This document shows positions 1 to 64,000 of a stretch of 64,000 nucleotides of DNA, in pieces. The stretch spans positions 1-64,000 of the forward strand of contig NZ_JADEYS010000024.1 in NCBI RefSeq assembly GCF_015209595.1. The letters are read 5' to 3'. Each line of letters begins with the position of its first letter. Position 1 is the first letter of the stretch. The position numbers and the translations under genes were made by a program. This DNA comes from Pontibacterium sinense (GTDB lineage Bacteria; Pseudomonadota; Gammaproteobacteria; Pseudomonadales; Balneatricaceae). A model generated the notes under the pieces. The model was given only the letters and a program-made list of their open reading frames with translations. It was not told the DNA's origin and ran no database searches.

Positions 1-32
1 CCTAATTAGTACCCGTGTGGTATGAGAGAGAA

Positions 33-61
33 CCCCAGTTGCGATGCAGCTGGGGTTTTTT
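33..61 (+). terminator. Rho-independent terminator of an upstream gene outside the window
   Basis: A ten-pair stem (CCCCAGTTGC pairing with GCAGCTGGGG, one G-U pair, loop GAT) is followed by six T residues. It would end a plus-strand transcript that enters from the left. The 32 bases before it are too few to identify that gene. Confidence 0.85.
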
Positions 62-581
62 CGTTATGGCCGGAGATTAAAACGGCCGCGCACTGCGTGC
101 TCCCATCTTAATGTAGGGTTGTCTTCAGGCAACCCGGCAGGCGGCAGCTGCCTTCCGCCAATCACCTTAGCTCCGAACTCGAACACGTCATCCGTACTTC
201 ACCAAAGTGCCGGTCGCCTAAAGAAAACCCTGCAGGGTAAGCTTGCTAAGCTCTTATTGTGTAGGTCATCTATCTTCCGTGCCCTCTGCAGCAACAACAC
301 AACGGTGGTGGGGCTGCTCTCTGAGGTTTTCTCGCACTCATATTCGCTATAAAAAACTTCGTACGGGCCACCTGTGCTGCTTTCAAGCGCTGTGCTTTTT
401 ACGATTAAGCAGGCCTTCAAATGCATGCACTATTCTTGTCTCTTTATTTGCGAATGATTTATCGATATGCGATTGGTTATCCATGAAGCTTTTATGACAT
501 CTGGAGACTAGTGGGTGTTTTTCAGTCTGGTTTCATTTCTTGGTCATACAGTTAGCGTGTACACAAACCAAAGGTGGTGAT
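62..581. other. Intergenic gap with several hairpins, no convincing gene
   Basis: This stretch of about 520 bases has no reading frame with a ribosome binding site and believable protein composition. Its first 180 bases are rich in inverted repeats: GGCCG/CGGCC at 68-87, GGGTTG/CAACCC at 116-135, the palindrome GGCAGCTGCC within a GGCGG/CCGCC context near 140-160, and ACCCTGCAGGGT at 227-238. It may hold a structured RNA or be a decayed region. I cannot assign it to a known family. Confidence 0.4.
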
Positions 582-743
582 ATGAAACTCATTATGAAAT
601 CTCTGTTAGGTGTTGTGGCAGCAATGTTATTCGTGAGCAGTGTGACTGCAGAGACTTTGCGTCCGAGTTATGATTTTGATGATGACTGGGAGGAGCGGGT
701 GCTGCGCTTCACGCCTGAGCAGCATGAGAACGTTGATAGCTAG
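582..743 (+). CDS. Small exported peptide of unknown function (53 aa)
   Basis: I do not recognise this gene. The start is chosen because AGGTGG lies just upstream of the ATG. The protein begins MKLIMKSLLG, followed by a hydrophobic stretch and the probable signal peptidase site SVTA-E near residue 23. The mature part would be only about 30 residues, acidic at first (DFDDDWEERV) and without cysteine, so it is expected in the periplasm. A hairpin terminator follows 17 bases after the stop, so this is a free-standing transcription unit. The signal peptide and ribosome binding site make it more credible than a random frame; its role is unknown. Confidence 0.6.
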   Translation: MKLIMKSLLGVVAAMLFVSSVTAETLRPSYDFDDDWEERVLRFTPEQHENVDS

Positions 744-759
744 TGGTAAATATCTGGTG

Positions 760-779
760 ACCGCCCCGGTAGGGGCGGT
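760..779 (+). terminator. GC-rich hairpin, probable terminator of the small exported peptide gene
   Basis: ACCGCCCC and GGGGCGGT form an eight-pair stem around a GGTA loop, 17 bases after the stop codon at 743. Only a short TT follows, so termination may be weak. The hexamer array begins 9 bases downstream. Confidence 0.55.
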
Positions 780-787
780 TCTAATGC

Positions 788-877
788 CTCTACCTCTACC
801 TCTACCTCTACCTCTACCTCTACCTCTAGCTCTAGCTCTAGCTCTAGCTCTAGCTCTAGCTCTAGCTTTAGCTTTAG
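788..877. repeat. Tandem hexanucleotide array, 15 units in three blocks
   Basis: The array reads CTCTAC six times (788-823), CTCTAG seven times (824-865) and CTTTAG twice (866-877). Units are perfect within blocks, and each block differs from the previous one by one base, the pattern left by replication slippage that amplifies a point variant. A six-base unit keeps frame, so it spells an apparent Pro-Leu/Ala-Leu polypeptide; there is no start signal to support translation. It lies between a terminator and the next genes. Confidence 0.95.
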
Positions 878-920
878 TAGAACTGAAACAAAGCTAAGCT
901 AAATGATCGCAAAGAGGCGA

Positions 921-1067
921 ATGATAATGAATGCTATTAACGTTGACATTTGCGTAGATGGATGTGAAAATCCGTTCACTTTTAAAAAGCTAAAAGCTTG
1001 GGAAACCAGAGGCCCCTTCTATAAGTGGATGTCATGCGTTTTAGGGGGAGTTGTGGCTTTGGTGTGA
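921..1067 (+). CDS. Possible small ORF (48 aa), hypothetical
   Basis: The ATG at 921 (with an in-frame ATG at 927) is preceded by AGAGG at suitable spacing. The product starts MIMNAINVDICVDGCENPF and ends with a hydrophobic segment (SCVLGGVVALV). It has three cysteines and no family I can recognise. It could be a real small membrane-associated protein, the remnant of a larger gene, or chance. The following 1068-1313 is AT-rich and holds no gene. Confidence 0.3.
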   Translation: MIMNAINVDICVDGCENPFTFKKLKAWETRGPFYKWMSCVLGGVVALV

Positions 1068-1313
1068 AGGTGGAGCTGTTGGTTTTAAGAGTAGCTGATT
1101 ATATCTTTATTCTTGCTGTAATGAATTTTATGCTTTTTCTTAATAGGCTTGAGTTTGGGAAGAGATAACTGAATCTTTAATCATTTTTAAACCTTACTGT
1201 CATATAACAACCCTAATATCGCAGCCCATAAATTATGGCTGGATTCTACTTCAGTGGTTGTTAGATACAGGTAGAAAGTTTGGTTCCATATTTTTTAACA
1301 ATTGTTGGGCTTT

Positions 1314-1982
1314 ATGAAAAAAATACTGTGTGCTTTTTTTGTCTCATTGCTGGGTTTCAGTTCTTCTCTTGTTGCTGATGTAAAAGTGCAGTTTGAGGAA
1401 GGAATTTCTGTGCTTGCATTAAATGGTAAGGAAGTCACTCATGAAAGTATTTTTTCAGGGACTGACTCGGTAAAGTTAAATGATGGTCTCAATCAGTTGT
1501 TGGTTCAATATACTGCTGAGTTAAAAAAATCAGCTGATGATTTCGAGTTGGAAAATACAGGCTCTTTCGTGCTGTTATTCGACGCAAAGAACACGGCTCT
1601 CATATTAAAGGCTCCATTAATTCGCAACGAAGACGATGTTGATGCCTTTAACCGCAGCGGAGACTGGCGTCTACTGAACGCTAGTGGTGTTGCTCAGGCA
1701 ATTAAAATTAGTCCGCTGAAAAAGGATGGCTTTCAGTTGAGTCGTGATTACGAACGCGAGCTGAAAGACTTTAACTTGACGGATGCCGTGGCAGCACTCC
1801 CGTATGAAAGAGTAGTTGGTTTGGCTGATGCAAGCCCATTACCTGCAGCTAAGTCACAGTCAGGTAATAAAGATAAGGCAAACTCTTCTGAGTTGAATAT
1901 GCCAGAGAAAATGCTTCGTTACTGGTATAACCAAGCAGATTCAGAAACAAGAAAACGTTTCAAAAAGTGGATCAGCCAATAA
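1314..1982 (+). CDS. DUF2057 (YccT/CsgI-like) periplasmic protein
   Basis: The 222-residue protein has an N-terminal signal peptide (MKKILCAFFVSLLGFSSS, cleavage near VADV). It shows the DUF2057 layout: an early LNGKEV segment followed by LNDGLNQLLVQY, a beta-rich middle, and the characteristic C-terminal LRYWYNQADSETRKRF. In Escherichia coli the family member YccT/CsgI is periplasmic and dampens curli production; whether that holds here is unknown. ATG at 1314 is preferred over a TTG at 1302 because the signal peptide starts there. The gene stands alone, 144 bases before the porin gene. Confidence 0.8.
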   Translation: MKKILCAFFVSLLGFSSSLVADVKVQFEEGISVLALNGKEVTHESIFSGTDSVKLNDGLNQLLVQYTAELKKSADDFELENTGSFVLLFDAKNTALILKAPLIRNEDDVDAFNRSGDWRLLNASGVAQAIKISPLKKDGFQLSRDYERELKDFNLTDAVAALPYERVVGLADASPLPAAKSQSGNKDKANSSELNMPEKMLRYWYNQADSETRKRFKKWISQ

Positions 1983-2126
1983 CTCATGTAAATAGCTATT
2001 TTTAGCTGCCCTTAAGAAAAAATATTTATTGGATTTGTCTCGCCCTTTTAATAAGGGTGCAGGGATTGCTTTGCTCAAAATTTGTCGATTTTTAATTATT
2101 CATCCTTAAATCTGGAGAGAAAGGAA

Positions 2127-3068
2127 ATGAAAAAGCTGATTTTGGTTGCTGCTATTGCAGCTGCTACAACTGTTGGTTCTGTAAACGCTGCTACTATTTA
2201 TGAAGGCAAAGGTCTGACTTACAAGCTGAAAGGCGACTGGCAGGTTCAGCTGCGTGACAACGCTTCTAAAACTAAAGATGCAGAAGTTGAGTTCGACGAT
2301 CTGGAACTGAAAAACTCTGTAACTTACGATCTGGGTAACGGCCTGAAAGCTTTCGGTCAGCTGGATTTCGGCTTTAAAGATGCTGCAGAAGACAAGCAGT
2401 CTGGTAGTAAGCTGGAAGAAGCTTACCTGGGCCTGGACTTCGGTATGGCTGCAGTGGCTGTAGGTAAGCAGAACAATGCTGCTGATGAGTTTGGTGTTGA
2501 GGGTGCATACGAGCACGCTGTATCGGAAGATGCATTCGATGCTGCCGGCCAGACTGACGGCGATGACGTGATTCGTTTGGACGTTGCTACCGACAACTTT
2601 ACTCTGATTACTTCCACTGAGCTGGAAGCTGAAGGTGAAAACAGTGCAGGCGATGCTTCTTTCGAAATTTTTGCTGCAACAAGCGTAGGTGGTGTTGAAC
2701 TGGCTGCTGCTTATCAGACTATTGATAAAACTGCGGGCGATGTTGATTCCTGGGGTCTGAGTGCTGCTACTAAGCTGGGTTCCGTTGCACTGGCTGCTGA
2801 TTACAGCTCCCGTGATACGGGTTCTGTTGATCTGGACACTTACAACGTAGTTGCTAAGTTCAAAGCATCCAAAACGACTACTTTCGCTCTGGGTCTGACT
2901 GAAGAAGAAACTTCAGCGTCTACTGATGCTACTCAGATTTACGCTAACGTAACGTATAAATTCCCAGCACAGAAAAACGTAAGCGTTTTTGCTGAAATCT
3001 CTGACATTGACGAAGATGGCAAAGATCTGGATCTGGATGTGCTGGCAGGTATGCGCATCAAGTTCTAA
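2127..3068 (+). CDS. Small outer-membrane porin
   Basis: This 313-residue protein has a signal peptide (MKKLILVAAIAAATTVGSVNA, mature start ATIYEG). It continues as alternating amphipathic strands rich in Gly, Asp and aromatic residues and ends with the outer-membrane signature aromatic residue (GMRIKF). It resembles the general Gram-negative porin family (16-stranded trimeric diffusion channels) but is shorter and very acidic, which suggests cation preference by inference. A GGAGAGAAAGG ribosome binding site precedes the ATG. TTGCTC at 2071 and AATTAT at 2094 are a plausible sigma-70 promoter with 17-base spacing. Codon use is strongly biased, as in highly expressed genes. Confidence 0.85.
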   Translation: MKKLILVAAIAAATTVGSVNAATIYEGKGLTYKLKGDWQVQLRDNASKTKDAEVEFDDLELKNSVTYDLGNGLKAFGQLDFGFKDAAEDKQSGSKLEEAYLGLDFGMAAVAVGKQNNAADEFGVEGAYEHAVSEDAFDAAGQTDGDDVIRLDVATDNFTLITSTELEAEGENSAGDASFEIFAATSVGGVELAAAYQTIDKTAGDVDSWGLSAATKLGSVALAADYSSRDTGSVDLDTYNVVAKFKASKTTTFALGLTEEETSASTDATQIYANVTYKFPAQKNVSVFAEISDIDEDGKDLDLDVLAGMRIKF

Positions 3069-3094
3069 TGCCTGAAACATGTATATTGAGGTGA

Positions 3095-3161
3095 TTGTGT
3101 GGTCCCCCCCTTCAAACCACACAACGACTTCGTATTAGGTCGGCTTTTGCCGGCCTTTTTT
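3095..3161 (+). terminator. Double hairpin terminator after the porin gene
   Basis: The first hairpin has a perfect nine-pair stem TTGTGTGGT/ACCACACAA (3095-3103 and 3116-3124) around a C-rich loop. The second, GGTCGGC TTTT GCCGGCC at 3138-3155, is followed by TTTTTT. The second is the intrinsic terminator; the first may protect the 3' end of an abundant porin mRNA. Confidence 0.85.
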
Positions 3162-3285
3162 ATTTCTGAGATATAGGGGGCTACGGAGTGGCAGCTCTCG
3201 CCACATGAGGTGGCGACGGGTGCAATTATTGAACGCATTGCCTCGGATTAGGTGTTGGGGATTACTTGGCGTCTTACGCTTGGTG

Positions 3286-3551
3286 TCTCATATCTCATAT
3301 CTCATATCTCATATCTCATATCTCATATCTCATACCCCATACCCCATACCCCATACCCCATACCCCATACCCCATACCCCATACCCCATACCCCATACCC
3401 CATACCCCATACCTCAGACCTCAGACCTCAGACCTCAGACCTCAGACCTCAGACCTCAGACCTCAGACCTCAGACCTCAGACCCCAGACCCCAGACCCCA
3501 GACCCCAGACCCCAGACCCCAGACCCCAGACCCCAGACCCCAGACCTCATA
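3286..3551. repeat. Tandem heptanucleotide array, 38 units, G-quadruplex prone on the minus strand
   Basis: Thirty-eight contiguous seven-base units follow the consensus YCYCAKA with no indel: TCTCATA x7 (3286-3334), CCCCATA x11 (3335-3411), CCTCAGA x10 (3412-3481), CCCCAGA x9 (3482-3544) and one CCTCATA (3545-3551). Variants are sorted into homogeneous blocks, which indicates expansion by slippage or unequal exchange of single variants. On the minus strand the second and fourth blocks read GGGGTAT and GGGGTCT repeats, so GGGG tracts are separated by three-base loops. The array lies between the ends of two convergent genes, outside the porin terminator. A seven-base unit shifts frame, so the reading frames running through it are artefacts. 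Confidence 0.97.
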
Positions 3552-3675
3552 CCATGTTGGAGAGGATTATCTGACGTATTGATGAAAAAGGTTTAGTCGA
3601 AGTGGCATGATTGGCGGGTAGTAGAAAGGAGGCGAGGCGATTGTATAGGGGGATGCTTTATGGTTGGGGGAAGGG

Positions 3676-3705
3676 GGGTAGCTCGCGACTTGTGTGCGGC
3701 TACCC
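3676..3705 (-). terminator. Hairpin after the chemoreceptor gene
   Basis: GGGTAGC and GCTACCC form a seven-pair stem with further CGC/GCG pairing inside, 13 bases past the stop of the minus-strand chemoreceptor gene. There is no T tract on the minus strand, so it may work as a weak terminator or 3' stabiliser. On the plus strand the flank carries runs of five and six G. Confidence 0.45.
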
Positions 3706-3717
3706 AGAAGCAGAGGG

Positions 3718-5694
3718 CTAGTTAAACTGTTGCACCAACGCACTTAAGCTGGTGCTGATTTTGGAAAGTTCAGAGGCATATTTCTGATTATTATCCGCTT
3801 CCTGTGATGAGCTTTTGGATAAATCGGCGGCTTCGTTTACTGCGTTACTAATCTCGGTTGTGCTGCACGTTTGTTCTTCGGTTGCAGAGGCGATGAGCGA
3901 GTTCATGTTATGGACGTTTTCTATGGACTCACGAACGGACTCAATCGTGTTTTGGGCATCTTGGGCGGATTGTATTGTGATTGCAGCTGCATCCAGTTGT
4001 TTGTTCATGCGTTCAGTGGTTGTTGATGTAGCTTGATTGAGCTTGTCTGTTATTAGCTTTATTTCGATGGCTGAGCTGCTGGTTCGGGATGCGAGGTTAC
4101 GTACCTCATCGGCGACCACAGCAAACCCGCGGCCGGCTTCGCCCGCGCGAGCAGCTTCGATTGCTGCATTGAGTGCAAGTAGATTGGTTTGCTCGGCGAA
4201 GCCCTGGATGACTTCTAAGGCGCTTTCTATTTCTCGGGCGTCTTGTTTGAGCAGCTCAAGTGCCTTGGCTGTTTCTTCTACTTCGCCGGTGAGAGAGTGA
4301 ATGCTATTGCTGGTTGTGAGCATGTAGTCAGCACTTTGGTTGGCGAGTGATTGTGCCTCTGAGGTAGCGTTACTGGTTTGGGCGGCGTTTTCTGCGACTT
4401 GCTGGTAGGAGCCGTCAAGCTGTGTCATTTGTACGGCCACTCGTTCGGTTGAGGAAAGCTGCTTGGAAACAATCGATTCCAGATGGATTGCACCTTGAGA
4501 TATCTGATGCTCAAGCGAACTTAGGTGTTGTGTCTCGTTGCGTATCTGAGCGATGAGATGTGTGAAGTAGCTATGCAGCGCGTTGACGGAGCAATGCAGG
4601 CTCTTTACTTCTGAAATACTGCTTCTAAGGTTGAACTCCTTGCTCAGGTCGCCCTTAGATAACTTGTCTATATAGTTGCTGGTTTCTATTAGAATACGTG
4701 ACAGGCGATGCTTTAGCAGGGTCATCAGCAGACCGGTGACCACAATTAAGGTGACGCAGATGGCCAGAAGAAAGTACACGTCGCGCTGTATCGCCGCGTA
4801 TCGCTGATTAACCGCTGCGGCATAGCGTGACAGGCTCTGTTCGAGTTCGTTCAGGTGTTGTTGGGTGGCGTGTTTGGCTTGTTGTTTTTGGGTAATAAAT
4901 TTTTGTGCGTTATTCAGTTCTTTAGGGTAGCGCTTAACGAGCGAACGGATCTCGTCAATGATGGCGTCTCCTTTGTCTTCCCGGTCGTTGGATTCTTCGT
5001 CCTTCTGCCACCCCATAAGTGATGCGAGATCATCCCCGTCATCACTTTCTTGCGAGTAGACACCCAGCCGGGGCAAACCGTGCAGGATGAGAGATGTTTG
5101 ATTCAGTTCACTCTGATAGTGCTTCAGCGTGTCCAGTTTGTCATTACTATCATCGGTAAAGTAGCTTTGGCGAGTGTGGCTGAGAGCGACCAGTGAGCGC
5201 TGTAGTTGGGTAATCAGAGCGAGGTATTGTTGGCGCTGTTGTGGGTTGGCTAGGTTAGCGGACTCGGTATATTCGGTCGCGCGGGCCAGCTCGCCTATGA
5301 GTTCGCGTTCATTATTGATCAGCAGCTCCTGAGGATCTGCGAGTTTTCCTGCTGCACGCAACTCAGACAACGTGGTGTTGCTGAGCTTATCTAGTAGTGC
5401 AACCGTCTCATTGCGCATCTCAGTCGACAGGTGGGTGTTTTGACTGGTGCTATCGATAACAGTCGAAATGTTATCGCTGATGGTCGTCAGTAAAGTGGCA
5501 TTGCCGTTAAGCAGGTAGGTGTGGATAGGTTTGCCTATCAGCTCCCGTACTTCGCGTTGGTAGTTCTGGTAGTAAGCGCTGGCGGAAAATGCGTCATGAA
5601 GTCGGTTTAACGACCAGATAACCGAACCGCTCAAAAAAATGACAATAAATAGCAGCGCTAAAGTTGCCAGGCGGGTGAGCTGTGAAATTTTCAT
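3718..5694 (-). CDS. Methyl-accepting chemotaxis protein
   Basis: The 658-residue receptor is in the inner membrane. Transmembrane helix 1 is at about 8-29, a long helical periplasmic sensor domain runs to about 304, helix 2 is at 305-327, then HAMP and the cytoplasmic signalling domain. The conserved hairpin tip is present ([17 protein letters not shown]) and would bind CheA and CheW. The periplasmic part is all-helical, about 270 residues, and has a very acidic segment near residues 215-245 ([17 protein letters not shown]) that looks inserted. The ligand is unknown. There is no C-terminal CheR-binding pentapeptide. The ATG at 5694, with GAGAGA upstream, is preferred over a TTG 18 bases earlier. 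No che genes are nearby. Confidence 0.9.
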
Positions 5695-5931
5695 CTGTGT
5701 CTCTCTGATCAAACGGCTCTAACGTGCGTTTGCCGGTCTATATCGGGCATATAAAGAAATATTGTAATGACCATTTCATTACGTTTTTGTGACGTTGGGT
5801 TGGATGCAGAGATGAGGCCTTAAACAACACTATCGAGTGATGTTGAGTGCGTGGACAGGAGCCGCTAAATCGACTAAAATACCGCCGGTTTGGCTGAGAG
5901 AAATCAGCTGATCTCAGGAGCAGCATATTAG

Positions 5932-5966
5932 AGCGAGGTTAAAATTCGGTTTTGCCTCGCTTTTTT
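5932..5966 (+). terminator. Terminator-like hairpin in the carA leader, possible attenuator
   Basis: AGCGAGG (5932-5938) and CCTCGCT (5955-5961) pair, with additional AAAA/TTTT pairing inside, and six T residues follow (5961-5966). No plus-strand gene ends here, and the hairpin is 58 bases upstream of the carA start. It may therefore end a leader transcript and control carAB. It could instead mark the end of an unrecognised short RNA starting within 5713-5930. The rest of 5695-6024 shows no gene. Confidence 0.6.
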
Positions 5967-6024
5967 GCACGTATCGTTTTCATCAGTCTAGTTTTTGTAT
6001 CGCGCAGTGCGGGGGGAGGTTCAA

Positions 6025-7161
6025 TTGTCGAGACCAGCCATTTTGGCCCTTGAGGACGGCAGTATTTTCAAGGGGGTGGCGATTGGCGCTGACGGTCAGT
6101 CGAGCGGTGAGGTGGTATTTAACACTTCTATGACCGGTTATCAGGAGATCCTGACTGATCCGTCCTATTGCCGCCAGATCGTTACTCTGACTTATCCACA
6201 TATCGGTAATGTGGGTGCCAATAAAGAGGATGAAGAGTCATCCCAGACCTGGGTATCCGGTCTCGTAATTCGTGATCTGCCGCTGGTAGCGAGCAACTTC
6301 CGTAGCGAGAAGTCTCTGGACGAATACCTGAAAGACAATAACATCGTAGGTATCGCTGATATTGATACCCGTCGCCTGACGCGTATTTTACGTGAAAAAG
6401 GTTCTCTGGGCGGCTGCATTATGGCCGGCGATGTGAATGAAGAACAAGCATTAGCAGCGGCAAAAGAATTCCCAGGTCTGAAAGGTATGGATCTGGCGAA
6501 GGAAGTCACCGTCGCTAAGGCATATGAGTGGCGCTCCTCTACCTGGAAACTGGGCAAAGGTCACGAAGATAAGACCGATGACGAGTTGGCGCATCATGTT
6601 GTTGCGTATGACTTTGGCGTGAAGAGCAACATCCTACGCATGCTGGTAGAGCGTGGCTGTCGTTTGACGGTCGTACCTGCTCAAACCCCAGCTGCAGATG
6701 TATTGGCTTTGAACCCGGATGGCGTATTCCTTTCCAACGGACCTGGTGATCCAGAGCCGTGTGATTACGCGATTAATGCCATTCAGGAGATCTGTAAAAC
6801 TGATTTGCCTATCTTTGGTATCTGTCTGGGCCATCAGTTGCTGGCGCTGGCTTCCGGTGCGCAAACTGAAAAGATGAAGTTCGGCCACCATGGTGCTAAC
6901 CACCCGGTGCAGGATCTGGATTCAACTAAGGTGATGATCACCAGTCAGAATCACGGCTTTGCTGTTGCTGAAGATTCGCTGCCAGATACGTTACGCCCAA
7001 CGCATAAATCTCTGTTTGATGGTTCATTGCAAGGTATCGAGCGGACTGATCGCCCGGCCTTCAGCTTCCAGGGTCACCCTGAGGCGAGCCCGGGGCCACA
7101 TGATGTGGCACCACTGTTCGATCGTTTTATCGAGCAGATTAAAGCGCGTAAGAACGCGTAA
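6025..7161 (+). CDS. carA: Carbamoyl-phosphate synthase small subunit
   Basis: CarA is the glutamine amidotransferase subunit that hydrolyses glutamine and channels ammonia to CarB for carbamoyl phosphate, the precursor of arginine and pyrimidines. The N-terminal CPSase domain ([11 protein letters not shown]) is followed by a class I amidotransferase domain with the nucleophile elbow GICLGHQ (Cys near 267) and a C-terminal [10 protein letters not shown] carrying His and Glu of the triad. The start is TTG at 6025: GGGGGGAGG lies at ideal distance, and the resulting 378 residues match the family length. A longer frame opens at 5995 but has no homology. It is followed 48 bases later by carB. Confidence 0.95.
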
Positions 7162-7209
7162 GTACTTTAGACAGAACGAACAGTCACTTGATACGACCGG
7201 TATATACTG

Positions 7210-10200
7210 ATGCCAAAACGTACGGACATAAAAAGCATTTTGATTCTTGGCGCTGGCCCGATTGTAATCGGCCAGGCCTGCGAGTTTGACTACTCTGGTG
7301 CCCAGGCTTGTAAAGCACTGAGAGAAGAGGGTTATCGAGTTATTTTGGTTAACTCTAACCCGGCGACCATCATGACCGACCCGGCGATGGCCGATTCCAC
7401 TTATATTGAGCCGATCAACTGGAAAACAGTTGCGAAGATTATTGAGAAAGAGCGTCCAGATGCGCTGCTGCCTACAATGGGTGGCCAGACTGCACTGAAC
7501 TGCGCTTTGGATCTTGATCGCGAAGGTGTACTGAAAGAGTTTGGCGTTGAGATGATCGGCGCAACTCAGGATGCCATTGATAAAGCAGAAGACCGTGACC
7601 GCTTTGATAAAGCGATGAAAAACATCGGTCTGGAATGCCCGCGTGCTGCAATTGCGCACAGCCTCGAAGAGGCTTTGCAGGTACAGGCTCAGCTTGGTTT
7701 CCCATGTATCATTCGTCCATCTTTCACGATGGGTGGTACCGGCGGTGGTATCGCATACAACAAAGAAGAGTTTGTTGAAATCTGCGAGCGCGGTCTCGAT
7801 CTGTCACCAACCAGCGAACTGCTGATTGATGAATCTCTGATCGGTTGGAAAGAATATGAGATGGAAGTTGTACGTGATAAAAACGACAACTGCATCATCA
7901 TCTGTTCTATTGAAAACTTTGATGCTATGGGCGTACATACCGGTGATTCCATTACGGTAGCGCCTGCACAAACGCTGACAGATAAAGAGTATCAATTGAT
8001 GCGTAATGCATCGATTGCTGTCTTGCGCGAGATCGGTGTTGAAACAGGTGGATCCAACGTTCAATTTGGTGTGAATCCTGAAGACGGCCGTATGGTTGTT
8101 ATCGAGATGAACCCACGTGTATCTCGTTCATCTGCATTGGCATCTAAGGCAACAGGCTTCCCTATTGCTAAAGTTGCTGCGAAGCTGGCTGTGGGTTATA
8201 CCCTGGACGAGCTGCAGAACGACATCACCGGTGGTGCTACTCCGGCTTCTTTTGAGCCTGCTATCGACTACGTTGTTACTAAGATTCCTCGTTTCACTTT
8301 CGAGAAATTCCCGCAGGCTAATGACCGTCTGACCACACAGATGAAGTCTGTTGGTGAGGTTATGGCGATCGGTCGTACTCAGCAGGAATCTTTGCAGAAA
8401 GCTTTGCGTGGACTGGAAGTCGGTGCAACGGGCTTTGATCCAATTATTGACCTGGAAAGCGAAGACGCACGTACCGATATCGTGCGTGAGATGAAGCAGC
8501 CGGGTGATAAACGTATTTGGTTCCTGGGCGATGCATTCCGTCTGGGGATGTCCGTTGAAGAGCTATACGAACTGTCCGGTATTGATCCTTGGTTCCTGGT
8601 TCAGGTTGAAGACATCATCAAAGATGAGCAGCGTGTGTCTGAAATGGCACTGTCTGAACTGGATAAGGACACCTTGTTCCGTCTGAAACGCAAAGGTTTC
8701 TCAGATGAGCGTCTGGCCGTGTTGCTGGGTGTGAGTGAGAAACAGGTACGTAAACACCGTCATGGACTGGATATTCGTCCGGTGTTTAAGCGTGTTGATA
8801 CCTGTGCGGCTGAGTTCTCTACTGATACCGCTTATATGTATTCTTCTTATGAAGAAGAGTGTGAAGCGAATCCTTCCGACCGTGACAAAATCATGGTTAT
8901 TGGTGGTGGTCCTAACCGTATCGGGCAAGGCATCGAGTTTGACTACTGCTGTGTACACGCAGCGCTTGCGGCTCGCGCTGATGGCTTTGAAACCATCATG
9001 GTTAACTGTAACCCTGAGACTGTTTCTACCGACTACGATACCTCTGATCGTCTGTACTTCGAGCCGATCACGCTGGAAGACGTGCTGGAAATTGTTGCTG
9101 TTGAAAAACCGAAAGGTGTCATTGTTCAGTACGGTGGTCAGACTCCGCTGAAACTGGCGGTTGCGCTGGAAGCGGCTGGTGTGCCGATCATTGGTACCTC
9201 TCCTGAAGCGATTGATCGCGCGGAAGATCGCGAACAGTTCCAGCAGATGCTGAAGCGTTTGGGTCTGAAACAGCCTGAAAACGCAACAGTGCGCTCTTTG
9301 GAAGAAGCGGTTATCGAAGCGGGTAAACTGGGTTATCCGTTGGTTGTTCGTCCGTCCTATGTATTGGGTGGTCGTGCGATGGAAATCGTATACAAAGAGG
9401 AAGAGCTGCGCCGCTACATGAATACTGCGGTACAGGTTTCCAATGACGCGCCGGTTCTGTTGGACCACTTCTTGAACGCTGCGGTTGAAGTAGATATCGA
9501 TGCGGTCTGTGACGGCGAGACTGTTGTTATTGGTGCGATCATGCAGCATATCGAGCAGGCCGGTGTTCACTCCGGTGACTCTGCATGTTCTTTGCCTCCG
9601 TATAGTCTTGCGGCTGACGTGCTGGATGAGATGCGTGATCAGGTTAAGAAAATGGCGCTGGAGTTGGGCGTTATTGGCTTGATGAATACGCAGCTGGCAT
9701 ATCAGGATGGCGAGATCTATGTGATCGAGGTTAACCCTCGTGCGTCTCGTACCGTGCCGTTCGTATCCAAGTGTATCGGCGTCTCGCTGGCGAAGATTGG
9801 CGCGCAGGTCATGACCGGTAAGAGCCTGAAAGAGCTGGGCTTCACCGAAGAGATCGTGCCTGAGCATTTCAATGTTAAAGAAGCGGTATTCCCGTTCAAC
9901 AAGTTCCAGGGTGTTGATCCGATCCTGTCACCAGAAATGAAGTCTACTGGTGAAGTTATGGGTACCGGTGAGACCTTCGGCGAAGCCTTCATGAAAGCGC
10001 AAGTAGGTGCTGGTGAGAAGATGCCGAAGAAAGGTAAAGCCTTCATCTCTGTGCGCGAAGTTGATAAACAGGGTGTAATTGAGGTAGCTTCTGATCTAGT
10101 TGAGTTGGGCTTCGAGCTGGTTGCAACCAGTGGTACGGCGTCTCTGTTGGAAGGAACCGGCCTGCAGGTTGAGCGTGTGAATAAGGTGATGGAAGGACGT

Positions 10201-10431
10201 CCTAACATCGTCGACATGCTTAAAAACGATGAAATCGCTTACGTGATCAACACGACCGAAGGTCGCAAAGCGATTGCGGATTCTGCTGAGATTCGTCGTT
10301 CCGCCCTGCAGCATAAAGTACCTTACAGCACGACGTTGGCCGGTGCTGAAGCGACTACCCGTGCGCTGCAGTATGGTGAAGAGAAAACTGTTCGCCGTCT
10401 GCAGGATATCCATGCAGGTGAGAATGTATGA
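7210..10431 (+). CDS. carB: Carbamoyl-phosphate synthase large subunit
   Basis: CarB makes carbamoyl phosphate from bicarbonate, two ATP and ammonia delivered by CarA. The 1073 residues show the duplicated ATP-grasp architecture: the first half begins [22 protein letters not shown] and the second repeats it near residue 560 ([17 protein letters not shown]). A C-terminal MGS-like allosteric domain (from about 940) binds effectors such as UMP and ornithine in the family. Length and motifs are complete. The stop overlaps the greA start by four bases (ATGA), so the two are translationally coupled. Confidence 0.97.
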
Positions 10432-10907
10432 ATAACCGAGTCCCTATGACTGTTGGCGGCGAAAAAGCGCTGCGACAAGAGCTGGAACAGCTGAAAACCA
10501 TTGAGCGCCCGCGCGTGATTGCAGATATTGCTGATGCGCGTGAGCACGGAGACCTGAAGGAAAACGCTGAATATCACGCTGCGCGTGAACAGCAGGGTTT
10601 TATTGAAGGACGGATTCAGGAGCTGGAAGGTAAGTTGTCCAACTGTCAGGTGATCGATGTGACGGCAATCCCGCACAGCGGTAAGGTTATCTTCGGTACG
10701 ACAGTGTCTATCATCAACATCGATAATGATAAAGAGCAGCGTTATCAGATCGTGGGTGATGACGAAGCGGATATTAAGAACCGTAAGATCTCAGTAAACT
10801 CTCCGATTGCGCGTGCGCTGATCGGTAAAGAGGAAGGTGATATCGTGGCGGTTACTACGCCAAACGGTCTTATCGAATATGAGATCGACGAAGTGCTGCA
10901 TATCTGA
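10428..10907 (+). CDS. greA: Transcription elongation factor GreA
   Basis: GreA stimulates RNA polymerase to cleave backtracked transcripts. The 159 residues comprise an N-terminal coiled-coil with the acidic tip ([20 protein letters not shown] region, residues 37-56) and a C-terminal FKBP-like domain. The family start is normally MxxxPMTxxG, matching [11 protein letters not shown] here. It overlaps carB by four bases and is followed by a strong bidirectional terminator. Confidence 0.97.
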
Positions 10908-10923
10908 TGCGGCACGACCTATA

Positions 10924-10951
10924 AAAAAGGGCACCTTCGGGTGCCCTTTTT
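10924..10951. terminator. Bidirectional terminator between greA and yhbY
   Basis: AAAAAGGGCACC and GGTGCCCTTTTT form a twelve-pair perfect stem with a TTCG tetraloop. It has T runs on both strands and serves the two convergent genes. Confidence 0.95.
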
Positions 10952-10971
10952 CGTATTGGGAGGAGTGGAGC

Positions 10972-11274
10972 TTAGCGCAACAGGTTTGACAGTCGCGGGT
11001 CCGGATTCTCGGCTTTCCGGTATAGCAAAGCAATGTTGCCGATTTCCTGAACGATGGTCGCTTCAACAATCTCTGCCAGTTCTTTAATCAGCTGTTTTTT
11101 TACTTCCCGGTCGCCGACAGCGAATTTAACCTTGATCAGCTCGTGATCTTCCAAAGCACGGTCCACTTCCAGCTGGATGTTCTCGGTCAGGCCTTTGCCT
11201 GCAACCATGACCAGCGGATTAAGGTTGTGACCAATGGTGCGATAATGCTTCTTTTGCTCGGACGTCAAGCTCAT
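10972..11274 (-). CDS. yhbY: RNA-binding protein YhbY (CRM domain)
   Basis: A 100-residue single CRM (CRS1-YhbY) domain protein that associates with pre-50S ribosomal particles in E. coli. It begins MSLTSEQKKHYRTIGHNLNPLVMVAGKGLTENI in parts visible here, with the GxxG-like loop (AGKGLTEN) and a conserved ELIKVKF strand. It runs opposite to its neighbours, and the 135-base gap to rlmE must contain divergent promoters. Confidence 0.93.
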   Translation of the reverse strand: MSLTSEQKKHYRTIGHNLNPLVMVAGKGLTENIQLEVDRALEDHELIKVKFAVGDREVKKQLIKELAEIVEATIVQEIGNIALLYRKAENPDPRLSNLLR

Positions 11275-11409
11275 ACTAAAATACGTGCCTCAAAATTTTT
11301 TGGTTGTCGGTGATCCGAAACCTTCAATAATTTCTACAATACTACCTGAGATATGTGTTCAAGAGTAGCGCATAGCCTGAGGTGTCAACGACGCAGGGGT
11401 CGGTAATTC

Positions 11410-12030
11410 GTGGCAAAATCTAAGAGTAGTGGGCGTTGGATGCAGGAACATTTTGACGATCATTACGTCAAACAGTCCAAAGAGCAGGGGTATCGCTCCC
11501 GTGCCAGCTTTAAGCTGCTTGAACTGAACGAAAAAGATAAACTGTTTCGTCCGGGTATGACTGTGGTTGATCTGGGCGCTGCTCCGGGTGGTTGGTCGCA
11601 AGTGGCGGCTCAGTTGGTTGGAGATCATGGTCGGGTGGTTGCATCTGATATTTTGCCAATGGATTCAATGGCAGGTGTTGAGTTCGTGCAAGGTGATTTT
11701 ACTGAAGAAGAGGTGCTGCACCGTATTCTGAAAGCGTTGGGAGATGAACCGGCAGACCTTGTAATTTCAGATATGGCCCCCAATATGAGTGGTATGAACA
11801 GCGTCGACCAGCCTGCAGCGATGTATCTGGTTGAGCTGGCTCTCGATATGGCCCGCGAAGTACTTAAACCGGGCGGCAATTTTGTTGCCAAGGTGTTCCA
11901 GGGTGAAGGTTTTGACGAATATATGCAGGACATGCGTCAAAGCTTCAATAAAGTAATCACACGTAAGCCTGATGCTTCACGCGCCCGGTCGCGCGAGGTA
12001 TATCTGTTTGGTAAAGGCTTTAAAGGTTGA
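11410..12030 (+). CDS. rlmE: 23S rRNA 2'-O-methyltransferase RlmE (FtsJ/RrmJ)
   Basis: RlmE methylates the ribose of U2552 in 23S rRNA at a late step of 50S assembly. The 206 residues carry the SAM-binding motif [13 protein letters not shown], the conserved [10 protein letters not shown], and [10 protein letters not shown] containing a catalytic lysine. The start is GTG at 11410; the family N-terminus ([13 protein letters not shown]) follows directly. It is upstream of ftsH as in most gammaproteobacteria. Confidence 0.95.
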
Positions 12031-12112
12031 GAAGCGACCTGCCACAAGTGTTATAGTGTGTGGCGCATTCTTCAGATGCGTGATGCATCGTTGATAAGCT
12101 GAGGATAATCCA

Positions 12113-14086
12113 TTGAACGATATGGCAAAAAATCTGGTGCTGTGGCTGGTAATAGCGGCAGTCCTGTTAACGGTTTTTAATAATTTCAACGATGCAGCTG
12201 AACCGAATCGTCTCAGCTACTCTGACTTCGTTACTGAAGTGCAGGATGGTCGTGTTTCTAAAGTGGTGATAGACGGTTATACCATTGTGGGCGAGCGCTC
12301 CGGTGGTGAGCGTTTTGAGACCGTGCGACCTGCACTGGAAGACCCTAAGCTGGTTGATGACCTGCTGCGTAACAACGTTGTTATTGAGGGTAAGCAGCCT
12401 GAGCAGCAGAGTATCTGGTCTCAGTTGCTGGTAGCGTCTTTCCCGATCCTGGTGATTATCGCCGTCTTTATGTTTTTCATGCGTCAGATGCAAGGCGGTG
12501 GCGGCGGTAAAGGCGGCCCGATGTCCTTTGGTAAATCCAAAGCACGTATGCTGGGCGAAGATCAGATTAAGACAACCTTTGATGATGTGGCTGGTGTAGA
12601 AGAAGCCAAAGAAGAAGTTAAAGAGCTGGTTGATTACCTGCGTGATCCTGGCAAGTTTCAGCGACTGGGTGGCCATATCCCGCGGGGTGTCCTGATGTCC
12701 GGTAACCCGGGTACAGGTAAAACCCTGTTGGCAAAAGCGATCGCCGGTGAGGCAAAGGTTCCTTTCTTCAGCATCTCAGGCTCCGATTTTGTAGAGATGT
12801 TTGTCGGTGTGGGTGCCTCCCGTGTTCGTGACATGTTTGAGCAGGCGAAGAAAAATGCGCCTTGTATCATCTTCATTGATGAGATTGATGCGGTCGGCCG
12901 TCACCGTGGTGTTGGTATGGGTGGTGGTAACGATGAGCGTGAGCAGACGCTTAACCAGCTGTTGGTAGAGATGGATGGTTTTGAGGGTACCGAAGGTATC
13001 ATCGTTATTGCTGCGACTAACCGTCCCGACGTACTGGATCCGGCGTTACTGCGTCCGGGTCGTTTTGACCGTCAGGTACATGTGGGACTGCCGGATATTC
13101 GTGGCCGCGAAAAGATTCTGAAAGTACATATGCGCAAAGTTCCATTGGGCGATGATGTGAAGCCTGAGCTGATTGCTCGCGGTACACCGGGTTTCTCCGG
13201 TGCAGATCTGGCAAACCTAGTCAATGAAGCTGCATTGTTTGCCGCACGCGCGAGCAAACGCACAGTGGGTATGGAGCAGTTTGAGAAAGCGAAAGACAAA
13301 ATCATGATGGGTACCGAGCGTAAGTCCATGGTGATGTCGTATGAAGAGCGTCTGAATACTGCATATCATGAATCAGGTCATGCCATCGTAGGTCGTCTGA
13401 TGCCGCAGCATGATCCAGTTTATAAAGTGTCGATTATCCCGCGTGGTCGTGCCTTGGGTGTGACCATGTTCTTGCCGGAAGAAGATCGTTACAGTCATAG
13501 TCGCCAGACAATCATCTCGAATATTTGTTCGCTGTATGGTGGGCGTATTGCAGAAGAGATGACGTTGGGTAAAGAGGGGGTGACCACCGGTGCCGCCAAC
13601 GATATCCAGCGTGCAACCTCAATGGCGCATAACATGGTGGCGAAATGGGGCTTGAGCGAAGCGCTGGGGCCGTTGTTGTACGATGACGAGGAAGGCGACC
13701 CGTTTGGTCGTGGTTACGGTCAGCCCGCAAAGACAGTGTCTGAAGAAACGCAGCGCCGTATTGATGCTGAAGTACGCCGCGTGATTGACGAGTGTTACGC
13801 CCAGTCACAGCAGGTACTGGAAGACAATCGTGATATCCTGGAATCAATGACGCAGGCGTTGATGAAGTACGAAACAATCAGCAGTGAGCAGATTGACGAA
13901 TTGATGGCCCGTGAAGAAGTCACTCCGCCTGATGGTTGGGAAGATGACGATGATAAGGACAGCGGTAATACGGGGGCTACAACGCAGCAGTCTGAGCCTG
14001 AGCAGGATAAAGCTGAACAGGATAAGCCGCAGGACGATGCGGGTACTGATCCTGATATGCCGTCACCGGATAACAATGTGCACTAA
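12113..14086 (+). CDS. ftsH: ATP-dependent zinc metalloprotease FtsH
   Basis: FtsH is a hexameric inner-membrane AAA+ protease that removes misassembled membrane proteins and regulatory proteins. Helices at about 7-23 and 105-123 flank a periplasmic domain. Walker A is GNPGTGKT (197-204), Walker [10 protein letters not shown], and the zinc site HESGH (419-423). The acidic C-terminal tail, rich in D, E and Q, is low complexity. The TTG at 12113 has GAGGA seven bases away; the ATG at 12122 is an alternative that loses three residues. It is followed by its own terminator. Confidence 0.96.
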
Positions 14087-14107
14087 TTGAGATTAGGCAG
14101 TATAAGT

Positions 14108-14139
14108 AAAAAGGCTGATCGTGGTGATCAGCCTTTTTT
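14108..14139 (+). terminator. Terminator after ftsH
   Basis: AAGGCTGATC (14111-14120) pairs with GATCAGCCTT (14126-14135) around a five-base loop, with A residues before and six T residues after. It separates ftsH from folP, whose start is only 24 bases downstream, so folP must use readthrough or a promoter inside this region. Confidence 0.9.
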
Positions 14140-14162
14140 GTATCGAATACCGGAGTAGAGTT

Positions 14163-15029
14163 GTGAGCATAAGCCAGCTTTCGTGTGGTCGTCGCACACT
14201 GGATTTGAGCCGTACCCAGGTTATGGGGATTCTGAACGTCACGCCTGACTCGTTCTCGGACGGCGGTCATCTGTATAGCCGTAGTGAGTTGTCGCTGGGA
14301 CAGGCGGTGCGCAGGGCTGAAATAATGGTGTCAGAAGGCGCGACTATTATTGATGTCGGTGGCGAGTCTACCCGGCCAGGGGCTGCACCGGTGTCTGTGA
14401 GTGAAGAGTTGGATCGGGTTATCCCAGTGATTGAACGGCTGTCGCGTGAGCTGGATGTTGTTGTGTCGGTTGATACAAGCTCAGCGGAGGTCATTCGGGA
14501 GGCCGCAGTTGCAGGTGCTGGGTTGATTAATGACGTGCGGGCGTTGGGCAGGCCGGGGGCGCTTGAGGCGGCGGCCGCAACCTTGCTGCCAGTTTGTCTC
14601 ATGCATATGCAGGGCAGTCCTGCCACAATGCAGGATGCGCCGCGTTATGACGACGTATTGTTGGATGTTAAGGCATTTCTACAGCAGCGAATTGAGGATT
14701 GTGAAGCGGCTGGGATTGTAAAAGATCGTCTTATTCTTGATCCAGGTTTTGGCTTTGGTAAGACCATCCAGCATAATCTACGTCTGTTGAATAATCTGGA
14801 TGCGTTGCACGCGTTAGGATTGCCGCTGTTAATCGGAACTTCGCGCAAATCGATGATAGACCATGTATTGCACCGACCGGTTGATCAGCGCCTGGCAGGA
14901 AGTTTGGCGACCGTTGCAATCTCGGTGATGCAGGGTGCGCAGATATTGCGTGTACATGATGTGGCAGAAACAGTAGATGTTGTGCGTATGACCGAAGCTG
15001 TGCGCAACGAGTCCATTGGAGAGGATTGA
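14163..15029 (+). CDS. folP: Dihydropteroate synthase
   Basis: FolP condenses 6-hydroxymethyl-dihydropterin pyrophosphate with p-aminobenzoate to dihydropteroate and is the sulfonamide target. The TIM barrel shows the two family signatures: MGILNVTPDSFSDGG near the start and a pterin-binding loop DVGGESTRPGA; also LILDPGFGFGKT and LIGTSRKS. The GTG at 14163 has GGAGTAGAG upstream and gives 288 residues. The pathway partner folK lies at 37 kb. GlmM follows six bases after the stop. Confidence 0.95.
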   Translation: MSISQLSCGRRTLDLSRTQVMGILNVTPDSFSDGGHLYSRSELSLGQAVRRAEIMVSEGATIIDVGGESTRPGAAPVSVSEELDRVIPVIERLSRELDVVVSVDTSSAEVIREAAVAGAGLINDVRALGRPGALEAAAATLLPVCLMHMQGSPATMQDAPRYDDVLLDVKAFLQQRIEDCEAAGIVKDRLILDPGFGFGKTIQHNLRLLNNLDALHALGLPLLIGTSRKSMIDHVLHRPVDQRLAGSLATVAISVMQGAQILRVHDVAETVDVVRMTEAVRNESIGED

Positions 15030-15035
15030 GTAGTA

Positions 15036-16388
15036 ATGAGCAGACGTTATTTTGGTACCGACGGAATTCGCGGCAAAGTAGGCCAGTTTCCTGTAACACC
15101 CGATTTTATGCTGAAGCTGGGTTGGGCAGCCGGTAAAGTGTTTGCCCGTGAAGGTCGCAGCAAAATTCTTATTGGTAAAGATACGCGCATTTCCGGGTAT
15201 ATGTTTGAGTCTGCGCTGGAGGCGGGATTGTCTGCAGCAGGTGTAGATGTGCTGTTGCTTGGGCCTATGCCAACGCCAGCTATTGCTTATCTGACGCGTA
15301 CCTTTCATGCCAATGCGGGTATTGTGATCAGTGCTTCGCATAACCCTCATTATGACAATGGCATCAAGTTCTTTTCTGCGCAGGGTACTAAATTGCCGGA
15401 TGAAATTGAGCAGGCCATTGAGGCTCAGTTGGATATCGCCATGACCACGGTTGATCCTGCACTGCTGGGTAAGGCAAAACGTATCGAGGATGCGCCGGGG
15501 CGTTATATCGAATTCTGTAAAGCCAGTGCCGGTGGTATCGACCTTAAGGGAATGAAAATTGCCCTCGATTGCGCCAATGGTGCGACCTATCACGTGTCTC
15601 CGAGTGTGTTTTCCGAATTAGGTGCTGAAGTGATCGAAGTGGCGTCCGCGCCTGACGGTCTGAATATCAACGAGGAGTGTGGTGCAACATCAACTGAGCG
15701 TTTGCAGAAGGTGGTTGTGGCGGAAGGTGCTGATCTGGGTATCGCACTGGATGGTGATGGTGATCGCGTGATCATGGTTGATCACACCGGCGTTGAAGTC
15801 GATGGCGATGAGTTGCTCTATGTGATCGCCTCGCACCTGCGTGCTCAGGGAGAATTCGAAGGCGGAGTTGTTGGTACGTTGATGTCTAACTTCGGGCTCG
15901 AGCAGGCCTTCAAGCGCGAGCAGATCCCTTTTGTGCGTGCAAAAGTAGGGGACCGTTATGTGATGGAGCAGCTGGCGAATCATGGCTGGTTGTTAGGTGG
16001 TGAATCCTCAGGCCATATCGTTTGCCGTCATCTGACATCGACGGGTGATGGAACGGTGTCTGCGCTTCAGGTCCTGAGAGCCATTGCGGATAGCGGTAAA
16101 AACCTGCATGTGCTGAAACAGGGTATGAGTAAAATGCCTCAGACGATGATCAACGTCCGTATGCAAAACAAAGTGGACGTAATGGGTGTTGAGGCGGTGC
16201 AGGAAGCGGTTGCTGCGACTGAATCGACGCTAGGTTCTCGTGGGCGGGTGTTGTTGCGACCGTCGGGCACAGAGCCTGTTGTACGCGTGATGATTGAAGG
16301 TGAAGATGCTGCGGAAGTTGCGGAGCTATGCTCGGCGCTGGCAACAGAAGTAGAAAATGCGCTTCAGGCGCTTGAAACTTCAGAGTAA
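15036..16388 (+). CDS. glmM: Phosphoglucosamine mutase
   Basis: GlmM converts glucosamine-6-phosphate to glucosamine-1-phosphate for UDP-GlcNAc, feeding peptidoglycan and lipopolysaccharide. It opens with FGTDGIRG, and the phosphoserine loop is [15 protein letters not shown] with Ser101. The metal-binding loop DGDGDR lies near residue 243 and the sugar-binding GGESSGH further on; RPSGTEP near the C-terminus binds phosphate. Its 450 residues are close to the usual 445. It is co-oriented with folP, as in E. coli. Confidence 0.96.
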
Positions 16389-16427
16389 CGCAGTTAATAT
16401 TTGCGCCTCTTTCGATAGGGGGTATCG

Positions 16428-17186
16428 ATGCGTAAAGCCATTGTCGCCGGAAACTGGAAAATGAACGGCAATAGTGAGTCTATCAATGAGTTGATGGGAA
16501 CACTGATTGCAAGTCTTCAAGATCTGGATGCTGTAGAAGCTCTGGTATGCCCTCCGGCTGTTTACCTGTCACAGGTGAAAAGTCTGATTGGTAATGCATC
16601 GATTGCGCTGGGCGCACAAAATGCCAGCCAATTCGAAAGTGGTGCATATACAGGTGAGAATTCACCGGGAATGCTCACTGATCTGGGATGTCAGTATGTA
16701 ATTCTGGGTCACTCTGAGCGTCGCGCCATTTTTGGCGAAAAGGACGCTGATATTGCTGCGAAGTTCAATGCAGCGATCGACGCAGGTCTTGTGCCTATTC
16801 TGTGTGTTGGTGAAACACTGGAAGAGCGCGAAGACGAGAGAACCATGGCAGTCGTAGGTGGTCAGCTAAAAGCTGTGCTAGATGCTTGTGGTGTTGAATC
16901 TTTCGCAAAAGCTGTTATCGCATATGAACCGGTTTGGGCTATTGGAACCGGTAAAACAGCGACACCTGAGCAGGCTCAGGATGTTCATCAGTCTGTAAGA
17001 GCCATTGTTGCTGAGTACAGTGCTGAAGTAGCAGCAGGTGTAAGAATCCTGTACGGTGGAAGCGTCAACGCGGCGAATGCCGATGAGTTGTTTGCAAACC
17101 CCGATGTGGATGGCGGCCTGGTTGGCGGTGCATCCTTAAAGCCTAATGATTTTATCGCTATCTGTCGCGCGGCGGCAGAAGCGTAA
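16428..17186 (+). CDS. tpiA: Triosephosphate isomerase
   Basis: TpiA interconverts dihydroxyacetone phosphate and glyceraldehyde-3-phosphate. The 252-residue TIM barrel has the catalytic lysine in AGNWKMNG, histidine in ILGHSERR, and the catalytic glutamate in AYEPVWAIGTGKTA; the phosphate-binding LYGGSVNAAN is near the end. A GGGGG ribosome binding site precedes the ATG. Its position between glmM and secG is the usual one in this bacterial group. Confidence 0.97.
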   Translation: MRKAIVAGNWKMNGNSESINELMGTLIASLQDLDAVEALVCPPAVYLSQVKSLIGNASIALGAQNASQFESGAYTGENSPGMLTDLGCQYVILGHSERRAIFGEKDADIAAKFNAAIDAGLVPILCVGETLEEREDERTMAVVGGQLKAVLDACGVESFAKAVIAYEPVWAIGTGKTATPEQAQDVHQSVRAIVAEYSAEVAAGVRILYGGSVNAANADELFANPDVDGGLVGGASLKPNDFIAICRAAAEA

Positions 17187-17201
17187 CGAAACGGTTGATA
17201 G

Positions 17202-17576
17202 ATGGAAACACTGGTTCTGATTGTTCATGTCTTGCTTGCTGCCGGCATTATCGCTCTGGTATTGCTGCAGCAGGGTAAGGGTGCAGAGGCTGGCGCTTCG
17301 TTTGGCGCTGGTGCTTCCCAGACTGTGTTCGGTAGTAGCGGTAGTACGTCTTTTCTAGCACGTATTACAGGCGTACTGGCAACCGGTTTGTTCGTAACAA
17401 GCTTTTTGCTGGCCATGGTTGCCAAGGAAAAAGCTGATACAGTGGGTGATGCAGGTATTCCTGCAGCGGAAGTTATTGAGAGTCGTGCAGCAGAGGTTAC
17501 TGAGCCTGAATTGCCGACACTGGAAGCGGGCAAAGCTGAGCCGGTTCCTGAATCAGATATTCCGCAAGCCAACTGA
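17202..17576 (+). CDS. secG: Preprotein translocase subunit SecG
   Basis: SecG is a small inner-membrane subunit of the SecYEG channel. Two transmembrane helices (about 3-22 and 53-74) flank the conserved cytoplasmic loop LLQQGKGAEAGASFGAGASQTVFGS. The C-terminal 45 residues are a variable acidic tail. It starts 15 bases after tpiA, and the tRNA-Leu gene begins 9 bases after its stop, so the tRNAs may share its transcript. Confidence 0.95.
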   Translation: METLVLIVHVLLAAGIIALVLLQQGKGAEAGASFGAGASQTVFGSSGSTSFLARITGVLATGLFVTSFLLAMVAKEKADTVGDAGIPAAEVIESRAAEVTEPELPTLEAGKAEPVPESDIPQAN

Positions 17577-17585
17577 TACTCGTTT

Positions 17586-17671
17586 GCCCAAGTGGTGGAA
17601 TTGGTAGACACGCTATCTTGAGGGGGTAGTGACCTACGGTCGTGCCGGTTCGAGTCCGGCCTTGGGCACCA
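17586..17671 (+). tRNA. tRNA-Leu (anticodon GAG)
   Basis: This 86-nucleotide class II tRNA includes an encoded CCA end. The acceptor stem is GCCCAAG/CTTGGGC; the D arm and a long variable arm typical of tRNA-Leu are present. The anticodon loop is TTGAGGG, giving GAG, which reads CUC and CUU. The T arm is GCCGGTTCGAGTCCGGC. It lies immediately after secG. Confidence 0.97.
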
Positions 17672-17719
17672 TGATCTTGAAAAAGATCTAGGGCATATGT
17701 ACAATATGCCCTGTTTTGA

Positions 17720-17796
<77 letters not shown>

Positions 17797-17898
17797 ATTC
17801 TAAGACGAAAGTGACGGTGGCTCGTTAGCGTATATTTTCATACGTTCAACGGGATGATTGATGTTCTATTCGATCTCCGCTGCCAATCTTGTTCGTTT

Positions 17899-17927
17899 GA
17901 AAGGGGCCTAACAGGGCCTTTTTTTAT
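17899..17927 (+). terminator. First terminator after the tRNA genes
   Basis: GGCC...GGCC pairing within AAAGGGGCCTAACAGGGCC is followed by a run of seven T. It would end the secG-tRNA transcript. Confidence 0.7.
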
Positions 17928-17959
17928 ACGCGAATCATAGTCACGGTGCTGTGTATTGG

Positions 17960-17984
17960 AAATGGGTCTGTTGACCCATTTTTT
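17960..17984 (+). terminator. Second terminator-like hairpin, upstream of rimP
   Basis: AAATGGGTC and GACCCATTT form a nine-pair stem around TGTT, followed by more T. It ends 28 bases before the rimP start. It may be a back-up terminator or a leader attenuator for rimP-nusA-infB. Confidence 0.8.
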
Positions 17985-18011
17985 GTTTGTGCCGTAAGTG
18001 AGGTTTATTCA

Positions 18012-18467
18012 GTGTCAGCAAAGCTGAAACAACTCCAGGAATTAATCGAACCGGGTGTCGTTGCTCTGGGCGTTGATCTTTGGGGAATTGAATATATATC
18101 GCAGGGTCGTCAAAACACCCTGCGTATTTATATCGACGCCGAAAAAGGTGTTGATGTAGATGACTGTGCAAAGGTCAGCCATCAGGTCAGCGGTGTGCTG
18201 GATGTGGAAGATCCGATCACAGGTCATTACACACTGGAAGTATCATCTCCGGGTATGGATCGCCCGCTGTTTACCCTTGAACAGTTTGCTGCTTATGCCG
18301 GTAATCAGGTGCAGGTGCGCTTGCGCGTGGCATTTGAAGGCCGTCGTAAGTTTAAGGGGTTGCTGAACGGTGTGGAAGGGGATGATGTTCTGGTGGTTGT
18401 GGATAATGAAGAATATCTGTTGCCGATTGACTACATTGATCGGGCGAACGTAATCCCTCAGTTCTAA
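18012..18467 (+). CDS. rimP: Ribosome maturation factor RimP
   Basis: RimP assists 30S subunit maturation. The 151-residue protein has an N-terminal alpha/beta domain ([45 protein letters not shown]) and a C-terminal SH3-like domain ending [15 protein letters not shown]. The GTG at 18012 is chosen because the family N-terminus ([14 protein letters not shown]) follows directly and AGG lies upstream; an upstream in-frame extension would run through the terminator hairpin. It is first in the nusA-infB-rbfA-truB operon. Confidence 0.94.
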
Positions 18468-18500
18468 GAGTGGTTTTGGGGTATCAGGCGAGGCAGAGGA

Positions 18501-19991
18501 ATGAGCAAAGAGATTCTGTTGGTAGCAGAAGCCGTATCTAACGAAAAAGATGTGCCTAAAGAGGTCATCTTTGAGGCGATTGAGTTCGCGTTGGCGGCAG
18601 CAACTAAAAAGCGTTACGACGAAGAAGCGGATATCCGTGTAGAGATCGATCGTACCAGCGGTGATTACGATACTTTCCGTACCTGGAAAGTTGTCAGCAA
18701 TGAAGAAGTGCCTGCATTGGGGACTGAGCTGACATTAGAAGAAGCACTGGAGCTGGACACAAAACTGCAGCCTGAAGATATTTACGAAGAGCAGGTTGAG
18801 TCTGTTAAGTTCGGACGTATCGCAGCACAGACTGCAAAACAGGTTATCGTACAGAAAGTACGTGAAGCCGAGCGTGCAAAAATTGTCGAGTTGTACCGCG
18901 ATCGTGTTGGAGAGCTGATCTCCGGCAGTGTTAAAAAAGTGACTCGCGATAATATTATCGTAGATCTGGGTAACAATGCCGAAGCTTTGTTGCCTCGCGA
19001 TCAGCTGATTCAGCGTGAAGCGTTCCGTATGGGTGATCGTGTACGAGCCATTCTGGCTGAAGTACGCGCTGAAGGTCGTGGTCCTCAGCTGATGCTGAGC
19101 CGTACCTGTAACGAAATGCTGATCGAATTGTTCCGCATTGAAGTGCCTGAAATCTCGGAAGAAGTTATCGAGATCCGTGCGGCTGCACGTGATACAGGCT
19201 CTCGCGCCAAGATCGCAGTCAAAACCAACGACGGTCGTATTGACCCGGTTGGTGCTTGTGTCGGCATGCGTGGTTCCCGTGTTCAGGCCGTATCTAACGA
19301 GCTGGGCGGTGAGCGTGTTGATATCGTGCTGTGGGATGACAACCCGGCACAGCTGGTTATTAATGCAATGGCTCCGGCAGACGTGGCGTCCATCATCATT
19401 GATGAAGAGACACACTCAATGGATGTGGCTGTGGCAGAAGAAGCGTTGGCAATGGCAATTGGTCGCAGCGGTCAGAACGTGCGTCTGGCAGCTGAATTGA
19501 CTGGCTGGCAGCTGAATGTAATGACCGAAGAAGAAGTTGCTGAAAAGCAGCAGAACGAAACCGGTTCTGTACTGGAAGCGTTCGTCGAGCATCTGGATGT
19601 TGACGAAGACGTCGCTGAAGTGCTGCTGGAAGAAGGTTTCACCACACTGGAAGAAGTTGCCTATGTTCCGGTGGAAGAGATGCTTGAAATTGACGGCTTC
19701 GACGAAGATATCGTCGAAGAGCTGCGCACACGTGCCAAAGACGCGCTGCTGAACCTGGCGATTGCAAGTGAAGAGCAGCTGGATAAAGCTGAGCCTGCGG
19801 AAGACCTGTTGGAGATGGACGGTATGGACCGTCACCTGGCATTCCTGCTGGCCGCTAAAGGCATCGTGACTATGGAAGACCTGGCCGAGCAAGCAGTGGA
19901 AGACCTGCTGGATGTGGAAGGCCTGAACGATGAGAAAGCAGCTGAATTAATTATGACAGCGCGTGCGCCTTGGTTTGAGGACCAGGACTAA
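18501..19991 (+). CDS. nusA: Transcription termination/antitermination factor NusA
   Basis: NusA binds RNA polymerase and nascent RNA and modulates pausing, termination and antitermination. In order it has an N-terminal polymerase-binding domain (1-125), S1 (about 135-200), KH1 and KH2 (about 230-345, with [12 protein letters not shown] and [11 protein letters not shown]) and two acidic helix-hairpin-helix repeats at the C-terminus (from about 365). Those repeats are the gammaproteobacterial form. The 496 residues match the usual length. Confidence 0.97.
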
Positions 19992-20020
19992 CACGGGCCG
20001 GCGGAATAGGAGAACCCGAA

Positions 20021-22567
20021 ATGGCAGAAGTAACAGTAAAGCAACTTGCCGATGTGGTTGGTGTTTCCGTTGATCGTTTGCTGACGCAGATGCAGGAAGC
20101 AGGCATTAATGGAAAAACTGAAGGCTCCGGCGTTTCAGAAAGTGAGCGTCAGTCATTGCTGACCTTCCTGAAGCGTAGCCACGGTGAAAACGCTGAAGAT
20201 GGTGAGCCGAAGAAGATCACTCTGAAACGTAAGACGACTTCCACGCTTAAAGTGGCAGGCGCTTCAGGTAAGAAAAAGACCGTGAACGTTGAAGTACGCA
20301 AAAAACGTACTTACGTGAAACGTGATGCACTTGAAGACGAGCAGCCAGAACAGGTTGAAGAAGCGGTGGTTGCTGAAGCAGCAGACGCTGCTCCGGCTGA
20401 AGTTGTTGCAGAAGTAACTGAACAGCGCGAAGCGGAAGACGCAGGTCCGTCCGCAGAAGAGCGTGCGAAGGCGGAAGCGGAAGAAAAAGTGCGTCAGGAA
20501 AAAGAAGCGGCAGAGAAAGCCGAAGCAGACGCAGCTGAAGCTAAGCGTCTGGCTGAAGAAGCAGTTCTGCGTAAGCAGCAGGAAGCAGTGCGTGAAGCGG
20601 CGAAGAAAACTGAAGCCGAACGTCAACGCACACGTGCGGATAAGAAACCAGGTCGTGGCGCGGATAAGAAGCCGGGCGGCGGCAAAGGTGGTCGTTACGA
20701 TGATAAAAACCGCCGTGGCGGTAAGCTCAGCCGTAACAAAAACGCACGCGGCGGTTCACGTTCAGCTCCACGTTCGAACGCTCATGGATTTACCGAGCCG
20801 ACGACAGCTAAGGTGATGGAAGTTAACATCCCTGAGAGTCTGACCGTTGCTGATTTGGCGAAGAAGATGAACGTCAAAGCAGCGGAAGTGATCAAGGTGA
20901 TGTTCAAGATGGGCGCGATGGCGACCATCAATCAGGTGATCGATCAGGATACGGCTGTACTGGTCGTTGAAGAGATGGGTCATACGCCGAAGCCAATGCA
21001 GGAAAATGCAGTGGAAGAGGCGCTGATGGAAAGCATCCAGCAGGCACAGGGCGAACAGGAAGGTCGTGCTCCGGTTGTAACCGTCATGGGTCACGTAGAC
21101 CACGGTAAAACCTCTCTGCTTGATTACATTCGTGCAACCCGCGTAGCGTCTGGTGAGTCTGGTGGTATTACACAGCACATCGGTGCGTACCATGTAGAAA
21201 CCGACAACGGTATGGTTACTTTCCTGGATACTCCGGGACACGCGGCATTTACAGCGATGCGTGCACGTGGTGCGAAGCTGACCGATATCGTAATTCTGGT
21301 TGTTGCTGCGGATGATGGCGTAATGCCTCAGACCGAAGAGGCGGTACAGCACGCGAAAGCGGCTGGCGTACCTCTGGTTGTTGCAGTGAACAAGATCGAT
21401 AAAGAAGAAGCTGATCCGGACCGTGTTAAGAACGAACTGGCTCAGCGCGATGTTATTCCTGAGGACTGGGGCGGAGACGTAATGTTCGTTAACGTTTCTG
21501 CGAAGTCTGGTGAAGGCATTGATGCGCTGATCGAAGCGGTACTGCTGCAATCCGAGATTCTGGAACTGACGGCTGCGCCTTCTGCTCCGGCACAGGGTGT
21601 TGTGGTTGAGTCCCGTCTGGATAAAGGTCGTGGTCCTGTTGCAACACTGTTGGTTCAGAACGGTACGCTGCGTAAAGGTGATATCGTGCTGGCGGGTCTG
21701 CACTACGGTCGCGTACGTGCCATGCTGGATGAAAACGGTAAGCCAATTGAATCCGCAGGTCCTGCGATCCCGGTAGAGATTTTGGGTCTGGATGGAACAC
21801 CGGCTGCGGGTGATGAGTTCACCATGGTGACCAACGAGAAGAAAGCACGCGAAGTTGCGCTCTTCCGTCAGGGTAAATACCGTGAAGTGAAACTGGCTCG
21901 TCAGCAGGCGTCTAAGCTGGAAAACCTGTTTGCCAACATGCAGGCTGGCGACGTCAAGTCTCTCAATATTGTATTGAAGACAGACGTACGTGGTTCCCTG
22001 GAAGCGCTGTCTAACGCCTTGGATGACTTGTCCACTGAAGAAGTAAAAGTGAACATCGTTTCCAGTGGCGTAGGTGGTATCGCAGAAACCGATGCCAACC
22101 TGGCTGTTGCATCTTCCGCGCTGATCATCGGTTTCAACGTTCGTGCTGACTCTCAGGCGAAGAGTGTTGTCGAGCGTGAAGGTATCGAACTGCGTTACTA
22201 CAGCGTTATCTACGACATCATCGATGATGTGAAACAGGCGATGGGCGGTCTGCTCTCTCCTGAGTATCGCGAAGAGATCGTGGGTATTGCAGAAGTACGT
22301 GATGTCTTCCGTTCACCTAAGATTGGTCTGGTTGCAGGCTGTATGGTGACTGAAGGTACGGTATTCCGAAACAAACGTATCCGTGTACTGCGCGACAACG
22401 TTGTTATCTATGAAGGTGAGCTGGAATCCCTGCGTCGCTTCAAAGAGGCAGTGGCAGATGTTCGTCAGGGTATGGAATGTGGTATCGGCGTTAAGAACTA
22501 CAATGACGTTAAGGTCGGTGACCAGATCGAAGTATTCGATACCGTCGAAGTTCAGCGTACGCTGTAA
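20021..22567 (+). CDS. infB: Translation initiation factor IF-2
   Basis: IF-2 is the GTPase that places formyl-Met-tRNA on the ribosome. The 848 residues begin with an IF2N domain ([18 protein letters not shown]), then a long charged Ala/Glu/Lys/Arg linker (about 55-265), a second IF2N segment, and the G domain with [17 protein letters not shown] and NKID. Domains II, III and the tRNA-binding domain IV follow. Internal starts giving shorter IF-2 forms are known in E. coli; none was proven here. It forms part of the nusA operon and lies 22 bases from rbfA. Confidence 0.97.
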
Positions 22568-22589
22568 CAAACAGTTCTAACAGGACACT

Positions 22590-22982
22590 ATGGCTCAAGA
22601 ATATAGTCGTACACAACGGATCGCTGACCAGGTACAACGTGACCTGGCTCAGCTGATCCAGTTTGGAATCAAAGACCCTCGCTTGGGCATGGTCACGGTC
22701 AGCTACGTGAAGATCGCAAAAGATCTGGGCTACGCTGATGTGTATGTGACTGTGCTGCCGCTGGGTGGTAAAGATGAAGAGACTGCCATTAAGGAATCAC
22801 TGTCTGTATTGAACAATGCAGCGGGTTTTCTGCGTGGCGAGCTGGCGCGACATATCAAACTGCGAGTGATGCCCAACCTGCGTTTTCATTTCGATGCAAC
22901 CGTAGAACGTGGCCGTCACCTGCATGGTTTGATTGAAAGTGCAGTGCGTCTCGAAAACAAGAAAGATCAAGACGAGGAGTAA
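22590..22982 (+). CDS. rbfA: Ribosome-binding factor A
   Basis: RbfA is a KH-like protein needed for 16S 5' end maturation and cold growth. Its 130 residues include the typical SRTQRIADQVQRDLAQLI start, DPRLGMVTVSYVKIAKDL, and LRGELARHIKLRVMPNLRF. TruB begins three bases after its stop. Confidence 0.96.
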   Translation: MAQEYSRTQRIADQVQRDLAQLIQFGIKDPRLGMVTVSYVKIAKDLGYADVYVTVLPLGGKDEETAIKESLSVLNNAAGFLRGELARHIKLRVMPNLRFHFDATVERGRHLHGLIESAVRLENKKDQDEE

Positions 22983-22985
22983 CCC

Positions 22986-23951
22986 GTGGCGCGAAGACGC
23001 AATCGTGGTCGCGCGATCGACGGGATTTTCCTGCTCAACAAGCCTGCGGGTATGTCTTCCAACGGTGCACTGCAACGGGTAAAACGCCTGTACGGTGCAG
23101 CGAAGGCAGGGCATACCGGCGCGCTTGATCCTCTGGCAACCGGCATGTTGCCGGTCTGTCTGGGGGAAGCGACCAAGTTTTCCCACTATCTGCTGGATTC
23201 TGACAAACGTTACATCACCACGGCTAAACTCGGTATTCGTACCGATTCCAGTGATGCCGATGGCGAGGTTATCGCCGAAGCGCCTGTGGGTGATGATGTG
23301 ACTGAAGCCCGTATACAAGCCCTGATTGAAGCGCATTTCACCGGTGAGATCGAGCAGGTCCCTTCGATGTTTTCGGCGCTGAAGTTTAACGGTCAGCCAC
23401 TGTATAAGCTGGCGCGTCAGGGTATCAAAGTCGAGGTGAAGTCACGTAAAGTGACGATTCATGAGATCCGATTGACCGGCTTTCGGGGCGATGAAGTTGA
23501 TCTGGATATTCGTTGCTCTAAGGGCACCTATATTCGCTCCATTGTTGAGGATCTCGGACTGCTTTTGGGCTGCGGTGCACACGTACAGATGCTGCACCGG
23601 CTTGATGCCGGACCTTACAAATCCGAAGCGATGATGACCCTGGATATGCTGGAGTCCTTGGCTGAACCTAGCTCGGCTGAGGAAGAGATAAAAAGCATAC
23701 AAGCCCGGATGGATCAGGTATTATTACCGCCTTGGACCGCGCTGGAAAGTGCGCCTGAATTGGCGTTATCTTCAGAGCAGGCTGAGCGGATCAGTCATGG
23801 TCAGAGAATCCGTCTGACCGAAGCTGAATCTGCACCGGAAGTACTGCTGTTCACTGAAGATAAATCCCGCTTTTTAGGGATCGCAGAGATCGACGCTGAA
23901 GGGGTGTTAAGGCCCAAGCGTTTGATCGCATCAGAGCAGGATCCACAGTAA
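22986..23951 (+). CDS. truB: tRNA pseudouridine(55) synthase TruB
   Basis: TruB isomerises U55 in the T loop of tRNAs. The catalytic aspartate is in GHTGALDPLATGMLP, preceded by the GIFLLNKPAGMSSN motif. The later YIRSIVEDLG and a C-terminal PUA-like domain (from about 250) complete the 321 residues. The start is GTG at 22986, just after rbfA. Confidence 0.96.
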   Translation: MARRRNRGRAIDGIFLLNKPAGMSSNGALQRVKRLYGAAKAGHTGALDPLATGMLPVCLGEATKFSHYLLDSDKRYITTAKLGIRTDSSDADGEVIAEAPVGDDVTEARIQALIEAHFTGEIEQVPSMFSALKFNGQPLYKLARQGIKVEVKSRKVTIHEIRLTGFRGDEVDLDIRCSKGTYIRSIVEDLGLLLGCGAHVQMLHRLDAGPYKSEAMMTLDMLESLAEPSSAEEEIKSIQARMDQVLLPPWTALESAPELALSSEQAERISHGQRIRLTEAESAPEVLLFTEDKSRFLGIAEIDAEGVLRPKRLIASEQDPQ

Positions 23952-24043
23952 CACTTTAATAAAACATTGCTGGTTGGCATATGCGGACTGGCAGTTGTGG
24001 CGTTGTACTGGAAATATGCTCGGTACATCGTGTCTATTAATCG

Positions 24044-24060
24044 AACGACTCTGAGTCGTT
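24044..24060 (+). promoter_or_regulatory. Hairpin in the rpsO leader
   Basis: AACGACT and AGTCGTT form a perfect seven-pair stem around CTG, ending 24 bases before the rpsO ATG. In E. coli, S15 represses its own mRNA through leader structure near the start codon. A similar role is inferred here. The lack of a T tract argues against a plain terminator. Confidence 0.45.
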
Positions 24061-24084
24061 TGCATATTGATTGGAGAAATCATC

Positions 24085-24354
24085 ATGGCACTAAGTGCAG
24101 AAAATAAAGCAGCAATCGTTGCAGATTTTGCTCGCGGCGAAGGCGACACCGGTTCCCCAGAAGTTCAGGTAGCTCTGCTGTCTGCTAACATCGAAGGCCT
24201 GCAGGGTCACTTCAAAGCAAACAAACACGACCACCACTCTCGTCGTGGTCTGATCCGCATGGTAAACCAGCGTCGTAAATTGCTGGATTACCTGAAAGGT
24301 AAAGATGCTGATCGTTACCTTGAGCTGATCAAGCGTCTGGGTCTGCGTCGCTAA
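24085..24354 (+). CDS. rpsO: 30S ribosomal protein S15
   Basis: S15 is a primary 16S rRNA binder in the central domain and bridges to the 50S subunit. The 89 residues from MALSAENK to RLGLRR are full length and show the conserved [12 protein letters not shown] and HDHHSRRGL. An ATG 18 bases upstream is ignored because GGAG sits at the right distance for 24085. It is paired with pnp, as in most Proteobacteria. Confidence 0.97.
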
Positions 24355-24363
24355 GATGTTTCT

Positions 24364-24394
24364 CTGGGGCCATACAATGTATGGCCCCAGTTTT
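24364..24394 (+). terminator. Terminator between rpsO and pnp
   Basis: CTGGGGCCATAC and GTATGGCCCCAG form a twelve-pair stem followed by TTTT. It corresponds in position to the E. coli rpsO t1 terminator, where mRNA is also processed. Confidence 0.85.
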
Positions 24395-24395
24395 A

Positions 24396-24518
24396 TCAGC
24401 GCATCGGACGCGCTGAGGATGGCCAGAATCTTGGAAGTTCCAATCATCCGGCCCGTACTCATTTGTGTTTTTCGACAGGGAGCGTTCCCGTCGCAAAGCA
24501 AAGAGCACAACTGAGTAC
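24396..24518 (+). promoter_or_regulatory. Structured pnp leader with a long RNase III-type stem
   Basis: Three hairpins stand in a row. TCAGCGC/GCGCTGA lies at 24396-24416. GGATG/CATCC encloses TTGG/CCAA at 24417-24449. The large third stem pairs 24455-24467 with 24506-24518 (GTACTCA/TGAGTAC, one T-C mismatch, then TTGTG/CACAA) and is topped by CGAC-GGGA/TCCC-GTCG at 24473-24493. In E. coli the pnp leader has a double-stranded element cut by RNase III, after which PNPase degrades its own mRNA. The same autoregulation is inferred from position and form. Confidence 0.6.
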
Positions 24519-24615
24519 AGGCTCATTTGACGGCATGATGGATCCCAGGTGATGGCTTAATCTGAACGGATGCGTAGAACGTATTTAAATAGATAAGCAC
24601 TGAGGATTAGAGATC

Positions 24616-26718
24616 GTGCAAGCAATTACTAAGACTTTCCAGTTTGGTCAGCATGAAGTGACTCTGGAAACAGGTCGCGTTGCTCGTCAGGCAACCGGTT
24701 CTGTTGTTGTTACTATGGGTGGCGTACAGGTACTGTGTACTGTTGTTGGCTCCAAAAGCGCGCGTGAAGGCCAGGACTTTTTCCCTCTGTCCGTTCACTA
24801 CCAGGAAAAGTACTACGCTGTAGGCCGTATCCCTGGCGGTTTCTTCAAGCGTGAAGCTCGCCCTTCTGAAAAAGAAACACTGACGTCCCGTCTGATTGAC
24901 CGTCCGATTCGTCCACTTTTCCCTAAAGGCTACATGAACGAAGTACAGGTTGTTTGTACTGTCATGTCTGCGGATAAAGTGAATGATCCGGATATCGCTG
25001 CGATGATCGGTACATCTGCTGCACTGGCTATCTCCGGTATCCCTTTCCAGGGTCCTATCGGCTGTGCACGTGTTGGTTTTACCGAAGCTGACGGTTACCT
25101 GCTGAACCCAACCTACGAAACTCTGGAAACATCTGAGCTGGACATGGTTGTCGCGGGTACTAAAGACGCGGTACTGATGGTTGAGTCTCAGGCTCAGGAA
25201 CTGACCGAAGATGAAATGCTGGGTGCTGTTTTGTTCGCACACCAGGAGATGCAGGTTGCTGTCGACGCGATCAACGAGTTGGTTGCAGAAGCAGGCAAGC
25301 CAGCATGGGAATGGGAGCCAGCTGCGAAAAACGAAGCGCTGATCTCTCAGGTTACCGCTCTGGTTGGCGCAGGTGTTACAGAAGCGTACCAGGTTGCTGA
25401 CAAGCTGAAACGTCAGGACATGCTGAAAGCGCTGCGCGTTCAAGCGGTTGAAGAGATCGCGGGTAACGAAGACGGCCAGCCTTCTGCGAAAGAAGTTGAA
25501 GGGGTTGTCAGCTCTTTGGAAAAATCCACTGTACGTGGTCGTATTCTGGACGGTCAGCCGCGTATCGATGGTCGTGACAGCAAGACTGTTCGTGGTATCA
25601 ATGTTGATATCGATGTACTGCAGGGTACTCACGGTTCTGCACTGTTCACCCGTGGCGAAACCCAGGCAATCGCGACTTGTACGTTGGGTACCAGCCGTGA
25701 TCAGCAGATCATTGATGCGATCGAAGGCGAGCGCAAAGATGCCTTCATGCTGCACTACAACTTCCCTCCTTACTCTGTAGGTGAGTGTGGTCGTATGATG
25801 GGTGCAGGCCGTCGTGAAATCGGTCACGGTCGTCTGGCGCGTCGTGGTGTTGCTGCCGTCCTGCCAACGCAGGAAGAGTTCCCTTACACCATCCGTATCG
25901 TATCTGAAATCACTGAATCCAACGGTTCCAGCTCCATGGCTTCCGTATGTGGTGCTTCCCTGTCCATGATGGACGCGGGTGTTCCACTGAAAGCTCCAGT
26001 TGCGGGTATCGCGATGGGTCTGGTGAAAGAAGAAGAGCGCTTTGCAGTCCTGACCGACATTCTGGGTGACGAAGATCACCTGGGTGACATGGACTTTAAA
26101 GTGGCAGGTACTGAGTCTGGTGTCACTGCTCTGCAGATGGACATCAAGATCACCGGTATCACCGAAGAGATCATGGAGATCGCTCTGGAGCAGGCTTACC
26201 ACGCACGTAAGCACATCCTGGGTGAGATGGCTAAAGTTATCGGTTACGCACGTCCTGAACTGCCGGACAATGCACCTGCCATGACTCAGCTGAAGATCAA
26301 CCCTGAGAAGATCCGTGATCTGATCGGTAAAGGTGGTGCGACTATCCGTGCCCTGACCGAAGAAACCGGTGCAATGATCGATATCGACGACGACGGTACT
26401 GTTCGTATTTACGCTGATAACAAACTGAAGGCGAAAGAAGCAATTGATCGTGTTAAAGCGATCACTGCGGAAGCTGAAGTGGGTCAGGTTTACGAAGGTA
26501 AGGTTGTACGTATCGAAGACTTCGGTGCATTCGTTAATATCCTGCCTGGTAAAGACGGTCTGGTTCACATCTCTCAGGTGGCGAACAAGCGTATCGATAA
26601 AGTCTCTGACTACGTGAAACTGGAAGATATCGTTAAGGTTAAAGTCCTGGATGTCGATCAGCGCGGTCGTATCAAGCTGTCCATGCGTGATCTGGAAGCA
26701 GACGACGCAGTTAGCTAA
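24616..26718 (+). CDS. pnp: Polyribonucleotide nucleotidyltransferase (PNPase)
   Basis: PNPase is a trimeric 3'-5' phosphorolytic exoribonuclease and degradosome partner. Its 700 residues contain two RNase PH domains (1-140 and about 310-545, the second with [21 protein letters not shown]), a KH domain (about 555-615, [20 protein letters not shown]) and an S1 domain (620-690, [26 protein letters not shown] in part). The start is GTG at 24616 with GAGGA upstream. A long antisense frame covers the gene but is a coding shadow. Confidence 0.97.
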
Positions 26719-26740
26719 GCAATCGCTGACCTGAAACGCT

Positions 26741-26768
26741 AAAAAGCCTCGCCTCTGCGGGGCTTTTT
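26741..26768 (+). terminator. Terminator after pnp
   Basis: AAAAAGCCTCGC pairs with GCGGGGCTTTTT across a CTCT loop, with A and T runs at both ends. Confidence 0.92.
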
Positions 26769-26843
26769 ATTGCCTGTGAAACAGGATGGGTATCTGGTTT
26801 TTGCACTGGGAGTCGATACAAAGCTGGGAATGTGTGCGGGTAT

Positions 26844-26868
26844 AAAAAAGCCCCGCATGTGCGAGGCT
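26844..26868 (-). terminator. Terminator of the YciC-like gene
   Basis: Read on the minus strand, AGCCTCGC and GCGGGGCT pair around ACAT and are followed by TTTTTT. It sits eight bases after the stop of the minus-strand membrane protein gene. Confidence 0.9.
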
Positions 26869-26875
26869 CCGTTCA

Positions 26876-27607
26876 TTATACTGGGGGCTGTTGTGAATCA
26901 TCCGGTGCCTGGGGTGGCTGAGCGGGTTTCAGCTTATCCTTCTGTATACAGTAAATGCGGAACGCATAAACGGTGATCACAGTATTCAAAACGCTGAATA
27001 CAATGTTGATCAGTGCCCGGATTGGAGCATCCAGCGAGTCAGCATTTCTCAGTACCATCTCCAGTGCCATTTCCGTACCGCTGATCACAACAAACAGAAT
27101 TGCCAGTCCGTTGAGCAATATCCAGAAATAGTCCTGTGTACGTTCCCAGCTTTCTTTTAGCGCCTGAACTGGGCCTTTTTGCTCCGTTACGCAGATATAG
27201 TCCGCAAATGCCAGACGCATCATGATGAACAGTCCGGGGACAATCAGGAACAGCAAGCCGCTGAAGATGGCGAAGCCGGAAAGGATAAATACCAGTAACA
27301 GTGCCCACCATCTGGATACCCCCAGCATAATGGCCTGCCCCGCAGTGATGGGACGGTCATTTACCACCGAACTGAAATACATAATTGTCGCGGCGGTATA
27401 GACTGGCAGTAACGTCATGTTTAGCAAGGTCAGTGCCGCCACAGCTTGATTCACGCCCGCTTCTTTGTCCGCGATCGGGCCATCGACAAACAGGGCCAGA
27501 AAGTTAACCAGCAATAAAAAAGGTAGCTGAATTCGCAGGATCATCGGGAGATGGCTGCGGAAAAAATATAGGGACTGACGAATATACTCGAATGGCAGTT
27601 CAGGCAT
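26876..27607 (-). CDS. YciC/UPF0259-family integral membrane protein
   Basis: This 243-residue inner-membrane protein has about six hydrophobic segments (near 25-45, 65-90, 100-140, 170-190, 205-225), a Pro/Gln-rich cytoplasmic tail (KPAQPPQAPDDSQQPPV), and the family pattern of a conserved amphipathic ALKESWERTQDYFW in the second half. The function of the family is not known. The ATG at 27607 is preferred to a GTG at 27658 because the homologous part begins there. The 144 bases between it and the next gene hold no other frame. Confidence 0.75.
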   Translation of the reverse strand: MPELPFEYIRQSLYFFRSHLPMILRIQLPFLLLVNFLALFVDGPIADKEAGVNQAVAALTLLNMTLLPVYTAATIMYFSSVVNDRPITAGQAIMLGVSRWWALLLVFILSGFAIFSGLLFLIVPGLFIMMRLAFADYICVTEQKGPVQALKESWERTQDYFWILLNGLAILFVVISGTEMALEMVLRNADSLDAPIRALINIVFSVLNTVITVYAFRIYCIQKDKLKPAQPPQAPDDSQQPPV

Positions 27608-27751
27608 CTTACTTACGACTCTGCGGTTGATCTGGTTAACACTTACAGCATAGAGCACGAAGCTCTTCAGCGAAGGCGTAAGGGTAACTGTATTGCCGTC
27701 TGCTGGACACCTTTTAATCGAAAAATCGGTGAGGTTGGTAGGGGGTGTTCG

Positions 27752-27937
27752 TCAGTTTGGGCAAGTAATTTTAGTATGTAGTGTGTTTCCCTGCTGATCG
27801 ACAACCAGCACGCTGGCACATTCGCCGCAGCGATACTGGCGGCTATTGGGAAAACGTACTTTGGTGAGGAGCGAACGTTTTACTCTGAGTAGAGCGTAGG
27901 AGGCACAGTCGCTACTGGGGCACTGAAGTTGTCTCAT
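27752..27937 (-). CDS. Small zinc-ribbon protein (61 aa)
   Basis: I do not recognise a named family. The 61 residues have five cysteines, C6-x4-C11 and C37-x2-C40 plus C59. The first two pairs are spaced about 25 residues apart, as in a zinc ribbon. The sequence between is basic (LLRVKRSLLTKVRFPNSRQYR), which suits nucleic acid binding. GGAA lies seven bases before the ATG at 27937; an upstream extension to 27997 lacks a ribosome binding site. It faces the same way as the YciC-like gene downstream. Confidence 0.5.
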   Translation of the reverse strand: MRQLQCPSSDCASYALLRVKRSLLTKVRFPNSRQYRCGECASVLVVDQQGNTLHTKITCPN

Positions 27938-28113
27938 TGTAACATTCCACTTAGATCCATGTCTGAATGTGTTGTTGTGCGTTTGCACAAAAATCATACA
28001 GTAAATTAAAACGAGCGTTCTGTCGACTGCTGTTTTATTACTGTTCAGTGTATGGAGTGCCGCAAAATCAGTCTGGCTACCCTTGCAGGAATAGCCAGTA
28101 TGCCGAGGTGGTG

Positions 28114-29157
28114 TTACATCCGATGGGTCAGGCGGGTCAGTTTGAAATTGCTGTTGGATGCAATTACCTCCACCTGATGGAATAACTGGCGGGCTTTGCG
28201 CTCCAGAGGAATATGTAAATTGGTGACAAAGCAGGCCACGCCGGCGTAACTCAAGCGATCATGAGCGGCTTGTAAAAATCGATCAGTGAGGTCGCCTTCT
28301 ACGTCGAACCCTGCATGGAAGGGCGGGTTGCATAGAATCAGATCAAACTTTCCCGAAATCCCTTCGGCACAATCGGCAATCACCACTTTTCCGTCGATTG
28401 GATAGCGATCAAAGTTGCGCTCACATGCTGCAATGGCTGCCGCGTTATTGTCCGTAGCCGTGATGGGGATGTCCAGATGACTGGCATTGAGTGACAGATA
28501 GCCATAACCGCAGCCCAGATCAAGTACCTGTTGTGGGGGTTCTGGCATGGTCATCAAAAACGCATCCAGGTGCTCCATCAGATAGGCGCTGCCTTTATCG
28601 ATTTTGTTCCAGCCGTAGACGCCGGGTTTACTCCAGTATTCGAAGTGTTCATCCTGCGCTTCCGGACGCAGGCTGGTGTAATTTTTGTCGTCCAGAGGCG
28701 TACTGCTGGCTCCGTCAGGGCAGGTCAGCTCTGCCAACCAAGTGTCTTTGCTGGCTTTTTGCGCCTGACAGGCACCCGCGAAGAGTTTTTTGGCTTTATC
28801 AATGTAAGTTTTAATGCCCTCGCCTTTGTCCCCGGCAATGAGCAGCTGGCCGCCGGGCTTGAGCACGCGTCTGGCCTGGTTGATCACGTGATGGACGACG
28901 GGCTTTTCTTTAGATACACGGTAGATCAGTGTATCGATGCTGCTGTCGGCAATTTCACTGAAATCGAAGTCGCTGAAATGGGCGTTCCAGTCCTGCTGTT
29001 TCAGCACCTTGAACAGGTCAAAGCGATTAACGATCACTGTGACCGCGGGGTTGGCTGACAGGCGCGTATTCAGTAGGTTTTCGTCAGCAATCCATACTGT
29101 TTTGCCAGAGGCCCGCTGCAAGTGCGGGATCAGCAGATCAAAAGCCATATTAGCCAT
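28114..29157 (-). CDS. rsmC: Class I SAM methyltransferase, RsmC-like (16S rRNA G1207)
   Basis: The 347-residue protein has a degenerate N-terminal methyltransferase-like half and an active C-terminal half, the layout of RsmC and RlmG. The SAM loop is VLDLGCGYGYLS and the catalytic motif of guanine N2 methylation is CNPPFHAG. RsmC methylates G1207 in 16S rRNA; RlmG would act on 23S G1835. The 347-residue length is closer to RsmC. It overlaps the end of rsuA by eight bases, so two 16S rRNA modification genes form one operon. Confidence 0.75.
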   Translation of the reverse strand: MANMAFDLLIPHLQRASGKTVWIADENLLNTRLSANPAVTVIVNRFDLFKVLKQQDWNAHFSDFDFSEIADSSIDTLIYRVSKEKPVVHHVINQARRVLKPGGQLLIAGDKGEGIKTYIDKAKKLFAGACQAQKASKDTWLAELTCPDGASSTPLDDKNYTSLRPEAQDEHFEYWSKPGVYGWNKIDKGSAYLMEHLDAFLMTMPEPPQQVLDLGCGYGYLSLNASHLDIPITATDNNAAAIAACERNFDRYPIDGKVVIADCAEGISGKFDLILCNPPFHAGFDVEGDLTDRFLQAAHDRLSYAGVACFVTNLHIPLERKARQLFHQVEVIASNSNFKLTRLTHRM

Positions 29158-29845
29158 AGACGCTGTTGACCTCCTCTTCGGTTAAGTCGCGGTACTCGCC
29201 CAGCTCCAAAAAGTCATCCAGCAAGATTTCTCCAATCTGTTCCCTGTGCAGGCTTTCTACTTTGTTGCCGATGGCCGCAAACATTCGTTTCACCTGATGA
29301 TAGCGTCCTTCGGTGAGCACAACGCGCGCTTCATAGTCGCTGAGAATTTCCAGTGTTGCCGGTTTAGTGCGAAAGGGTTCGTTATGCAGCATCAGTCCGG
29401 TTTCGAATTTCTCCACGGCATCTTGCGGAATCGGATCCGCCGTTTCGACCAGATAGACTTTGCCGGTTTTATGCTTGGGCGAGGTGATCCGGTGTGCCCA
29501 CTGGCCGTCGGTCGTCACTAAAACCAGTCCGGTCGTATCGACATCCAGGCGCCCGCAGATAATCATCTCATCCGCACGGGGCTCGTCCAGCAGACTAAGT
29601 ACTGTTGGATGCGTGCTATCATCGTTAGAGCACACGCAGCCTTCTGGTTTGAACACCATCAGGTAGCGTTCACCGGGTGCCTGTAGCGGCATACCGTCCA
29701 AACAGATGATGTCATCGTCGCTGATATGGATGGACGGATCGCGAGCTTCTTCCCCGTTGAGGGTGATCTCGCCGGCCCGCATCATTTTGCGAACGTCTTT
29801 ACGGGAAAAGCCGGAACTCTGAGCAAGGAATTTATCAAGGCGCAT
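29150..29845 (-). CDS. rsuA: 16S rRNA pseudouridine(516) synthase RsuA
   Basis: RsuA isomerises U516 in 16S rRNA. An S4-like RNA-binding domain (1-60, MRLDKFLAQSSGFSRKDVRK in part) precedes the catalytic domain with CGRLDVDTTGLVLVTTDG containing the aspartate and the EGRYHQVKRMFAAIGN motif. The 231 residues are full length. A perfect TATAAT on the minus strand at 29889-29884 could be its -10 element. It shares a divergent intergenic region with the pterin synthase homologue. Confidence 0.92.
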   Translation of the reverse strand: MRLDKFLAQSSGFSRKDVRKMMRAGEITLNGEEARDPSIHISDDDIICLDGMPLQAPGERYLMVFKPEGCVCSNDDSTHPTVLSLLDEPRADEMIICGRLDVDTTGLVLVTTDGQWAHRITSPKHKTGKVYLVETADPIPQDAVEKFETGLMLHNEPFRTKPATLEILSDYEARVVLTEGRYHQVKRMFAAIGNKVESLHREQIGEILLDDFLELGEYRDLTEEEVNSVYG

Positions 29846-29954
29846 AGTGATCCAAAGGTCATCAGGACGGGTAAAAGCCCTACATTATACCTGAATGAAA
29901 CTAACACTTGATTAGGCTACTATAGCCTCCTGCAAATTTAGCCGTGGAAATAGT

Positions 29955-30791
29955 GTGAAACTCTTTGTTGATAACCTGACCAATGTCGATTTTTCCTACC
30001 TGCACCCTCACCGGGGATTGCTGGGAGAGTCCTGGCTGGTCCAGTTGGTGCTGGATGGAAGCCTCAATGATCAGGGTATGATCTGTGATTTTGGTATCGT
30101 TAAAAAGGCGGTGAAGCAGTGGTTTGATACCTATATCGACCATGCGCTTGTTGTGCCGACAGGCATGCCGCGCCTGAGTCATTCTCAGGATGACACCCAT
30201 ACGATGGTGAACTGGCTGTATGCTGATGGTCGGGCGCTAAACTGCCGCTCGCCGAAACAAGCGATTGCACTGGTCGGCATCCCGGAAGTGACGCCACATA
30301 CGTTGGCCGACTGGTGTAATGCCAAGTTGCTGGAGTTGTTTCCGGATGAGGTAAAAGGGTTATCGATCAGCTTTGTACCAGAGCGCATCGATGGCGCCAG
30401 TTATCACTACAGTCATGGTTTGCAGCAACACGATGGCAACTGTCAGCGTATTGCACACGGTCACCGTTCAGCGCTGGAGATCTATATAGATGATCAGCGT
30501 GATGAGCAGTTGGAAGCACTGTGGGCGAAGCGCTTTGAGGATATCTATATTGGTACGCGTGACCATCTGATCAGTGATGCTGACGGTATGCATCATTATG
30601 CCTACGCGGCACCTCAAGGTGCGTTTGAGCTTAAGTTGCCCGCTGATGTATGTTACCTGATCGATACTGAAACGACGGTTGAGTTAATCGCCCGCCATCT
30701 TGCGGATCAGATTAAACGCGACCTGCCGGATGCAGCCGTGATGGTGAAGGCGTTTGAGGGTGTCGGTAAAGGTGCAATTGCCGAAGCCTGA
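29955..30791 (+). CDS. Double-length 6-carboxytetrahydropterin synthase family protein
   Basis: The 278 residues appear to be two PTPS/QueD folds in tandem. QueD makes 6-carboxytetrahydropterin for queuosine. The first half keeps GMICDFGIVKKAV and IDHALVV but has GES (24-26) where the zinc-binding HGH is expected. The second half keeps His154, Cys163 and the HGH triplet 168-170 plus a Glu near 268. Probably only the C-terminal half binds metal. No other queuosine genes lie nearby, so the substrate is open. The start is GTG at 29955. Confidence 0.7.
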   Translation: MKLFVDNLTNVDFSYLHPHRGLLGESWLVQLVLDGSLNDQGMICDFGIVKKAVKQWFDTYIDHALVVPTGMPRLSHSQDDTHTMVNWLYADGRALNCRSPKQAIALVGIPEVTPHTLADWCNAKLLELFPDEVKGLSISFVPERIDGASYHYSHGLQQHDGNCQRIAHGHRSALEIYIDDQRDEQLEALWAKRFEDIYIGTRDHLISDADGMHHYAYAAPQGAFELKLPADVCYLIDTETTVELIARHLADQIKRDLPDAAVMVKAFEGVGKGAIAEA

Positions 30792-30846
30792 TCACATGTA
30801 GACCTACACGGGTCGTGAGTACTCATTTCATAGCAGGAAAGGGTTC

Positions 30847-31227
30847 ATGCAGGTTAGCCATCTGGATCATCTGGTTCTGACGGTACGTGATATCGAAGCG
30901 ACTGCTGCGTTTTATGAAGCGGCGCTGGGTATGCAGCGGGTTGAATTTGCGGGTGGTCGGGTTGCCTTGTCTTTTGGACAGCAGAAGATCAACTTGCATC
31001 AGCTTGGTCGTGAGTTTGAACCTAAAGCGGGCTCTGTGGCAGCCGGTAGCGCTGATCTGTGTTTTATTATTGACGATACCCTGGAGCAGGCCGCGTTACA
31101 TCTACGCAGCTGTGACATCGACATTGTCGAAGGCCCTGTTCAACGCACGGGTGCGGTTGGTCCAATCCACTCGCTCTATATTCGCGATCCTGATCAGAAC
31201 CTGATTGAGATCGCCCGATACCTATAA
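30847..31227 (+). CDS. VOC family (glyoxalase-like) protein
   Basis: The 126-residue protein is a single vicinal-oxygen-chelate unit pair (SHLDHLVLTVRDIEATAAFYEAALGM, later HSLYIRDPDQNLIEI). Metal ligands are visible as His in LDHLVL, a central His and the Glu of LIEIARY. It most resembles the small lactoylglutathione-lyase-like proteins without assigned substrate. AGGAAAGG upstream supports the ATG at 30847. Confidence 0.8.
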   Translation: MQVSHLDHLVLTVRDIEATAAFYEAALGMQRVEFAGGRVALSFGQQKINLHQLGREFEPKAGSVAAGSADLCFIIDDTLEQAALHLRSCDIDIVEGPVQRTGAVGPIHSLYIRDPDQNLIEIARYL

Positions 31228-31339
31228 GTACCCAGGTACAGGTTTACCTATCTTTACACCTTTAACGCGTGGTTTCCTGATGGGAGGCGATAGAATGGAA
31301 TCATTGTCCGTTTTATATCCGACTCCCCGGAGATTCACT

Positions 31340-31750
31340 ATGCGCTTGGCGCTATATCTGATCGCAGTATCTTTATCTGTCACCGTACTCAATGGGTGTG
31401 CGTCGCGTTCTGAGCCGCAGCCCGGTCCGAACTTCTTTCGCCTTGATTCTGATAATCCACAGCGGTTTTCTTTTACTCAGGAATGGGATCTGCCGGAACA
31501 GCGTGAGCGTTCGGAAGCAGCGCCTTCGGATGGTCAGAAGGGAGAACGTGGGCGCCGAGGCGGTCATGCTAGAAAAGCAGAGCGAAGAGATGACGATCTC
31601 ATTGAAGAGCAGCGTGGGGAGATGAGTCAGCAGCTGCTATCTGCATTAGATGACGTACTTCATAGCAGAAATCTTTGTGTTTCGGGCTATCGGGTACTTG
31701 ATGTACAACGCCAACCAGCACGTATGACGCTGGTTGGTGAGTGCAGATAG
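31340..31750 (+). CDS. Small lipoprotein of unknown function
   Basis: I do not recognise the family. The N-terminus (MRLALYLIAVSLSVTVLNGCASR) has a clear lipobox VLNGC with Cys20, so it is expected to be a lipoprotein. The 136 residues contain a charged low-complexity middle (GERGRRGGHARKAERRDDD) and a C-terminal part with two more cysteines (RNLCVSGY and VGECR) that could form a disulfide. The in-frame extension to 31205 is unlikely because it would add 45 residues before the signal peptide. Confidence 0.7.
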   Translation: MRLALYLIAVSLSVTVLNGCASRSEPQPGPNFFRLDSDNPQRFSFTQEWDLPEQRERSEAAPSDGQKGERGRRGGHARKAERRDDDLIEEQRGEMSQQLLSALDDVLHSRNLCVSGYRVLDVQRQPARMTLVGECR

Positions 31751-31776
31751 TCCTTTCTTTTTGAGCGGTGGGGGTC

Positions 31777-32115
31777 TTAAAAAAGCTGGGGACCCACAGT
31801 GTGAGCACCCCAGGAATGTAAGACAAAAAACACACCCATGCTGACCACAGTCGTGAACAGCACATGTCGGGTTAGGTAAGCCAGTCCAATCGCTAAGATC
31901 GCACTGATCAGATAGGGGTTAGAGACCTGCAGCGCGAGCTCTCCCTCCGGCAAAAATACAATGGGGGCCGCAATAGCCGTCAGAATGGCTGGTGCTGCGT
32001 AGCTTAGGAACTGCGTTGTACGGGGGCCTAACCGCAGGGGTAGGCGTGGTTCAAGAAACAGATAGCGGCTGATAAAGACCACAAGAGTCATCAGAATAAT
32101 GGTCAGCCAGATCAT
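31777..32115 (-). CDS. azlD: Branched-chain amino acid transporter, AzlD subunit
   Basis: The 112-residue AzlD-family membrane protein has about four hydrophobic helices and starts MIWLTIILMTLVVFISRYLFL. Together with AzlC it forms an exporter of branched-chain amino acids or related compounds. The start overlaps the azlC stop by four bases (ATGA), showing translational coupling. It is convergent with the lipoprotein gene, 26 bases apart. Confidence 0.88.
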   Translation of the reverse strand: MIWLTIILMTLVVFISRYLFLEPRLPLRLGPRTTQFLSYAAPAILTAIAAPIVFLPEGELALQVSNPYLISAILAIGLAYLTRHVLFTTVVSMGVFFVLHSWGAHTVGPQLF

Positions 32116-32852
32116 GTGCTCTGTCCTTCATTGTGAGGTGCAGCAGGTTCTGAAAAGAGCCGGGCGCTCAATACACCGGCCAGCATACCGAGCACAGAAG
32201 CGATCAGCAGGCCAGCTTCAATCTGATAAAGCTCACAGGTCACAGAGGTCAGCAACGCTGTGATGACCGCGCAAAGGGTTGAGATCTTTTGAATGCCCGG
32301 TACGACCAGCGCGATAAACGTTGCGGCTACGGCAAACTCCAGACCGAGCGCATCCATATTTGGGATCTGCTGACCGGCAATAATGCCAGCGGCAGTGGCC
32401 ATGTTCCATCCCAGGTAAAGGCTCAGCCCCCCGCCCAGTGCATGCCAGCGATTGAACTGCTCAGGTGGTTTTGTGCCGGTCAGTGCAAACAGTTCATCGG
32501 TTAGCAAAAATCCCAAGATTAGGCGCCAGCGCAACGGCAGTTGTTGCATGTGCCCGCGCATGCTCATGCCATAGAGAAAGTGTCGGGAGGTGATCAGGAG
32601 CGTGATGATCAGGATAGCCCCGAGGCCAGCTTTACTTCCGATCATGCCGAGCACGACCAGTTGCACGGCACCGGCGAACACAAAGATCGACATCGCCTGG
32701 CCTTCCAATCCGGTAAGGCCGGATTCAAGAGCAAAGGAGCCCGCCAGTAATCCCCATGGAATAATCGCCAGTGTCAGCGGCAGGGCAGCACGCAGTCCCA
32801 GCATAAAGGCACTGAAGCGATAATCCTGTTGGGTTAATACCTGACTGCTCAT
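32112..32852 (-). CDS. azlC: Branched-chain amino acid exporter, AzlC subunit
   Basis: This 246-residue AzlC-family permease has the conserved N-terminal half (LPLTLAIIPWGLLAGSFALESGL) and SRHFLYGMSMRGH. It would export branched-chain amino acids or analogues across the inner membrane with AzlD. The AraC-type regulator encoded 45 bases upstream in the same direction probably controls it, a pairing seen often in gammaproteobacteria. Confidence 0.9.
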   Translation of the reverse strand: MSSQVLTQQDYRFSAFMLGLRAALPLTLAIIPWGLLAGSFALESGLTGLEGQAMSIFVFAGAVQLVVLGMIGSKAGLGAILIITLLITSRHFLYGMSMRGHMQQLPLRWRLILGFLLTDELFALTGTKPPEQFNRWHALGGGLSLYLGWNMATAAGIIAGQQIPNMDALGLEFAVAATFIALVVPGIQKISTLCAVITALLTSVTCELYQIEAGLLIASVLGMLAGVLSARLFSEPAAPHNEGQST

Positions 32853-32897
32853 GGCAACTCCTCCGAACTCATTGAGAAGCTATGTTAGCGCTGTCAT

Positions 32898-33749
32898 TTA
32901 GCGAACGGCTTGCACGCTCTTGCGGTTTACGCCGTCGGCGTATTGGCCAGGGGTGATGCCAAAGGCTTTCTTGAAGTGGCGGTGCATATGGCTCTGATCG
33001 TGAAAACCGGCATCCAGCGCGACATCGCTCAGTTTTAAGCCCTGACGGATCAGTTTTTTGACCAGTCTGAGTCGTGTTTGTATCTGATAGGCATGCGGGG
33101 GGAGGCCATAACGACTCTGAAACTGGCGCAATAGATAAAACGGGCTGAGGCCGCAGAGATTGGCCAGGTCTTCCAGTGATACATCGCTGGTGGGCTGATC
33201 ATCGAGAAAACTTTTGACCAGATCCAGTTGTGGATACGCTTTGCTTTGTTCTTTCAGTTCACTACGTTGCTGGCTATGGCGCAGCATCAGTTGCACCATG
33301 CTGGTGTACAGCAGGCTTTCCCGCAGCAAACGGTTATCTGACGTCATCAGCGTATGCAGTGTCAGTCGGATGATCTCCGACAGCTGTTTATCCTGTACAA
33401 CCGGTGACGGGAAGTAAGGCGCACCCTTGGCATTAAGGTCCAGCTCATCGCGAATTTGGGCAAACTGGTCGGGCAGAGGGTAAAGGGCTTTATAAGCCCA
33501 GCCACCTTCAGCGGCAGAGCTGCCATTATGTACATCGTCGGCGTTGACCAGAATGATGCTTTCTTTAGGTGCGATATGATCACCGCCTGTCCGATAGAAA
33601 CGCTGAGCACCTGATTCCACAACCCCAATGGTGTAGCCCTCATGGGTGTGGTTGGAGAAATTTTGATGTTGGTAGCGGGCGTCAAGCGTCTCTATGCCAC
33701 CCAGTTCGTGGGCATAGCGATACTCTGCATGTTCTGTTGTTTTAGCCAT
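32898..33749 (-). CDS. AraC family transcriptional regulator
   Basis: The 283-residue regulator has an N-terminal cupin ligand domain (HTHEGYTIGVVESGAQRFYR, HIAPKESIILVNADDVHNG) and a C-terminal pair of helix-turn-helices (about 185-275; LEDLANLCGLSPFYLLRQFQSRYG and SDVALDAGFHDQSHMHRHFKKAFG in parts). Its position directly before azlCD suggests it senses an amino acid-like ligand and activates the exporter; this is inference from context. Confidence 0.9.
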   Translation of the reverse strand: MAKTTEHAEYRYAHELGGIETLDARYQHQNFSNHTHEGYTIGVVESGAQRFYRTGGDHIAPKESIILVNADDVHNGSSAAEGGWAYKALYPLPDQFAQIRDELDLNAKGAPYFPSPVVQDKQLSEIIRLTLHTLMTSDNRLLRESLLYTSMVQLMLRHSQQRSELKEQSKAYPQLDLVKSFLDDQPTSDVSLEDLANLCGLSPFYLLRQFQSRYGLPPHAYQIQTRLRLVKKLIRQGLKLSDVALDAGFHDQSHMHRHFKKAFGITPGQYADGVNRKSVQAVR

Positions 33750-33924
33750 GTTGGCTCCCCGGCACCGGCTTCTCGTCAGTGAATCAGGTATTTGACCGGA
33801 CAGAAGCGTTATTAGGCTTCATTTTAACCGAATGAGCGCCCTAGTTTTTGTACGAAATTGCGCATCATGGGTGTTCGACATGTAAGAAATTAATGTATTT
33901 GTACCGAGTTGCTTTCTAAAAGCC

Positions 33925-33956
33925 AAAAAAAACCGCAGCCGAAGCCGCGGTTTTTT
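33925..33956. terminator. Bidirectional terminator after the thiolase gene
   Basis: An interrupted stem AAACCGC-GC/GC-GCGGTTT with a CGAA loop is flanked by A and T runs, 17 bases past the thiolase stop on the minus strand. The rest of 33750-33924 carries the promoter region of the AraC-type gene and shows no reading frame. Confidence 0.85.
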
Positions 33957-33972
33957 CAGAACAAGTCAGGGA

Positions 33973-35154
33973 TTAGTCGCGCTCAATCGCCAGCGCTGTA
34001 CCCATACCACCACCGATACACAGGGTAGCCAGACCTTTCTTAGCGTCACGTTTGCCCATCTCATGGATCAGGCTAACCAGAATACGGCAACCGGATGCAC
34101 CGATCGGGTGACCCAGAGCGATCGCGCCACCGTTTACGTTTACGATATCGGTATTCCAGCCCAGATCTTTGTTGACAGACATCGCCTGTGCAGCAAAAGC
34201 TTCGTTGGCTTCAACCAGGTCCAGATCGTCTACACCCCAGCCCGCTTTTTCCAGTGCTTTTGTAGTTGCAGTGATTGGACCGGTACCCATGATAGTTGGG
34301 CAAACACCGGTAGATGCGTGTGCTTTGATGCGCGCCAGAACCGGCAGACCCAGTTCAGCTGCCTTTTCTGCAGAGCACAGGATAACTGCTGCAGCACCAT
34401 CGTTGATGGTAGAGGCGTTACCTGCAGTTACGGAGCCATCTTTTTTGAAGGCCGGGCGCAGTTTGCCCAGAGCTTCCGGAGTGCACCCAAAGCGAGGCTG
34501 TTCGTCGGTGTCGAAAACAACGGGATCGCCTTTACGCTGAGGGATGACTACAGGAATGATTTCGTCTGCGAAACGACCGCCGGTTACCGCAGCTTCCGCT
34601 TTGTTCTGAGAGGCAGAGGCGAATGAATCTTGCTCTTCGCGGGTGAAACCGTATTTTTCAACGATATTCTCAGTGGTGATACCCATGTGGTAGTCGTTAA
34701 ACGCATCCCACAGGCCATCTTTAATCATAGTGTCGACCATTTTCCAGTCGCCCATGCGTGCGCCGTTACGAGAATTCGGCAGAACGTGAGGGGACTGGCT
34801 CATGTTTTCCTGGCCGCCAGCGATGATGACTTCAGCGTCGCCACAGCGGATCGCCTGTGCAGCCATCTGCACGGCTTTCAGGCCGGAACCACATACTTTA
34901 TTGATCGTCAGCGCGGGTACTTCCTGTGGTAAGCCTGCGTTGATAACGGCCTGACGTGCAGGGTTCTGGCCGCAGCCAGCAGCCAGTACCTGGCCAAGAA
35001 TAACTTCATCGACCTGAGCTGGGTCCAGGTCGATTTTTTCAATCAGGGATTTGAGTACAGTTGCACCCAGATCGGATGCGGAAACTTTGGCCAGAGAGCC
35101 GTTGAACGCACCCATAGCGGTACGGCCGGCAGCAACGATAACTACGTCACGCAT
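33973..35154 (-). CDS. Acetyl-CoA C-acetyltransferase (thiolase)
   Basis: This biosynthetic-type thiolase condenses two acetyl-CoA to acetoacetyl-CoA or runs in reverse. The 393 residues have the nucleophile Cys88 (NKVCGSG), His349 ([10 protein letters not shown]) and Cys379 (CIGGGMG), all in place, and the NEAFA motif. It matches the PhaA/AtoB group; no polyhydroxybutyrate or acetoacetate genes lie beside it, so I do not assign a symbol. It is monocistronic, bounded by a terminator and a 440-base upstream gap. Confidence 0.93.
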
Positions 35155-35557
35155 AGTTTTGCCTCATTATAGAATCGAAAATGATTAAATGATGATAGGG
35201 CAGAGAAGTGACCCTTCTATTGCAAAGGGGCGTTGGTACATCCTAATTCCCTGATCCCACCGTTAGCTCTTACTTTTTCTTATTGTTTGAGTACAGTTTT
35301 TAGTTGCAGTGCAACATGCCTCGCGTCACAGTCTGTGCGAGCAGGCCCCGCTTTGTCAAGCCGAGCGAATAGGTACGGCAAGTGACCGCCATTTTACAGT
35401 CGGTGTGTCGTGCGGCATCTGTACGAATCCAAGTACTGCGAATCTCTTGGCATCACTAAAATTTAACAGGGGTGATGGGTGCTGAACAGGCGACTTATGG
35501 CTAGGTCAGCTGCTACTGCAGGAGGAGCGATCTCAAAGGGAAAGACGGGGGAGAAGA
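35155..35557. other. Intergenic region upstream of the thiolase gene
   Basis: No gene is visible. It holds the thiolase promoter region (minus strand), a palindrome TTGCAGTGCAA at 35304-35314 and a hairpin CTCGC/GCGAG at 35320-35341. Either could be an operator, but I recognise no known regulator motif. Confidence 0.4.
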
Positions 35558-35585
35558 ACGGGTGTACGCAGGGGCATACACCCGT
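35558..35585 (-). terminator. Terminator after panC
   Basis: ACGGGTGTA and TACACCCGT form a perfect nine-pair stem. On the minus strand it is followed by TTCTTCTCC, a weak T-rich tail. It starts 13 bases after the panC stop. Confidence 0.75.
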
Positions 35586-35598
35586 GACTGAATCCAGC

Positions 35599-36447
35599 TC
35601 AGAGCTCGATTTCAATATTGTCGATCAGGCGGGCACCACCCAGTGGCGCTGCAGCCAGGATGACCAGATGGCGGCAGGTTTCATCAGCAGGCAACAGGTT
35701 GCTTGCATTGCAGATGTTGTAGAAGTCACGACTAAAGCCGGCGGTTTCCAGCTTGCTGTACGCTTCGGCTTCCAGTTGAGTGTAGTCTCTGCGCCCGCCC
35801 AGAATCTGTGCTTTGGTCTCCTGCAAGGTACGTTGCAGCGTCGGAGCTATCTCCAGCTGCTCTGCTGACAGGTAGCCATTACGAGAGCTTAAGGCTAGGC
35901 CTTGTTCGTTACGAGCAATCGGTGCGCCCTGAACTTCCACGGGCAAGTAGAGGCTTTCCACCATGCGGCGGATAACCATCAGTTGCTGGAAATCCTTTTC
36001 ACCAAATACGGACACATCAGGCTGGACGATGCCAAATAGCTTACATACAACCGTCGCAACACCCTGAAAGTGTCCCGGTCGGCTGGCCCCGCAATGGATG
36101 TTAGAGATACCCGGAACCTCGACCTGAGTCTGGACTTCACGTCCGTTCGGATACATCTCTGCATCGCTGGGTGCGAACAGGTAATCACAGCCGGCGCCGG
36201 CCAGTTTTTCCTGATCGGACTCCAGTGTGCGAGGGTAGCTGTCGAGATCTTCGTTGGCGCCAAACTGCAGCGGGTTGACGAAGATGCTGGCCACTACGAT
36301 ATCGCTACAACCATCCGCTTGGCGTACAAGCTGCAGATGACCTTCGTGCAGGTTGCCCATCGTGGGTACCAGGCTGATGCGTTTGCCCTTGGCGCGTTCG
36401 GCTTGCAGCGTAGCGCGCAGTTCCTGAATGCTGTGGATCGTTTTCAT
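35599..36447 (-). CDS. panC: Pantothenate synthetase
   Basis: PanC joins pantoate and beta-alanine using ATP. The 282 residues show the nucleotidyltransferase HIGH-type motif in PTMGNLHEGHLQLV, then FVNPLQFGANEDL and GEKDFQQL, and the KMSKS-like SSRNGYLS. The ATG at 36447 is chosen over an upstream extension because family proteins begin MKTIHSI. It lies one base after the panB stop, so the two pantothenate genes are coupled. Confidence 0.96.
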   Translation of the reverse strand: MKTIHSIQELRATLQAERAKGKRISLVPTMGNLHEGHLQLVRQADGCSDIVVASIFVNPLQFGANEDLDSYPRTLESDQEKLAGAGCDYLFAPSDAEMYPNGREVQTQVEVPGISNIHCGASRPGHFQGVATVVCKLFGIVQPDVSVFGEKDFQQLMVIRRMVESLYLPVEVQGAPIARNEQGLALSSRNGYLSAEQLEIAPTLQRTLQETKAQILGGRRDYTQLEAEAYSKLETAGFSRDFYNICNASNLLPADETCRHLVILAAAPLGGARLIDNIEIEL

Positions 36448-36448
36448 G

Positions 36449-37243
36449 TTATTCAAATCCGTGCTCTGGTCCCGGGAAGGTGCCATCGCGTACGGCGTCA
36501 GCGTAGGCTTTCAGGGCATCCTGTACAGTGTCGTTTTCTTCCATAAAGTTCTTTACGAACTTTGGACGACGGCCCGGAGTCAGTCCCAGCATATCATGCA
36601 GTACCAATACCTGAGCGTCAGTATCACTGCCTGCGCCAATACCGATTACCGGAATATCCACGGCTTCAGTGACTTCGCGCGCGAGCAGCGATGGTACACA
36701 TTCCAGCAGCAGCATTGAGGCACCGGATTGTTCCAGTAGTACCGCATCTTCGATCATCTGACGGGCACTTTCCCGGTCGCGGCCCTGAACTTTGTAACCC
36801 CCCAGCTTGTTTACAGCCTGTGGAGTAAGCCCCAGGTGGGCGCAAGCAGGGATGCCACGCTCAGCCAGCAGGGATATGGTTTCCGCGAGCCATGCCGTGC
36901 CTTCAATTTTAATAATGTGGGCACCGGCAGCCATGAGTGCGGCGGCGTTTTCCATCGCCTGTGCTGGCGTTGCATAACTCATGAATGGCAGGTCGGCCAT
37001 GATCATGCTGCCTTGATTACCGCGTGCTACGCACGCCGTGTGATACGCCATCTCTTCAACACTGACAGGTAGAGTGCTGTCATTGCCCTGAAGGACCATT
37101 CCCAACGAGTCGCCAACGAGGATCATCTCGTTGCCGGCTTCACTCACCAGATGGGCGAAACAGGAATCGTATGCGGTCAGCACCGCAAACTTCTCACCCG
37201 CTTGTTTACGGGCTGTGAGGGTGTGCAGGGTAATGTTGCTCAT
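36449..37243 (-). CDS. panB: 3-methyl-2-oxobutanoate hydroxymethyltransferase
   Basis: PanB transfers a hydroxymethyl group from methylene-tetrahydrofolate to ketoisovalerate, the first committed pantothenate step. The 264-residue barrel contains [12 protein letters not shown], the metal site VGDSLGM, and KIEG with the later [19 protein letters not shown]. It lies between folK and panC; PanB uses the folate cofactor to whose synthesis FolK contributes. Confidence 0.96.
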
Positions 37244-37285
37244 AAGAAACTCTTATCCAGTTGTCTCGTTCGGCCGAAATTATAC

Positions 37286-37771
37286 CTACAACCGTTCAAG
37301 GCTGCCCATAGGGTATGCGACTAAAAGCTGGCTCAAACTGCGTCTATCTGGCAGAACCAGTTCAGGCGCGATTTCGGCCAGGGGCCAAAGTACAAACGTG
37401 CGTTCGCACATAAAGGCATGAGGTACGGTAAGGCGTTCGGTATCAATGACCTGCTCACCGTACAGTAAAAGATCCAGATCAAGGGTGCGTGGACCCCAGT
37501 GACGCTCGCGGATGCGGCGATGCTGTTGCTCAAGACGTTGCAGCTCATCGAGCAGTGCGTGGGGTTCCAGTGTGGTATCCAGTGCGGCGACTGCGTTGAT
37601 AAAGTCTGGCTGGTCTTGAGGGCCCACCGGGTCAGAACGGTAGATGCTGGAGCGTGTGATCAGTTCACAGTGCTCCAGCGCGGCGAGCTCTTCAAAAGCG
37701 TCCGTGACTTGTTGGAAAGGGTTTTCAAGGTTGCTTCCCAATCCGATATAGCAGCGTATCGTCTTACTCAT
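37286..37771 (-). CDS. folK: Hydroxymethyldihydropterin pyrophosphokinase
   Basis: FolK pyrophosphorylates 6-hydroxymethyl-dihydropterin for FolP. The 161 residues have YIGLGSNLENP at the start and RWGPRTLDLDLLLYG-type signature (here HWGPRTLDLDLLLYG) and VPHAFMCERTFVLWPLAEIAP. The ATG at 37771 overlaps the pcnB end by eight bases. The alternative longer start at 37825 lies inside pcnB and is rejected. Confidence 0.95.
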   Translation of the reverse strand: MSKTIRCYIGLGSNLENPFQQVTDAFEELAALEHCELITRSSIYRSDPVGPQDQPDFINAVAALDTTLEPHALLDELQRLEQQHRRIRERHWGPRTLDLDLLLYGEQVIDTERLTVPHAFMCERTFVLWPLAEIAPELVLPDRRSLSQLLVAYPMGSLERL

Positions 37772-39164
37772 CACGAGTGGCGTTGTTTGGTTTCTTTCGG
37801 CGGCGACGGCGTGGTTTCTGGCCATTACCGGATTCGCGGCTCATTATTCCACGCTTATCTTCGTTGGCAGACTGGTATTCAGTCCACCACCGGCTCAATC
37901 CACCCAAGTCTTCACCGCTGTTTTCACGCAGCAGCAACAGATCGTATGCGGCACGGAAGCGAGGCTGTTCCATCAGGCGCTGCGCGCGCTTTCCATCGCG
38001 GCGTGGTAGGCGAATCTGCATCTCCCAGATCTCACGGATCGGGGTTGAGAAGCGGCGTGGAATGGCCGTGGATTTTACCTGCAGTGAAAGCACCTGGTTA
38101 GCGGCTTCATGTAAGGCCGGCAGTGGAGGCATGCGCTGCTCTTTGATCAGCTGCTGCATGCGCTGTTGTACCGGATACCAAAGCAGTGCGGCGAACAGGA
38201 AGGCCGGAGTGACGCTTTTACGCTGCGACAAGCGGCGGTCCGTATTGCGCAGGGCGTTCATGATCAATGTTTCAACCAATTCGCCTTGCTCGCCATCCAG
38301 CGCTTTTTGAGTCTGTGGGAACAAAGGTTCGAACAGGCTGTAGTGTTGCAGATGCTCGTAAGCCGCTTCTGCATAGCCGGATTGCAACAGCTTCAGAGAT
38401 TCATCAAACAGGCGTGCTGCCGCGATGTCTTTCAATAGGGGAGCCAGTTCGCGGATAGGCGCGGCAGTTGCCGGCTCAATCTGAAAGCCCAGTTTACCGG
38501 CAAAACGTGCTGCACGTAGCATGCGTACAGGGTCTTCACGGTAGCGCGCATCCGGTTCTCCGATCATCCGGATAATACCGTCCTGGATGTCCTGATAACC
38601 GTTGGCGAAGTCATGGATGCTGTGATCTTTGACACAGTAATACAACGCATTGACTGTGAAATCGCGACGCGCGGCATCTTCTTCGATCGTGCCGTAGACG
38701 TTGTCACGGGTGATCATGCCGGATTCGTTCTGGCGGCCGTGTTCGCCGTCGCTGTTTTTTGGGTGGGAATCGTGGCTGGCGCGGAATGTAGCGACCTCAA
38801 TCAGATCGCGGCCAAAACGTACGTGAAGTAGTTTAAAGCGGCGGCCAATCAGGCGTGAGCGACGAAACAGTTCGTGCGCTTCTTCCGGACTTGCGCTGGT
38901 AGCCACATCAAAGTCTTTGGGTTTTTCGCCCTGCAGCAGGTCGCGAATGCACCCGCCCACCAGATAGCCATCGTAACCACCGTCAATAATACGGTAGACG
39001 ACTTTCATCGCGTTATCGTCGAGGTATTTTCGCTGAATCTGATGTTCTGATTCGGGAATGATGCGCAGACCAGTTTCGGCTTGAGCGGAAACGGATTGTC
39101 CCGCGTGTACCGCACTACCTTTGCTGAATATCGAGCTTATGCGTTTAAGCAGACTTCTAGCCAT
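37764..39164 (-). CDS. pcnB: Poly(A) polymerase I
   Basis: PcnB adds 3' poly(A) tails that mark RNA for decay by PNPase and others. The 466-residue protein belongs to class II nucleotidyltransferases: YLVGGCIRDLLQGEKPKDFDVATSA carries the catalytic GG and DxD in part, followed by RRDFTVNALYY and an RNA-binding helical domain. The tail is very basic and low complexity (RRRRRKK). The ATG at 39164 (MARSLLKRIS) is preferred to an upstream in-frame start. In Pseudomonas the gene also follows crcZ. Confidence 0.94.
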   Translation of the reverse strand: MARSLLKRISSIFSKGSAVHAGQSVSAQAETGLRIIPESEHQIQRKYLDDNAMKVVYRIIDGGYDGYLVGGCIRDLLQGEKPKDFDVATSASPEEAHELFRRSRLIGRRFKLLHVRFGRDLIEVATFRASHDSHPKNSDGEHGRQNESGMITRDNVYGTIEEDAARRDFTVNALYYCVKDHSIHDFANGYQDIQDGIIRMIGEPDARYREDPVRMLRAARFAGKLGFQIEPATAAPIRELAPLLKDIAAARLFDESLKLLQSGYAEAAYEHLQHYSLFEPLFPQTQKALDGEQGELVETLIMNALRNTDRRLSQRKSVTPAFLFAALLWYPVQQRMQQLIKEQRMPPLPALHEAANQVLSLQVKSTAIPRRFSTPIREIWEMQIRLPRRDGKRAQRLMEQPRFRAAYDLLLLRENSGEDLGGLSRWWTEYQSANEDKRGIMSRESGNGQKPRRRRRKKPNNATRDE

Positions 39165-39199
39165 AGAACACCAAAATTCACCCATAAAACCAAAGTGGC

Positions 39200-39515
39200 G
39201 CATCATACCATTTACGCGACCGCAGTATAAGCTATTCCCTGCCTGCAAGTGTGGTGAACAGATAGTGGTACTGATAATAGTACTAGGAGTAAGAAGGAGG
39301 AGTGGGAGCTGATCGCATCTCAGACAACTACGCTAATCTTAGCTTGTTGTTTTTGTTTCTAAGAGCACTTTCTCGGGACCGTTGATGCTGGTCTACGATC
39401 AGCTACAAGCCTCATTATTATTTTTATTCGAGGCGGGGTACCTATCCACTTGCTACCTGTTTTTATTTTTATTGCTGGTGCAGGTTTCTAAGTAAGCATT
39501 GTTGTTGTTTTTACA
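39200..39515 (-). ncRNA. crcZ: CrcZ-like small RNA (Hfq/Crc-sequestering), ends approximate
   Basis: Location, promoter and motifs all match Pseudomonas CrcZ, the RNA that titrates Hfq/Crc and lifts carbon catabolite repression. The start is inferred 12 bases past the -12 element of the sigma-54 promoter. Four A-rich CA motifs lie on the minus strand: AAAAACAACAACAA (39512-39499), AATAAAAATAAAAACA (39473-39458), AATAAAAATAATAAT (39428-39414) and AAACAAAAACAACAA (39358-39344). The last three sit in loops closed by CCTG/CAGG, GCCTC/GAGGC and CTTAG/CTAAG. A fifth AACAACAA at 39560-39553 lies upstream of the promoter. No clear terminator precedes pcnB, so the 3' end is uncertain and readthrough is possible. 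Confidence 0.8.
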
Positions 39516-39525
39516 TCTAAGTAAT

Positions 39526-39541
39526 AGCAGGCACTGTGCCA
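39526..39541 (-). promoter_or_regulatory. Sigma-54 promoter of the CrcZ-like RNA
   Basis: On the minus strand TGGCACAGTGCCTGCT matches TGGCAC-N5-TTGCW with one mismatch and has the required ten bases between GG and GC. Transcription should start near 39515. CbrB, encoded next door, is a sigma-54 activator. Confidence 0.8.
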
Positions 39542-39615
39542 GTTTTTTTAACTTGTTGTTTTTTATATGTATTTTATTTTTGTGGTTAAGGGTTAACCAT
39601 TCGAAGTGTGGGGTT

Positions 39616-39720
39616 TGTTACCGTGCTCCCCGTATGGGGTAACACTTGGTGGGTAGAGAGGTAACACTTTGTGTGGGGGAAAGTGTTACCTCAACTGTTA
39701 CCGAACGTGTGCAGTGTTAC
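39616..39720. promoter_or_regulatory. Cluster of TGTTAC/GTAACA sites, probable CbrB binding region
   Basis: Six half-sites occur in 105 bases: TGTTAC at 39616, 39684, 39696 and 39715, and GTAACA at 39639 and 39661. Two of them form a perfect inverted repeat GGTAACACTTT (39660-39670) and AAAGTGTTACC (39680-39690). They lie about 75-180 bases upstream of the sigma-54 promoter, the usual enhancer distance. TGTTAC-type palindromes are reported for CbrB in Pseudomonas. Confidence 0.75.
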
Positions 39721-39753
39721 CTTGTTCGCGTTCTCGGCACAGGGTGGGGCTGT

Positions 39754-41148
39754 TTATTTCTTTGGTTTACGTGGAATTCCCAGTTTCTGGCGACGTTCCC
39801 ACAGGCATTTTCGGCTTACGCCAAGTTTCTTTGCCAGCTCAGTTTCGGACATGCAGTCCTGATTCTCTAATACAAACCGTTGAAAATAATCATCCAGCGA
39901 CAAGCCTGCACTGCCGGTATTATCGTGTACGGCTTTGCGTGAGGGCGGTGGTGTTTGGCTGACATAGTTCTGTTCCAGCGACGCCAGATCAGGCCCTTCG
40001 ATATCCAGACCCAGCAGCTCTGTGCTGATTTCATTATCGTCAGTCAGGATAACGGCACGCTCAATCGCATTTTCCAGCTCACGTACATTGCCCGGCCATT
40101 GGTAACGACGCATGGTTTTGATGGCGTGATGGCTGAAGTGCAGAGGACTTTCACCCATACGTTTTGCGGTGCTGGCCAGCAGTTGATCTGCGATCTCTAT
40201 AATGTCATCGCCCCGTTCACGCAATGGAGGTATCCGCAGTTCCATCACATAAAGTCGATAATAGAGATCTTCACGGAAGTCGCCGCTTTTAGCCAGAGAC
40301 TTAAGGTTGCGGTGGGTCGCTGCGATCAGACGGACATTGACCTTTTTGGACTGTACTGAGCCAACGCGTCGGATCTCACCTTCCTGTAGGAAACGCAGCA
40401 AGCGTGCCTGAGCTTCCAATGGTAGTTCGCCGATCTCATCCAGAAACAGGCTGCCCCCGTCAGCAGCTTCAATCAGGCCGTTACGCTGATTATTAGCGCC
40501 TGTGAATGCCCCCTTCTCATGGCCAAAGAGTTCGGATTCGATCAGGGTTTCCGGAATGGCCGCGCAGTTCACGCAGATCATCGGAGACTTAGAACGGTCA
40601 CTTTGTTCATGGATAGCGCGGGCGGCCAGCTCTTTACCTGTGCCTGATTCACCCTGGATCAGCACCGTGGCATCGGTTTTCGCGACTTTATGAATGCGCT
40701 TGAACAGATCCTGCATCGGTTGGCAGGAGCCGATGATGTGGGTTTTTTGTTCGCTGTCTTCCTGGTTTTCAGAAAGCTCCTGAACGGATGCCGGGGCCTG
40801 GCGGTGAGCCAGAATATTGCGTACGGAGTTCAGCATCTCGTCATGATCGAAGGGCTTGGCGATATAATCGACCGCGCCCATCTTCATCGCGTCTACAGCG
40901 GAACGCAGGCTGGCATAACTGGTCATGATTAACACCGGCACAGAGCCGGCCAACTTGATCAGATCAGTGCCCGGCGCACCCGGTAAACGGAGGTCGGTGA
41001 TGATGAGATTAAAATCGTTCAGGTTGAAGCGTTGGGTGGCTTCATCGACGGACTCGGCGTCCTGAACATTAAAATCGTGTTTTTCCAGCAGTCTGCGCAG
41101 GGCAGAGCGGATAATCGTTTCGTCTTCAACAATCAGAATTTGGCTCAT
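39754..41148 (-). CDS. cbrB: Sigma-54-dependent response regulator CbrB
   Basis: CbrB activates sigma-54 promoters, notably of CrcZ, in response to carbon/nitrogen balance. The 464 residues contain a receiver domain with phospho-acceptor Asp52, an AAA+ domain with Walker A GESGTGKE (166-173) and the sigma-54 contact GAFTGA (213-218), and a Fis-type C-terminal helix-turn-helix ([23 protein letters not shown]). It lies 11 bases after cbrA. The probable target RNA gene is directly downstream. Confidence 0.94.
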
Positions 41149-41159
41149 TTGGTCTACCT

Positions 41160-44111
41160 TTATCCCATACCTGTACCAGTAGAGGAGTGCTCGTCTCCAA
41201 TATGGAACGGCAATGTGATTACCACGCGAGTGCCTTTATTCTGCTTGTTGTTGGCAGGGCTAATAATCTCAATACTACCATAATGTTCCTCTATTATGTT
41301 GTAGACCAGTGGTAAGCCAAGTCCAGTTCCTTTCCCCGGGTCCTTCGTGGTAAAGAACGGTTCGAACAATTTGTCCTGACATTCCGGCGGAATACCGGTG
41401 CCTTCGTCGGTCACGGCGATCGAAATCGTCTCGCCGTTACTGTCGGCGTCGATCCAGATATGGTTGTAATCTTCAGACGCATCGCAGGCATTATTCAGCA
41501 GGTTTACAAAGACCTGAATCAGTTGCTGCGGGTCCCCCCATACGTGCAAACCGGGTGCGACATTGTTCAGGTATTGCTGGAATTTTCCGCGGCTGTCCAG
41601 TGAGACAAGATGAATCGCTTCATCAAAACAGTGTCGTAAGTTAACTGATTCGTGTGCGATTTCGTTATCACTCTGTCCGCCACGGGCAAAACGTACCAAT
41701 GACTGCACGATGCGGCTGATCCGTTTGGTCTGGTCGACGATCTGATCGCCGGTTTCCAAAATCTCTTCGTTATCAGTTTCGAATTTCAGGTTTTGCGCCA
41801 GACAAGCGATGCCAGTGACCGGATTGCCAATTTCATGCGCGACACCTGCCGCAAAACGACCAATAGAGGAGAGACGTTCGCTATGAGCCAGTCGATTTTG
41901 CAGCAAGCGAGTTTCGGACTCGTCCTCCAGCAGGATGACCATACCGCTGGTGCTCTCTTCACTCAGTAGTGCCTTGTGGAGTGCAAACCAATGGGATTGG
42001 CTGTTCAGGTGGATGGGCTCGGCGACTTCATGGGCCAGCGGGGATTGGGCAAAGTTCCCCAGCAGAGTACCCCACGGGGTGGGCAATCGGCTCAGAGGAA
42101 TGCCCGCGCAATCTGCTGCGGTAATCCCAGTCACTTGTTCCATCTCTGAGTTCCAGAACAGAATCTCACCGGTGTTATCCAGGGTACAAACCCCGACGGG
42201 TAGCCGTTGTAGGATCAGGCGGTGATAGCGCCGCAATTCATCCAGCTCGGCCGCCAGACCGGTCAGCTGTACCTGATAGGTTTCCAACTGACTTTCCATC
42301 AGATGTACGTTGCGGCCGCTTGCCAGCGTGCGGATGCCTGCCGTCTGACTGCTATGGTCCAGCGGGCTGAGCAACGTGGCTGCTTCTACCGGGCCAAGCA
42401 GTCCCGTCAGGTTGTGCTCAAGCTGGGTCCGTAAGCGTAAAAGATCAACCGGACGTAACATGCCGGGTTTCAGGGCCAGCTGATCGAGGGCGCTCTGGAT
42501 TTCACGTCGAGCTGCATCCTGACCCACACGTGGGGAGAGCAGTTCCTGAAAATCTTCAATCCGGGTTGCGGTCAGGCTGGTGGTGGAGTGGCGTTGCAAT
42601 ACGTTCAGCAGGCACGCGCTGGCGGCATGTTCCTCTTCCGCATTTTGTTCAGTGAACAGGGACACAAGAGTCAATGTCAGTGCATTCAGCACCAGCGCCA
42701 GTACTGCAGCGGTGTCCGGGTCATATTCTTCGACGCGGAAGGTGTCGGCCACCATCGGATCAATAGGGCCCAATAGCGGGAACAGCATGGTGTACATCCA
42801 CACGCCCATGCCGATCAACAGTCCACAAATCACGCCCCAGCGGTTAGCGCGCTGCCAGAACAAGGTGACCAGCAGGGCGGGTAGGAACTGCAGAAATGCT
42901 ACAACCGCGATGATTCCTAACTGGTGAAGGTCATAGTAATTGCCGATCTTCTGATAAAACAGGTAACAGCCAAATAAGATCAGAATCATCAGGCTACGGC
43001 GTAACCAGAGCACCCAGGTATAAAAACGACGGGTATCTGGAAAAGGGACCATAGGTAACAAAATATGGTTTTGTAACATTGAGGCCATAGCAACGGTGGC
43101 CACAATCGAGATCCCGCTGGCGGCAGATAAACCTCCGATAAAGGCTAAGACGGTCAGCCATTCGGAATCCAGATGCATTCCCAGATACAGTAGTAAAAAC
43201 TCCGGATTGCCCCCCGCCCCAAGACTCATACCTGCCCATAGGATCGGAGGGACCGCGAGTGCCAGCAAAAACAGAAACAGTGGCATACCCCAGGTGGCTT
43301 TGTAGAGGGTTTCGTCTGAGCTGTTTTCGGTGAACATCATATGGAACATATGAGGCATAACGACCGCCGCACTGAAGAACGCAATCAGTAACGTACGCCA
43401 GATCTCAGCATCGAACTGAGTGTTCAGTACGGCTAGCTGATCAGGGTTGGCTAGAAGCCAGCTTTCCAGTCCGCTCGGTCCGCCAAGAATGGAAAAAAAT
43501 GCATACAAACCAATCGCGACCAGGGCGATCAGTTTGATTAAGGATTCCACGGCCATGGCAACAACGAGGCCGGGATGTTTGTTACGTAAGGTGGCATGCC
43601 GGGCGCCAAACAGAATCGAAAACAGCGCCAGAACAGAACAAAATCCGAGTGCAAACTGACTGACGGTAAACTGCTGATTAAAAATATAGAGACTGTCTGC
43701 GACCGCCTGAATCTGAATCGAGATCATCGGCATTGTCGCCATGACCGTCAGAATAGTGGTGATCGTGCCTACGGCACCACTGCGGAACCGAAAAGCAAAT
43801 AGGTCGGCCAGTGAACTGAGCTGATATGTACGGGTGATCCTCAGAATGGGGATCAGCAGGGCCGGTGCCAAAATAAAGGCACCAACGGCCCCGAGATAAG
43901 AGGCCAGATAGAGGTAGCCGGATTCGGATGCCAGACCAAAAGCGCCATGAAACGTCCAGACGCTGGCATACACACCAATAGACAGTACATGCGTAAGCGG
44001 ATGGCGGACCAAACGCGCCGGTAGCAAATTGCGCTCAGTCAGGTAGGCGGTACCAAAGAGAAAGGCGAGGTACGCAAAACCGATTAAAAACAGTTGGGAC
44101 AGATCAAGCAT
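41160..44111 (-). CDS. cbrA: Sensor histidine kinase CbrA with SLC5-type transporter domain
   Basis: CbrA is a large inner-membrane sensor kinase. The first 490 or so residues form a sodium/solute symporter-like domain with about 13 helices; then come a STAC-type linker, a PAS domain (about 630-730), a HisKA domain with the phosphorylated His759 (GVAHEIGNPVTG) and a HATPase domain with NLLNNACDA, DEGTGIP and GKGTGLGLPL. In Pseudomonas the transporter part moves histidine but signalling does not strictly depend on transport. The 983 residues match the family. The start codon overlaps the cbrX stop. Confidence 0.94.
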   Translation of the reverse strand: MLDLSQLFLIGFAYLAFLFGTAYLTERNLLPARLVRHPLTHVLSIGVYASVWTFHGAFGLASESGYLYLASYLGAVGAFILAPALLIPILRITRTYQLSSLADLFAFRFRSGAVGTITTILTVMATMPMISIQIQAVADSLYIFNQQFTVSQFALGFCSVLALFSILFGARHATLRNKHPGLVVAMAVESLIKLIALVAIGLYAFFSILGGPSGLESWLLANPDQLAVLNTQFDAEIWRTLLIAFFSAAVVMPHMFHMMFTENSSDETLYKATWGMPLFLFLLALAVPPILWAGMSLGAGGNPEFLLLYLGMHLDSEWLTVLAFIGGLSAASGISIVATVAMASMLQNHILLPMVPFPDTRRFYTWVLWLRRSLMILILFGCYLFYQKIGNYYDLHQLGIIAVVAFLQFLPALLVTLFWQRANRWGVICGLLIGMGVWMYTMLFPLLGPIDPMVADTFRVEEYDPDTAAVLALVLNALTLTLVSLFTEQNAEEEHAASACLLNVLQRHSTTSLTATRIEDFQELLSPRVGQDAARREIQSALDQLALKPGMLRPVDLLRLRTQLEHNLTGLLGPVEAATLLSPLDHSSQTAGIRTLASGRNVHLMESQLETYQVQLTGLAAELDELRRYHRLILQRLPVGVCTLDNTGEILFWNSEMEQVTGITAADCAGIPLSRLPTPWGTLLGNFAQSPLAHEVAEPIHLNSQSHWFALHKALLSEESTSGMVILLEDESETRLLQNRLAHSERLSSIGRFAAGVAHEIGNPVTGIACLAQNLKFETDNEEILETGDQIVDQTKRISRIVQSLVRFARGGQSDNEIAHESVNLRHCFDEAIHLVSLDSRGKFQQYLNNVAPGLHVWGDPQQLIQVFVNLLNNACDASEDYNHIWIDADSNGETISIAVTDEGTGIPPECQDKLFEPFFTTKDPGKGTGLGLPLVYNIIEEHYGSIEIISPANNKQNKGTRVVITLPFHIGDEHSSTGTGMG

Positions 44112-44274
44112 GTTGGCGTCTCTGCTCGATAATGACGGCCGCTACCACGACGCCGATCCAGACCAGGAAAGGCCGAAACCAGGGACCGTCCATTTCTTGC
44201 CACCAGTTGATAATCAGTGGTGCCAGAACATACGCCGCGGGCAGCAGCAAAAGAAGCAAGCGGTGGAAATACAT
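44104..44274 (-). CDS. cbrX: Small membrane protein CbrX, coupled to CbrA
   Basis: The 56-residue protein (starting MYFHRLLLLLLPAAYVLAP) has two hydrophobic helices around a short WWQEMDGPWF loop and a basic end (EQRRQHA). Its stop (44106-44104) lies inside the first codons of cbrA, whose ATG is at 44111-44109, so the genes overlap by eight bases and are translationally coupled. AAGGGA precedes its ATG. A small gene of this kind, called cbrX, precedes cbrA in Pseudomonas; its function is not settled. The name rests on position, size and topology. Confidence 0.75.
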   Translation of the reverse strand: MYFHRLLLLLLPAAYVLAPLIINWWQEMDGPWFRPFLVWIGVVVAAVIIEQRRQHA

Positions 44275-44284
44275 GTATGGTCCC

Positions 44285-45166
44285 TTACGACGTACGAATC
44301 TGTTGCAGAACGGGTGCTACCTGTTCCATCTTCCAGTTTGTGACCGCCCATTTCAACAATTCATCCACGCAGGCATCAACTAAGGCCGGGTCGGGTGACT
44401 GATTCAGAAAATGAAGGGCTTCAATGAGTTGAGGTACAGGGTGTTCCAGGTTGAGTGCGGTAGCGTAAGTTTGTTTACTGAGTTTCTGGCCGTCGCTGTT
44501 TGCCGCGACAGGGATATGCGCATACCGCGGAGGATCGATACCCAGCAGGTCCTGCAAATGGATCTGTTTTGGGGTTTCCGGTAGCAGATCACTGCCCCTT
44601 ACCACATGGGTAATCCCCTGCAGATAATCATCTACGACAACCGCCAGTTGGTAGGCAAACAGGCCGTCTTTGCGGAATACGACGAAATCCCCGGCTGTAT
44701 TGGGGAGGTCAAAGGTTTGCGGACCCTGGATCAGATCAAGGAAGCGGGTAGCCGTGTCAGGGCAGCGCACACGTATCGCGGTGTCTTTATCCGGAGAAGG
44801 GGATTTCTCGATGCAATAGCCGTCGTAAACAGTACTGCCGCTGCGCTCCAGCAGCTGCTTTCGGGAACAGCCGCAACGATAGGCATCACCGTTTTCCAGT
44901 AAGCGCTGCAGCGCATCCTGATAATAAGCGTGGCGTTCACTTTGATATGTCAGTTCGCCATCCCAATACAGACCAAAAGCTTCTAAGGTAGTGGGAAAAC
45001 TGGCGCAGGCACCGGCGTGTTCACGTGGAGGGTCGAGATCCTCGATACGTAACAACCAATCACCATCATTGGCGCGCGCATCAAGATAGCTGGCGAGTGC
45101 TGCGAGTAAGGAACCAAAGTGCAGCAAGCCGGTAGGAGATGGGGCAAAACGTCCAACGTAATTCAC
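44285..45166 (-). CDS. gluQ: Glutamyl-Q tRNA(Asp) synthetase
   Basis: GluQ-RS is a truncated glutamyl-tRNA synthetase that attaches glutamate to queuosine in tRNA-Asp. The 293 residues contain the class I motif FAPSPTGLLHFGS, a zinc site with Cys residues in RCGCSRK and DGYC, and the KLSKQ loop; there is no anticodon-binding domain. The start is GTG at 45166. It follows dksA in the same direction, as in E. coli and Pseudomonas. Confidence 0.93.
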   Translation of the reverse strand: MNYVGRFAPSPTGLLHFGSLLAALASYLDARANDGDWLLRIEDLDPPREHAGACASFPTTLEAFGLYWDGELTYQSERHAYYQDALQRLLENGDAYRCGCSRKQLLERSGSTVYDGYCIEKSPSPDKDTAIRVRCPDTATRFLDLIQGPQTFDLPNTAGDFVVFRKDGLFAYQLAVVVDDYLQGITHVVRGSDLLPETPKQIHLQDLLGIDPPRYAHIPVAANSDGQKLSKQTYATALNLEHPVPQLIEALHFLNQSPDPALVDACVDELLKWAVTNWKMEQVAPVLQQIRTS

Positions 45167-45219
45167 AGAGTATCAAAAGAGCCGTCCGACCGGTGATCCG
45201 GTCAGACATCTCAAATCGA

Positions 45220-45651
45220 CTAGCCGCCGACCTGTTTCTCTTTGATCTCTGCGAGTGTTTTACAGTCGATACAAAGGGTCGCAGTTGGGCGTGCTTCGAG
45301 TCGGCGGATACCAATTTCGATACCGCATGCATCGCAGTATCCATAATCGTCAGCTTCGATGCGTTCTGCTGCTTCGTCAATTTTCCGGATCAGCTTGCGT
45401 TCGCGATCACGAGTACGGAGTTCAAGGCTGAACTCTTCTTCCTGACTTGCGCGATCACTTGGATCTGCAAAATTAGATTGTTCTTCCTGTAGATGGTGAA
45501 TGGTACTGTCGACCTCTTCCATCAACTGGCGCTTCCATTCCGCCAAAATCGCGCGGAAATGGTCTTTCTGTGAGTCGCACATGTACTCTTCATCCCGGTC
45601 CAATGGATACGGGTCAATGTGCGAAAATCGAGTTTCAGTGCTGTTTGGCAT
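45220..45651 (-). CDS. dksA: RNA polymerase-binding transcription factor DksA
   Basis: DksA binds the secondary channel of RNA polymerase and works with ppGpp at rRNA and amino acid promoters. The 143 residues have a coiled-coil with acidic tip and a full four-cysteine zinc finger (Cys106, Cys109, Cys127, Cys130). The ATG at 45651 is used because the longer frame lacks homology. The leader carries two strong hairpins. Confidence 0.95.
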   Translation of the reverse strand: MPNSTETRFSHIDPYPLDRDEEYMCDSQKDHFRAILAEWKRQLMEEVDSTIHHLQEEQSNFADPSDRASQEEEFSLELRTRDRERKLIRKIDEAAERIEADDYGYCDACGIEIGIRRLEARPTATLCIDCKTLAEIKEKQVGG

Positions 45652-45672
45652 AACTCTGCCCCACTTAATCTT

Positions 45673-45726
45673 ATTGCCGGCTCCCGGCAATATCAGCTTA
45701 CCTGATCATAGGCCGCACAGTGCGGC
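45673..45726 (-). promoter_or_regulatory. Two hairpins in the dksA leader
   Basis: ATTGCCGG-CTC-CCGGCAAT (45673-45691) and GCCGCA-CAG-TGCGGC (45712-45726) are perfect stems between the dksA start and the upstream region. Neither has a T tract on the minus strand, so they look like leader RNA structure rather than terminators. Confidence 0.5.
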
Positions 45727-45989
45727 TTATACCTGAAAGGCAGCAGACGTTATCAGAACTTTCCAGATTAGACTAGCCCCAAGGCTACAAAGTTTATCTG
45801 GCGGGTGCTTTTGCCTGCGCCGTACTTCTGGTTTCGGGTCTACTTGAATCTGAACAAAGGCTCAGAAGCTCCGTACAATTGTTAGGTCTAGTCCAGAGTT
45901 GCGATGTTGTAAACCTGAAACAATGATTCTGAAGCTGTTTGAAAATCGTCGCTATGTTCTTGATCCGGGTGTATTGATTCATTCCTTTG

Positions 45990-45995
45990 TATAAT
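45990..45995 (+). promoter_or_regulatory. Probable -10 element of the aminotransferase-sfsA operon
   Basis: A perfect TATAAT is 31 bases before the start codon at 46027. No good -35 hexamer is found at 16-18 bases, so an activator may be needed. Confidence 0.5.
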
Positions 45996-46026
45996 AGAGC
46001 GGTTTTAAACTTATGAAGAGCGGACA

Positions 46027-47193
46027 ATGAATAAGCAATGGACGCAGCGTGCTGCTGATATCGATTCCTTTAAAGTGATGGACCTGCTGAAACGCGCCAA
46101 AGAGCTGGATGCGGAAGGGCACGATGTGGTGCATATGGTGGCGGGTGAGCCGGATTTTGCCACGGCAGCTCCGGTGGCCGCAGCGGCTATTTCGGCCATT
46201 GAGAATGGCCTGACGCAGTATACGCCGGCAGCGGGCATTCCTGAGTTACGCGCTAAAATTTCACAGTGGTATCAAAACCGTTACGGGCTGGACATCACGC
46301 CTGAGCGTATCATTGTGACACCGGGAGCATCCGGTGCGCTGCTGATGGTGTTTTCGCTGTTAGCGGATCCGGGGCGTACGTTTATGATGGGTGATCCCGG
46401 ATATCCCTGTAACCGTCAGTTTCTGCGCTTAATCGAAGCGCGTGGTCAGTTGGTGCCTTGTAGTATCGAGGATAACTTTCAGCTGACACCGGAGGCGATC
46501 CGTGAACACTGGAAGCCAGAAACTGCGGGAGTGTTATTGGCATCCCCAGCAAACCCAACAGGGTCCGTGGTGCATAAGGATGATCTGCGTAATATCGCAG
46601 AAACTGTGAAAGCATTGGGTGGCAATTTGGTTGTGGATGAGCTGTACCACGGTCTGACCTATGGGTTTGAGGCCAACTCGGTACTGGAAGTGGATCCCGA
46701 TGCCTTTGTGATCAACAGCTTCTCCAAATATTTCGGCATGACCGGCTGGCGTTTAGGTTGGATGGTTGCCCCGGAAAGTGCCGTGCCGGAACTGGAAAAA
46801 CTGGCACAGAATCTGTTTATCTCTCCTCCGACGGTTGCTCAGCATGCTGCTTTGGCGGCATTTGAACCTGAAAGTCTGGCCATTTTTGAACAACGTCGAC
46901 AGGCATTTCAGGAGCGACGAGACCTGCTGGTTAGCGGACTGCGCGACTTAGGCTTTGATATTCCCGTCACCCCTGAAGGCGCGTTTTATGTCTACGCCGG
47001 AGCCTCTCATCTGACCGACAATACCTTCGATTATTGCTGGTCATTGCTGGAGGAGGATAAGCTGGCGACAACACCGGGAATCGACTTTGGTACCTACCGT
47101 GCCAATGAGTTTATCCGCTTCTCTTATACGACGGGGCTGGATCGAATTGAGCTGGCATTAGAGCGTCTGCATAAGCGGATTCAGGGCGTATGA
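46027..47193 (+). CDS. Pyridoxal phosphate-dependent aminotransferase (class I/II)
   Basis: The 388-residue fold-type I aminotransferase has the PLP lysine at 234 in [16 protein letters not shown]. Other cofactor residues are visible in SPANPTG (about 173-179) and VVDELYHG, and the substrate arginine probably in EFIRFSYT. Substrate preference cannot be read from the sequence; relatives act on aromatic or small neutral amino acids. It overlaps sfsA by four bases (ATGA). An aminotransferase near dksA also occurs in Pseudomonas. Confidence 0.88.
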
Positions 47194-47891
47194 AACTTGA
47201 ATCGTTGATCGAAGGCCGCTTGATCAAACGCTACAAGCGCTTCCTGGCAGATGTCGAGTTATCGGATGGTACACAGGTGACGGCACATTGTCCCAATACC
47301 GGATCGATGAAGCACTGTGCCGAACCGGGAAGTCGGGTCTGGTTACTGGACTCTGGAAATCCCAAGCGTAAGTATCCGTTGGGCTGGGAGCTGGTGGAGA
47401 TTGATCAGCAGCATTTGTGTTGCATTAACACCGGTCGTGCTAATCATCTGATCCGTGAAGCGATTGAGAACGGTGTGATTAGCGAGCTGCAGGGCTATAG
47501 TTCCATCCGTCAGGAAGTGAAATACGGAGAGAACAGCCGTATCGATCTGCTGCTGGAGGATGAGCATAAGCCTAAGGCGTATGTTGAGATTAAAAACCTG
47601 ACGCTACTGGAAGAGGACAACTGGGGCAGTTTTCCCGATGCTGTCACTACGCGTGGTGCCAAACATCTGGTTGAGTTGATGTCGATGGTTGAGCAGGGAC
47701 ATCGTGCCGTGATGGTGTTCTGCGTGCCACATGAAGGGATCAAGCGGGCCCGTCCGGCGGATCAGATTGACCCTAAATACGGCCAGTTATTGCGTGAAGC
47801 TGCGCAGGCCGGGGTGGAAGTGCTGGCCTATGGTGCGAGTCTGACGGAATCGGAAGTCCGCATCAGTCACCCTGTGCCGGTTTTTTTGTAA
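47190..47891 (+). CDS. sfsA: Sugar fermentation stimulation protein SfsA
   Basis: SfsA is a conserved DNA-binding/nuclease-like protein; extra copies stimulate maltose use in E. coli, but its real role is unclear. The 233 residues include the N-terminal OB-like part ([22 protein letters not shown]) and the PD-(D/E)xK-like core ([20 protein letters not shown]). It is coupled to the aminotransferase and sits on the other side of dksA, as in E. coli sfsA-dksA. Confidence 0.92.
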
Positions 47892-47910
47892 CGGGGAAAC
47901 GGACTATGCG

Positions 47911-47935
47911 GCTGACCTGATGGGTTCAGGTCAGC
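47911..47935. terminator. Hairpin between convergent sfsA and Rieske genes
   Basis: GCTGACCTGA (47911-47920) pairs perfectly with TCAGGTCAGC (47926-47935) around a five-base loop. It overlaps the last codons of the Rieske gene. No strong T run follows on either strand. Confidence 0.6.
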
Positions 47936-48282
47936 TGTTCTGCGGGAATCTGTGCATCAGATGTCGGCAGATTGACAATTATCTGGCCTTCAACGATTTC
48001 AAAGGCAACCGGGTCGAGATGGTCTTCGACACATGGGCCAGAGACACAAACACCATCTTCAATCCGAAAGAGTGCACCGTGTGTTGCGCACTGGATGTAT
48101 TGTTTCTCGAAATCGAGAAACTGATCGGGCATCCATTCCAGTGGAATGCTGCGGTGCGGACAGCTGTTGCGGTAGAGATAGAACTCATTCCTATAGTTGA
48201 TCAGTACCAGCTTAGTGGTACCGATATCAAATCCTTTAGCTTGTCCTGCTTCCAGCTGATCGGTGTGACAAAGAACGGTCAT
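47926..48282 (-). CDS. Rieske [2Fe-2S] protein, ferredoxin type
   Basis: The 118-residue cytosolic protein has the Rieske cluster ligands Cys41-x-His43 (CPHRS) and Cys65-x2-His68 (CATHG), typical of small ferredoxins or regulatory subunits of oxygenases and NirD-like proteins. No oxygenase or reductase gene is adjacent, so its electron partner is unknown. TGAGGA precedes the ATG at 48282; an upstream extension is rejected. Confidence 0.85.
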   Translation of the reverse strand: MTVLCHTDQLEAGQAKGFDIGTTKLVLINYRNEFYLYRNSCPHRSIPLEWMPDQFLDFEKQYIQCATHGALFRIEDGVCVSGPCVEDHLDPVAFEIVEGQIIVNLPTSDAQIPAEQLT

Positions 48283-48475
48283 TATTTTCCTCAGAGTAGA
48301 TCGTATTGAGCAGCCTGTTGTTATGGCGCTAACCATACTGCAGTTGTGCTACCTGGGGAATGGGGTGGGTAGCATCTTGAAATGGATTAATGCGTTGCTG
48401 AAAGCATATCATCCGCAAACTTGCTGAACCGCTTATACTACCGGCATCTTCATTTTCAGACTGAGAACGCCTCAA

Positions 48476-49324
48476 TTGCGATCGACCGGATTTTCCCGAT
48501 CTCCTGCTTTACTGCTGCTGGCCTTAGGACTGTCGCTATTGCTGCATCTGTTGGTCCTACTGGTGGCTGGAAATGACGTGCCTAAGCTGGTCGAGTTGCC
48601 GGGGCAGCATCGCCTGTTACAGGTCTCTATCGGTGCTAAGGCGCCAGCTGCTTCGCTGCAAGCGTCACCGATGCTTCAACACGCTCAATCAACACCGGTA
48701 TCGTTCGATCCACCCGCACCTCTGCCAGAAACAACACCGGTACAGCAGAGACCCGCGGACGGTATGGCAGGTGTTAAATCACCTGCGGCAGAGCCAGCAA
48801 AGATGATCCCGTCCCATTTTGTTCCTGAGCCATCAAAAAGCCCTGAACCTAGACCCGTTGAATTGAAGCCAGCGGAGAAGCCCTTGGTCGCGGCTAAAGA
48901 GACTAAATCGCCTCAAACTGTTGAACCGGTTGCCCCAACTTCGGTGGCAAAAGAACACCCGTCCGAAAGACACCAGTCCGAGATACCTGCGAAAGCCTTG
49001 TCCGCTCACACAGATGCGTCTGCGAGCCGTGAGCAGCAGGCCCGTTATGTCGCTGCCAGCTACCGTCATCAAACGGCCGTGCCTTATCCGAAATTGGCCC
49101 GTCGACGCGGGCAGGAGGGGACGGTTTGGCTCAATGTGCAGGTAGATACAGCGGGTGAGGTGTCTGATATTGAGGTGCTGGAGTCGTCCGGTTTTTCTCA
49201 GCTTGATCAGGCTGCACTAAAGACCGTACGCCGATGGCATTTTATTGCGGCCCGTCGGGATGGTCAGGCTGAGGTGTCTTATGTGAAGATACCGGTTAAA
49301 TTTCAATTGGATAAGTCGCAATGA
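48476..49324 (+). CDS. tonB: Energy transducer TonB
   Basis: TonB passes proton-motive force energy from the inner membrane to outer-membrane receptors. The 282 residues have one N-terminal helix (about 10-31), a long Pro/Ala/Glu/Lys-rich periplasmic span (about 55-185), and the C-terminal TonB domain (about 195-280; AVPYPKLARRRGQEGTVWLNV in parts, LKTVRRWHF). The start is TTG at 48476, giving the membrane anchor directly; confidence in the exact start is moderate. It overlaps the permease gene by four bases. ExbB and ExbD are not in the window. Confidence 0.88.
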   Translation: MRSTGFSRSPALLLLALGLSLLLHLLVLLVAGNDVPKLVELPGQHRLLQVSIGAKAPAASLQASPMLQHAQSTPVSFDPPAPLPETTPVQQRPADGMAGVKSPAAEPAKMIPSHFVPEPSKSPEPRPVELKPAEKPLVAAKETKSPQTVEPVAPTSVAKEHPSERHQSEIPAKALSAHTDASASREQQARYVAASYRHQTAVPYPKLARRRGQEGTVWLNVQVDTAGEVSDIEVLESSGFSQLDQAALKTVRRWHFIAARRDGQAEVSYVKIPVKFQLDKSQ

Positions 49325-50322
49325 TGCCCGCCGGAGCGTTACACCCCCGAACCTTGTTGATCGTGCTCTTGGCCGCGACGCCTTTGGTGATCTGGTTGGC
49401 GCTGCAGACCGGGGAGTTGGTGATGTCGCCCGCCGATCTTTGGACGCCGGATAGTCTGGCGCATCAGGTATTTGTGGAGCTGCGTCTGCCACGCCTCTGT
49501 CTGACCCTGTTGGCCGGTGCGTTATTAGGAGTCACGGGTGCGGCGGTACAGGCGATGTTTCGTAACCCTCTGGCGGATCCCAGCTTGATTGGTGTTTCCG
49601 CAGGCGCGGGGTTTGCCGCTGTAGCGATGCTGGTACTCGGCGATGCGGTGGTCTCTCAGATGGGTGCAGTTGCGTTACCGTTGAGTGCTTTTGTGGGTGG
49701 TTTGCTGGCAACGGGATTGGTATTTCGTATTGGACGGGGTGTTGACGGAGTGTCGGTTACGACGATGTTGCTGGTGGGGATTGCGATCAATGCGATCGCC
49801 GCATCCGGTATCAGTGCGTTGAAGTATTTCTCCGATGCATTCACGTTACGGCAGGTGGTGTTCTGGCTGATGGGTGGTTTACAGCATCAGGGGTGGCAGG
49901 CCGTCTGGACGTTGATGCTCATTGCTCTTCCGGTGTTGGTGGGTTTGTTCAGTCAGGGGCGTATTCTAAATCTATTGTTGCTGGGGGAGCGTCAGGCTGC
50001 GCTGCTTGGCGTCTCCGTGGTGCGTTGTCACCGTATTCTGATTTTACTCAGTGCCTTGGGTGTGGGGGCGGTTGTTGCCGTCGGCGGCATGATTGGTTTC
50101 GTGGGGTTAGTTGTGCCCCATCTGGTGCGTTTGTTGATTGGTCCGGATAATCGCTATCTATTACCGCTGGCCGCATTGCTGGGTGCACTGTTTCTGACGT
50201 TGGCGGATATTGTTGCCCGCGTGATTATCTCACCGGCAGAGATGCCATTGGGTGTGGTGACTGCATTAGTGGGTGGGCCGTTCTTCCTGATGATGATTGT
50301 CTACCGGCGGCGGGGAGCGTGA
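49321..50322 (+). CDS. hmuU: Iron/heme ABC transporter permease (FecCD family)
   Basis: The 333-residue permease has about ten helices and the BtuC/FecCD motifs: RLPRLCLTLLAGALLGVTGAAVQAMFRNPLADPSLIG in parts, GFVGLVVPHLVRLLIGPDNR, and ADIVARVI. It would move heme or a ferric siderophore through the inner membrane. The neighbouring ATPase and tonB support iron or heme uptake. The symbol is tentative, since the substrate cannot be read from the sequence. It overlaps both neighbours by four bases. Confidence 0.88.
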   Translation: MMPAGALHPRTLLIVLLAATPLVIWLALQTGELVMSPADLWTPDSLAHQVFVELRLPRLCLTLLAGALLGVTGAAVQAMFRNPLADPSLIGVSAGAGFAAVAMLVLGDAVVSQMGAVALPLSAFVGGLLATGLVFRIGRGVDGVSVTTMLLVGIAINAIAASGISALKYFSDAFTLRQVVFWLMGGLQHQGWQAVWTLMLIALPVLVGLFSQGRILNLLLLGERQAALLGVSVVRCHRILILLSALGVGAVVAVGGMIGFVGLVVPHLVRLLIGPDNRYLLPLAALLGALFLTLADIVARVIISPAEMPLGVVTALVGGPFFLMMIVYRRRGA

Positions 50323-51101
50323 TGATGTTGAACGTTAATGTGCAGCAATTTTGCCGCGCTGGTCGCTGTCTGCTACAAGACATTGAGCTGCAGTTTGCGG
50401 CATCGGGGTTCAGTGTCATTCTGGGACCCAATGGTGCGGGTAAGTCGACACTGCTTAAGCTGATCGCCGGACAGGATAAAATTGAGCAAGGCAGGGTCCG
50501 ATTGGATGGCACGGATATTCACGCCATCGATCTTTCAGCACGTGCCTGTCGTTTGGCGATGCTGACACAGGAACATCCACTGAACTTCCCGTTTTCAGTG
50601 TTGGATGTGGTACGAATGGGGTGTTATCCGTTAGGTCTGAGCGACGAAGCATCCGCACATAAGGCGCAGACGTTATTGAAGCAAATGGAGTTAGCCGGAT
50701 TAGCTTTACGCAACTATCTGACGTTATCCGGTGGTGAAAAGCAGCGGGTACAGATGGCGCGTGTACTGGCCCAGTTGGGTGAAGAGTCACAGTTGCTCTT
50801 ACTGGATGAACCGCTAACCGGGATGGATCTGCGTCATCAGCATCTGACGTTGGATTATCTGCGACAGCTGGCGCAAACAGGACTGCGCGTGATCGCTGTG
50901 TTGCATGACCCCCTGTTAGCCGCACAATATGCAGATCATCTGATTCTGCTTAAGCAGGGCCAGCTGAAAGCTGAGGGCGATCTGACGACGGTATGGAACG
51001 ATGCAACGTTAAGTGATCTATATGATCTGCCACTGCGGGTATCGCTGGATGCAGGCATCCCACGATTGGAGGCGCTAGCTGATAATCTCTTCGGAGCGTA
51101 G
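50319..51101 (+). CDS. hmuV: Heme/iron ABC transporter ATP-binding protein
   Basis: The 260-residue ATPase has Walker A GPNGAGKST, signature LSGGEKQRVQMARVLAQL, Walker B LLLLDEPLTGMD and the H-loop histidine in VLHDPLLAA. It resembles HmuV of heme importers. The periplasmic binding protein that should complete the system is absent from this operon. The last 27 bases overlap the 3' end of the convergent gene. Confidence 0.88.
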   Translation: MMMLNVNVQQFCRAGRCLLQDIELQFAASGFSVILGPNGAGKSTLLKLIAGQDKIEQGRVRLDGTDIHAIDLSARACRLAMLTQEHPLNFPFSVLDVVRMGCYPLGLSDEASAHKAQTLLKQMELAGLALRNYLTLSGGEKQRVQMARVLAQLGEESQLLLLDEPLTGMDLRHQHLTLDYLRQLAQTGLRVIAVLHDPLLAAQYADHLILLKQGQLKAEGDLTTVWNDATLSDLYDLPLRVSLDAGIPRLEALADNLFGA

Positions 51102-52595
51102 GCGTTCCAGTACATGGTTGATGCTGTCGTCGTCATCCGTGTCGACCACAATGGTGTAATCCTGCTCGTCTTCGTTCAGTGTCTGTTCGTGTTGCAACTG
51201 CTGTCGCATCACATCGATATCCGCATCTGAGGCATCGATCCCCTCATTGACGCGACGTTTGAGGCGCGCTTCGATCAGCTTTTGCTCGCACTGACAGGAC
51301 ACAATACGCATAGGTACATGCAGTTGCTGGCTTAGCTCGAAGTAGCTGCGACGGGTGCGATAGCGGATATTGGTTGCATCAACGATCACCGAGTAGCCGG
51401 CTTTTAACAAGGCTCGGGTGATATCTTGCAGATGGTTATAGGTACGGGCGTTCATCTCTGCACCGTACAGTTCTAGCTTTTCACCTTTGAGCGATAATTC
51501 ACGATAAAGCCGCTTGCGTTCGACATCGGAACGTACGCGAATCGCGCCTATTTCATCCAGTAATTGTTGGCTGAAATAGCTTTTGCCGGTACCGGACACA
51601 CCATGCATCAGATACAGCACGGGGTGCGGGGTGCGGGCGTAGTGTTCGGTCAGGCTCAAATATCGACGCAAGCCATTCAGGTCTGGCTCAGTTCCGATCA
51701 CCGATACTTTGGCGCGCACCATCGCGCGGTAAGATTTGTAAAAATTCAGCAACTGTACGCCGCGATAATCGCCGCACAGTTCAAGGTAACGGTTAAGGCA
51801 GCGATTGGCCCAACGGAACTGTTCGTTGGCTTCGAGGTCCATCAGCAGGAACGCAATATCGGAGATGGTATCGATCCAGCGGAATTGCAGGTTAAATTCG
51901 ATACAGTCGAACAGGCGCAGTTCATCGTTGAACAGGTTGATATTCGCCAGATGAAGATCACCATGGCATTCACGGACCCGCCCCTGCGTTTTGCGTTCAC
52001 GAATCAGGTTGGTGAGTTCGCGAAAACTCTGGGCAGTATGGTTGGACAGATGCTGCAGCTGAGACCAGTCGTTCAGATCATTGATCTGATCGCCGATATG
52101 GAGAAAGTTATCGGACACAACGTCCCAGATGGTGTTGGTTTCACCCCAGGGGCTGTCAGGGGCAACGCGGGGGATACGATCATGAAAGTCGGCGATCTGC
52201 TCGGCTAGCATATCGATCCAGTCAGCCTCAAAGCGTTTTGCCTGCAACAGCAGATCCAGACGCTGCTCCGGATTGAACTGGCGCATGCGTACCGCGTACT
52301 CGATCGGTTCACCTTCGCCGTCGATCACCGGATTTTCAAATGTGCCACAAATGGGTACCACGGATTCGTAGATATCCGGTGCCAGCCGCTGGTTGAGGCG
52401 CAGTTCTTCTTCGCAGAAGAACTTGCGTTTATCCAGCGATGTGAAGTCCAGAAACCCGAAATCAACCGGCTTTTTGACCTTATAGGCGTAGTCGCCCGTC
52501 AGAAACAGCCAGGAGATATGAGTTTCAATCACCTGTATGTCTTTGACCGGATGAGGGTAGGCCGAGGCCATTCTTAAAGTATCGGTTAGCGTCAT
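51075..52595 (-). CDS. Fused aminoglycoside phosphotransferase-like / P-loop kinase protein
   Basis: The 506 residues combine an N-terminal APH/choline kinase-like domain, with the catalytic loop HGDLHLANIN (211-220) and the metal aspartate in FDCIEFN (230), and a C-terminal zeta-toxin/polynucleotide-kinase-like P-loop domain with Walker A GVSGTGKS (332-339). The fusion is widespread in Proteobacteria and its substrate is unknown. It is not evidence of aminoglycoside resistance. It is convergent with, and overlaps, the hmuV gene; its start faces mrcB at 46 bases. Confidence 0.85.
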   Translation of the reverse strand: MTLTDTLRMASAYPHPVKDIQVIETHISWLFLTGDYAYKVKKPVDFGFLDFTSLDKRKFFCEEELRLNQRLAPDIYESVVPICGTFENPVIDGEGEPIEYAVRMRQFNPEQRLDLLLQAKRFEADWIDMLAEQIADFHDRIPRVAPDSPWGETNTIWDVVSDNFLHIGDQINDLNDWSQLQHLSNHTAQSFRELTNLIRERKTQGRVRECHGDLHLANINLFNDELRLFDCIEFNLQFRWIDTISDIAFLLMDLEANEQFRWANRCLNRYLELCGDYRGVQLLNFYKSYRAMVRAKVSVIGTEPDLNGLRRYLSLTEHYARTPHPVLYLMHGVSGTGKSYFSQQLLDEIGAIRVRSDVERKRLYRELSLKGEKLELYGAEMNARTYNHLQDITRALLKAGYSVIVDATNIRYRTRRSYFELSQQLHVPMRIVSCQCEQKLIEARLKRRVNEGIDASDADIDVMRQQLQHEQTLNEDEQDYTIVVDTDDDDSINHVLERLRSEEIIS

Positions 52596-52640
52596 GGGGT
52601 GTCTGTATCACCTTGTTTAGGAAGACATTATACTTAGCCA

Positions 52641-54980
52641 ATGACAAAAAAGAGAGCACCTAATTCCCGTCGTCGTCGCAGTAAGGCGATAAAGAAGCGT
52701 TCTTTCCTCTCCCGCTTTGGTGGCATTTTACTCAAACTGACGTTGGTCCTGATGGTTGTGGGCGGCATTGGTTTGATCTATCTGGATGCCCAGGTACGGG
52801 ATAAATTTGAGGGAAAACGTTGGGCATTGCCTGCAAAAGTTTATGCCCGTCCGCTGGAACTGTATGTTGGCCAGAAGCTGAGTGTGTCTGACCTGAAGCG
52901 CGAGCTGCAAGGGCTGGGGTATGCTTCGGTGAAGAAAAGCACCCGGCCGGGCACGATGGAAGTCGCCCGTACCCGTGTCCGTGTTTTTACCCGTGGCTTC
53001 TTCTTCCCCGATGGTGAAGAACCGCAGCGCCACATGCTGATCAGTTTCAAGGGCAACAGTATCAGCTCAATCCGGTCGGCGTCCGGGCAGCCGGTATCGC
53101 TGGCCCGGCTGGAACCGGTTTTAATCGGTGGTATCTATACCAAAGAAAATGAAGACCGTGATCTGATCCGCTTAGATCAGGCCCCCGACAGTTTGCGTCA
53201 GGCGTTGATCGCCGTGGAGGATCGCGACTTTTACGATCACGCAGGTGTATCGGTGCGCGGTATTGCACGTGCGATGTGGGTGAATGTGCGCAGTGGTCGT
53301 TTTGCGCAAGGGGGCAGCACCCTGACTCAGCAGCTGGTGAAAAACTTTTATCTGACGTCCGACCGTACGCTGGCGCGCAAGCTGCTTGAAATCCCGATGG
53401 CACTGTTGCTGGATGCGCACTATGAAAAAGATGAGATCCTGGAAGCCTATCTGAACGAGGTATACCTGGGACAGTCTGGTGCCCGCGCTGTGCATGGTTT
53501 TGGTTTGGCCAGTCAGTACTACTTCGCCCGTCCGATTCACGAACTGCAGTTGCATCAGGTGGCTTTGCTGGTGGGGTTGGTAAAAGGGCCATCTTTTTAT
53601 GATCCGCGACGTAATCCCGAACGCTCGAAAAAGCGTCGTAATTTGGTACTGCGTCTCTTGGCGGACGGTGGTGATATCACTGAAGCGGAGATGCTCAAAG
53701 CGCAAAAACTACCGTTGGGTGTGGTGAAGCAGCAAAGCCTGTTGAAGGGCGCGTATCCGGCCTATCTTGATCTGGTTAAACGCCAGTTGCGCGAAGAGTA
53801 TCCAGAGGAAGCGCTAAGTTCAGAAGGCCTGCGTGTTTTCACCAGCCTTGACCCTACCGTACAGGCACGTGCAGAAACGGCTCTGGTGAAAACAGTCTCC
53901 CGATTGCAAAAACGCTTTGGTCAGCGAGCCGATAGATTACAGGGAGGCATGGTCGTGACTGACCCTCAAACGGCTGAAGTACTGGCGGTTGTTGGGGGGA
54001 AAAATACCCGTTATCAAGGGTTTAACCGAGCTCTGGACGCCCGTCGACCCATCGGATCATTGGTGAAGCCCGCTGTATTTCTGGCCGCGTTGGAGGAGGG
54101 GTATACCTTGGCCTCGCTGCTGGACGATGCACCCATTCGGGTGGAGATGGAAGACGGTCAGATCTGGGAACCGCGAAATTTTGACAAAAAAAGCCATGGT
54201 CAGGTTGCCTTGCACCGGTCGTTGTCTAATTCATACAACCTCAGTACCGCTCAGTTAGGGATGAGCATTGGGCTGGATAACGTGGCTGAGATGCTTAAGC
54301 GTCTGGGGATGGAACGAGACCCTAAACGCTATCCTTCGCTGTTGCTGGGCGCTGAGTCGATGACGCCATTTGAGGTGGCGACCCTTTATCAGACGATCGC
54401 GGCAAACGGATTCAGGATGCCGATGCGGGCTATCCGTCTGGTTACTACGTCTGAAGGCGAGGAGTTATCGCGTTATCCCTTAGAGGTTGACCAGGCAGTA
54501 TCTGCATCTCAGATGCATCTGATCCAGTATGCGTTACAAGAAGTGGTGCGTGAAGGAACAGCACGTTATGTCTACAGTCAGTTGCCTGCATCGCTGAACG
54601 TTGCAGGAAAAACTGGCACCAGTAACGGTCAGAGAGACAGCTGGTTTGCAGGTTTTGCGGGTAACCGTCTGGCCGTCGTCTGGTTGGGACGGGATGACAA
54701 TTCAAAGTTACCGTTTACCGGATCGGGTGGTGCGTTGCGTGCGTGGACAGAATATATTCGTCGCGAGCAACCCGAACCGTTTCTGGCAGCCTATCCTGAA
54801 GGTGTGGAATACCACTGGGTTGATGAAAAAAGTGGTTATCTGTCGGATGAGTTGTGCGAAGGTGCTCAGCAGGTACCCTTTATTGTGGGTACTGAGCCAA
54901 AAGACGAAGTGGACTGTGGTCAGCGAGATCCGGTGCAGCGCTCTTTCAGGTGGTTTCAGCAGTGGTTCCGGCAGGAATAA
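52641..54980 (+). CDS. mrcB: Penicillin-binding protein 1b
   Basis: PBP1b is a bifunctional inner-membrane peptidoglycan synthase. Its 779 residues have a basic cytoplasmic tail (1-22), a helix (about 28-48), a UB2H domain (about 65-150) that binds LpoB, a GT51 glycosyltransferase domain with catalytic Glu193 (EDRDFYDH) and GGSTLTQQLVKN, and a transpeptidase domain with Ser473 in SLVK, SYN at 531-533 and KTGT at 657-660. All catalytic motifs are intact. The following lipoprotein gene may be functionally linked. Confidence 0.96.
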   Translation: MTKKRAPNSRRRRSKAIKKRSFLSRFGGILLKLTLVLMVVGGIGLIYLDAQVRDKFEGKRWALPAKVYARPLELYVGQKLSVSDLKRELQGLGYASVKKSTRPGTMEVARTRVRVFTRGFFFPDGEEPQRHMLISFKGNSISSIRSASGQPVSLARLEPVLIGGIYTKENEDRDLIRLDQAPDSLRQALIAVEDRDFYDHAGVSVRGIARAMWVNVRSGRFAQGGSTLTQQLVKNFYLTSDRTLARKLLEIPMALLLDAHYEKDEILEAYLNEVYLGQSGARAVHGFGLASQYYFARPIHELQLHQVALLVGLVKGPSFYDPRRNPERSKKRRNLVLRLLADGGDITEAEMLKAQKLPLGVVKQQSLLKGAYPAYLDLVKRQLREEYPEEALSSEGLRVFTSLDPTVQARAETALVKTVSRLQKRFGQRADRLQGGMVVTDPQTAEVLAVVGGKNTRYQGFNRALDARRPIGSLVKPAVFLAALEEGYTLASLLDDAPIRVEMEDGQIWEPRNFDKKSHGQVALHRSLSNSYNLSTAQLGMSIGLDNVAEMLKRLGMERDPKRYPSLLLGAESMTPFEVATLYQTIAANGFRMPMRAIRLVTTSEGEELSRYPLEVDQAVSASQMHLIQYALQEVVREGTARYVYSQLPASLNVAGKTGTSNGQRDSWFAGFAGNRLAVVWLGRDDNSKLPFTGSGGALRAWTEYIRREQPEPFLAAYPEGVEYHWVDEKSGYLSDELCEGAQQVPFIVGTEPKDEVDCGQRDPVQRSFRWFQQWFRQE

Positions 54981-55037
54981 TCATGATGAGCCCCGACCGG
55001 GCTTATCTGGAATGGACAGTAAAATAGGGTGAACGAG

Positions 55038-55640
55038 ATGCGTAAACTGGGGTTGTTGGCGTGTACGCTGATACTGACCGGCTGTGTGGGTGGCGGTAAA
55101 AATATTGCCCCGATTGAAGATCGCAGTCGACCTGTGGTGCCTCGTGCGCAGGTACCGCCGCCTTCAGGATCGATCATCAATGCACCGGTGGAAAGTGGCG
55201 TCACGGTGAATGCAATCGACCACCAACCTGTGCAGCAAGTGACACAGCGGGCACAGAGTGGAACTGAATCTACCAATGACAGTTGGGTCACGGCCCGTGC
55301 AGCAGAACGCGAACATCGGGTGAATCCCGCCGTAGTGGCGTTGCTGGACAGTGCCCGCACTCAGGCCCGATCAGGATCGTACAGTGCGGCAGCAAGCACG
55401 TTGGAGCGGGCGCAGCGGATTGCCCCGCGTGAGCCGGAAGTCTATTACGAGATGTCCCGCGTAAGGATGAAAGCGGGTGACTGGCAGCAAGCTGAGCAGT
55501 TGGCGCTGAAAGGGGTTCAGTTATCAGCTGGATCGGCGCCGATGATGAAAAAACTCTGGAACTTAATTGCCGATATTCGTGATGATGCCGGTGATCGTAC
55601 CGGTGCGCAGCGAGCCCGGATTAAAGCCCGCCGCTACTAA
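55038..55640 (+). CDS. TPR-type lipoprotein
   Basis: The 200-residue protein has a lipobox LTGC at residues 14-17 after MRKLGLLACTLI. An extended linker rich in Pro and Val runs to about residue 85, then helical tetratricopeptide-like repeats follow (ALLDSARTQARSGSYSAAASTLERAQRI and VYYEMSRVRMKAGDWQQAEQLALKG in parts). It follows mrcB at 57 bases in the same direction; a role as a peptidoglycan synthase partner is a guess from context. ATG at 55038 is used because the signal peptide begins there; a GTG lies nine bases upstream. Confidence 0.8.
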   Translation: MRKLGLLACTLILTGCVGGGKNIAPIEDRSRPVVPRAQVPPPSGSIINAPVESGVTVNAIDHQPVQQVTQRAQSGTESTNDSWVTARAAEREHRVNPAVVALLDSARTQARSGSYSAAASTLERAQRIAPREPEVYYEMSRVRMKAGDWQQAEQLALKGVQLSAGSAPMMKKLWNLIADIRDDAGDRTGAQRARIKARRY

Positions 55641-55647
55641 GTGTGTA

Positions 55648-57495
55648 TCAGGAAGAAAGTCGAGTCAGACGTGCGTAAAGTTGGGGCAGTTTGCTGGGCA
55701 GTTCGGTGGCACGACGGATCAGAGTGTAGTGACTGCGGCCAAATAGATAAGGCAGGTAGTCCTCACCTTCATCATCGATGGTGATACAAAACGGTACCAG
55801 CCCGGCACGGCGGGCTTCCCGGATCGCTTCCCGTGTATCTTCTATGCCGTATCGGCCTTCATATTTGTCCAGATCATTGGGTTTGCCATCGGTCAGAATC
55901 AACAGCAGTTTTTGCTGATTGGGTTGCTCCGACAGCAGTTGTGTTGACCGTCTGATCGCGGCTCCCATACGGGTATAGTAGCCGGGTTTAATGCTGTTGA
56001 TCTGTCCACGAACCTGACGTCCGTAGGGTTGATTGAAGCCTTTCAGGGTGTGAAAGCGCACATGGTCCCGGTAGCGGGAGGAAAATCCACAGATCGAGAA
56101 CCGATCTCCCGTCTGTGCCAGCGTTTCTCCAAACAGCAGCAAACTATCGCGAATAATGTCGATGACGCGCGCTTGCTGTGCAACCCAGGCGTCGGTCGAG
56201 AGGGACAGGTCGGCTAACAACAGGCAAGCCAAGTCCCGATGCGTCTGACGCAGATCGGCATAGAGGTTGGGTTCTGCCACCAGATGTCCGGCGCTGCGCT
56301 GGGCTTGGAAGTGGCTGTACGCTTCCATATCCAGCTCGGAACCTTCTGGTTGCTGACGCATCCACTGGCTGTGGGGCCGCAGAGACTGGAACTGGCGACG
56401 TAAACGCTGGGCGCCGTAACGCAGGTGATCGGGCATATCACAACCTTCAGCGCCCTCCGCCTGCATACTGATGATCTGGCAATAGTCAGGTATCAGTTGT
56501 TGTTTGCGGTGATTCCATTCTGGCAGCAGAATCGGTCCGGACAGAATCTTATCGTCTTGCGATTCCGCTGGCAGATCCAGGTCAAAGCGAATCCGCTTAG
56601 CGATGGTTTGGTTGTCGCGGGCGATACTTAGCTTTTCCAGATCGTCGGCGTTCGCATCCGCTGAACCGAGGTCGTCTTCCTCTTCTGTCTCGCGATTTAC
56701 TTTGGTCATCTCTGCCAGACTAAACAGGCTGGTTTCGAAACGCAGGGCGAGCAGTCCGGCTTTTTCTTCCGGCATCTCGGTACGTTCGGCCTGACGTTTT
56801 TTCTGCTGTTTGCTGTCTTCGCTCTGCCCCCCGTTGTTGTGCTGCTCCTCACCTTCAGGCATCACGCTGATATCGCTGGTGGCCGCTGAAACGGGTGGAA
56901 ACGGATGTAGCCAGAGAGGAACCGGTGCCGGGGCGTGTTTACCTTCAGGCAGTGTGTCGACGGAGCCGGGCTGTAACAGGGCCTGCTGAATGAGCTGTTC
57001 TGCTTTTAGATCATTGCCTTTTAGTGAGGCCGGACGCAGAGGAATCAGTGCGTTGCAGAGATTCTTATAACGCGTATTCAGGCCCGGATATTGCTTCAGT
57101 ACCCAGAGGATTTGTTGCTGACTGCGGCTGATCCAGTTGTCATTAGGAAACGTTGGTGCACACGCGAGTGCTGCTAACCAGTAGTACAGATCGCGGTTCA
57201 GCTGTGCCTGTGGATAAACATTAAGTTTTTCTGGCAGGCAGAGGGTATCGTCATCTCGCCATGCCAGTGCAATACGGCGATTGCTGCCGGCGAGTTTCTG
57301 CAGCCAGTTACGGCGGCTTTTGTTGCCGGTTTCGCTGGAGGCACGGATGGTTAGTCCTGGCTCACCGCCGAGCGTACGAAAGAACACCGCTAAGGGTTTG
57401 CGCAGATCGTTCAGTAGAACGGCATCATGATGATGGCCGGGATCGGCGATACGGGTGATGAATCGATCCCAGAACTGTCCAACCTGTTCTTCCAT
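55648..57495 (-). CDS. norD: Nitric oxide reductase activation protein NorD
   Basis: NorD is a cytoplasmic von Willebrand factor A domain protein that works with the AAA+ protein NorQ to insert the non-heme iron into NorB. The 615 residues have an N-terminal helical region, an acidic middle (EEEDDLGSADANADD) and a C-terminal VWA domain with the metal site LADLSLSTDAW (a DxSxS-type MIDAS) and ILTDGKPND. It is the last gene of norCBQD and converges on the lipoprotein gene with a seven-base gap. Confidence 0.93.
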   Translation of the reverse strand: MEEQVGQFWDRFITRIADPGHHHDAVLLNDLRKPLAVFFRTLGGEPGLTIRASSETGNKSRRNWLQKLAGSNRRIALAWRDDDTLCLPEKLNVYPQAQLNRDLYYWLAALACAPTFPNDNWISRSQQQILWVLKQYPGLNTRYKNLCNALIPLRPASLKGNDLKAEQLIQQALLQPGSVDTLPEGKHAPAPVPLWLHPFPPVSAATSDISVMPEGEEQHNNGGQSEDSKQQKKRQAERTEMPEEKAGLLALRFETSLFSLAEMTKVNRETEEEDDLGSADANADDLEKLSIARDNQTIAKRIRFDLDLPAESQDDKILSGPILLPEWNHRKQQLIPDYCQIISMQAEGAEGCDMPDHLRYGAQRLRRQFQSLRPHSQWMRQQPEGSELDMEAYSHFQAQRSAGHLVAEPNLYADLRQTHRDLACLLLADLSLSTDAWVAQQARVIDIIRDSLLLFGETLAQTGDRFSICGFSSRYRDHVRFHTLKGFNQPYGRQVRGQINSIKPGYYTRMGAAIRRSTQLLSEQPNQQKLLLILTDGKPNDLDKYEGRYGIEDTREAIREARRAGLVPFCITIDDEGEDYLPYLFGRSHYTLIRRATELPSKLPQLYARLTRLSS

Positions 57496-57505
57496 TGCGG
57501 TGGTC

Positions 57506-58321
57506 TCAGCTGTTGAAGTTAGCGCGAACGACTTCCATCAGCGCACTGATGGTATCGTCATCGTCGGTCAGGGACTCAACCAGCCCGGCCCTGCAGGCCT
57601 CAACCGGGTCAAATCCAGCTTTAATCAGCGTGGCGGTATAGACCAGCAGGCGGGTGCTGGCACCTTCTTCCAGATCCATATCTTTCAGGTTACGCAGGCC
57701 GGTTGCTAAACGAATCAGGCGCTGACAAAACAGTTGATCGAGTCCGGTTTCTGCCTGCAGTACCTGCAATTCCTCTTCCGGAGAGAGGTAGTTAAAGGTC
57801 ATCGAAATAAATCGCTGACGGGTGCTGGGTTTTAGGCCTTTCATCAGGTTTTGGTAACCCGGGTTATAAGACACAACCAGCATAAAATTCTTCGGTGCCT
57901 GCAGCACTTCACCGGTGCGGTCCAGTGGCAGGATGCGGCGGTCATCGGTCAGGGGGTGGATAACAACAGTGGTGTCTTTACGTGCTTCTACCACTTCGTC
58001 GAGGTAACAGATTCCGCCCTCGCGCACGGCACGGGTGAGCGGACCGTCGTGCCATTCGGTGGTGCCATCACCGATCAGATAGCGGCCGACCAGATCTGAG
58101 GCGGTCAGATCGTCATGGCAAGACACGGTGTACAAAGGCAAGCCCAGTTTTTCCGCCATGTGGCTGATAAAACGTGTTTTACCGCAGCCCGTAGGGCCTT
58201 TGATCAGGACTGGGAGCTGGTGGCTATAGGCATGCTGGAACAGTTCCACTTCGTTGTGCTGTGGTACGTAGAAGGGGAGCTGGTCGTTAGCGTCGATAGA
58301 GACAGTGTTGGACTGTGACAT
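57506..58321 (-). CDS. norQ: AAA+ chaperone NorQ
   Basis: NorQ is a MoxR/CbbQ-type AAA+ ATPase that with NorD activates nitric oxide reductase. The 271 residues have Walker A GPTGCGKT (42-49), Walker B ICYLDEVVEA and the sensor MLVVSYNPGYQN, plus the CbbQ C-terminal region. The ATG at 58321 with AAGAGA upstream is chosen over a TTG nine bases earlier. It is separated from norB by 75 bases that hold a hairpin. Confidence 0.94.
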   Translation of the reverse strand: MSQSNTVSIDANDQLPFYVPQHNEVELFQHAYSHQLPVLIKGPTGCGKTRFISHMAEKLGLPLYTVSCHDDLTASDLVGRYLIGDGTTEWHDGPLTRAVREGGICYLDEVVEARKDTTVVIHPLTDDRRILPLDRTGEVLQAPKNFMLVVSYNPGYQNLMKGLKPSTRQRFISMTFNYLSPEEELQVLQAETGLDQLFCQRLIRLATGLRNLKDMDLEEGASTRLLVYTATLIKAGFDPVEACRAGLVESLTDDDDTISALMEVVRANFNS

Positions 58322-58345
58322 GGTGGTCAATCTCTTTAAGAAACT

Positions 58346-58367
58346 CTGCCCGCCTTTTCACGGGCAG
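58346..58367 (-). promoter_or_regulatory. Intercistronic hairpin between norB and norQ
   Basis: CTGCCCG and CGGGCAG form a seven-pair stem around an eight-base loop, with an alternative extension CTCTGCC/GGCAGAG. It lacks a T tract. It could stabilise the norCB part of the message or reduce expression of norQD relative to it. Confidence 0.5.
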
Positions 58368-58396
58368 GCAGAGAGGTGACTGCTTAGCTGCGGAGA

Positions 58397-60273
<1,877 letters not shown>

Positions 60274-60351
60274 GGTCAGGCTCCGTATCCCGGCTCACGA
60301 GAATTTGTGAATAACCGAGAGATAGTGTCGGGTATTGCCTGTTGGATAAAC

Positions 60352-60365
60352 TTGAGAAAAATCAA
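60352..60365. promoter_or_regulatory. FNR/Dnr box between norC and dnr
   Basis: TTGAG-AAAA-ATCAA matches TTGAT-N4-ATCAA at nine of ten positions. Towards dnr, a TTTAAT at 60386-60391 puts its centre near -40. Towards norC a weak CACTAT-like -10 is compatible with the same distance. One box may control both directions. The 239-base divergent region holds nothing else. Confidence 0.8.
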
Positions 60366-60512
60366 TTTCATTTAAAAAGAATATTTTTAATACATCTTTT
60401 TGCAGTGGATCTGCCCACTTTAAACATGAGCATGCTAATGTGGCGACTTTGCTTACCCTACAACTACACTGAAACTCAGACATGCCAAAGGCACTGGGAG
60501 ATATTCCGAACT

Positions 60513-61220
60513 ATGAAAATACCGGCAGAGAACCTGATCACCGACAGCCCAGTGAAAAGTGCATTGCGCTCCCATCACCTATGTAGCTCTTTGTCGGCAA
60601 ATGATCTGGAAAAACTGGCGCAGTCCTGCCGATTGGTGAAACTGGATGCTGAGGAAAGCCTTTTTCATCAGGGCGCAGAAGCACAGCATTTTTATCTGGT
60701 GTTGTCCGGCACGATTAAATTGTTCCGTGTTTCACCGGATGGCCTGACCAAGGTGATCGAAGTGGTGCGTCAGGGCGAGGCGTTTGCAGAAGCGTTGATG
60801 TTTCTTCAGCAAAAGGCCTATCCGTTGAACGCAGAAGCGATGGGTAAAACTGAAGTGGTTTCGGTCCCCAGTCAGCTCTATAAAGAACTGATTCTGGCAA
60901 CCCCAGAGTGTGCGATGGGGGTGATGGGCAACATGGCGATGAAATTGCATCGTCGTATCAATGAGATTGAAACCCTGACCTTGCAGAATACCCGCCATCG
61001 GTTAGGGAATTATCTGTTTGGTTTGCTGCCTGATCCGGCGGCAACGTCGGGTGAAATTCAACTGCCGATGGCGAAACAGCTCATCGCTTCCCAGTTGGCA
61101 ATGCAGCCGGAAACGTTTTCTCGTTTGATCAAAGAGATGAAAGTGCAGGGGCTGATCAGTGTCAAAGGTTCCCGCATTGAGGTGCATGATGTTAGCGGGC
61201 TCAGAGCGTTTGGCCACTAA
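60513..61220 (+). CDS. dnr: Crp/Fnr family regulator, Dnr-like
   Basis: The 235-residue regulator has a cyclic nucleotide-binding-like sensor fold (about 20-140), a dimer helix, and a winged helix with the recognition sequence QPETFSRLIKEM, whose E-x2-S-R contacts TTGAT half-sites in FNR relatives. It lacks the N-terminal four-cysteine cluster of FNR, as expected for the NO-responsive Dnr group. Position among nor genes supports that. The start at 60513 is taken because upstream sequence has no homology, although the Shine-Dalgarno spacing is long. Confidence 0.88.
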   Translation: MKIPAENLITDSPVKSALRSHHLCSSLSANDLEKLAQSCRLVKLDAEESLFHQGAEAQHFYLVLSGTIKLFRVSPDGLTKVIEVVRQGEAFAEALMFLQQKAYPLNAEAMGKTEVVSVPSQLYKELILATPECAMGVMGNMAMKLHRRINEIETLTLQNTRHRLGNYLFGLLPDPAATSGEIQLPMAKQLIASQLAMQPETFSRLIKEMKVQGLISVKGSRIEVHDVSGLRAFGH

Positions 61221-61242
61221 GCCCGGCTTCTAAGGCCCCTGT

Positions 61243-61485
61243 CTAGAATTGCAGAATCCCCCAGATCGATAATGCGAGCACCGGACAGTACAAGTGTAAC
61301 GCACGGCGGACCAGATGGCTCACGCCGTGCAGCTCCATGAAACCATCGATAATCAGAGCGCCTTTAATGCTGGTGAGTAGCAGGATGATACCAATGACTG
61401 CTGGATGAACCGAGTCTTCGGCCAGTGCATAGCTGGATAGGGTTGTGAGTATGAGCAGCAACCAGATCAGGTGTGGATTTTTCAT
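61243..61485 (-). CDS. norF: NorF-like small membrane protein (cytochrome c oxidase subunit IV-like)
   Basis: The 80-residue protein has three hydrophobic segments and begins MKNPHLIWLLLILTTLSSYAL. It belongs to the prokaryotic cytochrome c oxidase subunit IV family, represented by NorF next to norE. Its ATG overlaps the norE stop by one base (TGATG). Its role in nitric oxide reduction is accessory and poorly defined. Confidence 0.8.
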   Translation of the reverse strand: MKNPHLIWLLLILTTLSSYALAEDSVHPAVIGIILLLTSIKGALIIDGFMELHGVSHLVRRALHLYCPVLALSIWGILQF

Positions 61486-62096
61486 CAGCGAATCACATAG
61501 ATCAGAGGGAATAACAGGACCCAAACCAAGTCCACCATATGCCAATAACAGGCGCCGCTTTCCAGGCCGCTGGTCTGACCTTCCACATAGGCGCCACGGC
61601 GTAGTTTCACCACCATGAACAGCAGAATGACCATACCTAGCAGCACGTGCAGTAAGTGAAACCCGGTAATTAGGAAGTACCCGGTGTAAAAGGCATTGCT
61701 GTCCAGATCATAGCCTGCACTGCCCAGTTGCCAGTACTCCCAGCACTTCACTCCCACATAAACAGATGCCGCTACAATCGCCAAAAACATCCACAGGGCT
61801 CCGCGCTGAGGCTGTCCTGTGCGGTTGTGGATAACTGCCTGCACGACCAGCCAGCTGGCGCTGATCAGGGCCAGTGTATTGATCAGGCCTGCCAGTGGAT
61901 GGAGCGTTTGCTGGCCTGCGGTGAACAGATCCGGGTTGGAGGCACGCAATACACTGAACAGCAGAAACAACAGGGCAAATACGGACAGCTCCGCTGCAAT
62001 GAACATCCACATGGCCAGATCACCGGGCATGATGCGGTTAGCCGATTTTGTGTTGATGTTTTCAGTGGTGGGTGGGGTTGCGAACGTTTGCTCCAT
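61485..62096 (-). CDS. norE: NorE, cytochrome c oxidase subunit III-like protein
   Basis: The 203-residue membrane protein has about five helices and the subunit III family features (DLAMWMFIAAELSVFALLF, GYFLITGFHLLHVLLGM, ACYWHMVDLVWVLLFPLIYV in parts). NorE proteins support but are not essential for nitric oxide reductase. The ATG at 62096 is the family start; the longer frame has an unlikely N-terminus. A weak TTGAT-N4-GCTAA half-box lies upstream. Confidence 0.88.
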   Translation of the reverse strand: MEQTFATPPTTENINTKSANRIMPGDLAMWMFIAAELSVFALLFLLFSVLRASNPDLFTAGQQTLHPLAGLINTLALISASWLVVQAVIHNRTGQPQRGALWMFLAIVAASVYVGVKCWEYWQLGSAGYDLDSNAFYTGYFLITGFHLLHVLLGMVILLFMVVKLRRGAYVEGQTSGLESGACYWHMVDLVWVLLFPLIYVIR

Positions 62097-62153
62097 GGCA
62101 ACACTCCTTTGATAACTCAATCGAAGAGAGTAGAGGAGCAGGTGAGCAATGCC

Positions 62154-62167
62154 TTGATATTGGCTAA
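62154..62167. promoter_or_regulatory. Degenerate FNR/Dnr box upstream of norE
   Basis: TTGAT-ATTG-GCTAA has one perfect half and three of five matches in the other. Its centre is 64 bases before the norE ATG, compatible with a -41.5 site and a short leader. It is weak evidence on its own. Confidence 0.4.
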
Positions 62168-62198
62168 TTTTCGGATGATAAGGATGGGGGGAGAGGAG

Positions 62199-62228
62199 AA
62201 GCAGGGAAAGCAATATGCTTCCCTGCTT
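62199..62228 (-). terminator. Hairpin at the end of the hemL operon
   Basis: AAGCAGGGAA and TTCCCTGCTT form a ten-pair stem extended by GC/GC across one bulge. It lies 10 bases after the stop of the membrane protein gene. There is no T run on the minus strand. Confidence 0.65.
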
Positions 62229-62238
62229 AGATGAGCCC

Positions 62239-62841
62239 TTAGTTACCCGGTTTTAGCCTGGGCAGTACTTGGGCTGAGGCCAATAGCATGATCGCCAGCG
62301 CCAGCGGATAAGCTAGAGCGTTCTGGTACTCAGGCGACAGGCTTATTGGGCTGAACAGCAATACACCTGCCCCCAACGCGATGGCGGCAAATAGACTGCC
62401 GATCCGCGCAGGCAGCCTGCTGTAGCGTAGCGCTGCAAACAGCATGGATGCCGCTACCAGTACCGCCATGATCTGGCTGTACTCTGTGCCGGATTCCGCG
62501 CGGCGGGTGATCTCGAACAGTGCCAGTAAGGCCAGCAACCAGCGGCCCCAGGTCGGTTTCTGCCAATTCTGGCCGATCGCATCGGCCAGCAACGCCGTAC
62601 CAATCAACGGAATCGCAGCATAGTACGCAAGATTGTTCAGCATCCGCAGTAACGTCTGCTGATCCTGATCCAGTGTGCCGCTCAACAGCAGGTTGCCAGC
62701 GGCTGATGCTGCAATAAAGACCGAAGACAGGCTGATCACGAATCCTGATGTGTAGTGCTCACCGCCCACCCGATAACCGCGCGCTGCCACAAACAGTGCG
62801 CAGATCATCAGGGCGATATTGCCGATCATTAACTGGCTCAT
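62239..62841 (-). CDS. Hypothetical multi-pass membrane protein (200 aa)
   Basis: I do not recognise the family. About six hydrophobic helices span nearly the whole protein (near 5-20, 33-52, 70-88, 98-110, 122-140, 147-165, 178-193), with short charged loops ([20 protein letters not shown]). The ATG overlaps the hemL stop by four bases (ATGA), so it is translated with hemL. A role linked to heme or tetrapyrrole supply is possible but only by context. Confidence 0.65.
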
Positions 62842-64000
62842 TTCAGAGATGCGAACACCTGATCTGCCGCAGCGATGGTCGCTTCGATATCTGTCTGGCT
62901 ATGTGCAGCTGATACAAAACCCGCTTCAAATGCGGATGGTGCCAAATAAATACCCTGTTCCAGCATACCGTGGAAGAACTTGGCGAAGCGGTCTGCATCG
63001 CAGGCCATGGATTCGGCGAAGCTGGTTACTTTTTCCTGTTCGGTGAAGAACAGACCAAACATACCGCCTACACGACTGGTGGTGAATGGAATACCGTTCG
63101 ACATGGCTGCGGCTTTCAGGCCTTCAGTCAGGAACTCAACTTTAGCGGCCAGCTGATCATAGAAGCCCGGTGCAGAAATTGCGTTCAGCATGGCCAGACC
63201 TGCTGCCATCGCCAGAGGGTTGCCGGACAGTGTGCCCGCCTGATAAACAGGCCCCAGTGGCGCGATGAATTCCATGATTTCACGTTTGCCGCCAAATGCA
63301 CCCACCGGCAGACCGCCACCGATCACTTTACCCAGTGTGGTCAGGTCCGGTTTAACGTTGTAGACGGCTTGCGCACCGCCCAGTGCGACACGGAAGCCGG
63401 TCATCACTTCATCAAAAATCAGCACAGTACCGTACTGGTCACAGACTTCACGCAGACCTTCAAGGAAACCGGGCACCGGTGGAATACAGTTCATGTTGCC
63501 AGCCACTGGCTCAACAATGATGCAGGCGATCTGATCACCGACCTCTTCGAACGCTTTGCGCACGCTGTCAATGTCGTTGTGGTTCAGGGTGATGGTGTGT
63601 TCAGCCAGAGCTGCTGGAACACCCGGAGAACTTGGTTCACCCAGTGTCAGCATGCCGGAGCCTGCTTTAACCAACAGGGAATCGGAGTGACCGTGGTAAC
63701 AACCTTCGAACTTAACGATTTTATCGCGACCGGTGTAACCTCGTGCCAGACGAATCGCGCTCATGGTTGCTTCGGTACCGGAGCTGACCATACGGACCAG
63801 TTCCATCGATGGCATGATTTCGCAGACCTTGTCTGCCATCTCGATTTCAATCGCGGTGGGTGCACCAAAACCCAGACCGTTATCCAGAGAACCACGTACC
63901 GCGTCCAGTACGGCAGGATTGGAGTGACCCAGAATCATCGGCCCCCAGGAGCCGACATAATCGATATATTCTTTGTCATCTTCGTCATACAGGTAAGCGC
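62838..64000 (-). CDS. hemL: Glutamate-1-semialdehyde 2,1-aminomutase (5' part outside window)
   Basis: HemL converts glutamate-1-semialdehyde to 5-aminolevulinate in the C5 heme pathway. The frame is open to the window edge ([18 protein letters not shown] precedes the first internal Met at 63938), so the N-terminal part lies beyond 64000. Visible are the PLP region ([17 protein letters not shown]), [12 protein letters not shown], the cofactor lysine in [16 protein letters not shown] and the conserved QAGTLSGNP. About 387 of the usual 425-430 residues are present. Confidence 0.95.

Follow-up and report, generated by a model that had tools for sequence, protein, structure and literature searches.

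A candidate CrcZ-type decoy RNA between cbrB and pcnB in Pontibacterium sinense, with counterparts across many families of the order

The gap between cbrB and pcnB in the DNA analysed here, a 64,000-nucleotide stretch of the Pontibacterium sinense genome (the window), very probably encodes a CrcZ-type decoy RNA under the control of CbrB and sigma-54, which would titrate Hfq/Crc and thereby lift carbon catabolite repression. This switch has been published only for Pseudomonas and its closest kin, but a much wider group of bacteria appears to possess it. In the portion of its text available, a 2022 review describes the cbrA-cbrB-crcZ order only in Pseudomonas and Azotobacter and as unique to the Pseudomonadaceae (PMC8871633), and an excerpt of another paper calls the system exclusive of the Pseudomonads (PMC6296734). 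Our data contradict the uniqueness of the CbrAB system to the Pseudomonadaceae, as the system reaches many families of the order. A literature search from which subscription journals were mostly absent, and which does not establish priority, returned nothing on CrcZ in Oceanospirillales or in Marinobacter/Marinobacterium. In the literature listed, CbrB does occur together with Marinobacter, CbrA/CbrB with Halomonas, CbrAB with Alteromonadales and Crc/Hfq with Oceanospirillales, and a mesopelagic metatranscriptome study with five mentions of each of the two genes cbrA and cbrB may concern other taxa too (PMC5073097).

Transcription, Hfq/Crc binding and the physiological role are modelled on Pseudomonas. 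On poor carbon sources phosphorylated CbrB would bind the half-site cluster, and sigma-54-dependent transcription would start at about 39514. The resulting RNA, of some 210 nt or more, would expose four CA motifs, the last two in the loops of conserved hairpins. These motifs would bind Hfq at its distal face, jointly with Crc. Hfq/Crc would in this way be drawn off the CA motifs at the ribosome-binding sites of uptake and catabolic mRNAs, and carbon catabolite repression would be relieved. For P. aeruginosa, the accessible part of PMC4063720 describes CrcZ as binding the Hfq distal face via A-rich stretches and so titrating Hfq.

The anatomy of the locus can be read directly. The minus strand carries, in this order, cbrA, cbrB, a 589-nt gap and pcnB (Table 1); the ORF at 37764..39164 is the one which we take to be pcnB, encoding poly(A) polymerase I. 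CbrA proteins are expected to consist of an SLC5 transporter domain fused to a histidine kinase. The N-terminal 480 residues of the window protein appear hydrophobic by eye, and Pfam at E<=0.001 recognises the kinase and PAS domains and gives no SSF-type match. Residues 1-461 of the window CbrB are 64-68% identical to CbrB of Pseudomonas/Stutzerimonas, and among the matches listed from named contigs the closest come from an Oceanospirillaceae MAG (98%), from an uncultured Marinobacterium (85%) and from M. arenosum (77%); the NCBI taxonomy assigns Marinobacterium to the Oceanospirillaceae. Elsewhere the window holds a ribosomal protein S15 leader (24037-24141; Rfam RF00114, 69.6 bits) and two tRNA genes (17586-17668 and 17720-17793).

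Table 1. Features of the cbrA-pcnB region in the coordinates of the window
Feature	Coordinates	Strand	Basis
cbrA, sensor kinase, 983 aa	41160..44111	-	ORF; Pfam PAS, HisKA, HATPase_c; long hydrophobic N-terminal part
cbrB, NtrC-type response regulator, 464 aa	39754..41148	-	Pfam Response_reg and Sigma54_activat
CbrB half-site cluster, six perfect TGTTAC/GTAACA	39616..39720	-	match to published half-sites
Putative sigma-54 promoter TGGCACAGTGCCTGCT	39526..39541	-	sequence match; consensus score 17.5 of 19 (authors' own score)
Candidate CrcZ-type RNA	39308..39514	-	start predicted from promoter; conserved sequence and structure up to 39308
CA motif 1 AAAAACAACAACAA, at predicted 5' end	39499..39512	-	invariant A columns in alignment A2
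CA motif 2 AATAAAAATAAAAA	39460..39473	-	alignment A2
Hairpin 3, GCCTCG-loop-TGAGGC, CA motif 3 (39428-39415) in loop	39409..39434	-	covariation
Closing helix GCTGATCGTA (39403-39394) / TGCGATCAGC (39317-39308), encloses hairpin 4	39308..39403	-	covariation; MFE and centroid
Hairpin 4, TCTTAG-loop-CTAAGA, CA motif 4 (39357-39344) in loop	39337..39364	-	covariation
pcnB, downstream gene, start codon uncertain	37764..39164	-	ORF

The half-sites in the gap comprise GTAACA at 39720, 39701 and 39689, TGTTAC at 39666 and 39644, and GTAACA at 39621. The last three are spaced by 22-23 bp, and the distances from their starts to the sigma-54 element downstream are 125, 103 and 80 nt. Published CbrB half-sites read TGTTAC (F) or GTAACA (R), their centres lying 20-25 bp from one another, and the promoter-proximal sites run F F R in the window as against F R R in P. 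putida (both from an excerpt of PMC6296734). In the Pseudomonas loci perfect half-sites lie at about -124 and -104, nearly the same distances as in the window. Six of the 33 half-sites in the 64-kb window fall in the gap, where 22.8 would be expected window-wide, and in 200 mononucleotide shuffles no 110-nt cluster had more than three. TGGCACAGTGCCTGCT is the sole GG-N10-GC on the transcript strand of the gap, and four AANAANAA clusters follow in the predicted transcript. A preliminary description of this DNA had claimed the layout cbrA-cbrB-crcZ-pcnB, CbrB-like sites with a sigma-54 promoter of exact GG-N10-GC spacing at 39541-39526, and a transcript with four CA motifs; the first is borne out by the ORFs, the Pfam domains of CbrA and CbrB and the pcnB-like frame downstream, and the others agree with the sequence as described here. 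Further AANAANAA words at 39581-39553, just upstream of the promoter, would lie outside a transcript from the predicted start.

In its place between cbrB and pcnB, its half-sites and its sigma-54 promoter the candidate resembles Pseudomonas CrcZ (RF01675), and like CrcZ it begins its CA-motif array about 13 nt after the promoter element, the motifs following at 13, 52, 97 and 168 nt as compared with typically 13, 41, 71, 156, 297 and 320 nt in CrcZ. If it ends near 39308, the RNA is about half as long as the 407 nt given for PAO1 CrcZ in the available text of PMC4063720. It further differs from CrcZ in that CA motifs 3 and 4 lie in covarying hairpin loops, in its long-range closing helix and in the terminator, which was not found. 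The candidate RNA folds at -49 kcal/mol (z -3.4), and a C/T-rich tract lies beyond 39308 at its 3' side. A search for an intrinsic terminator between the RNA and pcnB gave none, so that the RNA may extend into pcnB. Sponge RNAs of the RsmY/RsmZ type carry repeated GGA motifs in hairpin loops that titrate the translational repressor RsmA. The window RNA is like them in placing repeated motifs in hairpin loops, and differs in its Hfq/Crc target and its AANAANAA motif.

Conservation of sequence and structure was assessed in a structure-blind alignment (A2) of 28 RNAs from 23 loci of the family. The starting set was 37 promoter sites with at least three CA motifs in 28 loci; five rows were dropped (two L041 duplicates, one upstream L028 site, one cut by a locus end and one locus with masked bases), as were four more for A2 (L007 as near-identical; L028, L031 and L033 as divergent). 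The 28 RNAs hold on average 4.29 non-overlapping CA motifs versus 0.87 in dinucleotide shuffles, the observed value being reached in 14 of 2800 shuffles, a count that leans upward because rows were chosen for at least three motifs. All but one of the 28 invariant columns are A, in or adjoining CA motifs. A structure of three helices and 22 pairs has 90.4% of its cells paired and a covariation score of 0.385, with two-sided changes in 19 of the 22 pairs (64 cells); controls with one side slid give 5-9 such pairs, 23-42% pairing and scores of 0.03-0.11, a comparison in which the structure is favoured because it was derived from the same 28 sequences. Shuffles reached the observed value in 0 of 500 cases for four of five measures and in 22 of 500 for the fifth. 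Two-sided changes occur in nine of the ten pairs of the long-range closing helix (96.1% of cells paired) and in five of six pairs each in hairpin 3 (98.2%) and hairpin 4 (70.5%). RNAalifold recovers two of the three helices (16 pairs), and hairpin 4, which was added by eye, is absent both from its prediction and from the minimum free energy fold of the window sequence alone, and so rests on covariation.

A covariance model of the family RNA (R1) matches the window at 39483-39308 with 164.6 bits, the window sequence being in its training set, and at E<=0.001 it finds the RNA in 99 of 116 genomes of the family, some of them training genomes, which represent 13 of the 16 genera. The body of the RNA is thus more than the preliminary description allowed in calling it mostly motif: within the family there is covarying structure, which a covariance model finds. 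The accompanying expectation that sequence search may miss the RNA holds for the Rfam CrcZ model, which scores 13.1 bits in the gap and does not reach its gathering cut-off of 95. A genome-wide search with that model gave no match, and the controls of that search matched nowhere either. As a positive control on loci, it found all six named Pseudomonas/Stutzerimonas loci and L027, and none of five others; L027 is taken as Pseudomonadaceae because of this match, and with it included all seven tested Pseudomonadaceae loci are found. Conversely, the best R1 score on 17 Pseudomonas/Stutzerimonas loci is 15.4 bits (E 0.2). As the two models barely cross-score, membership in the CrcZ type rests on position, promoter, motif and partners, and is assigned without detectable sequence homology of the RNA. 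By eye, the bodies of the RNAs from other families appear unrelated to that of the window, and the Rfam search misses the RNA because this body changes between families. Gap matches to the Rfam models rseX, mir-290, let-7, RF_site6 and ZFAT-AS1 were far below cut-off and were rejected as chance. Separately, Rfam places an sRNA P36 immediately behind the cbrB stop codon and ahead of CrcZ in L066 (6443-6503) and L046 (6446-6506) and at the stop codon in L087 (6411-6473); in these Pseudomonas/Stutzerimonas loci it may be the cbrB 3' end or a terminator and not an independent sRNA.

Taken at its simplest, the gap could be A-rich intergenic DNA with promoter-like words, given that AANAANAA is a loose motif in DNA of this composition. 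The covariation, the recurrence in family genomes and the clustering of half-sites all speak against such a coincidence, as does a stricter pattern (sigma-54 site, CA motif, AATAAAAATAA) that matches once in the 4.64-Mb genome and not at all as a reversed control, and we regard its likelihood as practically negligible.

The distribution of a CrcZ-type RNA was scored in the stretch after cbrB by a sigma-54 site of at least 16 of 19 plus at least two AANAANAA. Both features are present in 79 of the 80 named loci among the matches listed, including seven of the eight outside Pseudomonas/Stutzerimonas, the sole exception (L039) having a gap of 184 nt. The same holds for 27 of 30 loci taken from whole genomes (L006-L035), where L032 has CA motifs behind a weak promoter site and L012 and L017 have neither feature, and for 14 of 19 loci from further genomes (L116-L134), where L117 is truncated at a contig end, the RNA of L129 (G044) sits some 4 kb away from cbrB and L120, L130 and L134 are without RNA. 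Five pairs are probably the same records in two sets (L007/L036, L009/L037, L012/L039, L014/L040 and L024/L041). In other families of the order such an RNA lies directly after cbrB in 14 of 20 CbrB-bearing genomes (G036-G056 without G053, G055 among them with Rfam CrcZ). The preliminary description had placed the system in one more distant genus; it is present there, and its range proves far wider, taking in many families of the order.

Within the family the RNA also occurs in multiple and in dispersed copies. Tandem copies, two or three, occur in several genomes, and G021 has three copies by cbrB and two elsewhere. In genus g8 (G011 and G025) the cbrB-pcnB gap is without RNA, and each genome has three strong full-length R1 copies elsewhere, besides weak or cut matches; both genomes are out of sample for R1. 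The 220 nt upstream of five of these six copies contain a good sigma-54 site together with 2-5 perfect CbrB half-sites; at the sixth (L201) there are two half-sites, and the GG-N10-GC site is poorer. CrcX is a further Pseudomonas RNA of the CrcY kind. As additional CA-motif RNAs of CbrB/sigma-54 type away from cbrB, the copies in G011, G025 and G021 resemble CrcX and CrcY (for CrcY, an excerpt of PMC6296734), and they differ from these in that the unlinked copies are recognisable by R1 as the family's own RNA and in that G011 and G025 have no cbrB-linked copy.

These arrangements bear on whether the stretch is instead the 5' leader of pcnB, with CbrB driving pcnB and the CA motifs controlling its translation via Hfq/Crc. 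Such a leader would fit the lack of an intrinsic terminator before pcnB and the pcnB-like frame found downstream in 122 of 129 cbrB loci. It sits poorly with the empty g8 gap and the copies elsewhere, with the tandem copies, and with TGGTATGAT at 39210-39202, close before pcnB and with similar letters in many relatives, which is possibly an extended -10 promoter for pcnB; we consider it very improbable and retain the decoy RNA as the preferred reading.

In genus g4 the RNA is found where CbrB is not. No CbrB orthologue was detected in G007, G022 or G034 (best matches 41-43% over part of the length), and every one of the six g4 genomes searched keeps an R1 RNA. The G034 copy is flanked by a gluQ-like ORF and pcnB, the position at which the window has cbrA and cbrB. 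In the three genomes read, the g4 RNA is preceded by a sigma-70-like TTGAAN-N17-TATANT (L205 4345-4373, L206 4155-4183, L207 4199-4227) and by no sigma-54 site of the kind sought, and RpoN is present in G007, G022 and G034. We read this as loss of cbrAB with a change of promoter. An inverted repeat AAGTG...CACTT lies just upstream in L206 and L207 (less clearly in L205) and is perhaps the site of a regulator that replaces CbrB control. Genus g2 gives R1 matches in 3 of 15 genomes, all weak.

A class-wide draw (E<=1e-130) found CbrB at 57-64% identity in 12 of 142 other genomes. All 12, which belong to other orders, have a CbrA-like kinase adjoining, in loci that reach only the kinase half of CbrA, the transporter part lying outside the stretch. 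A sigma-54 site followed by CA motifs occurs in none of the 12 within at most 1.5 kb after cbrB. One of the other-order loci (L224, near 1371, minus strand) has three perfect CbrB half-sites ahead of a sigma-54-like site downstream of cbrB, and no CA motifs; it may represent a different kind of CbrB target.

The protein partners that the preliminary description had proposed looking for, Hfq, Crc and RpoN, are all three encoded in the same genome, outside the window. Crc, located between pyrE- and rph-like ORFs, has as its best PDB match 4jg3 'Catabolite repression control protein' (1.6e-80), which we take to be P. aeruginosa Crc, and Hfq has 1u1s. This Crc, like 4jg3, is without QE and GDxN, the catalytic motifs of the nucleases, and reads CLQD, FCGTYSVAH and SEHAP at the motif sites; QETK, GDLN and SDHAP are intact in another ORF of the same genome. 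QE and GDxN are lost in all 31 family Crc proteins inspected (G009, G016, G017 and G032 were left out), with SDH kept in four (L154, L160, L163 and L316), and G012 gave no Crc match. In genus g2 the three genomes tested have a Crc match, degenerate in the two inspected. Outside the family, in 12 of 15 RNA-bearing genomes (the 14 above plus G044) there is a Crc homologue without QE, and in 11 of the 12 the D of GDxN is gone as well, G039 being the one that keeps it; G038, G043 and G047 have one degenerate homologue and a second keeping the catalytic letters. Where the RNA is found, Crc is thus usually without nuclease motifs. That the two always go together is too strong a statement: G051 and G056 have the RNA and only intact nuclease-type Crc homologues, G037 has the RNA and gave no Crc (genome 75% complete), and G042 and G049 have a degenerate Crc and no clear RNA after cbrB, with G036 cut by a contig end. 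In the other-order CbrAB genomes, Crc-like proteins of more than 40% identity occur in 6 of 12 with all motifs intact, as they also are in that of G063 at 39%. On thin sampling, and judging the presence of the RNA in those genomes by the stretch after cbrB, these data suggest that CbrAB predates the RNA and that a non-nuclease Crc arose together with it.

The same comparison bears on whether the RNA titrates Hfq alone and serves, independently of Crc, as a broad Hfq sponge and not a catabolite switch. The available part of PMC4063720 presents P. aeruginosa Hfq as the RNA binder and Crc as devoid of RNA-binding activity, and the two genomes outside the family with only nuclease-type Crc homologues point the same way. 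Against this stand the loss of both motifs in every family Crc inspected and the prevalence of QE-less homologues among the RNA-bearing genomes of other families, and we judge a Crc-independent sponge unlikely.

Candidate targets of the proposed Hfq/Crc decoy were sought in 625 predicted leaders, with start codons set by a simple rule of our own. AANAANAA at -35..-3 occurs in 26 of them; 14 other spacings average 18.5 and reach at most 24. The interval -70..-36 is similar (20 against 13.9, maximum 20). In G012, the genome that gave no Crc match, the count is 11 of 286 (8.8, maximum 14). When the genes were sorted, unblinded, 11 of 26 CA leaders belonged to uptake or catabolic genes against 3 of 26 controls (DctP, DctM and LigB; Fisher p 0.027), and if NhaB, MnhB, PBP_like and GDSL lipase are added the control count becomes 7 of 26 and most of the weight of the difference is gone. 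The CA set was annotated in two lots, 10 picked by eye and then 13 more, with three genes left unscanned and counted as not catabolic (L242:7831-8544, L249:8547-9272 and L262:246-1085), and the control set was 26 leaders drawn at random from 70 with other spacings. The CA set also includes housekeeping genes, such as rplP and fabA. For a role with Hfq/Crc the leader enrichment is therefore weak support, and the gene functions are suggestive. In L242 (11571-15146) three neighbouring genes, for a periplasmic binding protein, a DcaP-like porin and an AMP-binding enzyme, all show AANAANAA close to their predicted starts, which matches the expectation for a Crc-controlled catabolic cluster.

On balance we lean, by a little, towards a history in which an old gammaproteobacterial CbrAB gained, in the order of Pseudomonas, a fast-evolving CA-motif decoy RNA while a nuclease relative became the non-catalytic Crc; the RNA would later have been duplicated and dispersed, and in one CbrB-less genus would have come under a sigma-70-type promoter, RNA and Crc persisting in the absence of the sensor system by which the circuit is defined. 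This raises the evolutionary question of whether the loss of the nuclease motifs of Crc and the appearance of the decoy RNA were one event. The tandem, dispersed, CbrB-free and structurally rebuilt decoys form a natural comparative series that may reveal which parts of a sponge RNA are under selection.
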